A DNA stretch of 64,000 nucleotides, from contig DASZBM010000002.1 of assembly GCA_035944135.1 (NCBI GenBank), forward strand, positions 868,001-932,000. The letters are read 5' to 3'. The position numbers were made by a program, and so were the translations under genes. The first letter of the stretch is position 1, and each line of letters starts with the position of its first letter. This document shows positions 1 through 64,000 of the stretch, in pieces. The notes beneath the pieces are model-generated. The model was not told where the DNA came from. It did not search any database and saw nothing but the letters and a program-made list of their open reading frames with translations. The DNA comes from Acidobacteriaceae bacterium. Lineage in GTDB: Bacteria; Acidobacteriota; Terriglobia; Terriglobales; Acidobacteriaceae.

Positions 1-1088
1 TCGATCCGGCCATGACGCGGGACGAACAGGGTCGCCCCTTCCTTATCTGGAAGGAAGATGGAAATTCCATCGGAAAACCCACTCCCATCTGGGCCCAACC
101 GCTCACGGATGACCTCATTCACCTCACCGGAATCCCAACGCAGCTTATCGTCAACGATCGCTCAACCTGGGAGGGGGGCGTTGTAGAAGCGCCCTACATC
201 CTGCGGCGTGGGAAATACTTCTATCTCTTCTATGCCGGCAACGCTTGCTGCGGAACCGCATGCCGTTATGCTGAAGGCGTTGCGCGTGCCGAGCATCTGC
301 TCGGGCCGTGGACGAAAGATCCTGCGAATCCGATTATTCGTCCCAACGCCAACTGGAAATGCCCGGGTCATGGAACGGCTGTTGAAACACCATCAGGCCA
401 GGACTATTTCATTTATCACGCCTATCCTGCTGCAGGGACGGTGTATCTCGGGCGCGAATCGGTGCTTGACCGGATCGCATGGTCCAGCGATGGATGGCCC
501 ATCATCAACGGCGGCGCCGGGCCAAGCGGGGGAGGCGCTGACGCCAGCACGAAACAGCCAGCATTCACGGATAACTTCAGCAAGCCCCGTCTGGACGCAG
601 GCTGGCAATGGCCGGTTCGCAGGATCCCGCAATGGCAGCTTAGTCACGGCTCGCTCACGCTTGAACCATCAGGTGACAGCACGCCGGTCTTCATCGCCCG
701 TTCGCTTGTGGCTCCCATCTATACCGCCGTGGCCGGTGTCAGAGATGCGGGAGGTCTGGGAGTTATCGGCGGCTCACACAACCAGATCGTGTTGAATCGG
801 CAAGGAGATCATCTCGAACTCTGGGAGCTGCGCGATCAAGGCCGCCAGGTGCTTTGGAAGTCCGAAATTCCGAGTTCAGCGGCAGTCTGGTTTCGCTCCG
901 CTTCGGCCGGTCTATCGAATACGAGCTTTAGTTACAGCCTCGACCATAAGCACTGGATAGCGGCAGGTCCTGTGTTGAGCGTCACCGAACTGTTGCCGTG
1001 GGACCAGGGTTTGCGAGTCGGACTTGTGAACGCTGGGGCGTCGCCGGCTCACTTCACGGAGTTCTCGCTAACCGCCGGAACTCCGTAG
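1..1088 (+). CDS. Glycoside hydrolase family 43 protein, 3' part (5' end outside window)
   Basis: The reading frame is open to the window edge. The first codons read Asp-Pro-Ala just before the first Met at base 12, which fits the conserved IDP motif of GH43 enzymes, so the true start lies upstream. The visible part has the GH43 five-bladed propeller signature. Residues VVEAPY near 57-62 (counted from that Met) carry the probable general acid Glu59, followed by YFYLFYAGN and a Cys-rich CCGTAC segment. A second domain starts near residue 185 (FTDNFSKPRLDAGW) and resembles the beta-sandwich appended to many GH43 arabinosidases/xylosidases. Likely role: release of arabinose or xylose from plant polysaccharide. 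It is convergent with the next gene, only 1 bp apart. Exact specificity cannot be read from sequence. Confidence 0.85.
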   Translation, partial: DPAMTRDEQGRPFLIWKEDGNSIGKPTPIWAQPLTDDLIHLTGIPTQLIVNDRSTWEGGVVEAPYILRRGKYFYLFYAGNACCGTACRYAEGVARAEHLLGPWTKDPANPIIRPNANWKCPGHGTAVETPSGQDYFIYHAYPAAGTVYLGRESVLDRIAWSSDGWPIINGGAGPSGGGADASTKQPAFTDNFSKPRLDAGWQWPVRRIPQWQLSHGSLTLEPSGDSTPVFIARSLVAPIYTAVAGVRDAGGLGVIGGSHNQIVLNRQGDHLELWELRDQGRQVLWKSEIPSSAAVWFRSASAGLSNTSFSYSLDHKHWIAAGPVLSVTELLPWDQGLRVGLVNAGASPAHFTEFSLTAGTP

Positions 1089-1089
1089 G

Positions 1090-2316
1090 CTATCTCGGAG
1101 GTGCATCTTTCTTCCCGTTTTCTGAAACTCCATTCAGAGCGCCGGGCGCACCCTGCTGCTCACGGTCCATCGCAGCGGCGGTTTGCAGTTCACGCTGCGA
1201 CTCATCCTTCTGTCCGAGCCGGGCCAACGCCAATCCGCGATAGTAGTGCGCCGGCTGGTAGTTTGGGGCGGCCTTCTCCGCGTGGGCAAGATATTGATCA
1301 GCCTGCGCGTAGTTCTTGCCGCGAAAAGCGATGATCCCCATCCCGGTCAATGCGCCTCCGTGGTCAGCATCGCGTGCGAGCACCTTCTCGAAGAGCGGCG
1401 CGGCCTGCGCATCATGCTGTACTTCGAGCTCAATCTGTCCCAGCTCGTAGTAAGACTCCGTCTGCGCCGGCTGGAGTTGAATCGAGCGCTCGAACTCCGC
1501 TTTTGCCTCCGCAGTTCGTTGGCCTGCCTCCATCACCTTTCCCAGACCGAAGTGCGCCGACGCATCCTCGGGACGCTTCGCGAGATAGGCACGAAGATCT
1601 GTCTCGGCAGCCTGCAGATGCTGCTCCTGCATCTCCAGGCGGCCGAGTGCATACACGATGTCCGGGTCACTCGGATCCAGCTTTCGGGCGGCTTGTAACG
1701 AGTCGGATGCCTCGGGCAGCAAGCCCATCTCTGTCGCCTGAATACCGAGATCAAGCAGCAGCTTTGGGTCGTCCGGGAGTTTGCTGCGTGCGTGTTCCAA
1801 CACCTTCAGCGCAGCATCTTGATGGTTGTCCCGTCTTGCAGACATCGCGAGCTCTGTGGCCGCAGACAACTCACCCTGCCGCGCCTCTCTGTCTCTCAAA
1901 TCGATGTCCAGCACTGTCTCGAACCGATCCATCGCCTCAGGATCGCGATGTTGTTCGAGCATCAGCTTGCCGAGCGTAATATTCGCAGCGGGAGAATTGG
2001 GACTCGCTGCCAGTGCTTTCGTCAGAAGCTCCTTCGCCGTCGAACGGTCTCCTTGCTCTACATGTATCTGCGCGAGCAGCGTCAAGGCATCGGCATCCTC
2101 CGCGTGCGTCGAAAGAAAGGAGTCCAAAACACGCGCCGCCTCTTCCGGCTGATGCTTTGCCACCAGCAGCCTGGCCTGACGAAGAACTCCGGAACTGTCT
2201 GTCTCGTAATCCTGAGCGACTCCATGCCATGCGGGCGCAGCTAGCGCGAAGGCCAATAGCAAGAAGCACAACCTTACGCCACGCTGTTCACTTCGAATCA
2301 CGGAAGAACCAATCAT
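1090..2316 (-). CDS. Secreted tetratricopeptide repeat protein
   Basis: The protein has a signal peptide (hydrophobic LCFLLLAFALAAPAW followed by a plausible cut after GVAQ) and then about ten TPR units across nearly the whole chain, with repeated Ala-Leu-Gly-rich helix pairs. I chose the ATG at 2316 because it places the signal sequence at the N-terminus and begins after the upstream gene's stop. A longer frame reaches 2361 but would overlap that gene. It is the last gene of the receptor operon (receptor, TPR, TPR). No catalytic motif is visible. TPRs mediate protein-protein contacts, so a periplasmic scaffold role is inferred. Confidence 0.85.
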   Translation of the reverse strand: MIGSSVIRSEQRGVRLCFLLLAFALAAPAWHGVAQDYETDSSGVLRQARLLVAKHQPEEAARVLDSFLSTHAEDADALTLLAQIHVEQGDRSTAKELLTKALAASPNSPAANITLGKLMLEQHRDPEAMDRFETVLDIDLRDREARQGELSAATELAMSARRDNHQDAALKVLEHARSKLPDDPKLLLDLGIQATEMGLLPEASDSLQAARKLDPSDPDIVYALGRLEMQEQHLQAAETDLRAYLAKRPEDASAHFGLGKVMEAGQRTAEAKAEFERSIQLQPAQTESYYELGQIELEVQHDAQAAPLFEKVLARDADHGGALTGMGIIAFRGKNYAQADQYLAHAEKAAPNYQPAHYYRGLALARLGQKDESQRELQTAAAMDREQQGAPGALNGVSENGKKDAPPR

Positions 2317-2338
2317 ATGACCTACGTGATCGTCGCCT

Positions 2339-3508
2339 TTATCGAGGCGAGGTCTCCTCACTCACTGTCTCATGCGCTCCGGTCATGTTTTCGGCGGCCT
2401 TCGCCTTGAGTTTCTTTAGTTGATCGAGCGCACGGTCTGCATCTGCCTTCCTGTTCAATTTTTGATAGACGCGAGCCAACTGATAGTAAGTGCTCTGTTC
2501 GATGAATGGGGATGGAGAGCTCTGCAAAGCAAGCTCCAGCCAATGAGCCGCCTCCTCATTCTGCCCGAGTTCGGCAAGCCCCAACCCCAGATAGAAGTCT
2601 GTGGGAGCGGGCATGGCATGCGCTTCCACAGCGCGGCGCAACAGTGGCACACCCGTCGCTGCTCGCCCGGTCTTAACCTGAATCATGCCGAGGTTGTACA
2701 AAGCGATGGCGCTGTTGGGATGCAGCTCGAGTTCCTGTTCGTACGCCTTTGTGGCGGGTTCCAGACGGCCGATCTTCTGATTCTCTTCTCCGAGCGATTC
2801 ATAAAGATCGGGATCCTTCGGGTCCTTGCGAATCGCCGCCTCATATTCCTCGATAGCCTTCTCTGGCTGTTGCGCATCGGCAAAGGTCTCCGCCAGAGCA
2901 CGATGCGCGAAGCTCGAATCAGGATCAAGTGCGTACAGCTTCTTATAATCAGCCTCGGCCACCAGACGATGCGCCCGCACAGAGTAGTACAAAGCCTCCG
3001 GGCTCTTGGGATCGAGCGCAACCGCTTGGTCGAGCGCCGAGACCGCCTCCTCCGGATGGCCCATGTTCAGTTGGATAATTCCCTGCCAGATTAGCGCTTC
3101 AAGATTGCTGGGCTCCAGCCCAAGCTCCGTCTGCAGGGATTGCAATGCCTCCTCCGGCTTGCCCAGTTGATACTCTGCGATTCCGAGAAAAAGATGGACT
3201 CCGGGAAGCTGCGGATTGAGTTTGCCCGCATGTTCCAGCGCACGGCTGGCATCCTCTGGTTTCCCCTCTCGTAACCGAGCCATGCCAAGTCCAAGATATC
3301 CGTCGGCAAGCGTAGGAGCCGCGGCAATGGCCTGCTGAAAGTCCGACTCCGCAGCAGCCACATCCCCCCTCTGCAGTGCCTCCGCACCTGCCTGGAGTTG
3401 GTGTTTTAGCGCATTTGGCTGTGCAGTCGTTTGCGCTTCACCCCTACTCGGCGCCATCGCGAGCACGGGCATCAGGAAGAACGTCAGAGCACAACAGGTG
3501 CAGTTCAT
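2339..3508 (-). CDS. Secreted tetratricopeptide repeat protein
   Basis: An exported TPR protein of about 389 residues. The ATG at 3508 gives a signal peptide (MNCTCCALTFFLMPVLAMAP, then a probable cut after GEAQ). An in-frame extension to 3658 would run into the receptor gene and is less likely. Eleven or so TPR units fill the mature chain, e.g. ADGYLGLGMARLREGKPEDA. It lies 106 bp after the TonB-dependent receptor stop, with a hairpin in between, and 22 bp before the next TPR gene. The arrangement suggests accessory proteins for the receptor or its substrate-binding complex. Function is otherwise unknown. Confidence 0.85.
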   Translation of the reverse strand: MNCTCCALTFFLMPVLAMAPSRGEAQTTAQPNALKHQLQAGAEALQRGDVAAAESDFQQAIAAAPTLADGYLGLGMARLREGKPEDASRALEHAGKLNPQLPGVHLFLGIAEYQLGKPEEALQSLQTELGLEPSNLEALIWQGIIQLNMGHPEEAVSALDQAVALDPKSPEALYYSVRAHRLVAEADYKKLYALDPDSSFAHRALAETFADAQQPEKAIEEYEAAIRKDPKDPDLYESLGEENQKIGRLEPATKAYEQELELHPNSAIALYNLGMIQVKTGRAATGVPLLRRAVEAHAMPAPTDFYLGLGLAELGQNEEAAHWLELALQSSPSPFIEQSTYYQLARVYQKLNRKADADRALDQLKKLKAKAAENMTGAHETVSEETSPR

Positions 3509-3540
3509 AATGTGCTTGAGGTTACACCGCTGCCAAACCG

Positions 3541-3566
3541 AAAGAGGGAGCTCGAGGCTCCCTCTT
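3541..3566 (-). terminator. Hairpin between receptor gene and downstream TPR genes
   Basis: A 10-bp perfect inverted repeat (AAGAGGGAGC / GCTCCCTCTT) with a 5-nt loop lies after the receptor stop. On the minus strand it is followed by only three T residues. It could be a weak terminator or attenuator, or an RNA-stability element that lowers expression of the TPR genes relative to the receptor. Confidence 0.5.
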
Positions 3567-3614
3567 CTTGGCTTTGCATTCAGTGATGGCACAGGAGGTC
3601 CCTGCTTGTTTGGG

Positions 3615-6600
3615 TCAGAAGGTAATCCTTCCGGTGACCTGCATATTGCGAGGTCCATAGTCGGTGCCCGTCGGAATACCGAAGCCGTTCACGTTGTTGG
3701 ACGAGTCGGCCGGTTGAAGATCCGGCAAGCCCATGCGGTGACGATTGAATACGTCAAACGCCTCGCCCTTCAACTCGAACTGGACTCGCTCGGTGAGGTG
3801 GAAGTCCTTCAGCAAGCTGACGTCTTCCGCCTTGTACATTGGACCGGTGATTGCTTCGGTTACGCGCACGATGTTTCCGAATGAAAACGGAGCAAACGAG
3901 CACGGCTGAGCAGCAGTTCCGCAACCGGGAGATATTGCCCGAGGCCAATTCAGCCCTTCCCGGTTCTGATCCACAAACGCAGCCTGGGATATCGGAACGC
4001 CGGGATCACCTGCTCCGTTTGTGCCGGGAGCACGGTACGCAGGCTTGAACCATGTTTGATGGTTGAAGGTGCTTGGACCGTTCTTGTTGGCCTGGTAGGC
4101 CGCACTCGCAAAGCTCGTGGCGTTATAAGAAGCCGGCCCGGCTGTGTACGTAATACAGTTCTGGTAATACGGTATTCCACTCGCACAACCGAAATCTATC
4201 GGCTGACCGCTGGAGTATCGCTGGATCGCGCCCACCTGCCAACCGCCGATGAGCAAATCCAACCCGCGGCTGTTATTCAACCAATGCCGGCCTTTGCCGA
4301 ATGGAAGCTGATAGAGATAGCTGAGAGAGAACTGATTGGTCAGGTCCTGAACGCTGACTGCTTTGTCCTGCTTCAGGTTGGTGGAGTTCGCCGCCTGTTC
4401 ACGCTGATTGTTGCTTGTGTAGCTGAAGGGGATCGCCGAATCGGCGTCCGTGAGGGTCTTCGACCACGTGTAAGAAGCTTGCAGATTCAGCCCATTGCGG
4501 AATCGGCGCGCCAGCGAGACGAGCATCGCGTTATAGGACGAGTGCCCCAGGTTCTCAAGACAGCAGTCGTCAGCAATGTAGTCATATTGCGGGAATGGAC
4601 GAAGTGCCTGTCCCAGCGCGCCCGTGAAGGTCGAGTAAGGCGCGTTTACCCCGGAGTTCGAACCTCCAAGCGGGATCAAGTAGGCCGCGTTATTCAGCTT
4701 GTCACCCAGACTGAAATACTTGGGATCGATATTGTTGAAGTTGGAGAGGAAGCCGGAACGAAGATTCTGTGCCACCTGGCCGATATAGCCCATGGTGAAA
4801 ATCAAGTCCTTCGCGAGTTCGTCCTGAATCTGGAGACTCCAGTTGCTGGTCATCGAGGGGCGCCCGTCTCCGGGCAGGATCAGTTCTCCGCCAACCGCGT
4901 CGAAGCTACCCGGTCCATTCGGAGCCGTAAGTTGAGTCGGGTCGAGGTTCGGAGCGAAGCTCACATTTGGATAGCCAACCGTTGAGTTGGTTGGGTCAGC
5001 CGCCGAGCTGGAGTCCAGACGAAAAGCGGGGGTGAATGCGCCGCCGGTTGTCGCCGTCTGGCCAAGGAAGAAGTCGCGCGACTGGTTGTAACCCAGCGAC
5101 ATCGACCCGCCGAAATCGTTGTACTGCAGTGGGCCGTAGAGGATTGCCCCGCCGCCACGAAGGACTGCCTTGTTGTTTGTGCCGGGAAGGACGTAAGCAA
5201 ACCCTAAACGAGGTGCGATGTCCTTATACCAGGTGTTGGCCCATGCCGTGTTGCAGTTGCAGGTGGTACCGAAGACGAGCGCACCGGGCAAGCCGCCCGC
5301 GGCTGCGTCCGGCGCCGTCAAGCTGAAGTCGGATGTCCGATTGAGCGCTTCATGACGAGGCGCATCGATGTCGTAGCGCAGCCCCACATTTACCGTCAGG
5401 TTGCTGCTGAACTTGATATCGTCCTCGACAAAGACGCCGATGTAATGAGAGTTCCAGCGAGGATTGTCGTTATAAACATTCTGACTGCCGTTCCCCACTT
5501 CTCCCAGCAGGAAGCTCGCGAACGGATTTCCCGATCCGCAGCAGGAGTTGCTCACGCCCGCCGTCTGGTCGCGATAGAAGTTCAGCGTGTCAACGTTGTA
5601 CTGGATGACCGAGTACTGCTGGTAGCGGAAATCAACGCCAAACTTGAAGCTCTGCCGGCCCTTTTCCCAGCTCACGCTGTCTTCTACGCGCGATCCGTTG
5701 TCGATATTGTCCCCGTTCTGCTGTTGTCCAAGCGTTGAAGGAGCATCCGGGCTTGGAAAAATGAGCAGTGGATAGAAGACCGAGTGATCGTTTGCCACGC
5801 CCGCCGAGGTGGCAGTCAGGCTGGAGTTCAGGTTGTTACCAAGATTGACGCTGTTGGTCCGGTTGTAACCGAGATTGAGATGGTTCAACAGAGTCGGTGT
5901 AAAGGTGAAGTCCCAGCCCACCCGGGTGTAATGAGTCGTGAAAGTCTGGATATACCCCGAGTTATTGAACGGCTCAGGCATATCGGGAGCGGCCGTAAGC
6001 TTGAAGTTCTGCCGCGTGCTGTAGCTTCCAAAGATCTTGCTCTTGTCCCCCAAGTTCTGATCGATGCGGACCGTATACGTAGTATTTGTGTTCGGCGCGA
6101 CCGCAGAATACGAGTAATTGTTGACGTAACCGAACTGATCCGTGCTCGTGGGTGCCTGGTTCGGCAGGGGAAGTCCCTGAATCAGTTTCTGTGCCGCGGC
6201 GCTGAACAATGAGGTCGGAATCTGATTACCCGAGAACGGCAGTCGGCAGAAGACTCCTGGGCTGATCTGCTGTGACGTGCGCGGATCGAAGATCTGGTTG
6301 TAGAGAACAGGCTGACCCGTGCACGGATTCAGCAGAACGTCATAGCTGATACCCGGGTACGGCGAATTGCCTGGTACAGGAGAAGACGCGGGGCCAAGGA
6401 TATCGCTGAAATTGCCGTTCCGCTCTGCCGCGGTTGGCAAGGTGGATTGGATCACGCTGCCGAGGTGCAGCTGGTACTTCTCCCACGCAAAGAGAAAGAA
6501 CGTGCGGTTCCTTCCGTTGTAGAGCTTAGGAATCCAGACAGGACCATCGAATATCCCGCCATAATCGAATTTGCTGTCCTGCGGCTTACTGTAATTGCAC

Positions 6601-7496
6601 TGAATCTCGGACACGCCCACGCAGTTTTCTGCTTTATATCCGTTGTTGAACCAGTTGTTGGCATCGAAGACGCGGTTCTTCACGATCGCATACCCAATAC
6701 CGTGAAAATCGTTCGTTCCGGACTTCGTCGAAAAGCTCTCGATACCTGAGGTCGTACGACCAAACTCCGCTGACGGAGTCGACGTTGTAACTTTGAACTC
6801 CTGCAGCGCCTCGATCGACGGCGAGGTCTCATCAAAGGACGAGCCGTTTTCACTGCGCTGAATGCTGGCGCCGTCCAGCAACACCTCGGCGCCATAGGCT
6901 TGGCCGCCGCTAAGCCTGGAGAAAAAGACACCGTTCCCCGTGTTTCCCGAAGTACCACTCCCGGGTCCGGTCGTACCGGGCAGCAGAAAGACGAACGTCT
7001 CTGGCGAACGCAGTCCGCCGACACCCGATGCAAGCGAAAGCGGAAGATCCTCAATCTGCCTATTCGATACGACCCCGCTTATATCCGAGCTTTCGGTCTG
7101 CAGCAGATTGCCGCTGGCGTCGACCGTAATCACGTCACTTACCGATCCCGAGGCGAGCGAGATGTTCAGAGGAGTTGTGCTGTTGACCTGGACCAGAACC
7201 CCGGTGCTGGTCTTCGTCGCAAAGCCTGGCGCCGTCGCCGTCACGGTGTATGTACCGATGGGCAGATCAGGAAAGTGAAAGACGCCTGCGCCCGTCGAAT
7301 GGGTAATGTTCTTTCCGCCCGTCCCCTGGTTCGTAGCCGTAACCGTCGCATTCGGGATCAGGGCTCCGGTCGGGTCGGTTACGCTTCCGCTGATGGCGCC
7401 GCGCACGGACTGGGCAAGGGCCGGGACTGCGACGCAAATTGTCAGAAGGAAAAACCATACAGCGAAGAAGAGGCGCTTAGCGAATGGCGTTGACAT
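3615..7496 (-). CDS. TonB-dependent receptor, Oar-like, with N-terminal carboxypeptidase-regulatory domain
   Basis: This is an outer-membrane beta-barrel of 1293 residues, well above the usual 700-1000 of classical receptors but typical for acidobacterial Oar-like proteins. The signal peptide (FFAVWFFLLTICVAVPALAQ) is followed by a CarboxypepD_reg-like fold at about residues 33-115 (GAISGSVTDPTGALIPNATV). A plug domain follows at about 120-260 (GGQAYGAEVLLDGASIQ), then a long barrel ending in an aromatic residue (TGRITF). Likely role: energy-dependent uptake of oligosaccharides. It leads an operon with two secreted TPR genes and has its own LacI-type operator 57 bp upstream, which links it to the arabinan enzymes. 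The substrate is inferred only from context. Confidence 0.93.
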   Translation of the reverse strand: MSTPFAKRLFFAVWFFLLTICVAVPALAQSVRGAISGSVTDPTGALIPNATVTATNQGTGGKNITHSTGAGVFHFPDLPIGTYTVTATAPGFATKTSTGVLVQVNSTTPLNISLASGSVSDVITVDASGNLLQTESSDISGVVSNRQIEDLPLSLASGVGGLRSPETFVFLLPGTTGPGSGTSGNTGNGVFFSRLSGGQAYGAEVLLDGASIQRSENGSSFDETSPSIEALQEFKVTTSTPSAEFGRTTSGIESFSTKSGTNDFHGIGYAIVKNRVFDANNWFNNGYKAENCVGVSEIQCNYSKPQDSKFDYGGIFDGPVWIPKLYNGRNRTFFLFAWEKYQLHLGSVIQSTLPTAAERNGNFSDILGPASSPVPGNSPYPGISYDVLLNPCTGQPVLYNQIFDPRTSQQISPGVFCRLPFSGNQIPTSLFSAAAQKLIQGLPLPNQAPTSTDQFGYVNNYSYSAVAPNTNTTYTVRIDQNLGDKSKIFGSYSTRQNFKLTAAPDMPEPFNNSGYIQTFTTHYTRVGWDFTFTPTLLNHLNLGYNRTNSVNLGNNLNSSLTATSAGVANDHSVFYPLLIFPSPDAPSTLGQQQNGDNIDNGSRVEDSVSWEKGRQSFKFGVDFRYQQYSVIQYNVDTLNFYRDQTAGVSNSCCGSGNPFASFLLGEVGNGSQNVYNDNPRWNSHYIGVFVEDDIKFSSNLTVNVGLRYDIDAPRHEALNRTSDFSLTAPDAAAGGLPGALVFGTTCNCNTAWANTWYKDIAPRLGFAYVLPGTNNKAVLRGGGAILYGPLQYNDFGGSMSLGYNQSRDFFLGQTATTGGAFTPAFRLDSSSAADPTNSTVGYPNVSFAPNLDPTQLTAPNGPGSFDAVGGELILPGDGRPSMTSNWSLQIQDELAKDLIFTMGYIGQVAQNLRSGFLSNFNNIDPKYFSLGDKLNNAAYLIPLGGSNSGVNAPYSTFTGALGQALRPFPQYDYIADDCCLENLGHSSYNAMLVSLARRFRNGLNLQASYTWSKTLTDADSAIPFSYTSNNQREQAANSTNLKQDKAVSVQDLTNQFSLSYLYQLPFGKGRHWLNNSRGLDLLIGGWQVGAIQRYSSGQPIDFGCASGIPYYQNCITYTAGPASYNATSFASAAYQANKNGPSTFNHQTWFKPAYRAPGTNGAGDPGVPISQAAFVDQNREGLNWPRAISPGCGTAAQPCSFAPFSFGNIVRVTEAITGPMYKAEDVSLLKDFHLTERVQFELKGEAFDVFNRHRMGLPDLQPADSSNNVNGFGIPTGTDYGPRNMQVTGRITF

Positions 7497-7553
7497 GCAG
7501 GCTCTCCAAAAAGGAACTGTAGAACTATGGCCTGGTCGATTTTTCGGCTCTGT

Positions 7554-7589
7554 TGCAAGCGGTTACATGCGGCTTTGTAATCGGTTTCT
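7554..7589 (-). promoter_or_regulatory. LacI-type operator upstream of the receptor gene (one perfect, one degenerate copy)
   Basis: Bases 7554-7567 read TGCAAGCGGTTACA on the plus strand, a perfect fit to the LacI-family consensus TGNAANCGNTTNCA. A second, weaker copy TGTAATCGGTTTCT follows at 7576-7589, 22 bp further from the gene. The perfect site is 57 bp before the receptor start. The same motif precedes the GH5-like gene and the GH51 gene, so it is probably bound by the LacI-family protein encoded in this cluster. Confidence 0.75.
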
Positions 7590-7686
7590 TCCGTCCAAAA
7601 CGCTAACTTCCCCAGTGGCTCGTGTCAACAGGAAAGTGACAAAAGGTTCAGTTTCATATCCACCTAATGGATGACATCAAACTCGC

Positions 7687-8646
7687 TCATTGGACGGAGG
7701 GATTGGCGAGTCGTGCCGAAAGAGTAAACTCCGCCTTGGCCTCCTCCAGCTTTCCCAGATGCCGATATGCCTGGCCGAGAAGAAAGTGCAGGCTGGAGTT
7801 CTTCGGATCAAGCTCGCAAGCTTGCTGCAGCTCATGTTCCGCCGCTGCATAGTCGGCCTTTTGCATGTAAAGCTGACCCAGATGTTCGCGGATTCGTGAA
7901 TCTTTGGGTGCCAGAGCCGCAGCCTGCGTAAGAAGAGGCTGCGCTCCGGCGAGATCCCCCTTGTGCAGCAACACAATCCCCAGGTTCAGCAGCGGCTCTT
8001 CGCTTAGCTGTTCGCGCGGCCCTTGATCCTGCCACTCTATCGCCTGCCGATACGCCTCCACCGCCGCGTCCGTCTGGTTCAGAGCCTCGTATGTCAGGCC
8101 CAGGTTGTTCTCCGCCTTCACGCTCTTCGGTGCGAGCTTCAGTGCCCGCTGAAAGCAAGACAGTGCGTCGCTGAATCGCTGCTCGCTATACCGTATGCGC
8201 CCCAGGCTGTACCACGCATCGGCATTCGTGGGATCCATCTGTACCGCGCGTAGTGTCCACTTGTCCGCCTCCGGCCAATCGGCCAGCAACACGTAGTCCT
8301 GTCCCACACGCTCCAGCATCTGCGCCGAAGGTTTCTCAATCTCCGCGGCTCGTGTGTACTCCTTTAGAGAGTCCGCGGGCCTGTTCTCCCGCAGCAACGC
8401 GTAAGCCAGCATTGCGTGGCCGGCCGCAGAACGGTCGTTGTCTCTCAGGTAGACCCTTAGTGCTCCCTCGGCCTCGTGAAACTTACCCGCGTCGAGCAGC
8501 GCCTGCACCTGCGCCAGCGTCCCGGCATCCACGGATGCGGCCGGGGGCGGATCGGACAACACCGGTTGCTGAGCGCACAACAATGAATTCCCGAGAGTCA
8601 GGATCGCAATCGACGCCAACATCCCCGTCCATCGCAAAAGATTCAC
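7687..8646 (-). CDS. Secreted tetratricopeptide repeat protein
   Basis: A 319-residue exported protein. It has a signal peptide (MNLLRWTGMLASIAILTLGN, cut probably near LLCAQ), then about seven TPR units (e.g. ADAWYSLGRIRYSEQRFSDA and AENNLGLTYEALNQTDAAVE). The start is a GTG that overlaps the upstream CRTAC1 stop as GTGA, indicating translational coupling. It is the last gene of the GH5-like / CRTAC1 / TPR operon. In acidobacterial and planctomycete genomes CRTAC1 and TPR proteins often occur together, so a complex is plausible. No enzyme motif is seen. Confidence 0.88.
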   Translation of the reverse strand: MNLLRWTGMLASIAILTLGNSLLCAQQPVLSDPPPAASVDAGTLAQVQALLDAGKFHEAEGALRVYLRDNDRSAAGHAMLAYALLRENRPADSLKEYTRAAEIEKPSAQMLERVGQDYVLLADWPEADKWTLRAVQMDPTNADAWYSLGRIRYSEQRFSDALSCFQRALKLAPKSVKAENNLGLTYEALNQTDAAVEAYRQAIEWQDQGPREQLSEEPLLNLGIVLLHKGDLAGAQPLLTQAAALAPKDSRIREHLGQLYMQKADYAAAEHELQQACELDPKNSSLHFLLGQAYRHLGKLEEAKAEFTLSARLANPSVQ

Positions 8647-10439
8647 TTCGCTGCTGCCGCCTGTGAGGAATTCGGCTCGTCAATGCGGACAACACGATCG
8701 CCCGCCACATTCGTCAAGGTCTGGTGAATCCCGCTCGGCCATGCGATCTCGATGCTTCGTGCCATCGTATCCGCCCCCAGCCCAAAGTGCGCCCGCTTGT
8801 CGTTAGAGGAGAGATAGCTTCCTGTCGTCGATACCGTCCAGTACTGGTCGCCATGCGCAGTCGTTACCTTGACCACAGCTCCAATCGCATCCCGGTTGCT
8901 CTTGTGTCCCACCAGCAGTAGCGATAGCCAATGGTTCGACGTGGGGGTCTCATTGCGCAAAAGATACGCTGGCCCGCCGTTCGTCGTCACGACGGCATCG
9001 AGCAAGCCATCGTTATCAAAATCCCCGACAGCCATTCCCCTTCCCACCCAGCGCTGCTTGAACACATCGCCGGACTCCGCCGACACATCGACAAACGTCC
9101 CATTGCCCATGTTTCTGGCCAGCAACATCGGTTCTTTGTAGTGCACTTGCGGATAGTTCAGTTCAACCGTATCCAGGTCATGACCCTGCGTCACCAGCAG
9201 ATCCTTGTAGCCGTCGTTGTCATAATCCAGAAAGAAAATTCCCCACCCGGAATGCAACAGGGTCATCGATGCGAGGCTTGTTGCATAGGTGTCGTAGGTG
9301 AACGACCCATCCCCGCTGTTGCGATACAACGCATACTTCTGGTTCGCGAGGTTCGTGATGGCAAGGTCAGGCCAGCCGTCGTTATTGAAGTCCTGAAAGG
9401 CAATGCCCATCCCTGCATAAGTTCTGCCTTCGCCATCTACGGCTATCTCCGCCGTAAACCCCGTCTCCTCGAAGGTGCCGTCGCCCTTGTTGTGAAACAG
9501 AAACTCGGGCATCGAGTCGTTCGCAACCGCGATGTCGATCTTCCCGTCCCGGTCATAGTCGGCAATCGCAATGCCTAATCCTTTTCCAGGAATCGCCATC
9601 CCAACCTTCGTCGTCACATCGGTAAAGGTGCCATCGCCGTTGTTGTGATAGACGACCGGCGCAATCGCCGGGAACAGGTCCGGGTGGCAGTACGCCCGAT
9701 AGCCTTCCCGATGCTCGCCGCACCAAACGTCATCAAAGTCCCACTTCACATACCGCAGCACCACCAGATCGAGCAGCCCATCGTTGTCCAGATCCACCCA
9801 CGCGGCGCTTGTATACCAAGCCTTTCCGGGCGTGTGATCGCCTCCAGTGCCCGACCGTTCTGTGACGTCCGTGAAGGTTCCGTCGCCATTGTTGTGATAC
9901 AGATGATTCCCGCCGTACCCCGTGACATACAGATCCTCATTCCCATCGTTGTCGTAGTCACCCACGGCGACTCCCATGTCATACCCAGTGCCCTTCAGGC
10001 CTGCCTTCTCCGTAACGTCCTCGAATGTTCCGTCCTTGCGCTGGTGATACAGCCGGTTCCAATCCTTTGGTGATCGCTTCTGCGGAACCGCTCCTTTCTG
10101 CATGGGATCATCCAGAGGCGCTCCGTTCACGAAGAACAGATCCAGGCGGCCGTCGTTGTCGTAATCAAAGAGCGCGACTCCAGACCCCATCGTTTCGAGC
10201 AGATACTTGTGGCTCGTATGCGAAGCAACGGCAGTAAAGTTCACACCTTTCGCTGCGGTCACGTCCACAAACTTGCCCGGCGTCGCTGGCGGAGGTGCAG
10301 TCGAGGAAGAACTCTGTGCGTGACCGGCAATGGACCCAAACATCAACCCGGCTCCGACACAAGCCGACAGAAGAAGCTTGCGCCCTCCCGACCCTCGTTG
10401 CTGCTCCGGGCCTGTGCACGCCAAAGATTTGCCCTTCAC
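8643..10439 (-). CDS. CRTAC1 family protein (FG-GAP/VCBS propeller plus ASPIC/UnbV domain)
   Basis: A 598-residue exported protein. After a basic N-terminus and a hydrophobic signal (LLLSACVGAGLMFGSIAGHA) come many calcium-binding-like repeats of the form DYDNDGxxDLxV, at least seven between about residues 85 and 490. These form an FG-GAP/VCBS beta-propeller. The C-terminus (about 510-590) is an ASPIC/UnbV domain (NRDAIGAVVKVTTAHGDQYW, then FGLGADTMARSIEIAWPSG). The start is a GTG overlapping the GH5-like stop as GTGA. Such proteins are extracellular and probably bind ligand or protein, but their biochemical role is not established. Its coupling to a hydrolase gene and a TPR gene suggests a cell-surface assembly for polysaccharide handling. 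Confidence 0.9.
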   Translation of the reverse strand: MKGKSLACTGPEQQRGSGGRKLLLSACVGAGLMFGSIAGHAQSSSSTAPPPATPGKFVDVTAAKGVNFTAVASHTSHKYLLETMGSGVALFDYDNDGRLDLFFVNGAPLDDPMQKGAVPQKRSPKDWNRLYHQRKDGTFEDVTEKAGLKGTGYDMGVAVGDYDNDGNEDLYVTGYGGNHLYHNNGDGTFTDVTERSGTGGDHTPGKAWYTSAAWVDLDNDGLLDLVVLRYVKWDFDDVWCGEHREGYRAYCHPDLFPAIAPVVYHNNGDGTFTDVTTKVGMAIPGKGLGIAIADYDRDGKIDIAVANDSMPEFLFHNKGDGTFEETGFTAEIAVDGEGRTYAGMGIAFQDFNNDGWPDLAITNLANQKYALYRNSGDGSFTYDTYATSLASMTLLHSGWGIFFLDYDNDGYKDLLVTQGHDLDTVELNYPQVHYKEPMLLARNMGNGTFVDVSAESGDVFKQRWVGRGMAVGDFDNDGLLDAVVTTNGGPAYLLRNETPTSNHWLSLLLVGHKSNRDAIGAVVKVTTAHGDQYWTVSTTGSYLSSNDKRAHFGLGADTMARSIEIAWPSGIHQTLTNVAGDRVVRIDEPNSSQAAAAK

Positions 10440-11578
10440 TGCGCCGCCGCTGCCTCCTTCGGCTCCGGTGTTCCACGTCCGGTCAACTCTCGAATCAGAT
10501 CGACCTCACGCTCTCTGTACGGCGTTCCATCCGGATGGAACACATCATGGAACCAGATCGGCGGCTGAACTGTCACGTACGGCCGCTGCCAGGAGTCCCA
10601 GGGAAGATACGTCTGCGTCTTTCCCGCAACCAGCCCCCAGTTAATCGCCGCGACGCGATAACGCTTAGCAACCGGAAGCACAGTGTCAAAGGTGCTGCCA
10701 TTCCCGCGCGCCATGTATTCCGTGCAGATCAGCGGCCGATGATATCGCTCGAGCTCTTTTACCCTCGCCTCGAATATCTCTGGCCAGTCGTAGTTATGAA
10801 ACGAGATCACATCCGACTCCGCCAGTTGAATCTTCGTCGTCTCGCTCTCCTTGTTCGGGTCGACCCAGTCCCCTCTCCACACTCCGCTCGTAAGCGGTTG
10901 CGAAGGACGCATGGCGCGCGCCCACGCGAACGCTTTAGGCAGCAGATCATCCACACGCTTCACCTTCGCTGCAACATCCTCTTCACTGTCAAGGCCGCGG
11001 TTGTCGGGCTCATTCCACACATCCCACCCGAGCACACGGTCATCGTTGGCAAACGCTCCGACCACACCTTCCACGTACGCCTTCAACTGCGGCTCAACCG
11101 CCGGATCCAGCAGCCGCTTCTTTCCAGGGCTCTGCACCCATCCCGAATTGTGCACCCCCGGTATCGGCGGATGCTGAGGCCCGAGATGCGGGTCGGTCTC
11201 CCAGCATGAATCAAACAGCACCAACAGCGGCCGGATGTGATGCTTTGCCGCGATCCCGAGGAACACATCCAGCCGATGCTTGAACCCCTCCGGATCCTGT
11301 TCCCATAACTGGTCCTGCAGAAACACTCGCATCGTGTTCATGCCGATTGACTCTGCCCATCCCAACTCGCGATCGTTCTGCGCAGGATCAAACGTCGCCG
11401 CCTGGAACATCTCCAGTTGATTGATCGCATCCGACGGCACGAAGTTCGCACCCACCAGCCACGGCTGTTTTGCATACCAGGCATTGGCCTTCGACTCCGG
11501 CCATCGCCCCGCTGCATCCTGAGCAATCCCCGCAGTCGACAGCGCGAGGGCCAACCCGACAATCCAAAGTCTCTTCAC
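10436..11578 (-). CDS. Secreted clan GH-A glycoside hydrolase (GH5-like, mannanase/cellulase-type)
   Basis: A 380-residue TIM-barrel hydrolase with a short signal peptide (MKRLWIVGLALALSTAGIAQ). Clan GH-A landmarks are clear. WDVWNEPD at 185-192 holds the acid/base Glu190, HNY at 261-263 follows, and ICTEYM at 284-289 holds the nucleophile Glu287. Annotators variously call this family cellulase, 1,4-beta-xylanase or mannanase, and the substrate cannot be fixed here. The start is a GTG preceded by AAGGAG at 5-nt spacing. It leads an operon with the CRTAC1 and TPR genes through two consecutive GTGA overlaps. A LacI-type operator lies 48 bp upstream. Confidence 0.88.
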   Translation of the reverse strand: MKRLWIVGLALALSTAGIAQDAAGRWPESKANAWYAKQPWLVGANFVPSDAINQLEMFQAATFDPAQNDRELGWAESIGMNTMRVFLQDQLWEQDPEGFKHRLDVFLGIAAKHHIRPLLVLFDSCWETDPHLGPQHPPIPGVHNSGWVQSPGKKRLLDPAVEPQLKAYVEGVVGAFANDDRVLGWDVWNEPDNRGLDSEEDVAAKVKRVDDLLPKAFAWARAMRPSQPLTSGVWRGDWVDPNKESETTKIQLAESDVISFHNYDWPEIFEARVKELERYHRPLICTEYMARGNGSTFDTVLPVAKRYRVAAINWGLVAGKTQTYLPWDSWQRPYVTVQPPIWFHDVFHPDGTPYREREVDLIRELTGRGTPEPKEAAAAQ

Positions 11579-11626
11579 TTCAACTCCTTTTACCGTCGTC
11601 CAGCATGCCCGACTCCCGCATCCGCT

Positions 11627-11640
11627 TGCAATCGGTTACA
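11627..11640 (-). promoter_or_regulatory. LacI-type operator upstream of the GH5-like operon
   Basis: The site reads TGCAATCGGTTACA on the plus strand, a perfect match to TGNAANCGNTTNCA. It lies in the 104-bp gap between the LacI-family gene and the GH5-like gene, 48 bp before the latter's GTG start, a position suited to repression. It shares the CGGTTACA half with the operators at 7554 and 18535. Confidence 0.78.
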
Positions 11641-11682
11641 TGCAGCGATCGTCTTTTCGCTGGTTAACGCTCTTTCTCAGGC

Positions 11683-12717
11683 TCAGATCTGCGAGCCGCC
11701 TTTGCGATTCGCTGGTGCCGGTCCTGTCGATCCTCGCACCACCAGCTTCGTCGTGATCACATGCGTCCGCTGGCGGACGCGTTTTGCAGGAGACGCTTCG
11801 CGTCCGCGAAAGAGCGAACGAAACGCGGTCGATGCCATCTCGCGCCGCGGAACACGAAGCGTCGTCAGCGACGGCAGCGTATACGCACTCAGCTCGATGT
11901 CATCGAAGCCGATCACCGAGATGTCGCCTGGTATGTCCAATCCTCTCTCGTGAATCGCCCCCATCGCTCCGATCGCCGTTAGATCGTTTGACCCGAGCAC
12001 CGCCGTCGGCAGGATCCCCGAATCCAGAATCCGCTTCATCGCATGATGGCCACCCTCCACGCGATGGTCCCCTTCCTGCATCCATTCCGGGCGCATTTTC
12101 ACGCCGTGCTCTCGCAACGCCGCCTGAAAGGCCTCTGCCCGGGCGCGCGCCGACCCCAGGGCGAGCGGTCCGCTAATAAAAGCAATCTCCTTATGCCCCA
12201 GCTCAAACAGGTATCTCATGGCCTCCATGACTCCGCCGGTGTAGTCGACATTCACGGTACTCGCCCCACGACCTGTGGTCGTCGTATCCATGAAGATTGT
12301 CGGAATCTGCCGTTGGCCCAGAGTGCGGATCAGCCGGTCTTCCATCTCCGAGGTCATGATCGCGACGCCGTCCACCTTGCGTTGCAGCATGCGGACCACG
12401 CACATCTCCATCCGCTTCGGGTCATAGTCTGTGTTCGCGATCAGCACATCCTGCCCATGCTCTACCGCGATATCTTCAAAGGCCTTCACCAATTCAGGAA
12501 AGTACGGGTTCGTGATGTCGGAGATAATCAGACCATACAAGCCGCTCCGTCCCGAACCCAGCGCACGCGCGTTGACGTCCGGATAAAAATCCAGGGCCTC
12601 CACCGCATCGCGCACGCGCTCCGCCGTCTCCGGGCTCACGTTGGCGGTTCCATTCATCACGCGCGACACCGTCGCTGTGGAAACGCCAGCTCTCTTCGCC
12701 ACTGCAGTGATGTTCAT
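11683..12717 (-). CDS. LacI family transcriptional regulator
   Basis: A 344-residue LacI/GalR protein. The helix-turn-helix spans residues 1-24 (MNITAVAKRAGVSTATVSRV) with a hinge helix to about 60. A periplasmic-binding-protein-like effector domain follows (GLIISDITNPYFPELVKAFE, then VIGFDDIELSAYTLPSLTTL). Length and layout are normal for the family. It lies 51 bp after the GH43 gene, probably in the same transcript as GH51, the cytochromes and GH43. Three matching operators in the cluster (7554, 11627, 18535) make it a good candidate for the local regulator, with autoregulation through the GH51 promoter. The effector sugar is unknown; arabinose or an arabino-oligosaccharide is a guess. Confidence 0.95.
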   Translation of the reverse strand: MNITAVAKRAGVSTATVSRVMNGTANVSPETAERVRDAVEALDFYPDVNARALGSGRSGLYGLIISDITNPYFPELVKAFEDIAVEHGQDVLIANTDYDPKRMEMCVVRMLQRKVDGVAIMTSEMEDRLIRTLGQRQIPTIFMDTTTTGRGASTVNVDYTGGVMEAMRYLFELGHKEIAFISGPLALGSARARAEAFQAALREHGVKMRPEWMQEGDHRVEGGHHAMKRILDSGILPTAVLGSNDLTAIGAMGAIHERGLDIPGDISVIGFDDIELSAYTLPSLTTLRVPRREMASTAFRSLFRGREASPAKRVRQRTHVITTKLVVRGSTGPAPANRKGGSQI

Positions 12718-12768
12718 CTAAGCTGTCGTGCTCCTGAGTTTGCAGGCACGTACCTCAGTCGTTCGAGT

Positions 12769-13869
12769 CTATTCTGTGTCATCGCCCAACGCCGCTTCCG
12801 GCCATCCCTCATGCCAGACGATCGTGGAAATCTGCAGCGCCGGCCTTCCCGTCACCGCATCATACGCGTGAAAGACGATCAGATCGCTCCCATCCTCCTG
12901 GTGCAGAATCGACTCCCCGCCAGGCCCGAGCCACCGCCGGTTCGGCCCCAGCAGAAGCGAGCCACCACCTTTCAGCATCGGCGTTCCATCCTTGTCCAAG
13001 TACGGTCCCGTGATCTCCCGTGAGCGCCCCACCATCGTCCGGTAGGTGCTTCTCGTTCCCCGGCAGCACAGATCGAACGAGACGAAAAGATAGTAATAGC
13101 CTCCGTGCGGCACAATGAACGGCGCTTCGATCGCCTCCCAGTCCGGAGGGAGCGTCGGATGCTCGGGATCAAACTTCTGCGGCGCAGGATGTTCCGGTTT
13201 TACGCGGCTGGCCAGCGAATAAAGCTTCTTGTCCTTGTCAGAAGCCATCCCCGTGTCCGCATTCAAGGCGCGCATCTTGATTCCGGTCCAGAAGCTGCCG
13301 AACGACAGCCACGCGTGATGCTTCGTATCTTCAACATAGTTCGGATCGATCGCGTTGAAGTCGTCACTCTCCTTCGACTCCAGCACCAACCCTTTGTCCA
13401 CCCATTTGTAGTCCGGGCTCTTAGGGTCCAGCGTCTTGTTCACAGCCAAAGCAATCCCCGAAAGGTTTCTCCCAAACAGCGAGTACGCATAATACAACCG
13501 GTATTCACCGTGCGTGTGCGAGATGTCCGGTGCCCACAGTTCCTTCGTCCCCGGGCTCCGCTGCTGAATCCACTGCGGAATCTCGTCGAACACATGCCCG
13601 CACATCCGCCAGTGCACCAGGTCCTCTGAGCAGCGCACCGGCAATTGCCCGCCTCCCGGCGCCTTTCCGGTGGCGAAGATATAGTACGTTCCGCCGTCCT
13701 TCGCGATCGAAGGATCGTGCGTAAACCAATAGTCTCCCTGGAGCGCATATGCATGCGGCTGTTGCGCAAACACCGTGGCTGCACTGAAAAGCAGAAGTGC
13801 ACATAGTCCCACCACCACACGGTCTCCGCGACATCGTCTGAAATTCTGCCTCGCGTTGCTCTCGCGCAT
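12769..13869 (-). CDS. Secreted GH43 protein, probable endo-arabinanase/arabinofuranosidase
   Basis: A 366-residue GH43 enzyme with a signal peptide ending near FAQQ (about residue 37). Catalytic residues of the five-bladed propeller can be placed: HDPS with base Asp52, FNAIDP with Asp175 as pKa modulator, and EAPF with general acid Glu248. ELWAPDI at 110-116 and a CCRGT segment near 268-272 are typical of arabinan-active subfamilies. The ATG shares one base with the upstream cytochrome stop (TGATG). It is downstream of GH51 and the two cytochromes and upstream of lacI. Likely role: cleavage of alpha-1,5-arabinan outside the inner membrane. Confidence 0.92.
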   Translation of the reverse strand: MRESNARQNFRRCRGDRVVVGLCALLLFSAATVFAQQPHAYALQGDYWFTHDPSIAKDGGTYYIFATGKAPGGGQLPVRCSEDLVHWRMCGHVFDEIPQWIQQRSPGTKELWAPDISHTHGEYRLYYAYSLFGRNLSGIALAVNKTLDPKSPDYKWVDKGLVLESKESDDFNAIDPNYVEDTKHHAWLSFGSFWTGIKMRALNADTGMASDKDKKLYSLASRVKPEHPAPQKFDPEHPTLPPDWEAIEAPFIVPHGGYYYLFVSFDLCCRGTRSTYRTMVGRSREITGPYLDKDGTPMLKGGGSLLLGPNRRWLGPGGESILHQEDGSDLIVFHAYDAVTGRPALQISTIVWHEGWPEAALGDDTE

Positions 13870-14288
13870 CAGCTCGTCCTCGGTGCTTCCTTAGCCGGCT
13901 TTTTCTTGTGCACAAGATAATCTACAAGCTCTTTCGTCTCCTCTGGGCTGAGCACATCACCGAACGCCGGCATTTGTTTACCGCCCGCCTTGATCTGCTG
14001 CTCAATCTGAGCCTTGGAAAGATGCTTTCCCACAGTACTCAGGCTCGGTGCGCGCTCTGTTCCCACACCGTCAACGCCGTGGCAATGCTCGCATCCCTTC
14101 TCCCGGAATAGAACCTCCGCTTTCGCACGGTCCTTGCGCGAGAAAGCGTGCACCGTCTGCACCGGTACCCATGCGCCCAGCACAGCCATCGCCAGCGACC
14201 CCGCCAACAAGGCGTGACCGGCCGGCACGCGCCACCATCCGGCGGTACCCACCTTGCCCGCCAGAATTTGGCCCCAGTCAAATCTCAT
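13869..14288 (-). CDS. Monoheme cytochrome c, membrane-anchored or exported
   Basis: A 139-residue class I-type cytochrome c. One hydrophobic segment (about residues 22-40) serves as signal or anchor. CEHCH at 66-70 is the heme c attachment site, and Met106 in QMPAF is the probable second axial ligand. The C-terminus is Lys-rich. The start overlaps the upstream multiheme gene (ATGA) and the stop overlaps the GH43 start, so it is embedded in a sugar-hydrolase operon. It probably passes electrons to or from the pentaheme protein encoded just upstream. Small single-heme cytochromes like this also serve in dehydrogenase and oxidase complexes. Confidence 0.9.
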   Translation of the reverse strand: MRFDWGQILAGKVGTAGWWRVPAGHALLAGSLAMAVLGAWVPVQTVHAFSRKDRAKAEVLFREKGCEHCHGVDGVGTERAPSLSTVGKHLSKAQIEQQIKAGGKQMPAFGDVLSPEETKELVDYLVHKKKPAKEAPRTS

Positions 14289-16546
14289 CGTGAGTGCGCC
14301 GCACCCTCGGCCGGCAGCGGCTCTATGTCCAGCTCATGCGTATGCCACGGTACGCTCTCATTCGCTAGCTCTGTATGGTTCCTCAAGAACTCCAACGCAT
14401 ACGTATTCGCCGTCGGATCATCCTTCTGGTCCGCAAACGTAGCCGCCTCGCGTGCCGCCTTGTCCTTCATCCCCAGCCGTCGGTACAGAATCGCCAGATT
14501 GTAGTGCGCCGCCAAATCATCCGGGCTGTTTGCCTGCAGCGCCTCATACTCTTTGAGCGCCTGCGGATACTTGTGCTGCTGATAAAACGTGAAGCCCAAC
14601 TCACGCATCGCATCGCGCGAATCTGGATAGTCGTGTACGACGCTCTCAAGGTCCGCCACCGTCATATTCAGCTTGCCCTCGTTCCGCTCCACCAGAGCCC
14701 TGTAATACAGTGCCCGCGCATTCCCAGGCGAAAGCTGCAATGCTTTTTCCAGATTGGGACGCGCGTCGTTATAACGCTCCCACTGGATATCAACGATGGC
14801 CATGTTCGTATAAGCATCCGCGTAATCAGGCCGCAGTTCCGCCACACGCTTGAACGCCGCATACGAGGCCGCATACTGCTGCGCATCCATCAGGCCGATC
14901 CCGTAATTATTCCATCGCATCCACTCCGGGTTTGCGGCCCTGTCCGGCTCACCGGTAGTGTTGTCTCCTACGCGAATCACCCGGCTTGTCGAAACCATAT
15001 CGACCAACGGCTCTTCGTAATGCTGCTTGGCCATTCCGAAGTCCATGAAGTGCTGGTCAAAGCGGTGATACTTCACCGTCGCAGTCACCTTTACTGCATT
15101 GGTTTCACCCGAAGGCATCGTAAAGCTGTATCGCACCACCTGCGACCGTCCGGACTGGATTGTGTTGTTGTATGCCACCACGCGGGTATCCCACACCTGG
15201 TGCAGATCGTTCAAACCGCCCTTCGCGTTGATCAGCCGGTTCGTGAAGCTGTGCGCCTGTGGATCGAGATCCCCATTCGATTTCAAAAATCCACTCTCGC
15301 ACAGCACCTTCCCATTCGCATCCGTTACCGTGAAATCCACCCACGACTCGTACATATCACGCTGTTCCGGAACATGGCTATGCGCAATTCCCTTGTTCTG
15401 AATCACCACATCCAGCGTCACTCGCTCGCCCGAAGCAACACGGAAATTCACGAGTCCCAGCGGAGCGGCAATTTTGTCAGGTACGCCGTTCGCATCTCCA
15501 TGTTCCAGCGCAAACAGGTCCACATTGAGCACGTTGTTCTGCAAAAACTGCACCGTCTTCCGCTCCTGCTCGGCATAGCCGTAGTACTGCGGAATTAACG
15601 TGTTTGCTCCCAGCCATCTATGCGATGCCAGCTTGCCCTGCTTCGCTCCCTGGTCGCGCGTCTCCAACGGCTCTCTCGGCATGTGGCACGTCTGGCAGGT
15701 CGAGACCGAATCCTTTACGTAAAACGGCAACGGCGATTGCTTCGCAAACGAAGAGGCTTGCCACTCGTCATAGAGCGAGATTGCTCTCTGCCACTTGTAA
15801 TCGTTCAGTTGTCGTGGCAGCGCCGCTTCATGGCACGCCGAGCAAAATTGCGACGTGCGATAGAAAGGCTTCATCACCGCCTGGCTGTGACGGTCCAGGT
15901 GCGCCAGTATCTCAGCATCGCTCACTGGGCGCGTAACCGGCTTGCCGTTCTCGTCCACCAGCGCGGCCGGAGTGCCCATCACATAGCTTCCCGTTCCGCG
16001 CGTCGTCACCTTCTGAATCGAGTGGCACACGCTGCACGTAACGCCCTCATCGTCATACCACTTGCGGCCCGGTCCTCCTTCGGTGAGCGCTCCGCTCAGC
16101 AGCGCGATCGGGTCATGACACCCTTCGCAGTGTCGCGAGTACTCAACACCCTTCTCAGAATCCATCAGCTGTACATTCCGCAGATACCACGGCGGACGGT
16201 TCGAGTTCGAATGCGCCGACTCGCGCCATTGCTCGTGCGCCTCCTCATGGCAATGCCCGCAGTACTTCGCACTCGGAAAGCTCTTCGGATCCATGAACTC
16301 TCCGTTATCGCTCTCCGCATTCGACGGCAAAAAATATTCCGTCGCTCCAAACCGTTTGTTATAGGTTGCCGCGACCTTCTTGCTATAGGTCTGCTGGGCC
16401 TCGGCCGCAGCATCAGCCTCGCTTCCGGCGCGAACCGCCTGCACGCTGAATCCAGCCGCCGCCGCAAGCAGAGCAATCACCAGCGCACCAGGGACCCATC
16501 GAGCTTTCGCGCGCATCTGCATCTTCCACCGGAACGGCACACCCAA
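14285..16546 (-). CDS. Pentaheme cytochrome c with C-terminal TPR domain
   Basis: An exported protein of about 753 residues with an N-terminal signal/anchor helix (residues 18-38). Five CxxCH sites lie at 96-100, 140-144, 171-175, 235-239 and 284-288, giving a cytochrome c554/multiheme-like module. A middle beta-rich region (about 320-520) follows, then at least four TPR units from about 560 to 730. The first possible start is TTG at 16546, 4 bp after the GH51 stop, with a poor ribosome site; an in-frame ATG at 16522 is also possible. Similar multiheme-TPR proteins exist in Acidobacteria, but placement between GH51 and GH43 genes is unusual. Redox partner and reaction are unknown. Confidence 0.9.
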   Translation of the reverse strand: MGVPFRWKMQMRAKARWVPGALVIALLAAAAGFSVQAVRAGSEADAAAEAQQTYSKKVAATYNKRFGATEYFLPSNAESDNGEFMDPKSFPSAKYCGHCHEEAHEQWRESAHSNSNRPPWYLRNVQLMDSEKGVEYSRHCEGCHDPIALLSGALTEGGPGRKWYDDEGVTCSVCHSIQKVTTRGTGSYVMGTPAALVDENGKPVTRPVSDAEILAHLDRHSQAVMKPFYRTSQFCSACHEAALPRQLNDYKWQRAISLYDEWQASSFAKQSPLPFYVKDSVSTCQTCHMPREPLETRDQGAKQGKLASHRWLGANTLIPQYYGYAEQERKTVQFLQNNVLNVDLFALEHGDANGVPDKIAAPLGLVNFRVASGERVTLDVVIQNKGIAHSHVPEQRDMYESWVDFTVTDANGKVLCESGFLKSNGDLDPQAHSFTNRLINAKGGLNDLHQVWDTRVVAYNNTIQSGRSQVVRYSFTMPSGETNAVKVTATVKYHRFDQHFMDFGMAKQHYEEPLVDMVSTSRVIRVGDNTTGEPDRAANPEWMRWNNYGIGLMDAQQYAASYAAFKRVAELRPDYADAYTNMAIVDIQWERYNDARPNLEKALQLSPGNARALYYRALVERNEGKLNMTVADLESVVHDYPDSRDAMRELGFTFYQQHKYPQALKEYEALQANSPDDLAAHYNLAILYRRLGMKDKAAREAATFADQKDDPTANTYALEFLRNHTELANESVPWHTHELDIEPLPAEGAAHSR

Positions 16547-16550
16547 TTTA

Positions 16551-18491
16551 TCAGTCCATCGGGATGTCGATCACCTCGATTGTGAGGCCTGGAATCGCGT
16601 GCTTCCACGTCTCCATCGAAAGTTTGAGTGTCGACTCCACCGGATGAATGAACTCCGGATCGGAGATAGTATTCGTTGCCTCGTAGCTCGCCGCATGCAG
16701 CGTGTATAGCCTCGCCGTGTGCCCACCCTTCACACCATCCAGCTTGATCGTCAGCGGCTGCTCCTCGTTCGAAGCGTTCACAAATTTCAAATGCAGCACA
16801 TGATCCTTCGACCCCACGGAAGCCGAATAGTAGAACCGCTTCCCGCCTCCGCTAATCGTGGTCTTTGGCGTGCCACCGCCCAAATGTCCCGCGAACAACG
16901 CCTGCGCGTAGTAACTAGGCGATACGTAGGTGGTCACGCCGTTGAACCCGATCAGGTTTGTTCCCCATTGTCCGCCGTTCACGTTGACGAGCAGCGGAGC
17001 ATACGCCGCCATGATGATCAAATCGCTATTTCGCTCCATCGCGGTCATCCAGGCCGCATCCGCCAGGGCGCCGCCAAAGTTCGGCGTTGGAGTCCCGGAA
17101 AGCGTCGCCCACTCACCTACAAATATCTTCGGCCCCGTGCGCGGCGCATCGTCATAGTGCTTCGTGAAGTCCAGCATCTCGCCCCACGGCTTGTAGTAGT
17201 GATCGTCCTGCACATCCGGCTGCTCGTCCGCATTCGACTCTTTCACCGGCGTCGTCGAAATCAGTTTGTACTCTGGGTACTTCTTGTGAAGCGCACGCGC
17301 AAACTGCGCAAACCGCGCATCGTAGCTCCCTGAGCGGTCAAAGAAGTCTTCATTGCCTATCTCGATGTAGTGCAGCGGAAATGGCGCCGGATGGCCATCC
17401 TTCGCGCGCTCCGCTCCCCACTTGGTGCTCGTGTCGCCGGTCACATATTCCACCTCATCCAGCGCAGCCTGCACGTACGGCTCCAGGTCCTTGCCCGGAT
17501 TCACATGCTGCTGTCGCAGCGAATAGCCCGCGTACACCGCGAGCACGGGCTCAATCTTCAGGTCCTCGCACCACTCCAGAAACTCCAGCAGTCCTAGCCC
17601 GTCCGTCGACCAGTAGGTCCACGGTGCCTGGTGTCCAGGCCGATCCACCAGCGGCCCGATCGTCTCCTTCCAGTTGTACCAATCGCGCAGCGTGTCGCCT
17701 TCCAGATAGTTGCCTCCCGGCAGCCGCAGAAACGTTGGATGCAACCCTGCCATGCGTTCCATCAGGTCCGCACGATTCCCATTCGGACGGTCATGAAACG
17801 TCGGCTGCATCAATGACGCGAGCTGTAGTCGCAGCGTCCCCGGATGCGCCACCGTGAGCTCGAGGTGATTCTGCATCGAAACCGGAATCGCTCCAGTCGT
17901 CAACGTGTACGTGTACTGCGACCAGTCGCCGGCATGCACCGGCACGGTCGTCTCCGCCACCACTGTTCCCGTCTTGTCGCTGATCAGCCTGGCGTGCACC
18001 GGCCCTACCGAATCATCGTCCGCTTTCGCATAAAACGATCCGCGATATATCGCATGCGGCTTCAACGCGACGCCCCAATATCCGGAGTTCACCAGACCTG
18101 CCTGTTCACCCTCCGTCGCCGCACTCACGGTGAGCTTCATGCTGTATGGCAGTGCCTTGCGCGGACCGCTGCCCTTATCGATCTCTATCGCCGCCTGCGA
18201 GTCGCCATGCCGCACCAGGTCCCAGTGCTCCACGCCCTCCCAGCTCGCCCGAAACGTCCGGTTCTGCAGCAGCTCCGCATACAATCCGCCGTCATAGGAA
18301 TGATTGATCTCCTCTGTCATCATCCCGTAAAGCATCGGGCTAACAGGTGTCACAATCGTTGCAGTGTCTACGGTCAACTGCGCCGGTGGCAGTTCCGCTG
18401 CGCGCGTCTGTGCCCCACACATAAGCGCCGGCAACAGCGGCGTCACTCCCAGGACCACCAACGAAATCGTTCTGCAAGCCACAAAGCGCAT
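16551..18491 (-). CDS. Secreted GH51 alpha-L-arabinofuranosidase
   Basis: A 646-residue enzyme. I chose the ATG at 18491 because GGAGGAGG lies 8-15 bp upstream and a signal peptide follows directly (ISLVVLGVTPLLPALMCGAQ). An open frame to 18620 would cross the operator. An N-terminal beta domain with a carbohydrate-binding-like fold (about 100-230) precedes the TIM barrel. IEIGNED carries the acid/base Glu381, DDHYY is near 429-433, and VGEW carries the nucleophile Glu460. A C-terminal beta-sandwich follows. It releases arabinofuranosyl residues from arabinan or arabinoxylan. It leads the operon GH51, pentaheme, monoheme, GH43, lacI and has a LacI-type operator 44 bp upstream. Confidence 0.93.
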   Translation of the reverse strand: MRFVACRTISLVVLGVTPLLPALMCGAQTRAAELPPAQLTVDTATIVTPVSPMLYGMMTEEINHSYDGGLYAELLQNRTFRASWEGVEHWDLVRHGDSQAAIEIDKGSGPRKALPYSMKLTVSAATEGEQAGLVNSGYWGVALKPHAIYRGSFYAKADDDSVGPVHARLISDKTGTVVAETTVPVHAGDWSQYTYTLTTGAIPVSMQNHLELTVAHPGTLRLQLASLMQPTFHDRPNGNRADLMERMAGLHPTFLRLPGGNYLEGDTLRDWYNWKETIGPLVDRPGHQAPWTYWSTDGLGLLEFLEWCEDLKIEPVLAVYAGYSLRQQHVNPGKDLEPYVQAALDEVEYVTGDTSTKWGAERAKDGHPAPFPLHYIEIGNEDFFDRSGSYDARFAQFARALHKKYPEYKLISTTPVKESNADEQPDVQDDHYYKPWGEMLDFTKHYDDAPRTGPKIFVGEWATLSGTPTPNFGGALADAAWMTAMERNSDLIIMAAYAPLLVNVNGGQWGTNLIGFNGVTTYVSPSYYAQALFAGHLGGGTPKTTISGGGKRFYYSASVGSKDHVLHLKFVNASNEEQPLTIKLDGVKGGHTARLYTLHAASYEATNTISDPEFIHPVESTLKLSMETWKHAIPGLTIEVIDIPMD

Positions 18492-18534
18492 AAAGTAAAA
18501 ACCTCCTCCGGAGCAGCGAATTGCGCACCCTACT

Positions 18535-18548
18535 TGAAATCGGTTACA
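18535..18548 (-). promoter_or_regulatory. LacI-type operator upstream of the GH51 operon
   Basis: The site reads TGAAATCGGTTACA on the plus strand, a perfect match to TGNAANCGNTTNCA. It sits 44 bp before the GH51 start, inside the divergent gap to the GH43 lipoprotein gene, so it could affect both directions. Confidence 0.78.
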
Positions 18549-18715
18549 TTTTCGGACAAATGTGGCCCTTGCAGCCACGCAGATTGTAGACCACCCAGCA
18601 ACACATTTGAAGTGAGCCACTGAGTCGGCACGGGAACTGCCCGTCAGCCTGGTTTTCTTTAGCCTCGCCAGTCCTCCAGTTCACCGATTCGACCTCTTCC
18701 CGAACAGAGGCCTGC

Positions 18716-20251
18716 ATGCAGAAGTCATCTTCAAGCCTGGCGCTCCTCCTCGCAGTGCTCGCTGTCCTTGCCGCAGGCTGCTCGAGCAACAACTCCGGTG
18801 GCTCGACCACACCCCAAAACCCCACGACTCCCGACATGGGCACCATCAGCACCGTCGGTGACAGTACGCAGTTTCAGATCAAGAGCGCCTCGAACAGCGA
18901 GTTCCTTGGCATTGCCTCACAGAACCAGACCGCTGGTGCTAGCCTGACCCTCGCATCCACCGACAGCGCGAGCGATCAGCTTTGGCATTTCATGCCCATG
19001 GGCAACAGCGAATTCAATGTCGAGAATCTGCTAACCCACCAGGTCATAGGCATCGCCAACGCTTCCACTGCGGGCGGAGCGCAGGCGCTCCAATGGGCCG
19101 ACAACGGAACCAATGATCACCTCTGGTCCTTCTACATCCTCACCGACGGCAACTATCTCATCAAAAACATCAACAGCGGACTCTATCTCCAGCTCGATAC
19201 GTCGGCCTCACCCAGCATCATCGACCAGGGCGCCCGAGCCACCACCGGCACCGGCTGCAGGTGCCAGGAGTGGACACTCACCGACACATTCAACAACGTC
19301 TACCCTGCCCCGCTCGCCATCTCTGGCTCCGGCATTTACGTCCACGACCCCAACATGATCCAGGACGCCAGCGGCACCTTCTGGCTCTATGGCACGCACA
19401 ACACGCTCGCCAGTTCCACCGACATGTCCACCTTCACCGCCGTCACCAGCGGCGACATCAACCCGGACTTCAGCTGGTGGGCCTCTGAAAACACCACCGG
19501 CACCAACGGCCGCACCGACATCTGGGCCCCTGACGTCCTCCATGCCAACGGCGTCTACTATCAGTACTACTCGATTCCCATCTACAACAACCCCGCCGTC
19601 GCCGGCACCAACAGCGGCCCCCAAGCCGTCATCGCCCTCGCCACCAGCACCAGCCCCAGCGGCCCGTGGACCGACGCCGGCAAGATCATCGCTTCATGCG
19701 GCACCACTACCGGATGCACCACCGGCTTCAATGCCATCGACCCCGCTCTCTTCATCGATAGCGCCGGCAACTGGTGGCTCTCCTTCGGCTCCTGGAACGA
19801 CGGCATTCACATCCTCCAGCTCGACCCCGCCACCGGGCTCCGCCTGGCTTCCAACACCACCCTCGCCAACATCGCCGCTCGCACCAATGGCGAAGAGGGC
19901 TCCTTCATCTACCCCTACGTCTTCAACGGAACGCAGTACTTCTACTACTTCGCCTCGATCAACGTCTGCTGCAGCGGAACCTCCAGCACCTATCGCATCA
20001 TCGTCGGCCGCTCCACCATCCCCACCGGCCCGTACGTCGATCGCGGTGGCATCGGTCTCTCTCAAGGCGGAGGCACCATCCTTCTCAGCTCTCACTCCAA
20101 CATCTACGGCCCTGGCGGCCAGAGCGTCATGACTGTCAATAACAAACCGCTGCTCGTCTACCACTACTACGACGGCAACAACAACGGCACGCCTACCCTG
20201 GGCCTCAACTATCTCGTCTTCGACTCCTCAGGCTGGCCATCCGTTCAGTAA
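18716..20251 (+). CDS. Lipoprotein with ricin-type beta-trefoil and GH43 catalytic domain
   Basis: A 511-residue protein. The N-terminus is a lipoprotein signal with lipobox LAAGC (Cys22) and a Ser/Thr/Pro-rich linker. Residues about 45-175 form a ricin B/CBM13-like beta-trefoil (LWHFMPMGNSEFNVENLLTH, then NYLIKNINSGLYLQLDTSAS). Residues about 190-511 are GH43: VHDPNM with the catalytic base Asp, IWAPDV, FNAIDPALF and a CCSGT segment like that of the GH43 at 12769. The predicted location is the cell surface, binding arabinan through the trefoil and cutting it. It is transcribed divergently from GH51, sharing a 224-bp regulatory gap with the LacI-type operator. Confidence 0.92.
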   Translation: MQKSSSSLALLLAVLAVLAAGCSSNNSGGSTTPQNPTTPDMGTISTVGDSTQFQIKSASNSEFLGIASQNQTAGASLTLASTDSASDQLWHFMPMGNSEFNVENLLTHQVIGIANASTAGGAQALQWADNGTNDHLWSFYILTDGNYLIKNINSGLYLQLDTSASPSIIDQGARATTGTGCRCQEWTLTDTFNNVYPAPLAISGSGIYVHDPNMIQDASGTFWLYGTHNTLASSTDMSTFTAVTSGDINPDFSWWASENTTGTNGRTDIWAPDVLHANGVYYQYYSIPIYNNPAVAGTNSGPQAVIALATSTSPSGPWTDAGKIIASCGTTTGCTTGFNAIDPALFIDSAGNWWLSFGSWNDGIHILQLDPATGLRLASNTTLANIAARTNGEEGSFIYPYVFNGTQYFYYFASINVCCSGTSSTYRIIVGRSTIPTGPYVDRGGIGLSQGGGTILLSSHSNIYGPGGQSVMTVNNKPLLVYHYYDGNNNGTPTLGLNYLVFDSSGWPSVQ

Positions 20252-20327
20252 CTCGCTCGCTAGAACGAAATGCGCGCACTTAACTGGATCTTCATGCGAC
20301 GCCGCTTCTGTGCATGCCAAAACGTAC

Positions 20328-20855
20328 TCAAGGGAGCGAATAAGGCAGAAAGAATCGGCCAATCTGGATATCTTTGTGCTCGCTGGGTGGCCAGATGTGG
20401 AAGCTTTCCACGCGGGTTCCAGGCTCAGGACGTGCGATCCCAACTCCGCGCTCCGTACCTGTCGCGCTATCAAAAAAGTGCACCTCGAGCCCCTCATCTG
20501 AGCGGCGCCAACCCACAACATACGAACCCGGCTTCAGCGTGAGACGCCCATCCAGCACCAGGGGCGACTGAACAAGGAGAAAGTGCGAGTATTTTCCATC
20601 GGCTTGATACCCGGCCGTAATCAACACCACCGCTGCGATCATCTGGTTGTGCGAGTTGATGATGCCGTTCGCAGTGCGCATCTCCGTCTCGATATGTTCC
20701 TTCTCCACCGCAGCACGGGCCGGCAGCGCGGCCTCAAGTTCGGCGGCCGTCGCCGCTCGCCATCGCTCGCTGCGGGTCGTCTGCGCGGTTGCAGCGAGGG
20801 CCAGCGCACCCAAAAGCAAAATCCAACATATGCGTCGCATAGCCGATTTCCTCAT
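20328..20855 (-). CDS. Small exported protein of unknown function
   Basis: A 175-residue protein with a signal peptide (ICWILLLGALALAATAQ). I recognise no family. The mature part starts with a charged helix (AAELEAALPARAAVEKEHIE) followed by a mostly beta region (SYVVGWRRSDEGLEVHFFDS). Its ATG overlaps the response-regulator stop as ATGA, so it is translationally coupled to the two-component system. It could be an accessory or target protein of that system. Confidence 0.75.
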   Translation of the reverse strand: MRKSAMRRICWILLLGALALAATAQTTRSERWRAATAAELEAALPARAAVEKEHIETEMRTANGIINSHNQMIAAVVLITAGYQADGKYSHFLLVQSPLVLDGRLTLKPGSYVVGWRRSDEGLEVHFFDSATGTERGVGIARPEPGTRVESFHIWPPSEHKDIQIGRFFLPYSLP

Positions 20856-21490
20856 TGTGGCAGGTGTACGATCCCGCGTTGCAGCGCAAGAACAGCGGCC
20901 TGAGTCCTGTCGGACGCGCCGAGTTTGCTTAGAAGGCTGTTCACGTGAGACTTCACCGTCGCCTCAGAGATATGCAGATCCGTAGCGATCTCCTTATTCG
21001 CCCGTCCAGCCACAATGCGCTCAAGCACCTCCACCTCGCGCGAACTCAGTTCCTCGCTGCCCACTCGTTGCGCAAGCTTTTCGGCGATCACCGATGGAAT
21101 TCGGCCGCGGCCGGCATGTACCGCTCGAATCGCTTCGACCAGTTCTTCCATATCCACGCCCTTAAGTAGATACGCCCTCGCTCCAGCCTGCATCGCACGA
21201 TAGATATCTTCGTCTCCGTCAAATGTCGTGAGAACGATAAAGCGCGCTGTCGGCACCCCCCGCCGGATCTGCTGAATGGCCTCCACGCCTGGCATTCCCG
21301 GCATCTGGAGATCCATCAGCGTGACATCGGGCATAAGAGAGTCATAGCGGCTCACGGCCTCTCGACCATCTTTTGCAAATCCCACCACCTCAATCTCCGG
21401 CGCGGACGACAACAGCGCAATCAGCCCTTGCCGCACCACGGCATGATCTTCAACGACAAAAACGCGAATACGTTCGGTAGCGGCCATCAT
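20852..21490 (-). CDS. NarL/FixJ-type response regulator
   Basis: A 212-residue two-domain regulator. The receiver domain (1-120) has acidic residues Glu14/Asp15, phosphoacceptor Asp60 (VTLMD), Thr88 and Lys110. The C-terminal LuxR-type HTH (about 145-205) contains LSSREVEVLERIVAGRANKE and ATVKSHVNSLLSKL. Its ATG overlaps the kinase stop as ATGA. It is probably phosphorylated by the adjacent propeller kinase and activates transcription. Target genes are not evident; the alpha-galactosidase gene next door is a candidate by position only. Confidence 0.95.
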   Translation of the reverse strand: MMAATERIRVFVVEDHAVVRQGLIALLSSAPEIEVVGFAKDGREAVSRYDSLMPDVTLMDLQMPGMPGVEAIQQIRRGVPTARFIVLTTFDGDEDIYRAMQAGARAYLLKGVDMEELVEAIRAVHAGRGRIPSVIAEKLAQRVGSEELSSREVEVLERIVAGRANKEIATDLHISEATVKSHVNSLLSKLGASDRTQAAVLALQRGIVHLPQ

Positions 21491-24417
21491 GCTCTCTCCG
21501 TCGGTAGAGGAACTATAAGTGTAACTGTCGCACCTTGCCCCACAGCGCTCTCAACTGTCAGATGTCCTTGGAGCAGAGCAGCACGTTCCTCCAGGCCCCT
21601 GAGACCAAAGTGATCTGCCATCTCGCGCGCAGATGTGTAATCAAAGCCGCATCCGTTGTCTCGAATCTGAAGTCGCAGACTTTCCGCACCATAGGCAAGG
21701 TCCACTCTTATCTCTGTGGCGCCTGAATGCCGTTCAGCATTTGAGATCGCCTCAGTCGCAATTCGCAGTATCTCCTTCTCTGTCGCCTCGGCTGCACTGC
21801 GGTACTCGCCGGAGATGCGAAGATGCGACGTTACATTCGTCTCGCGAAGAGCTTCCACTCGAGCCGACAACCGGGCCGGCAGACTTTCCTCCGATAGGTT
21901 GGCGCGCAAATTCCATATGCTCTGCCGAGCGGACTCGAGCGCCTGCCGCACGAGCAGCCGCGTTCGCGTCAATTGCTCCGTCACCTCCACTAGTCGTCCT
22001 GCCTTCGCGTGCTGCGCAGCTAGCTCCACCTGTAAAGACACGCTCACAAGGTCCTGCGCCAATGTGTCGTGCACTTCACGGGCTACACGCGTACGCTCCT
22101 GCAACACCAGGTCAAACCGACGCCTTTCGGCTCGCACCCTCAGCTGAACAAACGCGAAAACTGTAAGTGCTGCTAAGCAGAGCCCCAGCAAATAAGCCCA
22201 CACACTCCGATACCACGGCATCAGGACGCGGAAGCGAAAGTTGGCTTCGTCCTTGCTCCAAACTCCATCGCTGTTGGCGCACAACACCTTGAAGGTGTAC
22301 TGCCGCGCAGGCAGATTCGTGTAATACGCCGCTCGCCGAGTACCCGCGTCCACCCATCCGCGATCGAAGCCGTCGAGCATATACCGGCAATGCGTACCTG
22401 CCGGATTATTCAAGCTCAGCGCGTTGTACTCGAAACTGTATTGACGATGCCCTGGGCTTATTTCGGCGCTCGCACCGACGGGCAACTCCACTCCGTCCAC
22501 ATGCGCTTGCGTAATAACGACTCCGGGAGGCACACCATTCGTCAGCAGATGTTTAGCATCAGTGACAGCGATTCCGCGCCGCGTCGCAAACCATATTTCC
22601 CCGTTCGATCCTTTGGCTGCAGAGGGGATACCCTCACCGGCGAGCTCATCGCTTTGCATCCCGTCACTGCGCCCGTAAGCATCTACTTTCAGGCTGCTGC
22701 ATGCCGATGGATTCAACACGCACGCTCGCAGGTCACTAATTTTGATGCGATGCAAACCGCGTGCTGAGCGAAGCCACAGATACCCAAGGTCGTCTGTAAT
22801 CATTCCAACGATCTCTGTTGGAATGGCGGAGCTGGACACCGAAACGACACGATCCTCTTTCACCACACCTAAGCCGTGGCCATGCAAAGCCACCCACACA
22901 TCACCCTCCCCATCGGCAGCGAGTGCGGTGATGATGCTGCCGTTCGCCTGATACGCCGAGGACAGGCATTCAAGCTTGCGCGTGGTCCACCGGCACAAAC
23001 CGGCAGAGGTGCCTATCCAGAGCTCACTCACCCCGGCCTCGTCGGATCTCACCTCGAGCAGCGGTCCAATGGAGTTGCTCGACAAACCGTCTGCTGTCGT
23101 AAAGGTTTGCGCACCCTTGCCATCGATATGCACCAGGCCAAATCTTGTGCCCGCCCAAACAGTCTTATCCGCGGCAACCAGCACGCTGCGCACAAAGTTG
23201 TCAGGCAATCCCTCAGCGATCGTCCAGTGATGCACCTCTGTTCCGACGATGTGGTTCAGGCCATCAGGAGTGCCTGCCCAAACATCTCCCTCCGGCCCCG
23301 CTGCCAATGAGAGGATCACCGGGCTCGTCAGCTTCTTAGGGTCAACCGGTTCCGCAGCGCCGTCAGTTCGAAAGATCCCGTCGTCCCGCGTCCCGAAGTA
23401 CATCACTCCTCGGCTGTCACGCACGACTGTTGTCACGGCCTCCGAAGTAGAGCCCGGGAGAATGGCGAACTTACGCGGCTGCAGGGCATGCAGACCCGAT
23501 GCTTCCGTTCCCACCCACACGTCTCCTTCGCGATCGACACAAACGGAAAGAACCGACTCTCCTCGCACAACGTCAAAATCGCGGAGAGCGTAGCCCGCCG
23601 ATGGCTCAATGGAGACGAGCCCACGATTGGTTCCTATCCATGCCTTCCCTTGCCGATCTACATGGAGGGCCTGCACCCGGTTACCCGGCAACTCGACGCC
23701 CGTCCGCCATATTCTCTTTTGAGAAGCTGAAGAGAATTGAACAAAATCCAAGCCAAACGTCCAGACCGCTTGTCTGTCACTAATTGCAGCGCCGAGCACA
23801 ACCGGTTGGCCTTCTGCTGCCGAAGCAACAGCAATGAGTCGCCCTTGATTCCATCGGTAAACGTCGCCCTTCTTTGAAACGAGAACCACTCCTTCCGGCG
23901 TCGCAGTTATTCCGTTTATGACTGCGTTGGTTCCGATTCGTTCAAAGTGGTCACGCCGCCAGACCGCAACCCCGCCCGTCGTCAGGACCAGCAGATCGCT
24001 AGAATCCGTAGCGAGTGCTACAACCTCATTCGACGGCAGTCCATCCCGTTCTGAGAAGCGTCGATAACTCTCGCCATGCTTTCTAACAAGCCCATCCGAA
24101 GTGCCGAACCAGACATCGCCTTCGTGATCCTCGGCCAGACAACTCACATCGTCACTGGCGAAGGCCGGTATCGTCAGATGGTTCAGTACACGGAAGCTCT
24201 GCCCGTCAAAGCGCGCTGCTCCATCCTCTGTCGCGATCCACAGATATCCCTGATGGCTCTGCAGAAGGGCGTTAACAGTCGCCTGCGGCAGACCGTCTTC
24301 GGTCGACCCCACCTGGTGATGAAAGTAATCCGGCGCTTGTTGCTGAACAGCACGCGCATCGATGCTCACAAGGAGCATGACCACCATGCACCAACCCAGC
24401 GACCCGAGCCGACGCAT
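21487..24417 (-). CDS. Propeller-sensor histidine kinase (reg_prop, Y_Y_Y, HisKA_3, HATPase)
   Basis: About 976 residues. I chose the ATG at 24417, which gives a signal sequence (LGWCMVVMLLVSIDARA); a GTG at 24477 is possible. The periplasmic part is a string of two-component-regulator propeller repeats (e.g. GYLWIATEDGAARFDGQSF and GDVWFGTSDGLVRKHGES) ending in a Y_Y_Y domain (YSFEYNALSLNNPAGTHCRY). One transmembrane helix follows (SVWAYLLGLCLAALTVFAFV). HisKA_3 has the phospho-His near residue 783 (VAREVHDTLAQDL), and HATPase_c has SNAERH and RDNGCGFD. Unlike hybrid Bacteroides sensors there is no fused receiver or AraC domain; the regulator is a separate coupled gene. It probably senses an oligosaccharide. 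Confidence 0.93.
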   Translation of the reverse strand: MRRLGSLGWCMVVMLLVSIDARAVQQQAPDYFHHQVGSTEDGLPQATVNALLQSHQGYLWIATEDGAARFDGQSFRVLNHLTIPAFASDDVSCLAEDHEGDVWFGTSDGLVRKHGESYRRFSERDGLPSNEVVALATDSSDLLVLTTGGVAVWRRDHFERIGTNAVINGITATPEGVVLVSKKGDVYRWNQGRLIAVASAAEGQPVVLGAAISDRQAVWTFGLDFVQFSSASQKRIWRTGVELPGNRVQALHVDRQGKAWIGTNRGLVSIEPSAGYALRDFDVVRGESVLSVCVDREGDVWVGTEASGLHALQPRKFAILPGSTSEAVTTVVRDSRGVMYFGTRDDGIFRTDGAAEPVDPKKLTSPVILSLAAGPEGDVWAGTPDGLNHIVGTEVHHWTIAEGLPDNFVRSVLVAADKTVWAGTRFGLVHIDGKGAQTFTTADGLSSNSIGPLLEVRSDEAGVSELWIGTSAGLCRWTTRKLECLSSAYQANGSIITALAADGEGDVWVALHGHGLGVVKEDRVVSVSSSAIPTEIVGMITDDLGYLWLRSARGLHRIKISDLRACVLNPSACSSLKVDAYGRSDGMQSDELAGEGIPSAAKGSNGEIWFATRRGIAVTDAKHLLTNGVPPGVVITQAHVDGVELPVGASAEISPGHRQYSFEYNALSLNNPAGTHCRYMLDGFDRGWVDAGTRRAAYYTNLPARQYTFKVLCANSDGVWSKDEANFRFRVLMPWYRSVWAYLLGLCLAALTVFAFVQLRVRAERRRFDLVLQERTRVAREVHDTLAQDLVSVSLQVELAAQHAKAGRLVEVTEQLTRTRLLVRQALESARQSIWNLRANLSEESLPARLSARVEALRETNVTSHLRISGEYRSAAEATEKEILRIATEAISNAERHSGATEIRVDLAYGAESLRLQIRDNGCGFDYTSAREMADHFGLRGLEERAALLQGHLTVESAVGQGATVTLIVPLPTERA

Positions 24418-24608
24418 GGTGCCTGCAACGCGACAACAGCCTCTCCGATGGGCTGCCGCACACCAGCCGGCTAGCACGGCTTTCCCGAATCTACGCTACG
24501 CTGGATGACCACATCGTGAATATAAACAAATCGCTTTTGTATTGCGTCCCGATTTCGCCGATAGTTACGCGCCGTGCTCCCGAAGCCTTCAGGAAGGATC
24601 GAGAAACA

Positions 24609-26594
24609 GTGTTCAAATGCACATCCCTGATAGCATTGGCTCTCATTTGTGGTCGCGCGACCGCCCAGATTGACGCTGGCAAAGCTGCCGGAACAGTGCA
24701 GCGCGCACATTATTCTCTGGCCAATCAAGTGATCTCCGCGCAATGGGATCTCTCGTCGCACCACCTCTCCCATCTTTCCATCGCAGACCGGCTGCACGGC
24801 GCCGTGCAGCATTTCCCCGAACCGTTCAAGGTCCTGCTCAAGGACGGCTCAATTCTTAACGCCGATAATCTGCAAACAGACGGCCCAGTGCGCGAGAGGC
24901 ATCTGAATCCAACTCCCAACGCATCGCGGTATTCAGATCGCCTCCCGGGCGACGAGTTCGACGTTCCCCTCATAAGCGCCGATCGCAACCTTCACCTCGT
25001 CTGGTCAGTAGTGTTACGCGATGGCTCGAACTATATCCGCGAGTTGCTCGCCCTCGAAGCCCGCAACCACGACATTCCGATCACCCGCGTTCAGCTTCTC
25101 GATACCGCGCTGCCTACCGCTCACGTCGTAGGCTCCGTGCCGGGCTCGCCCATTGTTGCAGACAATCTCTTCCTCGGATTTGAGCACCCGCTATCGAATA
25201 GCAATGTCACCAATCAACGCGCAACCGCGTACATCGACCGCGAGCTCCCTTTGCGTGCCGGTCAGTCCATCACCTACTCGTTCGTCATTGGCGTCGCCCG
25301 CACCGGACAGATGCGTCGCGATTTTCTTCGTTACATTGAGCGCGAACGTGCGCACGCGTACCGCACCTTCCTGCACTACAACTCCTGGTACGACCTCGGC
25401 TACTTCAACCCATATGACGAAGCCGATGCACTCGACCGCATCCACAACTTCGGCCGCGAATTACACGATAAACGCGGCGTCACACTCGACTCCTTCCTCT
25501 TCGATGATGGCTGGGACAACCACGCCTCTTTATGGAACTTCAACTCTGGCTTTCCCAACGGCTTCAGCAACGTTCGCAAAGCAGCGGAAAACTATGGCGC
25601 CGATCCCGGCGTGTGGATGTCGCCCTGGGGAGGATATTCTGCACCCAAGAAAGAACGCGTCGAATACGGCCGGCAGCAGGGCTTTGAAATCGTCAACAAC
25701 GGCTTTGCCCTTTCCGGCCCCAAGTACTACGCACGCTTCCGCGACGTCTGCATGGGCATGATTCATAACTATGGCGTCAATCAATTCAAGTTCGACGGCA
25801 CCGGAAATGCAGATTCTGTTTTCAAGGGCAGCGCGTTCGACAGCGACTTCGACGCCGCGATTCATCTCATCGGTGAGATACGCCAGGAAAAACCCGACAT
25901 CTACATTAATCTCACCACCGGCACTTACCCATCGCCCTTCTGGCTCATGTATGCAGACTCGATCTGGCGTGGCGGCGACGACGACAACGTCGCCGGTGTC
26001 GGCCCCTACCGCGAGCGCTGGATCACCTATCGCGATGCCGCAACTTACGACGGCGTCGTGAAGACCGGCCCGCTCTATCCGCTGAACTCGCTCATGCTTC
26101 ACGGCCTCATCTACGCGCAGAAGCACAAGGACCTCAACAAAGATCCCGACAACGATTTCCGAAACGAGATTCGTTCGTACTTCGGCACGGGCACACAATT
26201 ACAGGAGATGTACATCACTCCATCCCTGCTGACCGACAACAACTGGGATGATTTAGCAGAAGCCGCGAAGTGGTCTCGCGCAAACGCCGAGGTGCTCAAA
26301 GACACGCATTGGATCGGCGGCGACCCGGCATGGCTTGAGGTATACGGGTGGGCGTCATGGACGCCAAAGAAAGCGATACTCACCTTGCGCAACCCGAGCG
26401 ACAAGCCACAGCCCGTCACCGTCGATCCGCAAACCGCGTTCGAACTCCCCGCTGGCGCCGCGCGAAACTTCACCGCGCACAGCCCATGGAAGGAAGATGC
26501 AGGCCAGCCATCGATCCATCTGCGCGCAGGCACCGCTCACGTATTTCAACTCGCTCCATTCCAGGTATTGACGTTGGACGTCCTGCCCGATTAG
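24609..26594 (+). CDS. Secreted GH36-like alpha-galactosidase
   Basis: About 661 residues from the GTG at 24609, which follows an AGGA-containing leader and starts a signal peptide (FKCTSLIALALICGRATAQ). A longer frame from 24516 has no signal at its end and is less likely. After an N-terminal beta domain the TIM barrel has FLFDDGWD near 298, WMSPWGGY near 336, and NQFKFDGTG with the probable nucleophile Asp396. The downstream WRGGDDD segment may hold the acid/base. Members of this family are sometimes mislabelled enterotoxin. Likely role: removal of alpha-galactosyl groups from plant oligosaccharides. It is 14 bp before an amidohydrolase gene, so the two are probably an operon. Confidence 0.85.
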   Translation: MFKCTSLIALALICGRATAQIDAGKAAGTVQRAHYSLANQVISAQWDLSSHHLSHLSIADRLHGAVQHFPEPFKVLLKDGSILNADNLQTDGPVRERHLNPTPNASRYSDRLPGDEFDVPLISADRNLHLVWSVVLRDGSNYIRELLALEARNHDIPITRVQLLDTALPTAHVVGSVPGSPIVADNLFLGFEHPLSNSNVTNQRATAYIDRELPLRAGQSITYSFVIGVARTGQMRRDFLRYIERERAHAYRTFLHYNSWYDLGYFNPYDEADALDRIHNFGRELHDKRGVTLDSFLFDDGWDNHASLWNFNSGFPNGFSNVRKAAENYGADPGVWMSPWGGYSAPKKERVEYGRQQGFEIVNNGFALSGPKYYARFRDVCMGMIHNYGVNQFKFDGTGNADSVFKGSAFDSDFDAAIHLIGEIRQEKPDIYINLTTGTYPSPFWLMYADSIWRGGDDDNVAGVGPYRERWITYRDAATYDGVVKTGPLYPLNSLMLHGLIYAQKHKDLNKDPDNDFRNEIRSYFGTGTQLQEMYITPSLLTDNNWDDLAEAAKWSRANAEVLKDTHWIGGDPAWLEVYGWASWTPKKAILTLRNPSDKPQPVTVDPQTAFELPAGAARNFTAHSPWKEDAGQPSIHLRAGTAHVFQLAPFQVLTLDVLPD

Positions 26595-26608
26595 ACGACA
26601 ATCGAAAC

Positions 26609-27712
26609 ATGAGTACGCACTCTAAAGCCGCGTCAGCTCCGCCAGACACTAGCGATAAGTTCGTCGCGATGGTCACCGCAAAACGTGATGTCAGCCTGCC
26701 GCTCAGCGACTTCCATCCAAAATCGATGCTCAAAACGCCGGTGCACGAGATACTGAGGCCGCGCTTTCCCGTGATCGACTACCACAATCACCTCGATGCA
26801 CAGGATCCGGAAAACGTCCTCCGCATCATGGACGATTGCGGTATCGAGCGCATCGTGAACATCACCATGAAAGTCGGCGATGATGCTCTGCGCACGATCA
26901 GAAAATTCAACAATGCCGATCCTCAACGATTCTCAACCATCGGATGGATGGACTGGACCGGCATCGAACTCGACAACTTCATTCCCCTGAGCCTCGAACG
27001 TCTCGAAAGACTCGCAGACGCAGGAATTGTCGGCTTCAAAATCTGGAAGGACCTCGGACTCACGGTTCGTGACCGCACCGGCTCGCTGCTGCAGGTAGAT
27101 GATCAGCGCCTTGCGCCAATATTCGATCGATGCGGCGAGCTTGGGTTGCCGGTGATGATGCACATCGGCGATCCGGAAGCCTTCTTTCTGCCGATTGACG
27201 CGCACAACGAGCGCCTCGAAGAGCTGTCCGCGCATCCCGACTGGAGTTTCTACGGAGCCACATTCGGCAAATACGAATTACTCGCACAGCGCGACCGCGT
27301 GTTCAAGCGCCATCCCGGAACGACCTTCGTCGCAGCTCACATCGCGGAGAACAGCGAAAACCTCGAGAACGTTACAGCGATGCTGGACGCGAATCCCAAC
27401 GTCCTCGTCGACATCAGCGCCCGCGCCTCTGAGCTCGGCCGTCAGCCTTACTCCGCGCGCCGATTCTTCCTCCGATTCGCCGATCGCATTCTCTTCGGCT
27501 CCGACCTCGTTCCCGACGTCGAAATGTACCGACTCTACTATCGCTTTCTCGAAACCGAAGACGAGTACTTCGAATATCCAAGCCACGCTTCACGGCAGGG
27601 CCGCTGGAATATTTACGGAATCAACCTTCCCGACGATGTCCTGCAAAAGGTCTATCGCGACAACGCGCTGAAGCTACTCGCAATGCCGAAAAGACACAGA
27701 CCAGGCGCGTAA
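26609..27712 (+). CDS. Amidohydrolase-family TIM-barrel metal-dependent hydrolase
   Basis: A 367-residue protein starting at the ATG at 26609, 14 bp after the alpha-galactosidase stop. A longer frame would overlap that gene. Amidohydro_2-type motifs are present: VIDYHNHLD (metal-binding HxH), MMHIGDPEAF, TFVAAHIAE and FGSDLVPD (final Asp). There is no signal peptide, so it is probably cytoplasmic. Related proteins include 2-pyrone-4,6-dicarboxylate lactonase-like and sugar-lactone hydrolases. Coupling to a glycosidase suggests sugar or lactone metabolism, but the substrate is not identifiable from sequence. Confidence 0.87.
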   Translation: MSTHSKAASAPPDTSDKFVAMVTAKRDVSLPLSDFHPKSMLKTPVHEILRPRFPVIDYHNHLDAQDPENVLRIMDDCGIERIVNITMKVGDDALRTIRKFNNADPQRFSTIGWMDWTGIELDNFIPLSLERLERLADAGIVGFKIWKDLGLTVRDRTGSLLQVDDQRLAPIFDRCGELGLPVMMHIGDPEAFFLPIDAHNERLEELSAHPDWSFYGATFGKYELLAQRDRVFKRHPGTTFVAAHIAENSENLENVTAMLDANPNVLVDISARASELGRQPYSARRFFLRFADRILFGSDLVPDVEMYRLYYRFLETEDEYFEYPSHASRQGRWNIYGINLPDDVLQKVYRDNALKLLAMPKRHRPGA

Positions 27713-27724
27713 GAACTCCGCACG

Positions 27725-28297
27725 CTACTGCCGCGACCGCACGAACACTGCCGTGTTCTTATCAGCCGCCTTGGTATAGGTCACTCGCACCTGCCATCCC
27801 TTGTGCGGGTCATAGCCGCGGCCCGCCGCGACACTCACGCCGGTATCCACCACCAGGTGATCGCCCAGCGCGAACGACTCCGACTTCCCGGCATCATCCT
27901 TCACCGTCATCGTGCGCGCGTGCTTGTCATAGCTCACCACCGTACCCTCGATCTTCTCGAAGGGTCCGGCCCCAAGGTCCTTCACCGCCACAGCCGTCTG
28001 GTTGTCGTCATAGCCGTAGTAGTACACGACGACGTAATCGCCAACATGCTGAAACTTGTCCGCATTCACCGAGTCCGACTGCAGCGCCTTGTCGAAATCC
28101 AGCGTGACCTTCGCGCCGTTGGGCAGCTTGAACTGACTCGTATCACCGCTGTCGACTGTCAGCTGCATCGTGTTCGTGTGAGGATCGACCGCCTTCACAA
28201 CCCCACTCACCGCGTGCACCACCATCTGTGCGCCCGCGCTGGCGCTCAGCATCGTTAATGCAACCGCCGTCAATGCCAAACCATGTTTGCGTTTCAT
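27725..28297 (-). CDS. Exported beta-rich protein of unknown function
   Basis: A 190-residue protein with a strong signal peptide (KHGLALTAVALTMLSASAGA) and an excellent ribosome site (GGAGGAGG, 10 bp upstream). Two similar OB- or SH3-like beta units can be seen: VSGVVKAVDPHTNTMQLTVD and IEGTVVSYDKHARTMTVKDD, each followed by a short loop and another strand. This suggests an internal duplication. No catalytic motif is recognised. It is convergent with the amidohydrolase gene, 12 bp away. Confidence 0.8.
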   Translation of the reverse strand: MKRKHGLALTAVALTMLSASAGAQMVVHAVSGVVKAVDPHTNTMQLTVDSGDTSQFKLPNGAKVTLDFDKALQSDSVNADKFQHVGDYVVVYYYGYDDNQTAVAVKDLGAGPFEKIEGTVVSYDKHARTMTVKDDAGKSESFALGDHLVVDTGVSVAAGRGYDPHKGWQVRVTYTKAADKNTAVFVRSRQ

Positions 28298-28378
28298 AAG
28301 AACACCTCCTCCTTCGAAGAAGGCTGGCGAGGCTCAGGCAGCCGATTGCGCAGCAGCATGAGGATCGCTATATATCGG

Positions 28379-28414
28379 TGTCCGACATAATACACCTTTC
28401 GAACTATGTTGCAA
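28379..28414 (-). promoter_or_regulatory. Sigma70-like promoter of the exported beta-rich protein gene, with a short palindrome
   Basis: On the minus strand TTGCAA (28409-28414) and TATTAT (28387-28392) are separated by 16 bp. They are followed by the palindrome TGTCGGACA (28379-28387) just after the -10 box, which could be an operator. The gene start is about 80 bp downstream. Confidence 0.5.
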
Positions 28415-28433
28415 CAGCACAGTAGTCACCTCG

Positions 28434-30806
28434 TCACCGAATGACCTTCACCACCTGCGCATCCGGCCCGCTCCACACCGCCGCGCCCCTATGCGTTAGC
28501 CTGCCGCTCGCATCATCCCACTTCAGGCGCGTGATCTCGTCTTTGCCCTGCTCATACGCATACGTCTTGCCGTCATCGTTATAGAGCGTGAACTCCCCAT
28601 TCGCGCCCGGATAAACCCGCACCTCTGTAATCGCCTGCTTCTCATCCGTGCTCAGCACCGGCGCTCCCATCGGCACAATCGACCCGGCCCGCACGAACAC
28701 CGGAATCGTATCGATCGGCGCATTCACTCGCAGCGTCTGTCCGCCATGCACGCGCTCATTCGTCCAGAAGTTGTACCAGTCCGTTCCCGCTGGCAGATAC
28801 ACCTCACGGCTCGTGCTTCCCTGCTCTGTTACAGGAGCAATCAGCAGCGCCGGACCGAACATATACTCATCGCCAACTCCAGCCACCTTCGGATCGCTCC
28901 CAAAATCCATGAACAATCCGCGCATAAACGGCGCGCCCGACTCATGCGAGTACCACCCGAGCGAGTAGATGTACGGCATCAACTGATACCGCAGCCTCAG
29001 ATACTTTTCGAGTATTGGCTCCGCCTGCTTGCCGTAACTCCAAACCTCATTCTCTTTGCGGCTCCCGTGCGCACGCATCGTCGGCTGAAACGTCCCATAC
29101 TCAAACCACCGCACATACAGTTCCGCGTAGTCCTCGTAGTTCCCGACATTCTCCTTCGCATCGCTCGCGTCAATTAACACCGGCCGCTCGGCCTTATGCG
29201 AACCCGGCAGATACTGCCACCCACCAATATCCGTGCTCCAATACGGCATCCCCGACGCCACAAAACCCAACCCCGTCGGCACCGACCGCCGCAGCGTATC
29301 CCACGTGGGATAAATATCCGACGACCAGAAGATCGTCCCGTTATGCTGCGCTCCAAGATACGCATCGCGCGCCAGGATCAGCGCCCTCCGATCGGGCAGG
29401 TCCGCGCGAAATCCGTCATAGATCGCCTTTGTATGAAAGTACGGATACACATTGAAGTACTCCGTGCCCGGCCCGACATGCAGATAGCTTCCATTCGGCG
29501 GCAGATCCGGCTCCGTCTCATCCGCCCAGAAGCCGTCGAATCCCTTCGCCACAAAATTCTCGTTGATCCTGTCCCAGAACCACTTCGCCGCATCCGGATT
29601 CGTCGTATCAATATCCGACCCCGCGCGATCGTACGGCAGCCCATTCGTCGGCGTCCCATCCGCCAGGTGCTCGAACCACCCATTCTTCAGAATCGTCGCG
29701 TAGTACCTGTCCTCGGGAACATATCGCGGCCACACGCTGATCATCGAATGAAACCCCATCCGATGCAGATCATCATTCATCGCCTTCGGATTCGGCCAGT
29801 ACCGCGGATCCATATCCATCTGGCCCATCTTCGTGAAGTAAAACCAATCCACCACCATCACATCGGCCGGCAGCTTCCGCTCGCGATATCCCCGCGCCAC
29901 GTCCAGCAGCTCCTTCTGCGTCGTGTACCTCTGCTTGCACTGGATGTACCCATACGCCGACTTCGGCAGCATCGGCACATCGCCCGTCAGCAACCGATAT
30001 CCCTCATACAGCTTGTCGTACGTGTCGCCCACAATCACAAAGAACGACACCCGCTGCCCCACCTGCGACTTCCACTTCGTCCGCTCGTTGAACGCAAAAT
30101 CCACCCGCGTCTTCGACGGGTTATCCCACACAATCGCGTATCCCTTATTCGTCACCACAAACGGCACGCACACACTCGGCCCCGCCGCCGCATCGTAGTC
30201 ATGCGCACACTCGATCGATCTTCCGCGCAGATCCAACCCGCCCTGCTGGTTCAGCCCCAGACCGTAGTAGTGCTCATCATTCGGCGCCGCAAACGTCGCG
30301 CCCACCCTGTAGAACGGATCATCGCCCGGCCTGCGGTCTTCGAGAATCTGCGCGTCGCCATCCTTATGGTTCGGCACAGACATCTCCCAGCCATCCATCT
30401 TCAACACCGGCTGGCCATCTGTGCGGTCAATCTCAAACCCAAACCCCGGCGTCGACCCCACAAAGTACTTCGCAATGTCCGCACCTGTGCCCGTCGGCAC
30501 CCAGTGGTGATATGCCCCCACCTTCACCACCATCTCTGCCGATCGATACTCATCCCCCGCGTCAGAGCTCGAATGCGTCCACCCGCTCGCCGCCGGCTGC
30601 GCAACAATCCCGACACCCGGCCCCTTCTCCGCAGCCGCTGCACCATCCAGGCTCCCCGTATTTTGGCTCATAGATACGCGCACCACACCCGGCGCATATC
30701 CTTCCAACACCACCGTAGCGTTATCGCGCTCGAGCACCACACGCTGAGCTCGCGCCGCTCCCCATCCGCACAACACAAGCACAACTGCAACGAATCGCAC
30801 GCGCAA
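28434..30806 (-). CDS. Secreted GH31 alpha-xylosidase/alpha-glucosidase
   Basis: A 790-residue GH31 enzyme with a signal peptide (FVAVVLVLCGWGAARAQ). The N-terminal beta domain has the galactose-mutarotase-like fold (about 25-270). The catalytic barrel shows DGFWADETEPD with nucleophile Asp429 and FWSSDIYPTW with the probable acid/base Asp497. The C-terminal beta domain ends in VYPGANGEFTLYNDDGKTYA. The ADETEP form resembles bacterial alpha-xylosidases more than maltases, but this is not decisive. The TTG at 30806 has GGAGG at 9-bp spacing; an in-frame GTG at 30800 is also possible. It lies 46 bp after the VWFA-related gene. Confidence 0.92.
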   Translation of the reverse strand: MRVRFVAVVLVLCGWGAARAQRVVLERDNATVVLEGYAPGVVRVSMSQNTGSLDGAAAAEKGPGVGIVAQPAASGWTHSSSDAGDEYRSAEMVVKVGAYHHWVPTGTGADIAKYFVGSTPGFGFEIDRTDGQPVLKMDGWEMSVPNHKDGDAQILEDRRPGDDPFYRVGATFAAPNDEHYYGLGLNQQGGLDLRGRSIECAHDYDAAAGPSVCVPFVVTNKGYAIVWDNPSKTRVDFAFNERTKWKSQVGQRVSFFVIVGDTYDKLYEGYRLLTGDVPMLPKSAYGYIQCKQRYTTQKELLDVARGYRERKLPADVMVVDWFYFTKMGQMDMDPRYWPNPKAMNDDLHRMGFHSMISVWPRYVPEDRYYATILKNGWFEHLADGTPTNGLPYDRAGSDIDTTNPDAAKWFWDRINENFVAKGFDGFWADETEPDLPPNGSYLHVGPGTEYFNVYPYFHTKAIYDGFRADLPDRRALILARDAYLGAQHNGTIFWSSDIYPTWDTLRRSVPTGLGFVASGMPYWSTDIGGWQYLPGSHKAERPVLIDASDAKENVGNYEDYAELYVRWFEYGTFQPTMRAHGSRKENEVWSYGKQAEPILEKYLRLRYQLMPYIYSLGWYSHESGAPFMRGLFMDFGSDPKVAGVGDEYMFGPALLIAPVTEQGSTSREVYLPAGTDWYNFWTNERVHGGQTLRVNAPIDTIPVFVRAGSIVPMGAPVLSTDEKQAITEVRVYPGANGEFTLYNDDGKTYAYEQGKDEITRLKWDDASGRLTHRGAAVWSGPDAQVVKVIR

Positions 30807-30852
30807 ATATGCCAGCCTCCACCGGCATACTCACCCTACAACATCGTGGTGC

Positions 30853-32034
30853 TTATTCCACCGGCAGCTTCGCCTTGTATCCGTCGCGTGCAATCACCGA
30901 GTACTTCACAGCCTTGCCCTTCTCATCCTGCATCTTCAGCGGCTTGCCTTCCTGATCCACCAGGTACACCTTCACCTTGCGGTAGCTGCCGTCATTCGCC
31001 GTGTTCGTCGGTCTGTAGGTCACCACATACTGGTTCCGTATCGACTCATTGATCTGCGAAAAAACATCCGGCAGCGCTCCCTGGAAGACCGGCTGAAACC
31101 ACATTCCGCCCGTCATCTCCGCGAACGTGCGCATCTCGTTATCGGCCTGCAGATAATCCATATGCCGCGCCGCGCCGCCCATTCCCATGCCGCCGCCCGA
31201 CATCTCCCGCACCATTCCGCCCGTGCTGATCGTAAAGATCGTCACATTCGGCGTCGCCTTGATCTTCGCCAGCATCTTGTCCAGCGTGATATGTGACATC
31301 GTGTCCCGGCCGGTCGAGATTAGGATGATGTACTTCCGCCCCTCCACCCTGCTCAGCCGGTCCAGCATCTCGTACAGCGCGTCGAACTCATTCGTCTCGC
31401 TGAATCCCGGAATCACCAGGCTCTGCAGCGCCTCCGCGATCGTCGACTGGTTGTTCGTAAAGTCGCACAGGATATGCGTGCGCATGTCGTACGTCGCAAC
31501 CGCGATGTAATCCTCCGGCTGCAGCGTCCTGAAGAACGCCACCGCCGCATTCTGCATATCGTTGATGAACCAGTACGAGTTCGACGCAAACTCCAGCAGC
31601 ATCACCGCCGTAATCGGAGTCTTCGTCAGCCGCACCGACTGCACCTTCTGCTCGACCCCATCCTCCACCACCAGGAAGTTGTCCGGCTTCAGCCCCGGCA
31701 CAAACTGATGCGTCTTATCCAGCAGCACGTTCACGTCCAGGTTCACAATCGGCACGTCCACGCGCATCGAGAACGTCTCATTGTTCGGGTTCTTGACCTT
31801 CTCTTCCGCAGGAGCCGGCGGGGGCGCTTCGTCCGTGTTCTTCTTCGGCAGCACGATGCCATCCGTGCCCGTATCCGGCCCCGCGCTGTCATCCGTCGTC
31901 GCCGGAGGTGTCGGCTTCTGCTGCTGCTGCTGTGCAGGAGAACTCGCCGGCGCGCTCTGCCCCCACACCGGGGCCGCACCCGTTGCCGCCAGACTCACCA
32001 CCAGACCGACCGCCCAAACCCAACCCGTCTTCAT
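30853..32034 (-). CDS. VWFA-related acidobacterial domain protein
   Basis: A 393-residue exported protein. The signal peptide (WAVGLVVSLAATGAAPVWGQ) is followed by a low-complexity Gln/Pro/Asp linker (residues about 27-85). A beta strand segment with VDVPIVNLDVNVLLDKTHQF marks the VWFA-related family found mainly in Acidobacteria. The VWA-like domain (about 150-300) has RKYIILISTGRDTMS in place of the classical DxSxS metal site, so metal binding is doubtful. A Gly/Met-rich loop (GGGMGMGG) is present. The C-terminus is a beta domain (RKVKVYLVDQEGKPLK). Role unknown, probably adhesion or complex assembly. Confidence 0.88.
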   Translation of the reverse strand: MKTGWVWAVGLVVSLAATGAAPVWGQSAPASSPAQQQQQKPTPPATTDDSAGPDTGTDGIVLPKKNTDEAPPPAPAEEKVKNPNNETFSMRVDVPIVNLDVNVLLDKTHQFVPGLKPDNFLVVEDGVEQKVQSVRLTKTPITAVMLLEFASNSYWFINDMQNAAVAFFRTLQPEDYIAVATYDMRTHILCDFTNNQSTIAEALQSLVIPGFSETNEFDALYEMLDRLSRVEGRKYIILISTGRDTMSHITLDKMLAKIKATPNVTIFTISTGGMVREMSGGGMGMGGAARHMDYLQADNEMRTFAEMTGGMWFQPVFQGALPDVFSQINESIRNQYVVTYRPTNTANDGSYRKVKVYLVDQEGKPLKMQDEKGKAVKYSVIARDGYKAKLPVE

Positions 32035-32661
32035 ACCACGTGCTCCCTACGCCCATCGGGGACCCGAAATCTACCTTCAGTTCTACGCCTTATCTACCCC
32101 TTAAGACGAGCTTCGCGTCCCTCCGTTTCGCCTCGCCCTCCTCAGAACCGTCATCCTGAGCGAAGGCCCACAGGGCCGCAGTCGAGGGACCCCGATACCC
32201 TTCGTCCAACAACGAACGCTGAACCCATTTCCCCCTCATACTGCACTTCGTTAAGAGCAGCCTTCCAAGCCTGTCCCAAGCGAACCCCAACGATGCCGCG
32301 CACGCCCTTCAAAGCTGTCCCAAGCGAACCCCAAGGATGCCGTGCGTGTGTCCCCGTCTCGTTAAGGGCACGGCTTCAGCCGTGCCGTACGTGCGGCCCA
32401 ACACGCGGGGCTTTAGCCCCTGAGGTAACGTCGTCTTACAGACGCACGAAGGGCCGCCGGGGGGTGCCAGCGGCCCATTCGCGTACATCTCGCGCCTCCT
32501 ATCAAGGGAACAATCGGTGGGGGATCGTCCCGACCAGAGGCGCAGATCGATTATCACACATCTCGCTTGCACGGCCAAAGCCTCTCCACACATCGCTCTG
32601 GTATAACCTTGCAGTCACTCGCTAGAGTTATCACCGGATCGTCTTTGGAGATGTGTCTGCT
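32035..32661. repeat. 627-bp gene-free interval with dispersed repeat elements
   Basis: No credible gene is present. It contains: CCGTCATCCTGAGCGAAG at 32148-32165, repeated at 33751-33768; two near-identical 28-bp copies at 32271-32298 and 32315-32342 that differ at one base; a hairpin GGCACGGC/GCCGTGCC with loop TTCA at 32367-32386; and the palindrome GGGGCTTTAGCCCC at 32407-32420 followed by TGAGGTA, a 21-bp string repeated at 34088-34108. These resemble REP-like mobile palindromes. The promoter of the downstream dehydrogenase gene must also lie here. Confidence 0.7.
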
Positions 32662-33669
32662 ATGTCGGATATCCAGGGATTCGCGGCCCACGCCGCCGGA
32701 GCCCAACTACTCCCTTTCCGCTACTCTCCCGGCGAGCTCGGGCCCTATGACGTCGAAGTCCGCGTCTCACACTGCGGCGTCTGCCACTCCGACGTCCACC
32801 TGATCGACAACGACTGGGGCATCTCCCGCTTCCCGCTCGTCCCCGGCCACGAGATCATCGGCACTGTCACCGCGCTCGGCTCCGCCGTCCACGGCCCTAC
32901 CGTCGGGCAGCGCGTCGGCATTGGCTGGCAGGCAGACTCCTGCGGTATCTGCGAGTGGTGCCGCTCCGGCGAAGAGCATCTCTGCCCCAAGGCCCAACCC
33001 ACCTGCGTCGGCCGCCACGGCGGCTTCGCCTCCTCCGTTCGCGCCAACAGCCGCTTCGCCATCCCCGTCCCAGAGGCACTCGACAGCGTCAATGCCGCCC
33101 CGCTCCTCTGTGGCGGAGTCACCGTCTATGCCCCGCTCCGCAATCACGGAGCCCGCCCCGCCTCACGCGTCGGCGTCATCGGCATCGGCGGCCTCGGCCA
33201 TCTCGCCATCCAGTTCGCCCGCGCCTTCGGTTCCGAGGTCGTCGCCTTCTCTTCTTCCAAAGACAAGGAAGCCGAAGCCCATTCCCTCGGCGCCCACGCC
33301 TTCGTCAACACTCGCGAGACCTCAGCGGTCAAAAAGCACGCCCGCTCCCTCGACCTCATCCTCTCCACAGTCTCGGGCGACCAGGACCTCCATTACTTCA
33401 TCGAAGCCCTCCGCCCCAAAGGCACGCTCGTCATCCTCGGAGCCGGCCCCTCGCCGCTTCAGGTCCCCGGCGCCGGCCTCATCAGCAACAATCTCACGGT
33501 CGCCGGCTCCAGCATCGGCAGCCCCCGCGACCTCCGCGAGATGCTCGAAGTCGCCGCCCGCCACAACATCCAGGCCGTCACCGAGCGCTTCCCCATGAAG
33601 GACGCCAACACGGCCGTCTCCCGCGTCAAGAAAAACCAGGTCCGCTACCGCGCGGTCCTCACCCCGTAG
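32662..33669 (+). CDS. Zinc-dependent alcohol dehydrogenase (MDR superfamily, YahK/cinnamyl-type)
   Basis: About 335 residues, NAD(P)-dependent alcohol/aldehyde dehydrogenase. The catalytic zinc ligands are Cys38 (SHCGVCHSD), His63/Glu64 (PGHE) and a later Cys in LLCGGVTVY. The structural zinc is held by Cys94, Cys97, Cys100 and Cys108 (CGICEWC, then HLC). The Rossmann motif is GIGGLGHLAIQFA. The best start is the ATG at 32662, 11 bp after GGAG; a GTG at 32653 is in frame but too close to that site. It stands alone between repeat-rich intervals. The substrate is probably a broad range of aldehydes. Confidence 0.92.
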   Translation: MSDIQGFAAHAAGAQLLPFRYSPGELGPYDVEVRVSHCGVCHSDVHLIDNDWGISRFPLVPGHEIIGTVTALGSAVHGPTVGQRVGIGWQADSCGICEWCRSGEEHLCPKAQPTCVGRHGGFASSVRANSRFAIPVPEALDSVNAAPLLCGGVTVYAPLRNHGARPASRVGVIGIGGLGHLAIQFARAFGSEVVAFSSSKDKEAEAHSLGAHAFVNTRETSAVKKHARSLDLILSTVSGDQDLHYFIEALRPKGTLVILGAGPSPLQVPGAGLISNNLTVAGSSIGSPRDLREMLEVAARHNIQAVTERFPMKDANTAVSRVKKNQVRYRAVLTP

Positions 33670-33739
33670 ATCCTAATCTCTGGACACCCCGTAGATCCTC
33701 ATCTCTGGATTCTTACGCCACAGATCCTCACCGTCTGGA
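33662..33739. repeat. Short direct repeats overlapping the dehydrogenase stop codon
   Basis: A 23-bp unit (CCCCGTAGATCCTAATCTCT plus GGA) at 33662-33684 includes the last codon and TAG stop of the dehydrogenase. It recurs at 33687-33709 with one change and in a shorter, diverged form at 33720-33739. This looks like slippage or duplication of the 3' end. Confidence 0.65.
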
Positions 33740-34130
33740 TCAACGAATCACCGTCATCCTGAGCGAAGTCGCGCTTGTGCGACGAAGTCGAAGGATCCCG
33801 AGCGTGATCGCACGCCCCATGCCGCTTGCACCTTCTTCCGATAGCACGCAGGTCTTAACTCGCAACTCAAAACTGAAAACTCGAAACTGAACCAGACCCG
33901 CCTTTGCTTTTGCTCTTGCCGTTGCCTTTGCCGTTGCTTTTGCTCTTGCCGTTGCCTTTGCCGTTGCTTTCGCTCTTGCCGTTGCTTTTCTTTCTGTCAT
34001 CCCCGAAGGGGATCTGCTTTTGTTCTTGTATTGGCTTCCAGGTACCCCGAGCCTTCAGGCTCGGGTATCTTAGCCAACACCCAAAAGGGGGCTTTAGCCC
34101 CTGAGGTATGCTGCCCGCATCCCGTGACTC
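33740..34130. repeat. Repeat-rich intergenic region: dispersed element, hexamer tandem array and palindromes
   Basis: No gene is supported here. The parts are: a second copy of the CCGTCATCCTGAGCGAAG element (33751-33768, with similarity to the first copy continuing to about 33802); a tandem array at 33904-33989 made of a 30-bp unit repeated 2.9 times, itself built of TTGCYN hexamers; the small palindrome CCCCGAAGGGG near 34001; a hairpin CCGAGCC/GGCTCGG with loop TTCA at 34047-34064; and the palindrome GGGGCTTTAGCCCC at 34088-34101. On the minus strand this last one is followed by CTTTT and may end transcription of the gene at 34131. Confidence 0.7.
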
Positions 34131-34958
34131 TCACCGCGCGTCCACATCCGACAAGATCCGCGACTTCACTTCCAGCCTGTGATAATTCCGATACTCCGCC
34201 CGAAAAGACCACATGGTCCATCCGCTCGTATCGCGCGAATCAATCGTCGACGGCATCCAGAACGTATCTCCATCCAGCACCACAGGCGCATAGTCCACCG
34301 TGAGCTCCCGCCTCCCAATGACCGGCGAATCATCCCATGTTCCCTGAACGATGAGGTGTCGCGGCGTGGTCAACTCCAGGTGCGTGATCTCCATCGATGC
34401 AGGATCGACGAACACCAGCCCCTTGCTCTTCTCTTGCAAAAGACAATCGCCAGGGTTCGGAGGATCGCGAACCGTAGCAAACCGGATAACGTAAAGCTGG
34501 TTCGCGCCCTTCTCCTTGCTCCGTTCCAACGTGTACTTCATGCACTGCCGTTGTTCGACCGAAACAACCGCGAGCCCACCCTCAAACACCCCGCTCAGCA
34601 TCGAGGGGCCCTTCATCGCCTGCGAAGTCGCCGGCTTCCCATTGACGCTCTTAATCTCACGCGACTCCACAAGACTCATCGAATGGTTAGCGTCCGCAAC
34701 GCGCTTCAAGCGAAAGGTGGAATCAGTGACGGTGGCCTGACCGTGCGAACCCGCCCCGGCCTGCGAGACCACATGCTCATCGCAGAAGAGGCTGGGAACA
34801 CCAGCGTCATACCGCTTCAAATTCACTTCCAGCCGCCCGAGAATCTCATCCAGCGTCGGCGTCTTCTTCTGTTGCGCACCCATCCCACCCGAAAATCCCA
34901 GAACTGCAATCAACGATATAGCTGGCGTTAACCCTCGAATCTTCAGGCGTCGAGCCAC
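34131..34958 (-). CDS. Conserved exported protein of unknown function
   Basis: A 275-residue protein with a signal peptide (ISLIAVLGFSGGMGAQ). The mature part begins with a helix (TLDEILGRLEVNLKRYDAGV) and is then mainly beta, ending in WTMWSFRAEYRNYHRLEVKS. This general shape (a helix, then an outer-membrane lipoprotein-like beta half-barrel) occurs in acidobacterial hypothetical exported proteins. Only three or four Cys are present. The start is a GTG with no strong ribosome site. It is divergent from the LolC-like gene. Confidence 0.75.
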   Translation of the reverse strand: MARRLKIRGLTPAISLIAVLGFSGGMGAQQKKTPTLDEILGRLEVNLKRYDAGVPSLFCDEHVVSQAGAGSHGQATVTDSTFRLKRVADANHSMSLVESREIKSVNGKPATSQAMKGPSMLSGVFEGGLAVVSVEQRQCMKYTLERSKEKGANQLYVIRFATVRDPPNPGDCLLQEKSKGLVFVDPASMEITHLELTTPRHLIVQGTWDDSPVIGRRELTVDYAPVVLDGDTFWMPSTIDSRDTSGWTMWSFRAEYRNYHRLEVKSRILSDVDAR

Positions 34959-35184
34959 TTGACAAACCCCTGTCCAGAATAGCGGTATTAGTTTTGGTCC
35001 CGTCCGCCGAACTCTGAACCCGACCCAGCCAACTCCTTTGAATCCAAGACTTTACATCTATCTGCCCTCCTAAGTCATTACAAATCAAGACTTTGCAAAA
35101 TGGACGACAAATAAAGTCCAAGCCTAAGTTCCCTGTTCTGAAGACTTTGCGCAAAATACCGGGGGAGGGGCTATCCTGCCTCAG

Positions 35185-36423
35185 ATGCGTTTCGAACTCT
35201 TCATCGCGGCCCGTTATCTCCGAGCTCGCCGCCGTCAGGCAGTGGTCGGATTAGTCACCGCGATATCGGTCCTGGGCATAGCCGCCGGAGTCGCCGCACT
35301 GATCATCGCCCTGGCAATCACCAACGGCATGCGCCGCGACCTCCAGCAGCGCCTGGTAGGCGCCCTCGCCCACGTGGAGCTCATGCGGTCCGCCGGCGAC
35401 GGCATCCGCGACTGGCGCCCCCTCATGCAGCGTCTCTCCACCCAGCCCCACGTCACCGCCGTAGCCCCCGGCATCTACGGTCAGGTGCTCATCTCCCGTG
35501 GCGCCCGCTCCGGCGGCGCCCTCATCAAAGGAATTTTGCCGCAGGACGAACTCCGCGTCGGCAACCTCCTCCAGGCCGTGAAGCAAGGCTCCTACTCCGA
35601 CCTGAATCCAGTCGCGAGTCCAGATGCGGTGCCCCCGCCGGTCGTCCTTGGAAATGAACTCGCCCTCACCCTCGGCGCCGGCGTCGGTGACACAGTGTTG
35701 GTTACCAGTCCGCAGGGCGAGCTCACGCCTCTTGGTCTGGTGCCGCGATATGAGCGATTTCGTGTCGCCGGGATCTTTGACTCAGGCTTTTATCAGTACG
35801 ACTCCGCGTACGCCTTCATGAGACTTGCCGATGCGCAGCACCTGTTCTCAGAGCCGGATCTGATCTCGGTGCTGAGTTTCAAACTGGATGACCTCTATCG
35901 CGCGCCGGAGGTTGCAAAAGACCTCGAGTTCGCGGCAGGGCCCGGATTTCAAGCGACCACATGGATCGATCAGAATCGCGAATTGTTCCGCGCGTTGAAG
36001 CTCGAGCAGGTGGTGACATTCATCATCCTCGCGCTGATCGTCGTCATCGCCGCGCTGAACATCCTCATCGCACTCACCATGATGGTGATGGAGAAATCCC
36101 GTGACATCGCGGTGCTCATGAGCTTCGGTGTATCCAGCGCGCAGGTGCGGCGAATTTTCCTGCTCGAAGGGCTGCTCATCTCCGTGATAGGCAGCCTGCT
36201 CGGATTGGCCGTCGGTTACACCGGAAGCCTGCTTGGAGCGCACTACAGATTCATTCCGCTCGATCCGAGCGTGTATTCGATCAGCTATCTTCCGTTCGCT
36301 CCTCGTATGACCGATGCCCTGATTGTCCTTGCCGTTTCGCTTGGTCTCTCGCTCCTTGCAACACTGTATCCCTCGCACACGGCCGCGAGTATTCTTCCGG
36401 CCGAAGCGTTGCGTTACGAGTAA
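35185..36423 (+). CDS. lolC: LolC/LolE-type ABC transporter permease
   Basis: A 412-residue permease of the lipoprotein-releasing system. The N-terminus has the typical MRFELFIAARYLRARRRQAV followed by TM1 (VVGLVTAISVLGIAAGVAAL), a large periplasmic domain (about 50-270), and three C-terminal TMs with the FtsX domain (about 285-405; VVTFIILALIVVIAALNILI, then VGYTGSLLG). Together with the ATPase at 36951 it should extract lipoproteins from the inner membrane for transport to the outer membrane. GGGGGAGGGG lies upstream of the ATG. The usual lolC-lolD adjacency is broken by one intervening gene. Confidence 0.92.
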   Translation: MRFELFIAARYLRARRRQAVVGLVTAISVLGIAAGVAALIIALAITNGMRRDLQQRLVGALAHVELMRSAGDGIRDWRPLMQRLSTQPHVTAVAPGIYGQVLISRGARSGGALIKGILPQDELRVGNLLQAVKQGSYSDLNPVASPDAVPPPVVLGNELALTLGAGVGDTVLVTSPQGELTPLGLVPRYERFRVAGIFDSGFYQYDSAYAFMRLADAQHLFSEPDLISVLSFKLDDLYRAPEVAKDLEFAAGPGFQATTWIDQNRELFRALKLEQVVTFIILALIVVIAALNILIALTMMVMEKSRDIAVLMSFGVSSAQVRRIFLLEGLLISVIGSLLGLAVGYTGSLLGAHYRFIPLDPSVYSISYLPFAPRMTDALIVLAVSLGLSLLATLYPSHTAASILPAEALRYE

Positions 36424-36451
36424 GAAGTATTCTGGCTGTCAGAGGTCTTCT

Positions 36452-36946
36452 ATGCCGCGTCTTCCCTATCCCAAGCTCGCGCCTGAAGCGTATCGCTCGC
36501 TTGTATCTCTCGGACATTACCTGCGCACGGCGACATCACTTGACGCTGGACTACTGGGATTAGTTGACCTCCGCGCATCGCAACTGAATCGCTGTGGCTT
36601 CTGCATCGGTATGCACACGCAGGAGCTGAAGCATGCCAACGAGCCGGACTCCCGGATCAACGCCGTGGCAAACTGGCGCGAGTCGGATGCGTTTACTCCG
36701 CGGGAGCGCGCGGCCCTGGCGTGGACCGAGGAGATAACGAATATTCAGGATGGACACGCATCCGACGAGGCCTACGCGGCAGTCAGCGAGTACTTCAAGG
36801 ACAAGGACCTCGTAGACCTGACGTTCGCCATCGCGACGATGAATGCATGGAATCGGCTTGGCATTGCGTTCGGGGCGGAGTGGAACCCAGCGATACGGCC
36901 GGGCGGGGACCAGCCGCAGGAGCCTGTAGCAGCGAACTCTCTGTGA
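36452..36946 (+). CDS. Carboxymuconolactone decarboxylase / AhpD-like protein
   Basis: A 164-residue all-alpha protein. It has the AhpD-like core with CGFCIGMHTQEL (redox CxxC followed by His) and a later LVDLTFAIATMNAWNRLGIA helix typical of the CMD family. I chose the ATG at 36452 because a longer frame from 36323 would overlap lolC. It sits 28 bp after lolC and 4 bp before lolD. The CxxC suggests peroxidase-associated or thiol-disulfide activity and not decarboxylation. A link to lipoprotein export is not obvious; the gene may simply be co-transcribed. Confidence 0.9.
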   Translation: MPRLPYPKLAPEAYRSLVSLGHYLRTATSLDAGLLGLVDLRASQLNRCGFCIGMHTQELKHANEPDSRINAVANWRESDAFTPRERAALAWTEEITNIQDGHASDEAYAAVSEYFKDKDLVDLTFAIATMNAWNRLGIAFGAEWNPAIRPGGDQPQEPVAANSL

Positions 36947-36950
36947 CGCC

Positions 36951-37649
36951 ATGAAAAATTGCGACGAGTTGCTGTGCGCCTTCGGGCTGAGGAAGACATA
37001 TCCATCTGTCGAACCTGGGACGCCGGATCTCGAGCTCTTCCGCGATCTCAACCTGCAGGTGGAGGCGGGTGAGATGGTGGCGATCATCGGCGAGTCGGGC
37101 GCGGGAAAGAGCACGTTGTTGCACATTCTGGCGGCACTCGACACTCCAACTGCGGGCGAGGTTTGGTGCGGTTTCACGCATGTGACGGGACTGTCGAAGG
37201 CAGAGGCCTCCGCCTTCCGTAACCGGGAGATTGGGTACGTCTGGCAGTTTCACTACTTACTGCCGGAGTTCACTGCGGTTGAGAACGTCGCGCTGCCGCT
37301 GCTTGCGAGAGGTGTGCCTCAGGCGGAAGCGATGCAGCTGGCGGCAAGCTGGCTGGAACGTGTGGGGCTGAGCGGGCGCTCCGCGAACCGGTCTGGAGAG
37401 TTGTCCGGCGGCGAACAGCAGAGGGTGTCGATCGCGCGCGCCCTGGTGACGCAGCCGAAGGTGCTGCTTGCGGATGAGCCGACTGGAGATCTGGACGCCG
37501 GCACAGCGGACCGGGTATTCGCCCTGGTTCAACAATTGCATCGCGAACACGGGCTGACGAGCGTGATCGTCACGCACAATACAGAGTTCGCCCGCCGTTG
37601 TGACCGCGTGATGAAACTCAGCGCGGGAACACTGATCGCTCTCCCGTAA
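36951..37649 (+). CDS. lolD: LolD-type ABC transporter ATP-binding protein
   Basis: A 232-residue ABC ATPase. Walker A is GESGAGKST, the Q-loop lies in YVWQFHYLLPEFTAVENVAL, the signature is LSGGEQQRVSIARAL, Walker B is VLLADEPTGDLD and the switch His is in VIVTHN. The LPEFTAVENVALPLL segment is characteristic of the LolD/MacB group. It probably powers the LolC-like permease at 35185. The start follows the AhpD-like gene by 4 bp. The 3' end overlaps the convergent membrane-protein gene by 32 bp. Confidence 0.93.
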   Translation: MKNCDELLCAFGLRKTYPSVEPGTPDLELFRDLNLQVEAGEMVAIIGESGAGKSTLLHILAALDTPTAGEVWCGFTHVTGLSKAEASAFRNREIGYVWQFHYLLPEFTAVENVALPLLARGVPQAEAMQLAASWLERVGLSGRSANRSGELSGGEQQRVSIARALVTQPKVLLADEPTGDLDAGTADRVFALVQQLHREHGLTSVIVTHNTEFARRCDRVMKLSAGTLIALP

Positions 37650-38766
37650 TTTTCAGCCGTTCAGGTGCAGCACCCGAGGGCGCGAAATCCAGCTCATTCA
37701 TAGGATTAGGTTCCCCGATCGCCGCGATCAGCTTTTCCGAAACGACCGCTTCGGCGATGAGGACGGTGCAGCAGGCGAGATAGGGGATGAGTTCTCCGTA
37801 GATACGAATCTCGATGATGACGCCGAAGATCATCATGAACACGAACCAGACGGCGAGGCCCCAAAGCCATGTCCGAAGCAGTCTGTCCGTCAGATATCTG
37901 CGGTAAAGGACAATGACCGGGATCATGAATGCGCCCGTAGACGCAAGTTGCGGCCAGCTCAGAGGGGACAAGAGCAGAAAGACGTTGTTCTTCCATCGCG
38001 CCATGGACGCTGTCGGGTTATGGGCGAAGTGGCGGGTGATAAATACGTGCCAGGCGCCCCAGGCAACTGCCATCGCCACAATCGTTGTGATGTCTACCAG
38101 CAGCCTGCGTTTGGATGTGTATCGCCCGGAGTAGTCCAGTATGAGCCTAAGTGCATAAAAAACCAATAACATCAGGCTGGTTTCACGGTTAACTGTCGCA
38201 ATCAGGAAGATTGCGCAGAAGGCGAGGACATTGCTTCTCCTATAGAGGAGCAGCAGCCCCGCTCCGAACAGTGCCACACTCGGCAGATCGTAGAAGTACC
38301 GCACGTGATAGGTGAATGAGAGCCCGTACGTTGCAAGGATCATCACCAGCGTGAGGGGGTAAACGGCAAAACGGAATATTCCCCTCGGCGATGCGAGATC
38401 ATAGAGCTTTCTCGCGATAAGTCCAATGCACACAACGCTACAGACATCGATCGCGGCCTGGACGATCCCCTCAGCACTAATACCTCTGTCAAACCAGACG
38501 GCAGTTTTCCCCGTACTGAGCCACTCGGCGAACCTGTTCAGCCCTTGGCTCTGATGTGCCCAGCGCAGCGGAAACATCATCAGTACGCGAGTCTGGTAGG
38601 GTGTCTGCTCTAATCCGGCCTCATACCGGCTGGGTATAAGCGACGAATGTACCCAAATGAGGTAGAACCATACGAACTGAACCGTAGCCAGCCCATTCAG
38701 GGCAATCTCCACCAGAGAGCCGAGCCCGCGGAAACGCGATCGCACATCAGGTTGAATGTCGTGCAT
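37618..38766 (-). CDS. Polytopic membrane protein of unknown function
   Basis: About 382 residues with eight to ten predicted membrane helices (e.g. ALNGLATVQFVWFYLIWVHS, LTLVMILATYGLSFTYHVRY, FMIPVIVLYRRY, LWGLAVWFVFMMIFGVIIEI). The loops between are aromatic and basic. The layout resembles GT-C-like or O-antigen-type membrane enzymes, but no DxD or other catalytic motif is convincing. I chose the ATG at 38766; a TTG at 38808 is in frame. The stop overlaps lolD by 32 bp in convergent orientation. Confidence 0.8.
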   Translation of the reverse strand: MHDIQPDVRSRFRGLGSLVEIALNGLATVQFVWFYLIWVHSSLIPSRYEAGLEQTPYQTRVLMMFPLRWAHQSQGLNRFAEWLSTGKTAVWFDRGISAEGIVQAAIDVCSVVCIGLIARKLYDLASPRGIFRFAVYPLTLVMILATYGLSFTYHVRYFYDLPSVALFGAGLLLLYRRSNVLAFCAIFLIATVNRETSLMLLVFYALRLILDYSGRYTSKRRLLVDITTIVAMAVAWGAWHVFITRHFAHNPTASMARWKNNVFLLLSPLSWPQLASTGAFMIPVIVLYRRYLTDRLLRTWLWGLAVWFVFMMIFGVIIEIRIYGELIPYLACCTVLIAEAVVSEKLIAAIGEPNPMNELDFAPSGAAPERLKITGERSVFPR

Positions 38767-39121
38767 GCTATGAAACGTCTCCGAATAAGCGAGGGGTAGA
38801 AAATACAACTGGCGCAGTATAACGGACCCTTCAGGCCGGTCCAGGCTGGAACGCGAACTAGTTCTGGACGGCCGTCGTCACAAAGAGCACAATTCCGGTT
38901 TGCGACGGTTTTCCCACAGAGGCATCAAACGGGTAGCTCTTTTTGTACGTTTGTGGGGTGGCACTGGACCGCACTTCTACAGATACACTAGGGGCACTTC
39001 AACCACCCTGGCTGCCTTCGAGGCACTCAGTTCTTTTGCCGCAGAGTAACGCGGCGTCGGCCACGGTCCAGAGGCGCTCCGGCGCTCACCCGAGAACCGG
39101 AGCGTAGTTCGAAGGGGGAGC
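38767..39121. other. 355-bp gap before clpC
   Basis: I see no gene here. The gap separates two divergent genes and should hold both promoters. GAAGGGGGAGC directly before the clpC ATG is its ribosome site. A 7-bp hairpin (CTCCGGC/CCGGAG region, about 39076-39106) may form in the clpC leader. No CtsR or HrcA/CIRCE operator was recognised. Confidence 0.5.
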
Positions 39122-41593
39122 ATGTTCGAACGCTACACAGAAAAGGCGCGGCGCGTGATTTTCTTTGCGCGCTACGAGGCCAGCCAGTTCGGCTCGCCGT
39201 ACATTGAGACTGAACATCTCCTGCTGGGCCTGCTGCGCGAAGACAAGGCGCTAACCAACCGCTTCCTTCGCTCGCATGCCTCTGTTGAATCGATTCGCAA
39301 GCAGATTGAGCAACATACAACTGTTCGCGAAAAGGTATCGACGTCGGTTGATCTTCCACTTTCCAACGAATGCAAGCACGTGCTCGCCTATGCGGCCGAA
39401 GAGGCTGAGCGGCTGAGCCACAAGCACATCGGGACAGAGCATCTGCTGCTCGGACTCTTGCGTGAAGAGAAGTGCTTCGCGGCCGAGATTCTGATGGAGC
39501 GCGGGCTGCGGCTGCCGGCCATCCGCGAGGAATTGCAGCGGACTACACAAGAGAAACCGGCAGCAGCCACCGGCAAGCAGGCGCGCCAGCAACAGGAGCA
39601 GTCGATGCTGGCGGAGTTCTCGCGCGACCTGACACAGGCGGCGAGCGAGCAAACACTGGACCCGCTGGTCGGGCGCGATCACGAGGTGGAGCGCGTCATT
39701 CAGATTCTCTGCCGCCGGACGAAGAACAACCCGGTGCTGATTGGCGAACCGGGCGTCGGCAAGACTGCAATCGTTGAAGGACTGGCGCAGAAGATTGCCG
39801 ACGGCGAGGTTCCGAGCTTCCTTGCGGACAAGCGCGTGCTTTCGCTGGATCTTTCGCTGATTGTTGCGGGGACCAAGTACCGCGGCCAGTTCGAGGAGCG
39901 GCTGAAGACCATCATGAAGGAGTTGATGGAGTCGCAGAACTCGATCGTTTTCATCGACGAGTTGCACACGCTGGTCGGCGCGGGATCGGCAGAAGGCTCG
40001 CTGGATGCAGCGAACATTCTGAAGCCCGCGCTAAGCCGTGGCGAGATCCAATGCATTGGAGCGACGACACCGGCGGAGTATCGCAAATCGATCGAGAAGG
40101 ACCGCTCGCTGGAGCGTCGCTTCCAGGCCGTGAAGGTGCCGCCTCCGAATGAAGAGGATGCGATCAAGATCATCATGGGCATCAAGGAGCGTTACGAGAA
40201 GTTTCACGCCGTCAGCTACACGGACGACGCGATCACCTTCTCCGTCTCGCACTCGAACCGCTACATCCCGGACCGCTTCCTGCCGGACAAGGCGATTGAT
40301 CTGATCGATGAGGCGGGCGCGCGTGTGAAGCTGCGGCAGACCACGCTGCCCGAAGAGCTGACCGAGGTCCAGAAGCGCATCAAGTTCATCGTGCACCGCA
40401 TGGAGAACGCGATTGCGAATCACGAGTTCGAGAAGGCGAGGTTCTACTCGGACGAGGAGCGCAAGGAGCGCGACAACCTGCGCGCGCTGCGTGATAAGTA
40501 TCACCTCGATGAGTCAAGCTCGGGCATTGTGACGCGCGAGGACATCGAAGACGTGGTCTCGCGGTGGACGGGTGTTCCGATTACGTCGATCAAGGAAGAA
40601 GAGACGCAGAAGCTGCTGCGCGTCGAAGAAGAGCTGCACAAGCGGGTGATCGCGCAGGATAAGGCGATCTCGGCGCTGGCGCGGTCGATCCGGCGCTCGC
40701 GGGCAGGTCTGAAGAATCCGAACCGGCCGATTGGCAGCTTCCTGTTCCTGGGACCTACGGGCGTCGGCAAGACAGAGGTTGCGCGCACGCTGGCGCAGTT
40801 CCTGTTTGGCTCGGAGAAGTCGCTGATCCGCTTCGATATGTCGGAGTTTATGGAGAAGCACTCGGTGTCGAAGCTGATCGGTTCGCCTCCGGGCTACGTG
40901 GGCTACGAGGAGGGCGGCCAGCTCACCGAGCGTGTGAAGCGTTCGCCTTATTCGGTAGTGCTGCTCGATGAGGTCGAGAAGGCGCATCCGGATGTCTTCA
41001 ACCTGCTGCTGCAGGTGTTTGAAGACGGGCAGCTCACGGACGGGCTCGGCAACACGGTCGATTTCAAAAACACGATCCTCATCATGACTTCGAACATCGG
41101 GGCCAAGCACCTCATGAAGCGTGAGGGCCTGGGCTTCCAGTCGTCGAAGGACGAGGTGGTGCTCGAGAAGATGCAGGAGATGGTGATGTCCGAAGTCAAG
41201 CGGACATTCAATCCGGAGTTCTTGAATCGACTGGATGAGGTTATCGTCTTTACCTCGCTGGGCGACAACGAGTTGATGCAGATTCTCGAACTGCTTGTGC
41301 AGCAGTTGAACGTGAACCTTGTCCACAAGGCGATCACGATTAGCGTGCACGACGATGCAAAGCGCTGGATCCTGGAGAAGACGGTGACCGACCGCAACTA
41401 CGGGGCGCGTCCACTGCGCCGCGCACTGCAGCGGTTCATCGAGGACCCGTTGTCCGAGGCGCTGATTGCGGGGCAGATTGCCGAGCGTCCAGCGTTCCTC
41501 GAGGTTTATCTCGAGAACAACAAGTTGTTCTATCGTCCAGTGTCGAGCGAGGGCGAAGAGAAGCTGGCGGGGCTGGCGCTGACGACGGTTTAG
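39122..41593 (+). CDS. clpC: ATP-dependent Clp protease ATP-binding subunit ClpC
   Basis: An 823-residue class I Clp/Hsp100 unfoldase. It has a double Clp_N domain (1-150; [20 protein letters not shown]), AAA1 with Walker [10 protein letters not shown] and Walker [10 protein letters not shown], and a middle domain with a UVR-like helix ([20 protein letters not shown]). AAA2 has Walker [10 protein letters not shown], Walker [12 protein letters not shown] and a ClpP-docking LGFQ region near residue 665. It unfolds substrates for ClpP, encoded at 47867. The length is normal. A strong intrinsic terminator follows, so it is a single-gene transcript. Confidence 0.96.
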
Positions 41594-41613
41594 TTAAGCA
41601 ACAGATCAAATCG

Positions 41614-41654
41614 AAACGCCTCGGTGATAAGCCGGGGCGTTTTGTTTGTTTTGC
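41614..41654 (+). terminator. Intrinsic terminator after clpC
   Basis: A 10-bp stem AACGCCTCGG/CCGGGGCGTT (one G-U pair) with a 7-nt loop TGATAAG, followed by TTTGTTTGTTTT. A textbook rho-independent terminator 20 bp after the stop. Confidence 0.88.
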
Positions 41655-41685
41655 TGCTGTGACGTCTGGTGCGGGTGCTGGAGGC

Positions 41686-42633
41686 TTACTCGATGGCGCG
41701 GGTGATCTTCGGCTTGCGCGCGACCCATGTAATGCCGACGGAGGCCGTGTCGACATCCTGCCTGAGACTGCGCTCATACGTGCCAGTGAGCATGAAGTGA
41801 AGGCCGATCGGGAAGTCGAGTTCGGAGACGATGCCATTATCTTCGGCGGTGCCTGCGCCTTCGAGCACCTGCTGGGTGACCGTCTTTCCCTTGTTGTTTT
41901 TTCGCGTTACGGTGCCGTAGACGCTCTGGTTGCCAATCGGCAGTTCCTCATAGGCTTCGACGTCGAGGTTAAAGCTGAAAGGAAGGTCGATCGAGGAGCC
42001 GGCCTGGAAGTTCGCCAACGGACCGACGGCAACATACGGCTTCTTCACGGCGCGGTTTACGAGGCTCGACGAGTTCCCTTCACCGACTTCGATATCAGGA
42101 TCGAAGGGGCCGATGCTGTAATCGAGATGATTGTTGATGTTATAGGTCTCGGTATTGGCGCTGAGTCCAAAACGAGAATTTCCTGTAGGGAATCCCACGG
42201 AGGCCGTCGCAAGATACGTCAAGCGATTGTGCGGAAGCTCATAAGTGCCGACGCCGACGGTGTCACCAAGAAGATCTTTGCCTGTAGCCAAGGGATAAGT
42301 TTTTACTCCGTTGACCGTCTTGGGCACAAATGCATTCACGGTGGGATACCAAGGCACAAGTGCACTCACGGAGAAATGCCTGTCAAAGCGAAAAGACAGG
42401 TCCGGAGTAACAATGTCAGCCCATCCTGTCGCCGAGTTGTGCTGTCCCGTCTGGTCGAGAATGAAATTGAAGCCGTTTACCGGAGCGACTAAGCCGGTAG
42501 CCACATGACCTGTGGACTCCGGTGCGATGCCGGCTGCAGAGGCCTGCGCTTCGCTGCGCTGTGTTGCGAGAAGCAAGCAACAGACACCCGAGAGCAGGAT
42601 AAGCCTGGAGAAAATTGAATTTCGGCCGTTCAT
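41686..42633 (-). CDS. Outer-membrane beta-barrel protein of unknown function (transporter-like)
   Basis: About 315 residues from the ATG at 42633, which gives a signal peptide (LILLSGVCCLLLATQRSEAQ). A frame open to 42720 lacks a signal at its end. The mature chain has alternating polar/hydrophobic strands (e.g. FRFDRHFSVSALVPWYPTV, NRLTYLATASVGFPTGNSRF, FNLDVEAYEELPIGNQSVYG) and ends in a strand-like segment. This suits a 12- to 14-strand barrel of the phenol-degradation/MetA-like or transporter class. The substrate is unknown. It is convergent with clpC. Confidence 0.78.
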   Translation of the reverse strand: MNGRNSIFSRLILLSGVCCLLLATQRSEAQASAAGIAPESTGHVATGLVAPVNGFNFILDQTGQHNSATGWADIVTPDLSFRFDRHFSVSALVPWYPTVNAFVPKTVNGVKTYPLATGKDLLGDTVGVGTYELPHNRLTYLATASVGFPTGNSRFGLSANTETYNINNHLDYSIGPFDPDIEVGEGNSSSLVNRAVKKPYVAVGPLANFQAGSSIDLPFSFNLDVEAYEELPIGNQSVYGTVTRKNNKGKTVTQQVLEGAGTAEDNGIVSELDFPIGLHFMLTGTYERSLRQDVDTASVGITWVARKPKITRAIE

Positions 42634-42706
42634 AGTTGCGTTCCTGGCGAATGCCTGAGGCGGCATGCTCTGTAGGCATGCTTGCGGTTTTGTAGCTTGA
42701 AGAGGA

Positions 42707-42731
42707 AAGACCCCAGGCATCGCCTGGGGTC
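42707..42731 (-). terminator. Intrinsic terminator after the duplicated-repeat protein gene
   Basis: A 10-bp perfect stem GACCCCAGGC/GCCTGGGGTC with loop ATC at 42709-42731. On the minus strand it is followed by TTTCCTCTT. It lies 14 bp after the stop at 42745. Confidence 0.75.
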
Positions 42732-42744
42732 CTTGAGAAGAACG

Positions 42745-43377
42745 TTACTTGTGCTCGGTACGGCGCTCGTCGCGGTTGATGCGGCGTGACTCCTGGTTAA
42801 GCTCTTTGTTGAGCAGCTTCTTATCCTGAGCAGTCAGTTTGCCGTTGTCCTGCGCGCGCATGCCAGCTTCTTCTTTCGCGACGCCGGCTTCCTGCGTCTC
42901 GAGCTTCGCGACCTGGCCGTCGGTCAGCTTGTCAGAGTTGACCCCGCTCGCAATGCGGTCCTGCTGGTTTTCGAGTCGCTTATTGACTTCTCCCTTGACC
43001 GGCGGCTGTGTGGCGCTGTTGTGTTTGTCGGCGTAGATGTCTTTGGACTCGGTATTGAGTTGAGACTTCAGAGTGGCCTTGTCCTGCGCGGTGAGATGGC
43101 CGTTGTCCTGCTGACGCATGCCACGCTCTTCTTTATTGATGCCAGCCTCCTGCGATTCCAGCGTGGCGGACTCGCTGGCCGTTAGTTCACCGCTCTTGAC
43201 GCCCTGAGCGATCCGGTCCTGCTGGTTTTCCTTACGCTGATGGATGGTGGCGCCGGTCGTGGTGCTGGTTGCCGATGTGCTGGCGGTAGTGGTTGAAGTC
43301 GCCGTAACACTCTGCGCGGAGACGGCACCAGAGACCGCGAGAAAGGCCGCGGCAATCGAGAGACAGAGATTCTTCAT
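42745..43377 (-). CDS. Exported charged protein with two internal repeats
   Basis: A 210-residue protein with a signal peptide (LSIAAAFLAVSGAVSAQ) and a Ser/Thr-rich linker (residues 22-45). Two copies of a unit of about 68 residues follow: ENQQDRIAQGVKSGELTASE and ENQQDRIASGVNSDKLTDGQ, each followed by an EAGI/EAGV-KEE-GMR segment and QDNG(H/K)LTAQDK. The units are helical and highly charged. No known enzyme is recognised. Similar duplicated helical exported proteins occur in Acidobacteria and Planctomycetes. The ribosome site AAGGGG lies 8 bp before the ATG, and an intrinsic terminator follows. Confidence 0.82.
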   Translation of the reverse strand: MKNLCLSIAAAFLAVSGAVSAQSVTATSTTTASTSATSTTTGATIHQRKENQQDRIAQGVKSGELTASESATLESQEAGINKEERGMRQQDNGHLTAQDKATLKSQLNTESKDIYADKHNSATQPPVKGEVNKRLENQQDRIASGVNSDKLTDGQVAKLETQEAGVAKEEAGMRAQDNGKLTAQDKKLLNKELNQESRRINRDERRTEHK

Positions 43378-43565
43378 CTTGTAAGCCCCTTGCGAGAAAT
43401 TTTTGCTGCTGCACTGCGACTTTTCGCCACCTTATCGCGTCGTGCACGCTCATCCTGACACACAGGGTCGTGAGGTGTTGCGGTTTTGCACGAAAATAAG
43501 TGCACGCTGGTAACGTGAACATGTCGTAGCGTGAGGTAAGTTCGCAAGGAAAAAAGCAAAGGAAA

Positions 43566-43588
43566 GGGCGCGCCACGGTGGCGCGCCC
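43566..43588 (-). terminator. GC-rich hairpin, probable bidirectional terminator
   Basis: A 10-bp perfect stem GGGCGCGCCA/TGGCGCGCCC with a 3-nt loop. On the minus strand TTTCCTTTGCTTTTTT follows, and on the plus strand TGTTTGTTTT, so it can stop transcription in both directions. It ends the YtxH-like gene. Confidence 0.8.
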
Positions 43589-43640
43589 TGTTTGTTTTCT
43601 GCCCTGTTTGGCTTCCAGCTCAAGCCCGTGGATGGACCTG

Positions 43641-43946
43641 TTACATAAGCTTGGTGACGGATTGTGCGGCCTTGCTGGCGTTCTTAACGTAACCGGTGGC
43701 TGTGTCGACAACGCTGCCGAACTGCTCCTTGCCGGTGTTGATGAGCTTCTGCGCTTCCTTGGTGAGGCGGTCGGCCTGGTCCTTCAGGTAGTCGCCTGCG
43801 TCCTGCAGGTTGTCGCTGAGGTCCTCCATACTGCGGCGGAGCTTGCGCCGGGTCACCTCGCCGGATTGTGGGGCCATGAGAATAGCGGTGACACCGCCGA
43901 CGACGAGACCCAATCCAAACGCAATCCAAAATGTTCGCTGACGCAT
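43641..43946 (-). CDS. YtxH-like small membrane protein
   Basis: A 101-residue protein. One N-terminal membrane helix (FWIAFGLGLVVGGVTAILMA) is followed by the APQSG motif typical of YtxH-domain proteins and an amphipathic coiled-coil-like tail (MEDLSDNLQDAGDYLKDQAD) to the end. In other bacteria such proteins are stress-related, but the function is not defined. A GGAGGTAAAAA-type leader precedes the ATG. Confidence 0.87.
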   Translation of the reverse strand: MRQRTFWIAFGLGLVVGGVTAILMAPQSGEVTRRKLRRSMEDLSDNLQDAGDYLKDQADRLTKEAQKLINTGKEQFGSVVDTATGYVKNASKAAQSVTKLM

Positions 43947-44012
43947 TTTTACCTCCGTACCCTACATCTGGTTGGATTCGGTCGGGTTGCATGAGGTTGG
44001 TCTGTGGAGATG

Positions 44013-44753
44013 TCAGTCGAGGCCGGCCAGTGCGCGGGCGCGGACGAACACGCGCAGGAGCATCGCGCGATTGAGCTTCCCGGTGTTCGTGTTGCGGAGC
44101 GACGGATGGTAGCTGCCGAGCAGCGTGATGCCGTTGGACAGCTTGTACTCGGCACCATGTCCAAAGGCGAAGGCAGCCCGGCGCTCGATGATTCCCTCGC
44201 GGAGAAGGTGTGCAAGGTAGCCGTCCCAGGCGACCTTGCCGAGGCAGACGACAACCTTGACACGCGGCAAAAGGGAGAGCTCCTGCGATAGGTGTGCAGC
44301 GCAGTTGCGGATCTCTTCCGGTGTGGGCTTGTCGCCGGGAGGCGCGCAGCGAACGACGGCGCTGATCCACATGCCACGCAGGCGTAGACCGTCGCGAATC
44401 GCGGTGGACGTGGGTTGGTTGGCGAAGCCGGCATCATGCAGGACGGGATAGAGGAAGTCGCCGGAGCCGTCGCCGGTGAAGATGCGGCCGGTGCGGTTGC
44501 CGCCATGGGCTCCTGGCGCGAGACCGAGCGTCAGGACGCGGGCGCGCGGGTCGCCAAAGCCCGGAACGGGCCGTGCCCAGTAGGTTTGGTCAAGGTAGGC
44601 GCGCCGTTTACGCTCGCCGATGCCCTTGCAATAGTCGCGAAGCCTTGGGCAGCGTTCACATCCGGCGATTTGTTCATGGAGCGCTGTCAGGGTTATAAGA
44701 GGCGGCGGGGCGGACTTCCCTGCTCGAACCGCATCTGATTCCCGTCTAAGCAA
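44013..44753 (-). CDS. Uracil-DNA glycosylase, family 5 (UDGb)
   Basis: About 246 residues from a TTG at 44753. A longer frame to 44930 would overlap the divergent gene and has no conserved sequence. The family-5 motif is clear: LGLAPGAHGGNRTGRIFTGD, with a later GSYHPS motif. Four Cys (CERCPRL early, and later ones in VRCAPP and RNCAAH) are the probable 4Fe-4S ligands. The enzyme removes uracil and deaminated bases from DNA, in base-excision repair. Its start is uncertain. Confidence 0.87.
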   Translation of the reverse strand: MLRRESDAVRAGKSAPPPLITLTALHEQIAGCERCPRLRDYCKGIGERKRRAYLDQTYWARPVPGFGDPRARVLTLGLAPGAHGGNRTGRIFTGDGSGDFLYPVLHDAGFANQPTSTAIRDGLRLRGMWISAVVRCAPPGDKPTPEEIRNCAAHLSQELSLLPRVKVVVCLGKVAWDGYLAHLLREGIIERRAAFAFGHGAEYKLSNGITLLGSYHPSLRNTNTGKLNRAMLLRVFVRARALAGLD

Positions 44754-44811
44754 CAGTGACCCCTGAGACGATAGTATCGTTGAGGCCGCACTGCACGAGA
44801 AAGAGAGAAGA

Positions 44812-46143
44812 ATGAACCTGGGAAATCGGCAGACGAGCGAAGCAGAAGCACCGTCGCCTCTGCACCGATTCTCCAAATCGGGATACCTGACGCCCACCCT
44901 GATAGGGCTTCTCTGCGTGATTCTGCTCATCGCGGCTCATGAGAGCGGTCACGGCAACTATCACAAGCTGAAGCAGCGAGTTATCCCGGTAACCACGGAA
45001 CCGAACACGGAGACCGGGCCGGGGGGACAGGCTGCCGTGACACTGCGTCGCTCGCCAAGTGCGATCAGCGGAGAACCGGAGTTTTTGTCCGCGCTCCTGC
45101 TTCCCGGCCGGGGAATGAATCTGCTGCAGATTACCGCCAGCGTGCCGGGCAAGGGCGAGGTTCCGATTCTGCTTTCACCGTCGCTGACGGATGCCGCGCG
45201 GGTGCTGACGGGCGCCGGTGAGGACGCAAACGGCAGCGTAAGTACCAGCTTTGGAGCGGCTGTTCTGGCTCCGTGGGCCGGCCGTCTCACGGGATCTCCA
45301 ACATCGAGCTCGTCGACGCTGGAGAGCGTTTGGCAGGGAGAGCGGATCACGTTTCCGCCCATGCGGCCGGGCAGCACGTTCTCCACGATGGGTCTGATCC
45401 TCGACCGCCCGGCGGACAACATCAGCACGGACACCATCCCGGACGGCCAGGCGGCCACGGCCATCTACCATGCGGGGTCGTTCTCCGGGCAGTGGCCGTC
45501 GATGATGGACATCACGGTTCGTGTGGAGCTCGCGGAGAGAACTCTGGACCTCACGGTGACGGAACAGAATACGGGCCAGGTACCCACGCCTGCGGGCGTA
45601 GGCTGGCATCCGGTCTTTGCACTCGCGGGGGACCGCTCTGATGTCCGCATAGTAATCCCATCGATCACCAAGATTGAGATCGACCGCAGGACAGGCCTGC
45701 CTACGAGCAAAACCGTCATGACGAGCGGGACAACAGCGGACCTGATTCGCGCTCGAGGAACGCGGCTGGACGATGTGAGCCTTAACGACACATACACCAA
45801 CCTGCAGAGCGGATTGCTGGGCGATGGCCCGATTGCCGAGATTCGCGATCCAGCCGCGGGGTACGGCCTTCGGGTGATCCCGCTGACTGCGACGGTCAAG
45901 TTCATGCGGGTGGTCGCCCCTGCGGGCGAACGGTGGATCTCGATTGAGCCGGACACGAATGTCGATGATCCGTTCGGTCATGAGTGGCCGAATCCGGACG
46001 ACACCGGCATCGTGAGCCTGCAGCCGGGCGAAAGCCTGCAGTGGCATGTGCGGCTGGAAATCTTCTCGCTGGCGACGGCTCCGTTGCCGCCAACGGCAAA
46101 TAATCCGACGACAACGGTAACGAACACCGGTACGCCGCATTAG
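44812..46143 (+). CDS. Membrane-anchored aldose 1-epimerase-like protein
   Basis: A 443-residue protein. One N-terminal membrane helix (LTPTLIGLLCVILLIAAH) at about 27-44 anchors a galactose-mutarotase-like beta-sandwich (about 70-420). Motifs include VLAPWAGRL, PTPAGVGWHPVFAL with the conserved His, and ISIEPDTNVDDPFG near the end. The enzyme should interconvert alpha- and beta-anomers of a sugar, but a cytoplasmic or soluble form is usual; here it would face the periplasm. A Thr-rich tail closes the protein. It is divergent from the glycosylase gene. Confidence 0.82.
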   Translation: MNLGNRQTSEAEAPSPLHRFSKSGYLTPTLIGLLCVILLIAAHESGHGNYHKLKQRVIPVTTEPNTETGPGGQAAVTLRRSPSAISGEPEFLSALLLPGRGMNLLQITASVPGKGEVPILLSPSLTDAARVLTGAGEDANGSVSTSFGAAVLAPWAGRLTGSPTSSSSTLESVWQGERITFPPMRPGSTFSTMGLILDRPADNISTDTIPDGQAATAIYHAGSFSGQWPSMMDITVRVELAERTLDLTVTEQNTGQVPTPAGVGWHPVFALAGDRSDVRIVIPSITKIEIDRRTGLPTSKTVMTSGTTADLIRARGTRLDDVSLNDTYTNLQSGLLGDGPIAEIRDPAAGYGLRVIPLTATVKFMRVVAPAGERWISIEPDTNVDDPFGHEWPNPDDTGIVSLQPGESLQWHVRLEIFSLATAPLPPTANNPTTTVTNTGTPH

Positions 46144-46168
46144 CTGCCGTTTGACCCTGCACGGCAGC
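46143..46168 (+). terminator. Possible terminator after the epimerase-like gene
   Basis: An 8-bp stem GCTGCCGT/ACGGCAGC with a 10-nt loop starts at the stop codon. Only a weak pyrimidine run (TATCCTTTC) follows, so termination is doubtful. Confidence 0.4.
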
Positions 46169-46296
46169 GGCTCGTATCCTTTCTAAGGACCATCGGAGCT
46201 GCGACCCGCGCGAGCCCTTGCGCATCTGAATATCGCGGCTTCTCCAAATTTTCGTACGCAATTCCGCGTAATTTCCTAAACACTGAGAGACAAGCT

Positions 46297-47733
46297 TTGA
46301 GCCCCACAGAGACAACAAACGAAGAGACCTTTTCTGCCACCCCGGATGCCGTAACCGCGGAGGCTCAGCACGACCACGATCATGACCACGACCACGCCGG
46401 TCACGAGCATCATCACCACGAGCCTGCTCCGACGCTGAACCCTGAGCTGACGCGCTCGATCGAAGTTGACGCGCCGGCCGCCGACGTCGAGAAGGCGTTC
46501 CGGCAGGTCACGCGCCGGTATGCAAAGATGGCGCGCATTCCCGGATTCCGCGCCGGCAAGGTGCCGGAGTCGCTGATCAAGTCGCGCTTTGCGAAAGAGG
46601 TGCGGCAGGAGGTGCTGGAGTCGCTTGTGTCGAACAAGTTCCGCCAGGCGCTCGAGGCGCAGAAGCTGAATCCGATTTCGCAGCCGCAGGTCTCGGAGTT
46701 GCAGCTCGCCGAGGGCCAGCCACTTAAGTTCAAGGCGACTTTCGAGGTCCTGCCGGACATCAACGTCGATGGCTATGACACGATCTCCGTGCAGCGGCCC
46801 GATGCAACCCTGACCGATGAGGAGTACCAGGCAGAGCTCGACGCTGTGCTTGACCACCACGCGACGGTTGAGCCGGTCGAAGAGGACCGCGCCCTGGCCG
46901 ACGGAGACTGGGCAGAGATCAGCTTCAAGGGCAACGTGCAGGATCTCGCGCAAACCGTGACCGAGGAAGGCGTCGAGAACAAGACGCAGCAGCCGGAGCT
47001 GACTGGCGAAGATGCGCTCATCGAAATCGGCGGCAAAAACACGGTGCAGGCATTCACAGATGCGTTGCGCGGAGCGAAGGTCGGCCAGGAGCTGACCTTT
47101 GAGGCGAGCTATCCGGCGGAGTTCGGCGATGAGCGCCTGGCGGGCAAGACCGTGAACTACGACGTGACCGTGAAAGCTATCAAGAAGAAGAACTATCCGG
47201 AACGCGACGAGGAGTTCGCCAAGCAGCTTGGCAATTATGAGAGCTGGAGCGACTTCGAGACGAAGCTGCGCGAGCGCGTAGCTTCACGCAAGAAGAATGC
47301 GCTGGAGACGCAGGCGCGCGACAAGATGCTCGATGAGCTGATTGCGAAGTTCCAGTTCCCTGTTCCCGAGACCTTTGTGCAGCAGCAGATCGACGCACGG
47401 TTGGAGCGCGGTTTGCGTGCGCTGGCACAGCAGGGCATGACTGCGGATGCCATGCGACAGCTCGACTTCGATCGCCTGCGTGCTGCGCAGCGTGACCAGG
47501 CTGTTTCCGAGGTGAAGGCTTCCCTTCTGCTCGACAAAATCGCAGAGCGTGAGAACGTCGCCGTATCGGATGAAGACATGGAGCGCGAGCTGTTGATGAT
47601 GTCGCTGCAGCAGCGCGAGCCCATGGAGACACTGCGCAAGCGTCTCACCGACGACGGAACCCTGAACCGGATTCGCGAGCAGTTGCGCCGCGAGAAGACC
47701 GGTTCGGTGCTGTTCGACAAGCTCGCCGCATAA
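46297..47733 (+). CDS. tig: Trigger factor with histidine-rich N-terminal extension
   Basis: A 478-residue ribosome-bound chaperone and prolyl isomerase. The start is a TTG preceded by GAGAGA. Residues 25-41 carry ten histidines alternating with Asp and Glu. The ribosome-binding domain (about 48-170) has the signature GFRAGKVPESLI (normally GFRxGKxP). The PPIase domain (about 200-290) and the helical C-terminal domain (about 300-470) are of normal length. The His-rich stretch is outside the canonical fold and could bind nickel, zinc or copper. Its neighbours clpP and clpX are the classical tig partners. Confidence 0.95.
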   Translation: MSPTETTNEETFSATPDAVTAEAQHDHDHDHDHAGHEHHHHEPAPTLNPELTRSIEVDAPAADVEKAFRQVTRRYAKMARIPGFRAGKVPESLIKSRFAKEVRQEVLESLVSNKFRQALEAQKLNPISQPQVSELQLAEGQPLKFKATFEVLPDINVDGYDTISVQRPDATLTDEEYQAELDAVLDHHATVEPVEEDRALADGDWAEISFKGNVQDLAQTVTEEGVENKTQQPELTGEDALIEIGGKNTVQAFTDALRGAKVGQELTFEASYPAEFGDERLAGKTVNYDVTVKAIKKKNYPERDEEFAKQLGNYESWSDFETKLRERVASRKKNALETQARDKMLDELIAKFQFPVPETFVQQQIDARLERGLRALAQQGMTADAMRQLDFDRLRAAQRDQAVSEVKASLLLDKIAERENVAVSDEDMERELLMMSLQQREPMETLRKRLTDDGTLNRIREQLRREKTGSVLFDKLAA

Positions 47734-47746
47734 CGCTTCGGCTGAT

Positions 47747-47781
47747 CCCACCTTCACGGTCTCAAGCGACGCGAAGGTGGG
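47747..47781 (+). terminator. Possible terminator between tig and clpP
   Basis: A 9-bp stem CCCACCTTC/GAAGGTGGG with a 17-nt loop. There is no good T-run after it, so it may act as a partial terminator or processing site. Confidence 0.45.
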
Positions 47782-47866
47782 TTGCCGAGGCAGCTACCGT
47801 ACCGCACATCCTCAGCGCGTGGCTGTATTCTGAGCCTGCAATACCTAGAAAGAGAGAGCCAGAGCT

Positions 47867-48457
47867 ATGGGACTGATACCGATGGTGCTCGAGCAGACGA
47901 GCCGGGGCGAACGCTCCTATGACATCTACAGCCGTCTGCTGCGCGACAACATCATCTTCCTCGGCACACCGATTGACGACAACGTTGCCAATCTCATCAT
48001 CGCGCAATTGCTGTTTCTCTCGGGCGAGGACCCGGAGAAGGACATTCAGCTCTACATCAACTCGCCCGGCGGATCGATTTCCGCAGGCCTGGCGATCTAC
48101 GACACGATGCAGTACATCAAGAACGACGTCGTAACGTTCTGCATTGGGCAGGCGGCATCGATGGGCGCATTCCTGCTGATGGCCGGCAAGAAGGGCAAAC
48201 GGTTCACGCTGCCCAACTCACGCATCCTCATTCACCAGCCTTCCATGGGCGGGCTGCAGGGACAGGCGACGGACATCGACATTCATGCGCGCGAAATTCT
48301 GCGCATCCGCGAGCTGACGAACAAGCTGATGGCGCTGAATACGGGCCAGCCGCTGGATCGCATCGAGCGTGACGTGGAGCGCGATTTCATCATGACGCCG
48401 CAGCAGGCCAAGGAGTACGGCATTATTGACGACATCATCGATCGCCCGCGCACCTAA
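47867..48457 (+). CDS. clpP: ATP-dependent Clp protease proteolytic subunit ClpP
   Basis: A 196-residue serine protease that forms the tetradecameric Clp chamber. The catalytic triad is Ser98 ([11 protein letters not shown]), His123 ([10 protein letters not shown]) and Asp173 (VERDF). The [16 protein letters not shown] segment and handle helix are normal. It works with ClpX (49478) and ClpC (39122). Ribosome site AGAGAGAG is upstream of the ATG. It lies downstream of tig, with an intrinsic terminator directly after. Confidence 0.97.
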
Positions 48458-48479
48458 CGGGTTGCAGGCGCATCACACA

Positions 48480-48509
48480 GGCGTCGGCTTCGGCCGGCGT
48501 CATTTTCTT
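48480..48509 (+). terminator. Intrinsic terminator after clpP
   Basis: A 9-bp stem GGCGTCGGC/GCCGGCGTC (with G-U pairs) around a TTCG tetraloop, followed by ATTTTCTTG. This separates clpP from the azoreductase gene. Confidence 0.75.
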
Positions 48510-48617
48510 GCCGTGTAATTCCCTTGCATCGCGGCGGGTCTCACGTTCATCTCATCCGGTAGACGGTTCGATGTATATCGAAGCATCGCGACACGTCGAT
48601 CCCTTCAGGAGATTCTC

Positions 48618-49235
48618 ATGCCTACACTGCTGCATCTCGACGTAAGCCCGCGCGGCGACTATTCCGTGTCTCGCCACCTCAGCAAAGCCGTTGCCGAGGA
48701 GTGGAAGAAGAAGAATCCGGGTGGCAAGGTGATCTACCGCGATCTGTCCGAGAAGCCGCTTCCATTTGTGGATTTACCGTGGATCGCCGCTGCATATTCA
48801 ACACCCGACCAGCACACGCCGGAGCAGCAGCGCGCGATCGCCGTCTCAAATGAGCTGGTCGATGAGGTGCTCGCCGCCGACGAGATTCTCATCGGAAGCC
48901 CGATGTTCAACTTCAACATCCCCGCAGCGCTCAAAGGATGGGTGGATCACATCGTGCGCCTGGGCCGGACCTTCAATGAGAAGTACGAGGGCCTGGCGAC
49001 CGGCAAGAAGGCGCGCATCGCAATGGCGAGCATGGGCACGTATACGCCCGGCGCCTACATGGAGAGTGCAAACTTCTTCGCGCCGTACATGAAGTTCATC
49101 CTGGGATTCATTGGAATCAAGGATGTGGATATTTATCTCGCGGGTGGGACAAGTGCGATCAACCAGGGACAGACGACGCTCGAGGCGTACCTCGCAGAGC
49201 ACACGCCCAAGGCGGTCGCCGAGCTATCCAGGTAG
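48618..49235 (+). CDS. azoR: FMN-dependent NADH azoreductase
   Basis: A 205-residue flavodoxin-fold quinone/azo reductase. The N-terminal LLHLDVSPRGDYSVSRHLSK matches the phosphate-binding loop of AzoR. PMFNFNIPAALKGWVDHIVR is the conserved FMN-contact helix. MASMGTYTPGAYMESANFFA and GFIGIKDVDIYLAGGTS complete the fold. It uses NADH to reduce quinones or azo dyes in two-electron steps, protecting against quinone stress. It lies between clpP and clpX with its own leader; it interrupts the usual clpP-clpX adjacency. Confidence 0.93.
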   Translation: MPTLLHLDVSPRGDYSVSRHLSKAVAEEWKKKNPGGKVIYRDLSEKPLPFVDLPWIAAAYSTPDQHTPEQQRAIAVSNELVDEVLAADEILIGSPMFNFNIPAALKGWVDHIVRLGRTFNEKYEGLATGKKARIAMASMGTYTPGAYMESANFFAPYMKFILGFIGIKDVDIYLAGGTSAINQGQTTLEAYLAEHTPKAVAELSR

Positions 49236-49477
49236 TCCCCTTTAGTAATGTGGCGAACATAGCGATTTGAGGTTCGCGGCCTAATGCAGCTTTAGGTCGG
49301 CCCCGTGCCTCTTCGCCGCACCGCACTGCCACGTATCGGGCTAGACACCCGTACTCAAGTAACCTCCTTATGGCACCGACGTGACGTCTGTGCACCTTGC
49401 GCCGGTGTAGACTGTGGATGTTGGAATTGAGTGTCCGCGCTCTCCCCGGCAGCGGTGCTCCAAGGAGCTGCTTTCGC

Positions 49478-50764
<1,287 letters not shown>

Positions 50765-50786
50765 TCGTCGGGAAGCAACAAATCGT

Positions 50787-50820
50787 GTGGGCGACCTACG
50801 GGTCGCCCACTTTCCTCTTT
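50787..50820 (+). terminator. Intrinsic terminator after clpX
   Basis: A 10-bp perfect stem GTGGGCGACC/GGTCGCCCAC around a TACG (UNCG-type) tetraloop, followed by TTTCCTCTTTT. A strong terminator 22 bp after the stop. Confidence 0.88.
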
Positions 50821-50992
50821 TGCCGAAACTCCCCAGCACGGATGGTGTTTGTAAATCCGTACCAGTCTTTGCACATCCCGAAGAAACTGCGACTCCTAAG
50901 CCATAGACGCTGCCCCTAAAGCGCGTACAATTCCCCCCAAAGACCCGGCCCGCATCGTTTCGTTCGCGGAGCACGTCTAATTCGGGAGACCC

Positions 50993-53419
<2,427 letters not shown>

Positions 53420-53441
53420 GCTTCCAACTGAACCCCAACAG

Positions 53442-53467
53442 CGGCTGCAGCCTGAGTGCTGCAGCCG
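53442..53467 (+). terminator. Probable terminator after lon
   Basis: A 9-bp perfect stem CGGCTGCAG/CTGCAGCCG with an 8-nt loop, followed by a poor T-run (TTGCCATTT). It also lies just past the stop of the convergent small gene at 53487, so it may serve both. Confidence 0.6.
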
Positions 53468-53486
53468 TTGCCATTTGCGGTCGCGG

Positions 53487-53633
53487 TCAAGCCTTCCTGC
53501 CTGTAAACAGATGGGCGATGAGCGAAATCACCGCGAGAATGATGAGGATGTGGATGGCGAAACTGGTGATGTGAATCGCAAAGAACAGGACTACCCAAAG
53601 AATGGCCAGAATGATCGCAACTGCTAAGAACAT
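53487..53633 (-). CDS. lmo0937-family small membrane protein
   Basis: A 48-residue protein. The sequence is nearly all hydrophobic with two short membrane helices (MFLAVAIILAILWVVLFFAI and SFAIHILIILAVISLIAHLF) and a basic tail GRKA. This matches the lmo0937-type family, in which the central LWVVLFF and Ile/Leu/His-rich segments are conserved. AGGTGG lies before the ATG. The role of the family is unknown; in other genomes these genes lie near stress or envelope genes. It is convergent with lon. Confidence 0.85.
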   Translation of the reverse strand: MFLAVAIILAILWVVLFFAIHITSFAIHILIILAVISLIAHLFTGRKA

Positions 53634-53824
53634 CTTCCACCTGCTTTCTATGGCAGCTCGACCGGATGGAATCCCGGCACCTGCCGCTCCATGAGAGCAA
53701 ATTCCGGGCCGCCGCGTTGCTCGCTCAATCGCGCAACTCTTCTTGCGTAACGAGATAACGGCCAGATGACGATTGGCATCTATCTGCCCCAGAGAGTTAT
53801 CACAACTCCACCTGGAGGCACGAC

Positions 53825-53974
53825 TTGATTCTCATCATCGTCATTCTGCTGATCCTGATGTTTGCGTCCTTCCCTGCCTATCCTTACTCGCGCAGTTGGG
53901 GATATTACCCGTCAGGCGGCCTGGGAACAATCCTGCTGATCATCGTGATTCTTTGGCTGCTTCATGTGATTTAG
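53825..53974 (+). CDS. DUF3309-family small membrane protein
   Basis: A 49-residue protein that starts with TTG, 6 bp after GGAGG. Two hydrophobic helices (ILIIVILLILMFASF and GTILLIIVILWLLHVI) flank the diagnostic PAYPYSRSWGYYPSGGLG hinge of DUF3309. The family is widespread in Proteobacteria and Acidobacteria and its function is unknown. It is divergent from the lmo0937-like gene at 53487, with about 190 bp between them for both promoters. Confidence 0.88.
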   Translation: MILIIVILLILMFASFPAYPYSRSWGYYPSGGLGTILLIIVILWLLHVI

Positions 53975-54018
53975 CGCAGCTGTCGGGACCCCGCTGGAGA
54001 TCAACTTGAGTAGGATGG

Positions 54019-54043
54019 AAAGGCGTGCCTCGGCGCGCCCTTT
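54019..54043 (+). other. Hairpin abutting the aminotransferase start codon
   Basis: The sequence AAAGGCGTG pairs with CGCGCCCTTT (one bulged C) around a 6-nt loop, and the stem ends 3 nt before the ATG. The frame upstream closes at a TAG (54011) and holds no alternative start, so the hairpin covers the ribosome-binding region. It may be a translation control element, or the terminator of the DUF3309 gene. Confidence 0.5.
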
Positions 54044-54046
54044 CTT

Positions 54047-55246
54047 ATGTCCGTGATTCCCGCCGCGCCATCCAGTCTTCGCCTCAGTGAGCTCGCGCCT
54101 GGCCTCGTGCAGTCCGAGATTCGCGCCATGACCGTAGCGTGCGCTGACGTGGGCGGCATCAACCTGGCACAAGGGGTCTGCGACACGGATCCGCCGCACC
54201 CGGTCGTCGAAGCTGGCATCCAGGCGATCCGCGATGGGCACAACATCTATGTTCGGCTGGACGGCATTGCGCTGCTGCGCGAGGCGATCGCACAGAAGCT
54301 CTCGTCATTCAACGGCATCGAAGCCGACCCGAATGCCAACGTGCTGGTGACCAGCGGAGCCACCGGAGCGCTGCATGCGGCGCTGATGGCGCTGCTGAAT
54401 CCTGGGGACGAGTGCATCGTCTTCGAACCCTTCTACGGCTATCACACGGCCACGTTGAACGCGCAGCGGGTGAAGCCGGTGATCGTTCCGCTGAGCGAGC
54501 CTGATTGGACGCTGGATCTCGACCGCCTGAGAGCTGCGATTACGTCGCGCACCCGCGGGATCATCCTGAACACACCGGCGAATCCATCCGGCAAGGTCTT
54601 CAACCGCGAAGAGCTCGAGGCGATCGCAGAACTGGTGTTGGAGCACGATCTCTTCGTCTTTACGGATGAGATCTACGAATACTTCCTCTATGACGGCGAG
54701 CGGCACATCTCCATTGCCACGCTGCCTGGAATGGCGGAGCGCACAATCACGATCTCCGGGTTCTCAAAGACGTTCTCGGTGACCGGATGGAGGCTGGGAT
54801 ATCTGACGGCGTCGGAGCGGTGGATTCCGGCGATCGGGTACTTCCACGACCTGACGTATGTCTGTGCGCCATCGCCGTTCCAGTACGGGGCTGCGGCCGG
54901 GCTGCTGCAGTTGCCGCAGAGCTTTTATCACGAGCTCTCAGTGGAGTACCAGGCGAAGCGCGACAGCTTCTGCGCGGCGCTGTCGCGGGCTGGGCTCACG
55001 CCGTCCATTCCGGCGGGAGCGTATTACGTGCTGGCTGATGTCTCGCGGGTGGAGGGTGCGAACAGCAAGGCGAAGTCGCGCAAGCTGCTTGCGGATACGG
55101 GACTGGCTGCTGTCGCCGGATCGGCGTTCTTCGGCACTGAGCCGGATGGACGGAATCGCGGCGACCACCTGCTGCGGTTCTGTTTTGCCAAGAAGGATGA
55201 GGATTTGGCCGAGGCGTGCCGCAGGCTGGATACGTATCGCCGGTGA
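54047..55246 (+). CDS. Class I/II pyridoxal-phosphate aminotransferase
   Basis: A 399-residue fold-type I aminotransferase. Lys241 in SGFSKTFSVTGWRLGY binds PLP, Asp207 in FTDEIY contacts the pyridine nitrogen, Asn179 in NTPANPSGKV is the conserved NPSG residue and an Arg in the C-terminal HLLRFCFAKK binds the substrate carboxylate. The closest group by motif is the kynurenine/methionine/aromatic aminotransferase type, so the substrate is uncertain. A methionine-salvage role would suit the nearby SAM-riboswitch genes but is only inferred. No Shine-Dalgarno is visible because a hairpin abuts the start. Confidence 0.9.
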   Translation: MSVIPAAPSSLRLSELAPGLVQSEIRAMTVACADVGGINLAQGVCDTDPPHPVVEAGIQAIRDGHNIYVRLDGIALLREAIAQKLSSFNGIEADPNANVLVTSGATGALHAALMALLNPGDECIVFEPFYGYHTATLNAQRVKPVIVPLSEPDWTLDLDRLRAAITSRTRGIILNTPANPSGKVFNREELEAIAELVLEHDLFVFTDEIYEYFLYDGERHISIATLPGMAERTITISGFSKTFSVTGWRLGYLTASERWIPAIGYFHDLTYVCAPSPFQYGAAAGLLQLPQSFYHELSVEYQAKRDSFCAALSRAGLTPSIPAGAYYVLADVSRVEGANSKAKSRKLLADTGLAAVAGSAFFGTEPDGRNRGDHLLRFCFAKKDEDLAEACRRLDTYRR

Positions 55247-55430
55247 GGGGTACCCCCCTCCCCCCTGTTTTTGCGCAAAATCTTCAGACCATTGAGTTTA
55301 GGTCCGGACTTAATGTTGTTGCAGAGGCCAGACGGACGCGCCGAGCCACAGCCGTGCCCTCTCTGAGCAGGGGACTTGTCAAGCTGACGATCTGGGAAGA
55401 ATGTAGGCATCTTCCCGATCAAAAGAGAAA

Positions 55431-55451
55431 GGACGGCGATGATCGCCGCCC
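55431..55451 (-). terminator. Intrinsic terminator after the thrC-like/moaD-like operon
   Basis: A 6-bp core stem CGGCGA/TCGCCG extended by two G-C pairs beyond one mismatch. On the minus strand it is followed by TTTCTCTTTTG. It lies 26 bp after the MoaD/ThiS stop. Confidence 0.7.
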
Positions 55452-55476
55452 TCCGGTCTGTTTGCTGTGTGGCCGC

Positions 55477-55812
55477 CTAACAACCCGCGACGATGGATTC
55501 GTCGTACGGCAGAGTCAGGAACCGGCGCTGGCCGCAGCGTCCGCCGGCGATGGAGGGGATGAGCATGACTTCGTCGCCGTCCTCGAACTGGTGGCTGTCG
55601 CCGCCGAGGAAGCGGATGTCCTCGTCGTTGACGTAGACGTTGATGAACTTGCGGAGATTGCCGTTGTCATCCTTGACGTTCTGGGCGAGCGCGGGGAATT
55701 TCGCGTCGAACTCGGCCAACAGACCGCGAAGGTTTCTGGCCTCGCTGGCGAAGGACTTCTGGCCATCGGTGTGGCGGGCAAGCGCTGTAGGCAAAGTGAT
55801 CTTTACGCTCAC
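55477..55812 (-). CDS. MoaD/ThiS-family sulfur-carrier protein with C-terminal tail
   Basis: A 111-residue ubiquitin-like protein. The beta-grasp core runs to about residue 91 (ITLPTALARHTDG, then FINVYVNDEDIRFLGGDSHQ, then EDGDEVMLIPSIAGG). The terminal di-glycine that would be thiocarboxylated is Gly90-Gly91, but 20 more residues follow (RCGQRRFLTLPYDESIVAGC), so a protease would have to expose it. The GTG start overlaps the threonine-synthase-like stop as GTGA. By analogy with CysO-CysM in actinobacteria, it may donate sulfur to the product of the upstream enzyme. A terminator follows the gene. Confidence 0.88.
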   Translation of the reverse strand: MSVKITLPTALARHTDGQKSFASEARNLRGLLAEFDAKFPALAQNVKDDNGNLRKFINVYVNDEDIRFLGGDSHQFEDGDEVMLIPSIAGGRCGQRRFLTLPYDESIVAGC

Positions 55813-57122
55813 CGGGCACCTCCTGCGAGCTCGAACTCTTCCTCGGCATCGGCACTCACGTTCGCCAGCGAACCGTCGACCTCGCGAAGGTACTGGTCGA
55901 ATTCAGCGAGCCGCGGCTTGACGGCGCGATCCTGGTGGAAGCGACCCGCGAGGGCGTCGGTGGTCTTGAGGCCGTTGCCGGTGATGCAGACGACGGTGAG
56001 GTCATCAGCGCCGATGCGGCCCTGCGCGATCAGCTTGGCGGTGACAGCGGTGGTGACGCCGCCGGCGGTCTCCGTGAAGATACCTTCGGTCTCAGCGAGC
56101 TCCTGGATGCCGGAGACGATCTCGACGTCGGAGACGTCCTCCGCGAAGCCGCCTGTGGACTGGATCATCTTTGCGGCGAGCGGCCCATCTGCGGGGTTGC
56201 CGATGGCGAGCGAGCGCGCAATGGTAAGCGGACGCTGAGGCTCTATGTCTTCACGTCCGTTCTTGACGGCCTGCGAGATGGGCGAGCAGCCGGTCGCCTG
56301 CGCGCCAAAGAACTTCACGTCCTTGGGCTCGACGAGACCGAGCGCGACGAGTTCGTCGAAGGCCTTTTTGATCTTGCGGATCAGCGAGCCGCCGGCCATC
56401 GGGCAGACGACGTTGTCAGGGAGGCGCCAGCCGAGCTGTTCGGCGATCTCGTAGCCGACGGTCTTGGAGCCCTCGGCGTAATAGGGGCGGAGATTGACGT
56501 TGACGAAGCCCCAGTTGTACTCGTCGGCAATGAGCGTGCAGAGGCGGTTGACGTGGTCGTAGTTGCCATCGATGCGGACGAGGCGCGCGCCGTAAATTTG
56601 CGTGTTCAGAATCTTTGCGGGCTCGAGATCGGCGGGAACGAGGATGCAGGCCTTGAGGCCGAGGCGCGATGCCTGCGCGGCAACGCTGTTAGCGAGGTTG
56701 CCGGTGGAGCTGCAACCGACGACATCGAACCCGAAGGCCTGCGCGTTGGCGAGCGCGACGGAGACGACGCGGTCCTTGAAGCTGAGCGTGGGAAAGCAGA
56801 CGGAGTCGTTCTTTACGTAAAGATTATTGGAGCCGATGCGCTGTCCCAGGCGCTTGGCGCGGACGAGCGGCGTGAAGCCTACGGGAAGATCGGGCTGGAA
56901 GCCCGCGGGGATGGGCAGCAGTTCCTTGTAGCGCCAGATGTTTGCCGGACCAGCGGCTACGCTCTCGCGCGTGAAACGGCCGCGAACCGATTCGAGATCG
57001 TAGTGCACTTCGAGAGGAGCCAGGCAGTCATCGCACGCCGATAGGGGCTGGTTGCCGAAGCTCTTGCCGCACTCATTGCAGCGAAGTTCGTAGACGGTAC
57101 AGGAAGACTCCAAAACGCTCAT
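55809..57122 (-). CDS. thrC: Threonine synthase-like PLP enzyme
   Basis: A 437-residue fold-type II PLP enzyme. An N-terminal zinc ribbon (Cys15, Cys18, Cys30, Cys33: CNECGK and CDDCLA) is typical of one threonine-synthase subgroup. PLP Lys116 lies in TLSFKDRVV, the phosphate loop in STGNLANSVAAQA, and TGNGLKTTDAL is near the end. I chose the ATG at 57122, 8 bp after GGGAG; GTG at 57131 is also in frame. Threonine synthases act on O-phosphohomoserine. The coupled sulfur-carrier gene and the SAM-I-type riboswitch upstream suggest instead, or in addition, homocysteine formation from phosphohomoserine. That is inference. Confidence 0.9.
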   Translation of the reverse strand: MSVLESSCTVYELRCNECGKSFGNQPLSACDDCLAPLEVHYDLESVRGRFTRESVAAGPANIWRYKELLPIPAGFQPDLPVGFTPLVRAKRLGQRIGSNNLYVKNDSVCFPTLSFKDRVVSVALANAQAFGFDVVGCSSTGNLANSVAAQASRLGLKACILVPADLEPAKILNTQIYGARLVRIDGNYDHVNRLCTLIADEYNWGFVNVNLRPYYAEGSKTVGYEIAEQLGWRLPDNVVCPMAGGSLIRKIKKAFDELVALGLVEPKDVKFFGAQATGCSPISQAVKNGREDIEPQRPLTIARSLAIGNPADGPLAAKMIQSTGGFAEDVSDVEIVSGIQELAETEGIFTETAGGVTTAVTAKLIAQGRIGADDLTVVCITGNGLKTTDALAGRFHQDRAVKPRLAEFDQYLREVDGSLANVSADAEEEFELAGGAR

Positions 57123-57249
57123 CAACCACACTCCCGGTGGGCTTATGAGGGGTGTTACGCTGAGACGTTTCTCTTTCGTTGGGAAATCACCGCGTTCGGT
57201 GGAGGGAATATGAACGCGGAATGCAGGAAATTGAACCTGCTATACCGAA

Positions 57250-57354
57250 TCTCATGTTCCCTGGATCCCAGGAGAGAGTTGACACCGGTACGCCTTTGTT
57301 CTGTCCGGTTGTCGTGGCGTCTCAGGGCTCGTCCCTCAGCCACTCTGCATGAAA
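57250..57354 (-). ncRNA. SAM-I-type riboswitch upstream of the thrC-like/moaD-like operon
   Basis: On the minus strand a 105-nt element fits the SAM-I clan. P1 pairs TTTCATG (57354-57348) with CATGAGA (57256-57250). P2 is GTGGC/GCCAC with the conserved GAGGGA and GAGCCC, and a kink-turn-like TGAGAC. GACAACC precedes P3 (ACCGG/CCGGT), then GTGTCAA. P4 is CCTGG/CCAGG. The gene start is 128 bp downstream. It probably lowers expression when S-adenosylmethionine is abundant. I read this by eye; a covariance-model search would settle it. Confidence 0.8.
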
Positions 57355-57428
57355 TTCGACCTGCCTTGCGGCAGATGGAATGTTCTGTTTGTATCACAGG
57401 TTGCGGAAGCACGCAAATCCACAAGCAG

Positions 57429-57806
57429 TTACATGGAAGATTCGGGGACGATCGCCTGGACGCCGTCGGCAAAGGCGGCTGGGTCAAACTCGGTGCGGAC
57501 GATCTCGTCTGGGCAGTCGGTGAGGTTGGCGACGCGCCAGTTGCAGACAAAGGCGACAAGCTGCTCGGGCTGCGCGGTCTTGATCTCGCTGCAAAGCTTT
57601 TCGGCCTGTTCAATGCCGCCGTCGCCTTCGACATCGATGAGGACGAGGTCGTACTCGCGGGCCCAGAACTTGTCGAGCGATTCCTTGAAGCTGAGCGCGG
57701 AGTCGACATCAAAGCCCTTGAGACGAAGAACATGGTCGCGAAGCGGGCGAATCGTGTCTCGCGTGCAAACGTGAAGGATGGCGCGTTTTCCCGACCCCTT
57801 GGACAT
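57429..57806 (-). CDS. Single-domain receiver-like protein (degenerate)
   Basis: A 125-residue protein with the CheY-like fold order: beta1 AILHVCTRD, helix, beta2 FDVDSALS, beta3 YDLVLIDVEGDGG with a possible phosphoacceptor Asp, then beta4 QLVAFVCNW. The usual paired acidic residues after beta1 (normally DD) are only partly present (RD) and the Lys of beta5 is not obvious, so phosphorylation may be lost. GGGAGAACA precedes the ATG. No partner kinase is next to it. It is likely a pseudo-receiver or a stand-alone regulator. Confidence 0.8.
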   Translation of the reverse strand: MSKGSGKRAILHVCTRDTIRPLRDHVLRLKGFDVDSALSFKESLDKFWAREYDLVLIDVEGDGGIEQAEKLCSEIKTAQPEQLVAFVCNWRVANLTDCPDEIVRTEFDPAAFADGVQAIVPESSM

Positions 57807-57999
57807 TGTTCTCCCTTGCCACTCACAATGGCGCGCAGCTCGACCGAGCAGCGCACCTTCTTCGCTTTTTCGTCCTGAAGCTTCCGTAATGCTTCCACTT
57901 TGATCAATCGTTTGTCAATCGCGTGAGCAACCCATTTTTGCAAGCTTGACAACGCCTTCCCGGCGGAAGGAGTCTAATTTGCCGTGGTAAGGAGTTGGG

Positions 58000-58071
58000 A
58001 TGAAACTCCTCCAGTCAATCTGCCGTGCTTTGCTCGGCGTCTTCACGTGCGACTGCTACTGGTTGTGGTGA
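58000..58071 (+). CDS. Possible 23-residue cysteine/tryptophan-rich peptide
   Basis: A short frame begins with ATG 5 bp after a perfect AAGGAG and ends at 58071. The peptide has a basic amphipathic start (MKLLQSICRALLGVF) and a compact Cys/Trp-rich end (TCDCYWLW). A short palindrome CCTTCC/GGAAGG lies upstream at 57955-57970. It lies 6 bp before the convergent metH stop. Coding status is unproven, but the strong ribosome site and unusual composition argue for translation. Confidence 0.45.
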   Translation: MKLLQSICRALLGVFTCDCYWLW

Positions 58072-58077
58072 GCGCAC

Positions 58078-60791
<2,714 letters not shown>

Positions 60792-60795
<4 letters not shown>

Positions 60796-61892
60796 GCAGC
60801 CACCTCGATCTTCGCGCCGAGTCTGCGCGGTGCCCTGCCTTCGACTGCCTTCGCGATTGCAGCGATGTGCTCCGGTGTGTTGCCGCAACATCCGCCGGCG
60901 ATGTTGATGAGGCCATCCTGCGCAAACTGGCCGAGGAAGCGGCCCATGTCTTCGGGCTTGAGATCGAAGCCGGTTTCGGAGAGCGGGTTTGGAAGGCCGG
61001 CATTCGGGTAGCACGAGATTGCTACGTCTGCCTTGTCCGAGAGCTCCTCAAGAAACGGATACATCAGCTCCGGTCCGAGCGAGCAGTTCAGGCCAACGCT
61101 GAGCGGATTCACATGCTTAACGGCATTCCAGAAGGCTTCCGTCGTCTGCGCTGAGATCAGCGTCTCACCGCCGCGCCCGACCGCGGCAGAGATCATTACC
61201 GGAAGCTCCTTCTTGTCCTCATCGAAGACCTCACGGATGGCAACCAGTGCGGCCTTCGCGTTCAGTGAATCGAAAATGGTTTCGACAAGCAGCAGGTCCA
61301 CTCCGCCGGCAATCAGGGCCCGCACCTCTTCCGCATATGCAGCCTTCACCTGGTCGAAGGTGACGACGCGAAAGCCCGGGTCATCTGCATCCGGCGAGTT
61401 TGAAAGCGAGACGGTCAGCGGACCGATAGCGCCCGCAACAAAACGCTGCCTGCCGGTTTCATTGGCGACGCGGTCAGCCCATTCCCTGCACTGCCGCGCA
61501 GATGTCTCATTGATCTCCCATGCGAGATTTTTGAGTGATTCATCTTCAATGATGCGCTGGTAGAACTCCGGATCCTTTCGGCCCCCACGCTCGCGCGGAT
61601 CCTCAACGAAGAACTCGCTCTGCGTAATGCTCGTGGCCCCGAAAGTGTTGGTTTCGATGATGTCGGCGCCGGCCTCCAGAAAGCGCCGGTGGATATCGCC
61701 GATCATTTTCGGCTGCGTTATCGAGAAGAGATCTCCGTTATTCAGCAGATCCTTGGTCGCGTTCTTGAAGCGATCGCCACGGATATCCGTTTCCTTCATT
61801 CCATAGGTGCGGATTGTTGTACCCATCGCACCGTCAATAATCGCGATGCGCTCTTCGAGAATCTTCTCGAGAGGATGTCTTTGGTGGCTCAT
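60792..61892 (-). CDS. Methionine synthase, homocysteine-binding subunit
   Basis: A 366-residue zinc-dependent homocysteine S-methyltransferase domain. It starts at the ATG at 61892, 4 bp after GGAGG. The motifs [32 protein letters not shown] and the zinc Cys residues in GLNCSLGP and [13 protein letters not shown] are present. Usually this is the first domain of a single MetH. Here it ends with a stop that overlaps the next start, so the two proteins form a split enzyme. No SAM riboswitch is visible in front of this operon. Confidence 0.94.
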
Positions 61893-61930
61893 TTCCCCTC
61901 CATTCGCCGGCAACCTTCTCACAAAGCATC

Positions 61931-61951
61931 GGCGAGCCCGCCAGGCTCGCC
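61931..61951 (-). terminator. Possible terminator after nuoI
   Basis: An 8-bp perfect stem GGCGAGCC/GGCTCGCC with a 5-nt loop lies between nuoI and the homocysteine-methyltransferase gene. No good T-run follows on the minus strand, so termination may be partial. Confidence 0.45.
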
Positions 61952-61988
61952 GCTCGATCTGCCGCTGATTTCTATGCTCCAGCCGAGC

Positions 61989-62486
61989 TCAAGCGAGTAC
62001 CTCTTCTTCTTCTTCTTTTGAATGCGGAAGAGCTGTCGATATAGGCACCAACAGGTCTTCCTTGCGCATGACCATGGTGGTTGCGTTCAGGCTGGCAAGT
62101 TCGAATCCGTGACCATGAGTGATGGCGTCAGTCGGGCACGCTTCCACGCAATAGCCGCAGAAGATGCACCGGTTGTAGTCGATGTTGTATACCTTCGCGT
62201 AGCGTTCCGCGGAGCTGATGCGCTTCTCGGCTGTGTTTTCCGCGGCCTCAATATAAATGCAGTTGGATGGGCAGGCCGCCGCGCACAGGAAGCAGGCCAC
62301 GCATTTCTCGAGACCGTTCTCGTCGCGTTGCAGTTGATGCTTGCCGCGGAAGCGTTCCTGGAAGACGGCACCCCGCAGCGGGCCTTTGCCATCCGGATAG
62401 TTCTCGACCTCGCTTGGGGCGAAACCCTCGCGAAGCGTGATGCTCATTCCTTTGGCGATAGCAGCGGCATTACGCAGAATCGACAT
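61989..62486 (-). CDS. nuoI: NADH-quinone oxidoreductase subunit I
   Basis: A 165-residue 2[4Fe-4S] ferredoxin-type subunit of complex I. The two clusters are bound by Cys62, 65, 68, 72 (CVACFLCAAACP) and Cys107, 110, 113, 117 (CIFCGYCVEACP). The N-terminal GMSITLREGF is the NuoI signature. The C-terminus has a run of five Glu (KEEEEEVLA). It carries electrons to cluster N2 in the peripheral arm. It stands alone here, without other nuo genes in the window, next to metH and prfB. Confidence 0.94.
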   Translation of the reverse strand: MSILRNAAAIAKGMSITLREGFAPSEVENYPDGKGPLRGAVFQERFRGKHQLQRDENGLEKCVACFLCAAACPSNCIYIEAAENTAEKRISSAERYAKVYNIDYNRCIFCGYCVEACPTDAITHGHGFELASLNATTMVMRKEDLLVPISTALPHSKEEEEEVLA

Positions 62487-62519
62487 AGTGCAAGTATACG
62501 TCCTCTCGTGGCTCAGGAT

Positions 62520-63657
62520 TTAGACGTCGTCGTCCTCGCCGACAGCCACGGCGGTGACGCCGCCCTCCCGCCGTGCCTTGAGATAGCCGCGGATGAATGG
62601 CTCCAGGTCACCGTCGAGCACGCGGTCGACGTCGCCAACCTCTACGCGCGTGCGCAGGTCCTTTGCCATCCGATAGGGCTGCAGAACGTAGCTGCGTATC
62701 TGGGAGCCGAAGTTGATCTCAAGCTTCGAGTCCTCGAGCTTCTTGCTCGCCGCGCGCTTTTTTTCTAGCTCGAACTCGTACAGGCGCGAGCGAAGCATCT
62801 TCATCGCCTTCTCTTTGTTCTTGTGCTGCGAGCGCTCGTTCTGGCAAGCCGCAACGATACCGGTCGGAATGTGCGTGATTCGCACGGCGGAGTCTGTGGT
62901 ATTCACATGTTGACCACCTTTGCCGCCTGAGCGGTAGGTGTCGGTGCGGAGGTCGTCGGGCTTGATGTCGATCTGGATCGAGTCGTCGATCTCCGGCGAC
63001 ACGAAGACGCTGGCAAAGCTTGTGTGGCGGCGCTTGGCCTGATCGAAAGGTGAGATCCGCACGAGACGGTGCACGCCGGTTTCGCCAGAGAGTAAGCCGA
63101 AGGCGTACTCGCCTGTGACAGTGAACGTTGCCGATTTGATGCCCGCCTCGTCGCCGTCCTGCAGCTCGTTGATTTCGGTCTTGAAGCCCTGCCGCTCAGC
63201 CCAGCGCAGATACATCCGCATCAGCATCTCCGCCCAGTCCTGGCTTTCGGTGCCGCCGGCGCCAGGGTGCACAGTAACGATGGCATTGAGAGCGTCATTC
63301 TCTTCCGAGAGCATCGTGCGCGACTCAAGCTGTTCGACGTACTCACTGAGGGAGTCAATCTCGCGCTTGAGGTCTGGCTCGACAGATGCCTCGCCTTCAC
63401 GAAGGAGCTCGAAGTAGGCCTCGACATCCTCGCTGCGGCGCTGAAGTTCGGCATCGTAGCTGAGCTGCTCTTCGAGGCGTCGCCGCTCCCGCATCAGCGG
63501 CTGCGATTTCGCAGCATCGGCCCAGACGGAGGGGTCGGCTACTTTGGTTTCGACGGCAGCTAATTCTGTTTTCAGGCGGGAGGAGTCAAAGATACTCCCG
63601 CAGATCACGCACCTTCTCGCGGACCGGGGAGTAAGCAAATTCGAGATCGTTCAACAT
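62520..63657 (-). CDS. prfB: Peptide chain release factor 2 with programmed +1 frameshift
   Basis: The ATG at 63657 starts a 23-codon frame (MLNDLEFAYSPVREKVRDLR, then EYL) that ends at an in-frame TGA (63588-63586). A +1 shift on CTT-TGA-C joins it to the main frame at 63587, giving 378 residues. The downstream frame has RF2 features: the SPF-type anticodon tripeptide (ISPFDQAKRRHTSF) and the GGQ peptidyl-hydrolysis loop (RSGGKGGQHVNTTDSAVRIT). RF2 recognises UGA and UAA stop codons and controls its own synthesis through this shift. It lies between nuoI and lnt. Confidence 0.97.
63585..63600 (-). promoter_or_regulatory. prfB programmed frameshift site
   Basis: On the minus strand CGGGAG TAT CTT TGA C. 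The GGGAG is a Shine-Dalgarno-like stimulator three bases before the slippery CTT, and TGA is the stop in the zero frame. This is the classical arrangement seen in Escherichia coli (there AGGGGG TAT CTT TGA C). Confidence 0.95.
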
Positions 63658-63666
63658 AGTCTTAGT

Positions 63667-64000
63667 TTACTGTGCGATGGCTTGCCGGCGCGAGCGGATC
63701 AGGCCGACGATCACGAGCAGCGTTGTGACTAAAGCGCAGATCCAGGCGATCCAGTCACCATAACGTGTGTAGAACGTGAGATCGCCGATGTAGTTGAAGT
63801 TCGCTAACAAAGCGCCGCGTACGTGCCGCGACATCTGATCCACGACACGCCCGTACGGGTCGATGGAGGCTGTCACACCGGTGTTTGTAGAGCGCAGGAC
63901 CCAGCGATGGTTTTCTATGGCGCGCATCCGCACCATGTCCAGGTGCTCCCACGGCGCGCTGGTGTCGCCGTACCATCCGTCGTCGCTCAGGTTCACCAAA
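63667..64000 (-). CDS. lnt: Apolipoprotein N-acyltransferase, C-terminal part (5' end outside window)
   Basis: The C-terminal 111 residues of Lnt. The conserved segments LVNLSDDGWYGDTSAPWEHL, MRAIENHRWVLRSTNTGVTA and IDPYGRVVDQM are typical, and a final membrane helix (IAWICALVTTLLVIVGLI) closes the protein. The reading frame runs past the window edge without a start. The enzyme adds the third acyl chain to lipoproteins in the inner membrane. It is 9 bp before the prfB start, so the two are probably co-transcribed. Confidence 0.92.
   Translation of the reverse strand, partial: LVNLSDDGWYGDTSAPWEHLDMVRMRAIENHRWVLRSTNTGVTASIDPYGRVVDQMSRHVRGALLANFNYIGDLTFYTRYGDWIAWICALVTTLLVIVGLIRSRRQAIAQ

Follow-up and report, generated by a model that had tools for sequence, protein, structure and literature searches.

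Homocysteine is reportedly made from a protein thiocarboxylate in Wolinella succinogenes, where Krishnamoorthy and Begley are said to have described the HcyS/MetY route in 2011. MetY is a PF01053 protein of fold type I that acts on O-acetylhomoserine, and it is unrelated to the enzyme described here (PF00291, PALP), although the step from a protein thiocarboxylate to homocysteine would be common to both. In Streptomyces, Hasebe and colleagues (2024) are said to have placed MetO downstream of metM, with thiocarboxylated MetO as the sulfur donor. The archaeal cysteate synthase, which is derived from ThrC, uses O-phosphoserine and sulfite. Sulfur carriers in general (MoaD, ThiS) have GG as their C terminus as translated. 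Passages of PMC12172450 credit Hasebe et al. 2024 (doi 10.1128/aem.01247-24) with finding in Streptomyces a threonine-synthase-like homocysteine synthase, MetM, that converts O-phosphohomoserine; they also place a SAM riboswitch ahead of metM in S. albulus, and mention S. albulus metO with regard to a sulfur-carrier gene beside the thrC of Microcystis. The same passages give the Microcystis homologue an identity of 51.6% to S. albulus MetM by its authors' figure and a metO-like neighbour; it is described as lacking the riboswitch, as primarily a threonine synthase and deaminase in vitro that may not act fully as MetM, and as yielding with sulfide only an unidentified peak near methionine. The CysM/CysO/Mec+/MoeZR system of M. 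tuberculosis, as set out in sections of PMC3227635, shares with the present case a homologous carrier, a PLP fold-type II enzyme and an E1-rhodanese that sulfurates the carrier; it differs in that CysM makes cysteine from O-phosphoserine and belongs to the cysteine synthase family.

A 64-kb stretch of DNA from an Acidobacteriaceae bacterium (the window) was examined by sequence and profile searches. Between positions 57355 and 55477, on the minus strand, a SAM-I riboswitch is followed by a threonine-synthase-family gene and a CysO-like carrier gene (Table 1), and this operon very probably encodes a homocysteine synthase of the MetM/MetO type. An initial annotation of the DNA had proposed a SAM-I-like aptamer at 57250-57354, a zinc-ribbon threonine-synthase-like gene and a ubiquitin-like carrier whose GTG overlaps the enzyme stop. 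All three were borne out, the first by a covariance match to RF00162, the second by TIGR00260 and four conserved zinc-ribbon cysteines, and the third by Pfam ThiS (45.9 bits) and by the GTGA in which the carrier GTG and the enzyme TGA overlap. As in S. albulus, a threonine-synthase homologue predicted to act on O-phosphohomoserine lies below a SAM riboswitch and is accompanied by a sulfur-carrier gene; here, however, the host belongs to the Acidobacteriota, the clusters of relatives add thrB, E1, cysteine desulfurase and asd genes, and the carrier bears a 20-residue tail after its GG, the S. albulus proteins being compared by description only. Likeness in sequence was gauged through an actinomycete stand-in, Nonomuraea gerenzanensis, which has the same trio (SAM-I at 68.7 bits, metM at 54% identity, and metO 25 nt downstream) and a separate ThrC-like gene too; its MetM-like enzyme is 53.7% identical to that of the window over 395 aligned residues. 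Because Nonomuraea shows this trio, and because of the published description of MetM, the operon was assigned to the MetM/MetO kind. That it is a further example of what was described from Streptomyces is well supported, and the comparative evidence is what is added here.

Table 1. Features of the predicted homocysteine synthase operon and its neighbourhood in the window.
Feature	Position	Strand	Evidence
SAM-I (S-box) riboswitch aptamer	57249..57355	-	RF00162, 71.4 bits, E 1e-14
Leader between aptamer and metM start	57123..57248	-	Folds with and without P1: mixed results
metM-like gene, PLP fold-type II, threonine synthase family, Cys4 zinc ribbon; predicted homocysteine synthase	55809..57122	-	TIGR00260 268 bits, tree, signature residues
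metO-like gene, CysO/MoaD/ThiS-type sulfur carrier, 111 aa	55477..55812	-	Pfam ThiS, CysO 3dwg_C, GTGA overlap, tails in relatives
Homocysteine S-methyltransferase half of split B12-dependent methionine synthase (MetH N part)	60792..61922	-	PF02574 269 bits, TIGR02082
Pterin/B12/activation half of methionine synthase (MetH C part)	58078..60770	-	TIGR02082 1216 bits, PF02965, PF00809, PF02310

The initial annotation had also been aware of no description of such a pairing of enzyme and carrier as a homocysteine synthase. The reading of the pairing as undescribed was rejected, since MetM and metO of Streptomyces are already named in passages of PMC12172450. For the Acidobacteria, a literature search whose coverage excluded most subscription journals found no prior report of a MetM/MetO-type pairing among the papers listed; passages of PMC12452182 link thrC to T-boxes in Bacillota and make no mention of "acidobact", and passages of a Granulicella proteome paper name a ThrC and do not tell which of the two it is (PMC7315648). 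Nearby, upstream of the riboswitch operon and on the same strand, the window also carries a split MetH (58078-61922). The frame of its N part ends ahead of the second half in five relatives too, and the start of the C part is approximate, the reading frame being open up to 61014. MetH is a consumer of homocysteine and is noted as context for the operon.

The enzyme reading frame (55809-57131) encodes 440 aa from a GTG or 437 aa from the ATG at 57122, and the latter was taken as the start because a GGGAG is better placed there. The protein is matched by Pfam PALP and exceeds the cut-off of 167 bits for TIGR00260 (thrC); by contrast, the archaeal cysteate synthase model TIGR03844, for an enzyme that is likewise a threonine-synthase relative with a sulfur nucleophile, gives 48 bits, far below its cut-off of 325. 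The homologues aligned were 89 of the MetM-like type together with 10 ThrC-like sequences; the 89 came from 79 of the 80 named loci, the window, Nonomuraea and eight survey genomes. Each zinc-ribbon cysteine (Cys18, 21, 33 and 36) is kept in 86-88 of the 89, the window's included, and the PLP lysine, K119, in 88 of the 89. The two groups are separated by 21 positions: MetM-like proteins typically read SFKDRVV, STGNLAN, NLRPYYAEGSK and ETAGGV where ThrC reads SFKDRGM, STGNTSA, SVNPYRLEGQK and EPASAA. The changes from STGNT to STGNL and from NPxR to RPxY are nearly fixed in the MetM-like group. These diagnostic changes adjoin the PLP lysine or fall in further core motifs, at positions that, going by ThrC structures, may touch the substrate. 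In a tree of 39 rows (29 of the 89 MetM-like and the 10 ThrC-like), one branch with 100/100 support splits the two groups, and the Nonomuraea MetM-like protein falls inside the MetM group, apart from ThrC; it should be noted that some ThrC rows and Nonomuraea have long branches in this tree and that the 10 ThrC-like sequences are a small, mixed choice.

The riboswitch match covers the full RF00162 model (1-108) on the minus strand against a gathering score of 44.4. Nothing else in the window matches an Rfam family above its gathering score, and a search of the 4.43-Mb assembly turned up no second SAM-I. When the window copy was aligned with 15 copies from relatives, 10 of 25 pairs had changed on both sides, compared with a mean of 6.1 pairs in shuffled controls and 1 to 4 when the structure was slid along the alignment. 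The window leader was also folded, as were the leaders of 15 named loci drawn from the 59 that have SAM-I. A recognisable Shine-Dalgarno start was present in 9 of these 16, and upon removal of P1 its accessibility went up in 6, down in 2 and was unchanged in 1. The window leader is one of the two in which accessibility fell; its Shine-Dalgarno is seemingly sequestered with P1 in one fold, and not when another length and constraint are used. The direction of control, with the operon shut off at plentiful SAM, is presumed.

The genome (4.43 Mb in 10 contigs, 99.85% complete) was searched for the conventional pathway. MetX was not found in the assembly, the best match to TIGR01392, at 87 bits, fitting the MetX-like hydrolase PRK06489, and MetA had no match. 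Two genes lie above the thrC cut-off, namely the window enzyme and a ThrC that adjoins a homoserine kinase gene (thrB) and is 33% identical to it. A complete conventional pathway combined with a lone thrC, which the initial annotation had named as speaking against its proposal, was not found in this genome, and the SAM-clan match on which the proposal likewise depended was found. PF01053 gave 8 matches, of which one is full length (503 bits) and the rest are partial (21 to 37 bits), one of the partial matches being the window's aminotransferase. The full-length protein is cystathionine gamma-lyase/synthase-like, with cystathionine gamma-lyases as its best structure matches. As in the M. tuberculosis CysM/CysO system, a cysM-like gene and the one JAMM gene of the genome, at C5:19593, stand side by side on contig C5, which also carries a second CysO-like carrier gene followed by an E1-rhodanese gene at C5:31955; the cysM-like gene thus lies away from the operon, and the genome has a cysK-like gene too.

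Among 151 genomes of the class, the enzyme clade occurs in 93 at 55-100% identity, the next group standing at 33-38% among the matches listed; three of the clade rows are partial (G007, G063, G101), and in five the match is interrupted by a stop. SAM-I was found at 82 sites in 76 of the 151 genomes. In 61 of the 93 clade genomes, accounting for 61 of the 82 sites, it precedes the enzyme gene by no more than 600 nt on the same strand, and in the other 32 it was not seen upstream, with stricter filters applied in the SAM-I search. MetX (counted from 346 bits upwards, with a partial match in G109 added) or MetA occurs together with the clade in 5 genomes; 88 have the clade only, 42 have MetX/MetA only and 16 have neither (Fisher p 1e-18, which overstates independence because the genomes are related). 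If all MetX matches at E 1e-40 are included, the figures become 15, 78, 42 and 16 genomes, respectively, with a p value of 4e-12 that is to be read in the same way. A second ThrC-family match at E 1e-60 is present in at least 34 of the 93 clade genomes; this threshold is too strict to pick up the ThrC of the window genome. The route proposed in the initial annotation, in which O-phosphohomoserine and a thiocarboxylated carrier would give homocysteine under SAM control, fits most of these comparative tests, with exceptions.

Around the 80 named loci, a carrier gene was found in 75, counting L084 (1.5 kb away), and not in the other 5 within the stretch examined per locus. SAM-I is present in 59 and was not seen in 21, 4 of which have less than 200 nt upstream. 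A homoserine kinase match lies downstream of metM or metO in a SAM-I-led cluster at four loci (L085, L089, L091, L095), with no carrier found in the stretch examined at L091 and L095; this linkage connects the enzyme with O-phosphohomoserine, but a thrB neighbour would suit a threonine synthase too. At L150, SAM-I, metM, a MoeB/ThiF-type E1, a cysteine desulfurase, an aspartate-semialdehyde dehydrogenase and metO follow one another in one direction; L151 resembles it for the first genes, by tblastn and by eye, and no carrier was found in its 10 kb. It is improbable that the window enzyme is a second threonine synthase and the adjoining carrier incidental: the enzyme does exceed the thrC cut-off with PLP lysine and fold kept, and the Microcystis homologue makes threonine beside a metO-like gene (passages of PMC12172450), but a canonical thrC-thrB pair lies elsewhere in the genome, whose only SAM-I controls the window copy, the carrier follows so regularly in relatives, the clade nearly excludes MetX/MetA, and the STGNL and RPxY changes are nearly fixed.

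At all 9 Nitrospinota loci, metM is followed by metO and thiF; a cysM-like gene comes next in 8 (the ninth locus ends there) and a cysK-like gene precedes in 7, and no SAM-I was found in the 9, two of which have less than 70 nt upstream. These clusters, the closeness of the carrier to CysO and the shared family of cysteate synthase are what would favour a different sulfur amino acid as the product, either cysteine from O-phosphoserine with a CysO-like carrier, in the manner of CysM, or cysteate. Such a product is very unlikely in the window genome, where cysM-like and cysK-like genes and another CysO-like carrier exist besides; the operon's partner enzyme is of the thrC family and not of the cysK/M family found in the CysM/CysO system, and the SAM-I together with the linkages to homoserine kinase, aspartokinase-type and aspartate-semialdehyde dehydrogenase genes points to homoserine-derived methionine.

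At L142 and L143, metM adjoins metX and a gene of PF01053 (which a family scan assigns to MetY at L142), with no carrier found, an arrangement not easily reconciled with the proposed route. Of the five genomes that have both MetM and MetX, two (G027 and G080) place metM next to metX and a metY-like gene; the 10 kb examined there showed no carrier, so the enzyme may do something else in them or use free sulfide. Of the 21 SAM-I sites not upstream of metM, 18 were examined, and the other 3 are in genus g52, represented by two examined sites. In six of the 18 (G041, G074, G104, G116, G149 and G014), a same-strand PF01053 match follows 181 to 1,117 nt downstream; neither the MetM clade nor MetX/MetA was found in these genomes, so the slot can be taken by a PF01053 enzyme. 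At three more sites, a metO copy and then an aspartokinase-type gene come next (by family scan in the L137 copy only); metM is 11 kb away in G046 and on a different contig in G101 and in G119. Aspartokinase-type genes, each short or below cut-offs, follow two further sites. Class-V aminotransferase genes (SufS-type in L133) follow another three, and at two of the three, cysK-like and hexapeptide-repeat (cysE-like) genes stand farther on. The remainder lie before an AAA ATPase gene (2), before an unknown ORF (1) and at a contig end (1). MetM, a carrier copy, or other sulfur or aspartate-family genes thus occupy the SAM-controlled slot, with three examined sites unplaced. That the single full-length PF01053 enzyme of the window genome forms homocysteine from O-phosphohomoserine as in plants, with MetM accessory, would match those six genomes but is highly improbable, as its gene has no SAM-I, its best structure match is cystathionine gamma-lyase, and a gamma-synthase would need a beta-lyase too where one full-length PF01053 gene was found.

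The carrier has M. tuberculosis CysO (3dwg_C, E 1.2e-19) as its nearest solved structure. The solved CysO chain ends at GG; in the window carrier, GG falls at residues 90-91 and 20 residues follow, so that it departs from a C-terminal GG as translated. This tail was absent from the initial annotation. In 91 other carriers, comprising those of relatives and the genome's own second carrier, 77 have 1 to 42 residues past GG (one residue in 10, two in 41, three to 42 in 26) and 14 have none. The GG, which was the motif used to place the tail, is kept among carriers and the tail is not; a conserved function of the tail in general was rejected, since tails differ even within the genus (L144 and the window). 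Because most of the carriers examined adjoin metM, the tailed carrier was treated as a precursor form and not as an exclusion. Adenylation of MoaD requires a free C-terminal glycine (as stated in a section of PMC3227635), and by analogy the tail would imply proteolytic trimming. A Prok-JAB (JAMM) gene is present in 149 of the 151 class genomes, and the two without a match (G122 and G128) both carry the MetM clade. JAMM presence was for that reason rejected as support for carrier maturation; the protease is available but not diagnostic.

Taken together, these data make it probable that homocysteine, the precursor of methionine, is formed in this soil bacterium by a threonine-synthase-like enzyme whose sulfur comes from a small carrier protein. 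In the proposed MetM/MetO route, the genome's homoserine kinase, ThrB, would make O-phosphohomoserine, which would be bound by MetM, an enzyme derived from the threonine synthase family that would eliminate phosphate on its PLP. MetO would be made with a tail past GG, probably be trimmed to GG by a JAMM protease, and probably be adenylated and sulfurated by a MoeZ-like E1-rhodanese; MetM would then take sulfur from the thiocarboxylated C-terminal glycine of this CysO-like carrier. The homocysteine formed would be methylated by MetH to methionine, and the SAM-I riboswitch would turn the operon off when SAM is plentiful.

A broader joint reading is tentative, nearly as apt to hold as to fail. 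It takes the phosphohomoserine/protein-thiocarboxylate route to be the common source of homocysteine in Acidobacteriota and to have displaced MetX; in 88 of the 151 genomes sampled from the class (78 with the looser cut-off) it stands without either MetX or MetA. The carrier would typically be a precursor with a disposable tail, which JAMM would have to mature before the E1 loads sulfur. The same protease, E1 and desulfurase may form a shared relay that feeds CysM for cysteine and MetM for homocysteine, via carriers instead of free sulfide, and SAM-I may act on several targets: metM, a metO copy away from metM, or a cysteine desulfurase.

The near-exclusion of MetX, the association with SAM-I and the clusters with homoserine kinase or sulfur-relay genes argue for the MetM/MetO route on independent, genomic grounds, and the tailed carriers pose the question of proteolytic maturation. 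Many genes annotated as "threonine synthase" beside a "MoaD/ThiS family protein" may be homocysteine synthases. If true, the route would explain methionine synthesis in members of a very common soil phylum in which pathway tools based on homoserine acyltransferases would find none.

The methionine synthase gene near the metM-metO operon, metH, is split into two genes, and the reading frame of its first half also ends ahead of the second half in L021, L026, L027, L030 and L031 (loci of relatives). Between metH and the SAM-I riboswitch, the window encodes a receiver-like protein, which was present in 9 of the 80 named metM loci (L022, L023, L025, L026, L027, L030, L031, L032 and L068), several of the others ending at that point.

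Features described in this section
Feature	Location	Strand	Description
MetH, split into two genes	window 58078-61922	-	homocysteine domain in the first gene; pterin, B12 and activation domains in the second
Receiver-like protein	window 57429-57806	-	125 aa; weak response-regulator matches
ORF downstream of SAM-I	L126:1456-2823		455 aa
MetO-like carrier	L035:1761-2123		common Cys-rich C-terminal element
MetO-like carrier	L043:7250-7651		common Cys-rich C-terminal element
Second CysO-like carrier of own genome	L102:19217-19519, contig C5		C-terminal end GG-CCPLAACCCR

Other SAM-I sites precede different genes. A PF01053 gene, of the family of cystathionine gamma-lyase/synthase-like and MetY-type enzymes, lies downstream of SAM-I in L124, L125, L129, L130, L140 and L141, and searches of the genomes of these loci yielded no MetM and no MetX/MetA; in L124, the PF01053 gene is followed by ORFs that were judged by eye to resemble the biotin genes bioF, bioD and bioA. 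At two sites of genus g52 in the class survey (L127 and L128), the downstream gene encodes an AAA_5/MoxR-like ATPase of 505 and 517 aa, respectively, an unexpected SAM-I target. The ORF downstream of SAM-I in L126 had no match in searches of Pfam (E 0.001) or NCBIfam (E 1e-30). Additionally, metM shares one cluster with metX and a metY-like gene in L142 and L143, and no sulfur carrier was found in the 10 kb examined at each.

Cys-rich tails were observed in sulfur carriers. The MetO-like carriers of L035 and L043 have in common the C-terminal element CSCCSYCGQEDC, located far past the GG motif. In the window's own genome, the second CysO-like carrier, whose gene precedes that of an E1-rhodanese, bears a Cys-rich tail after GG, and this tail could have a metal-binding or cysteine-sensing role.
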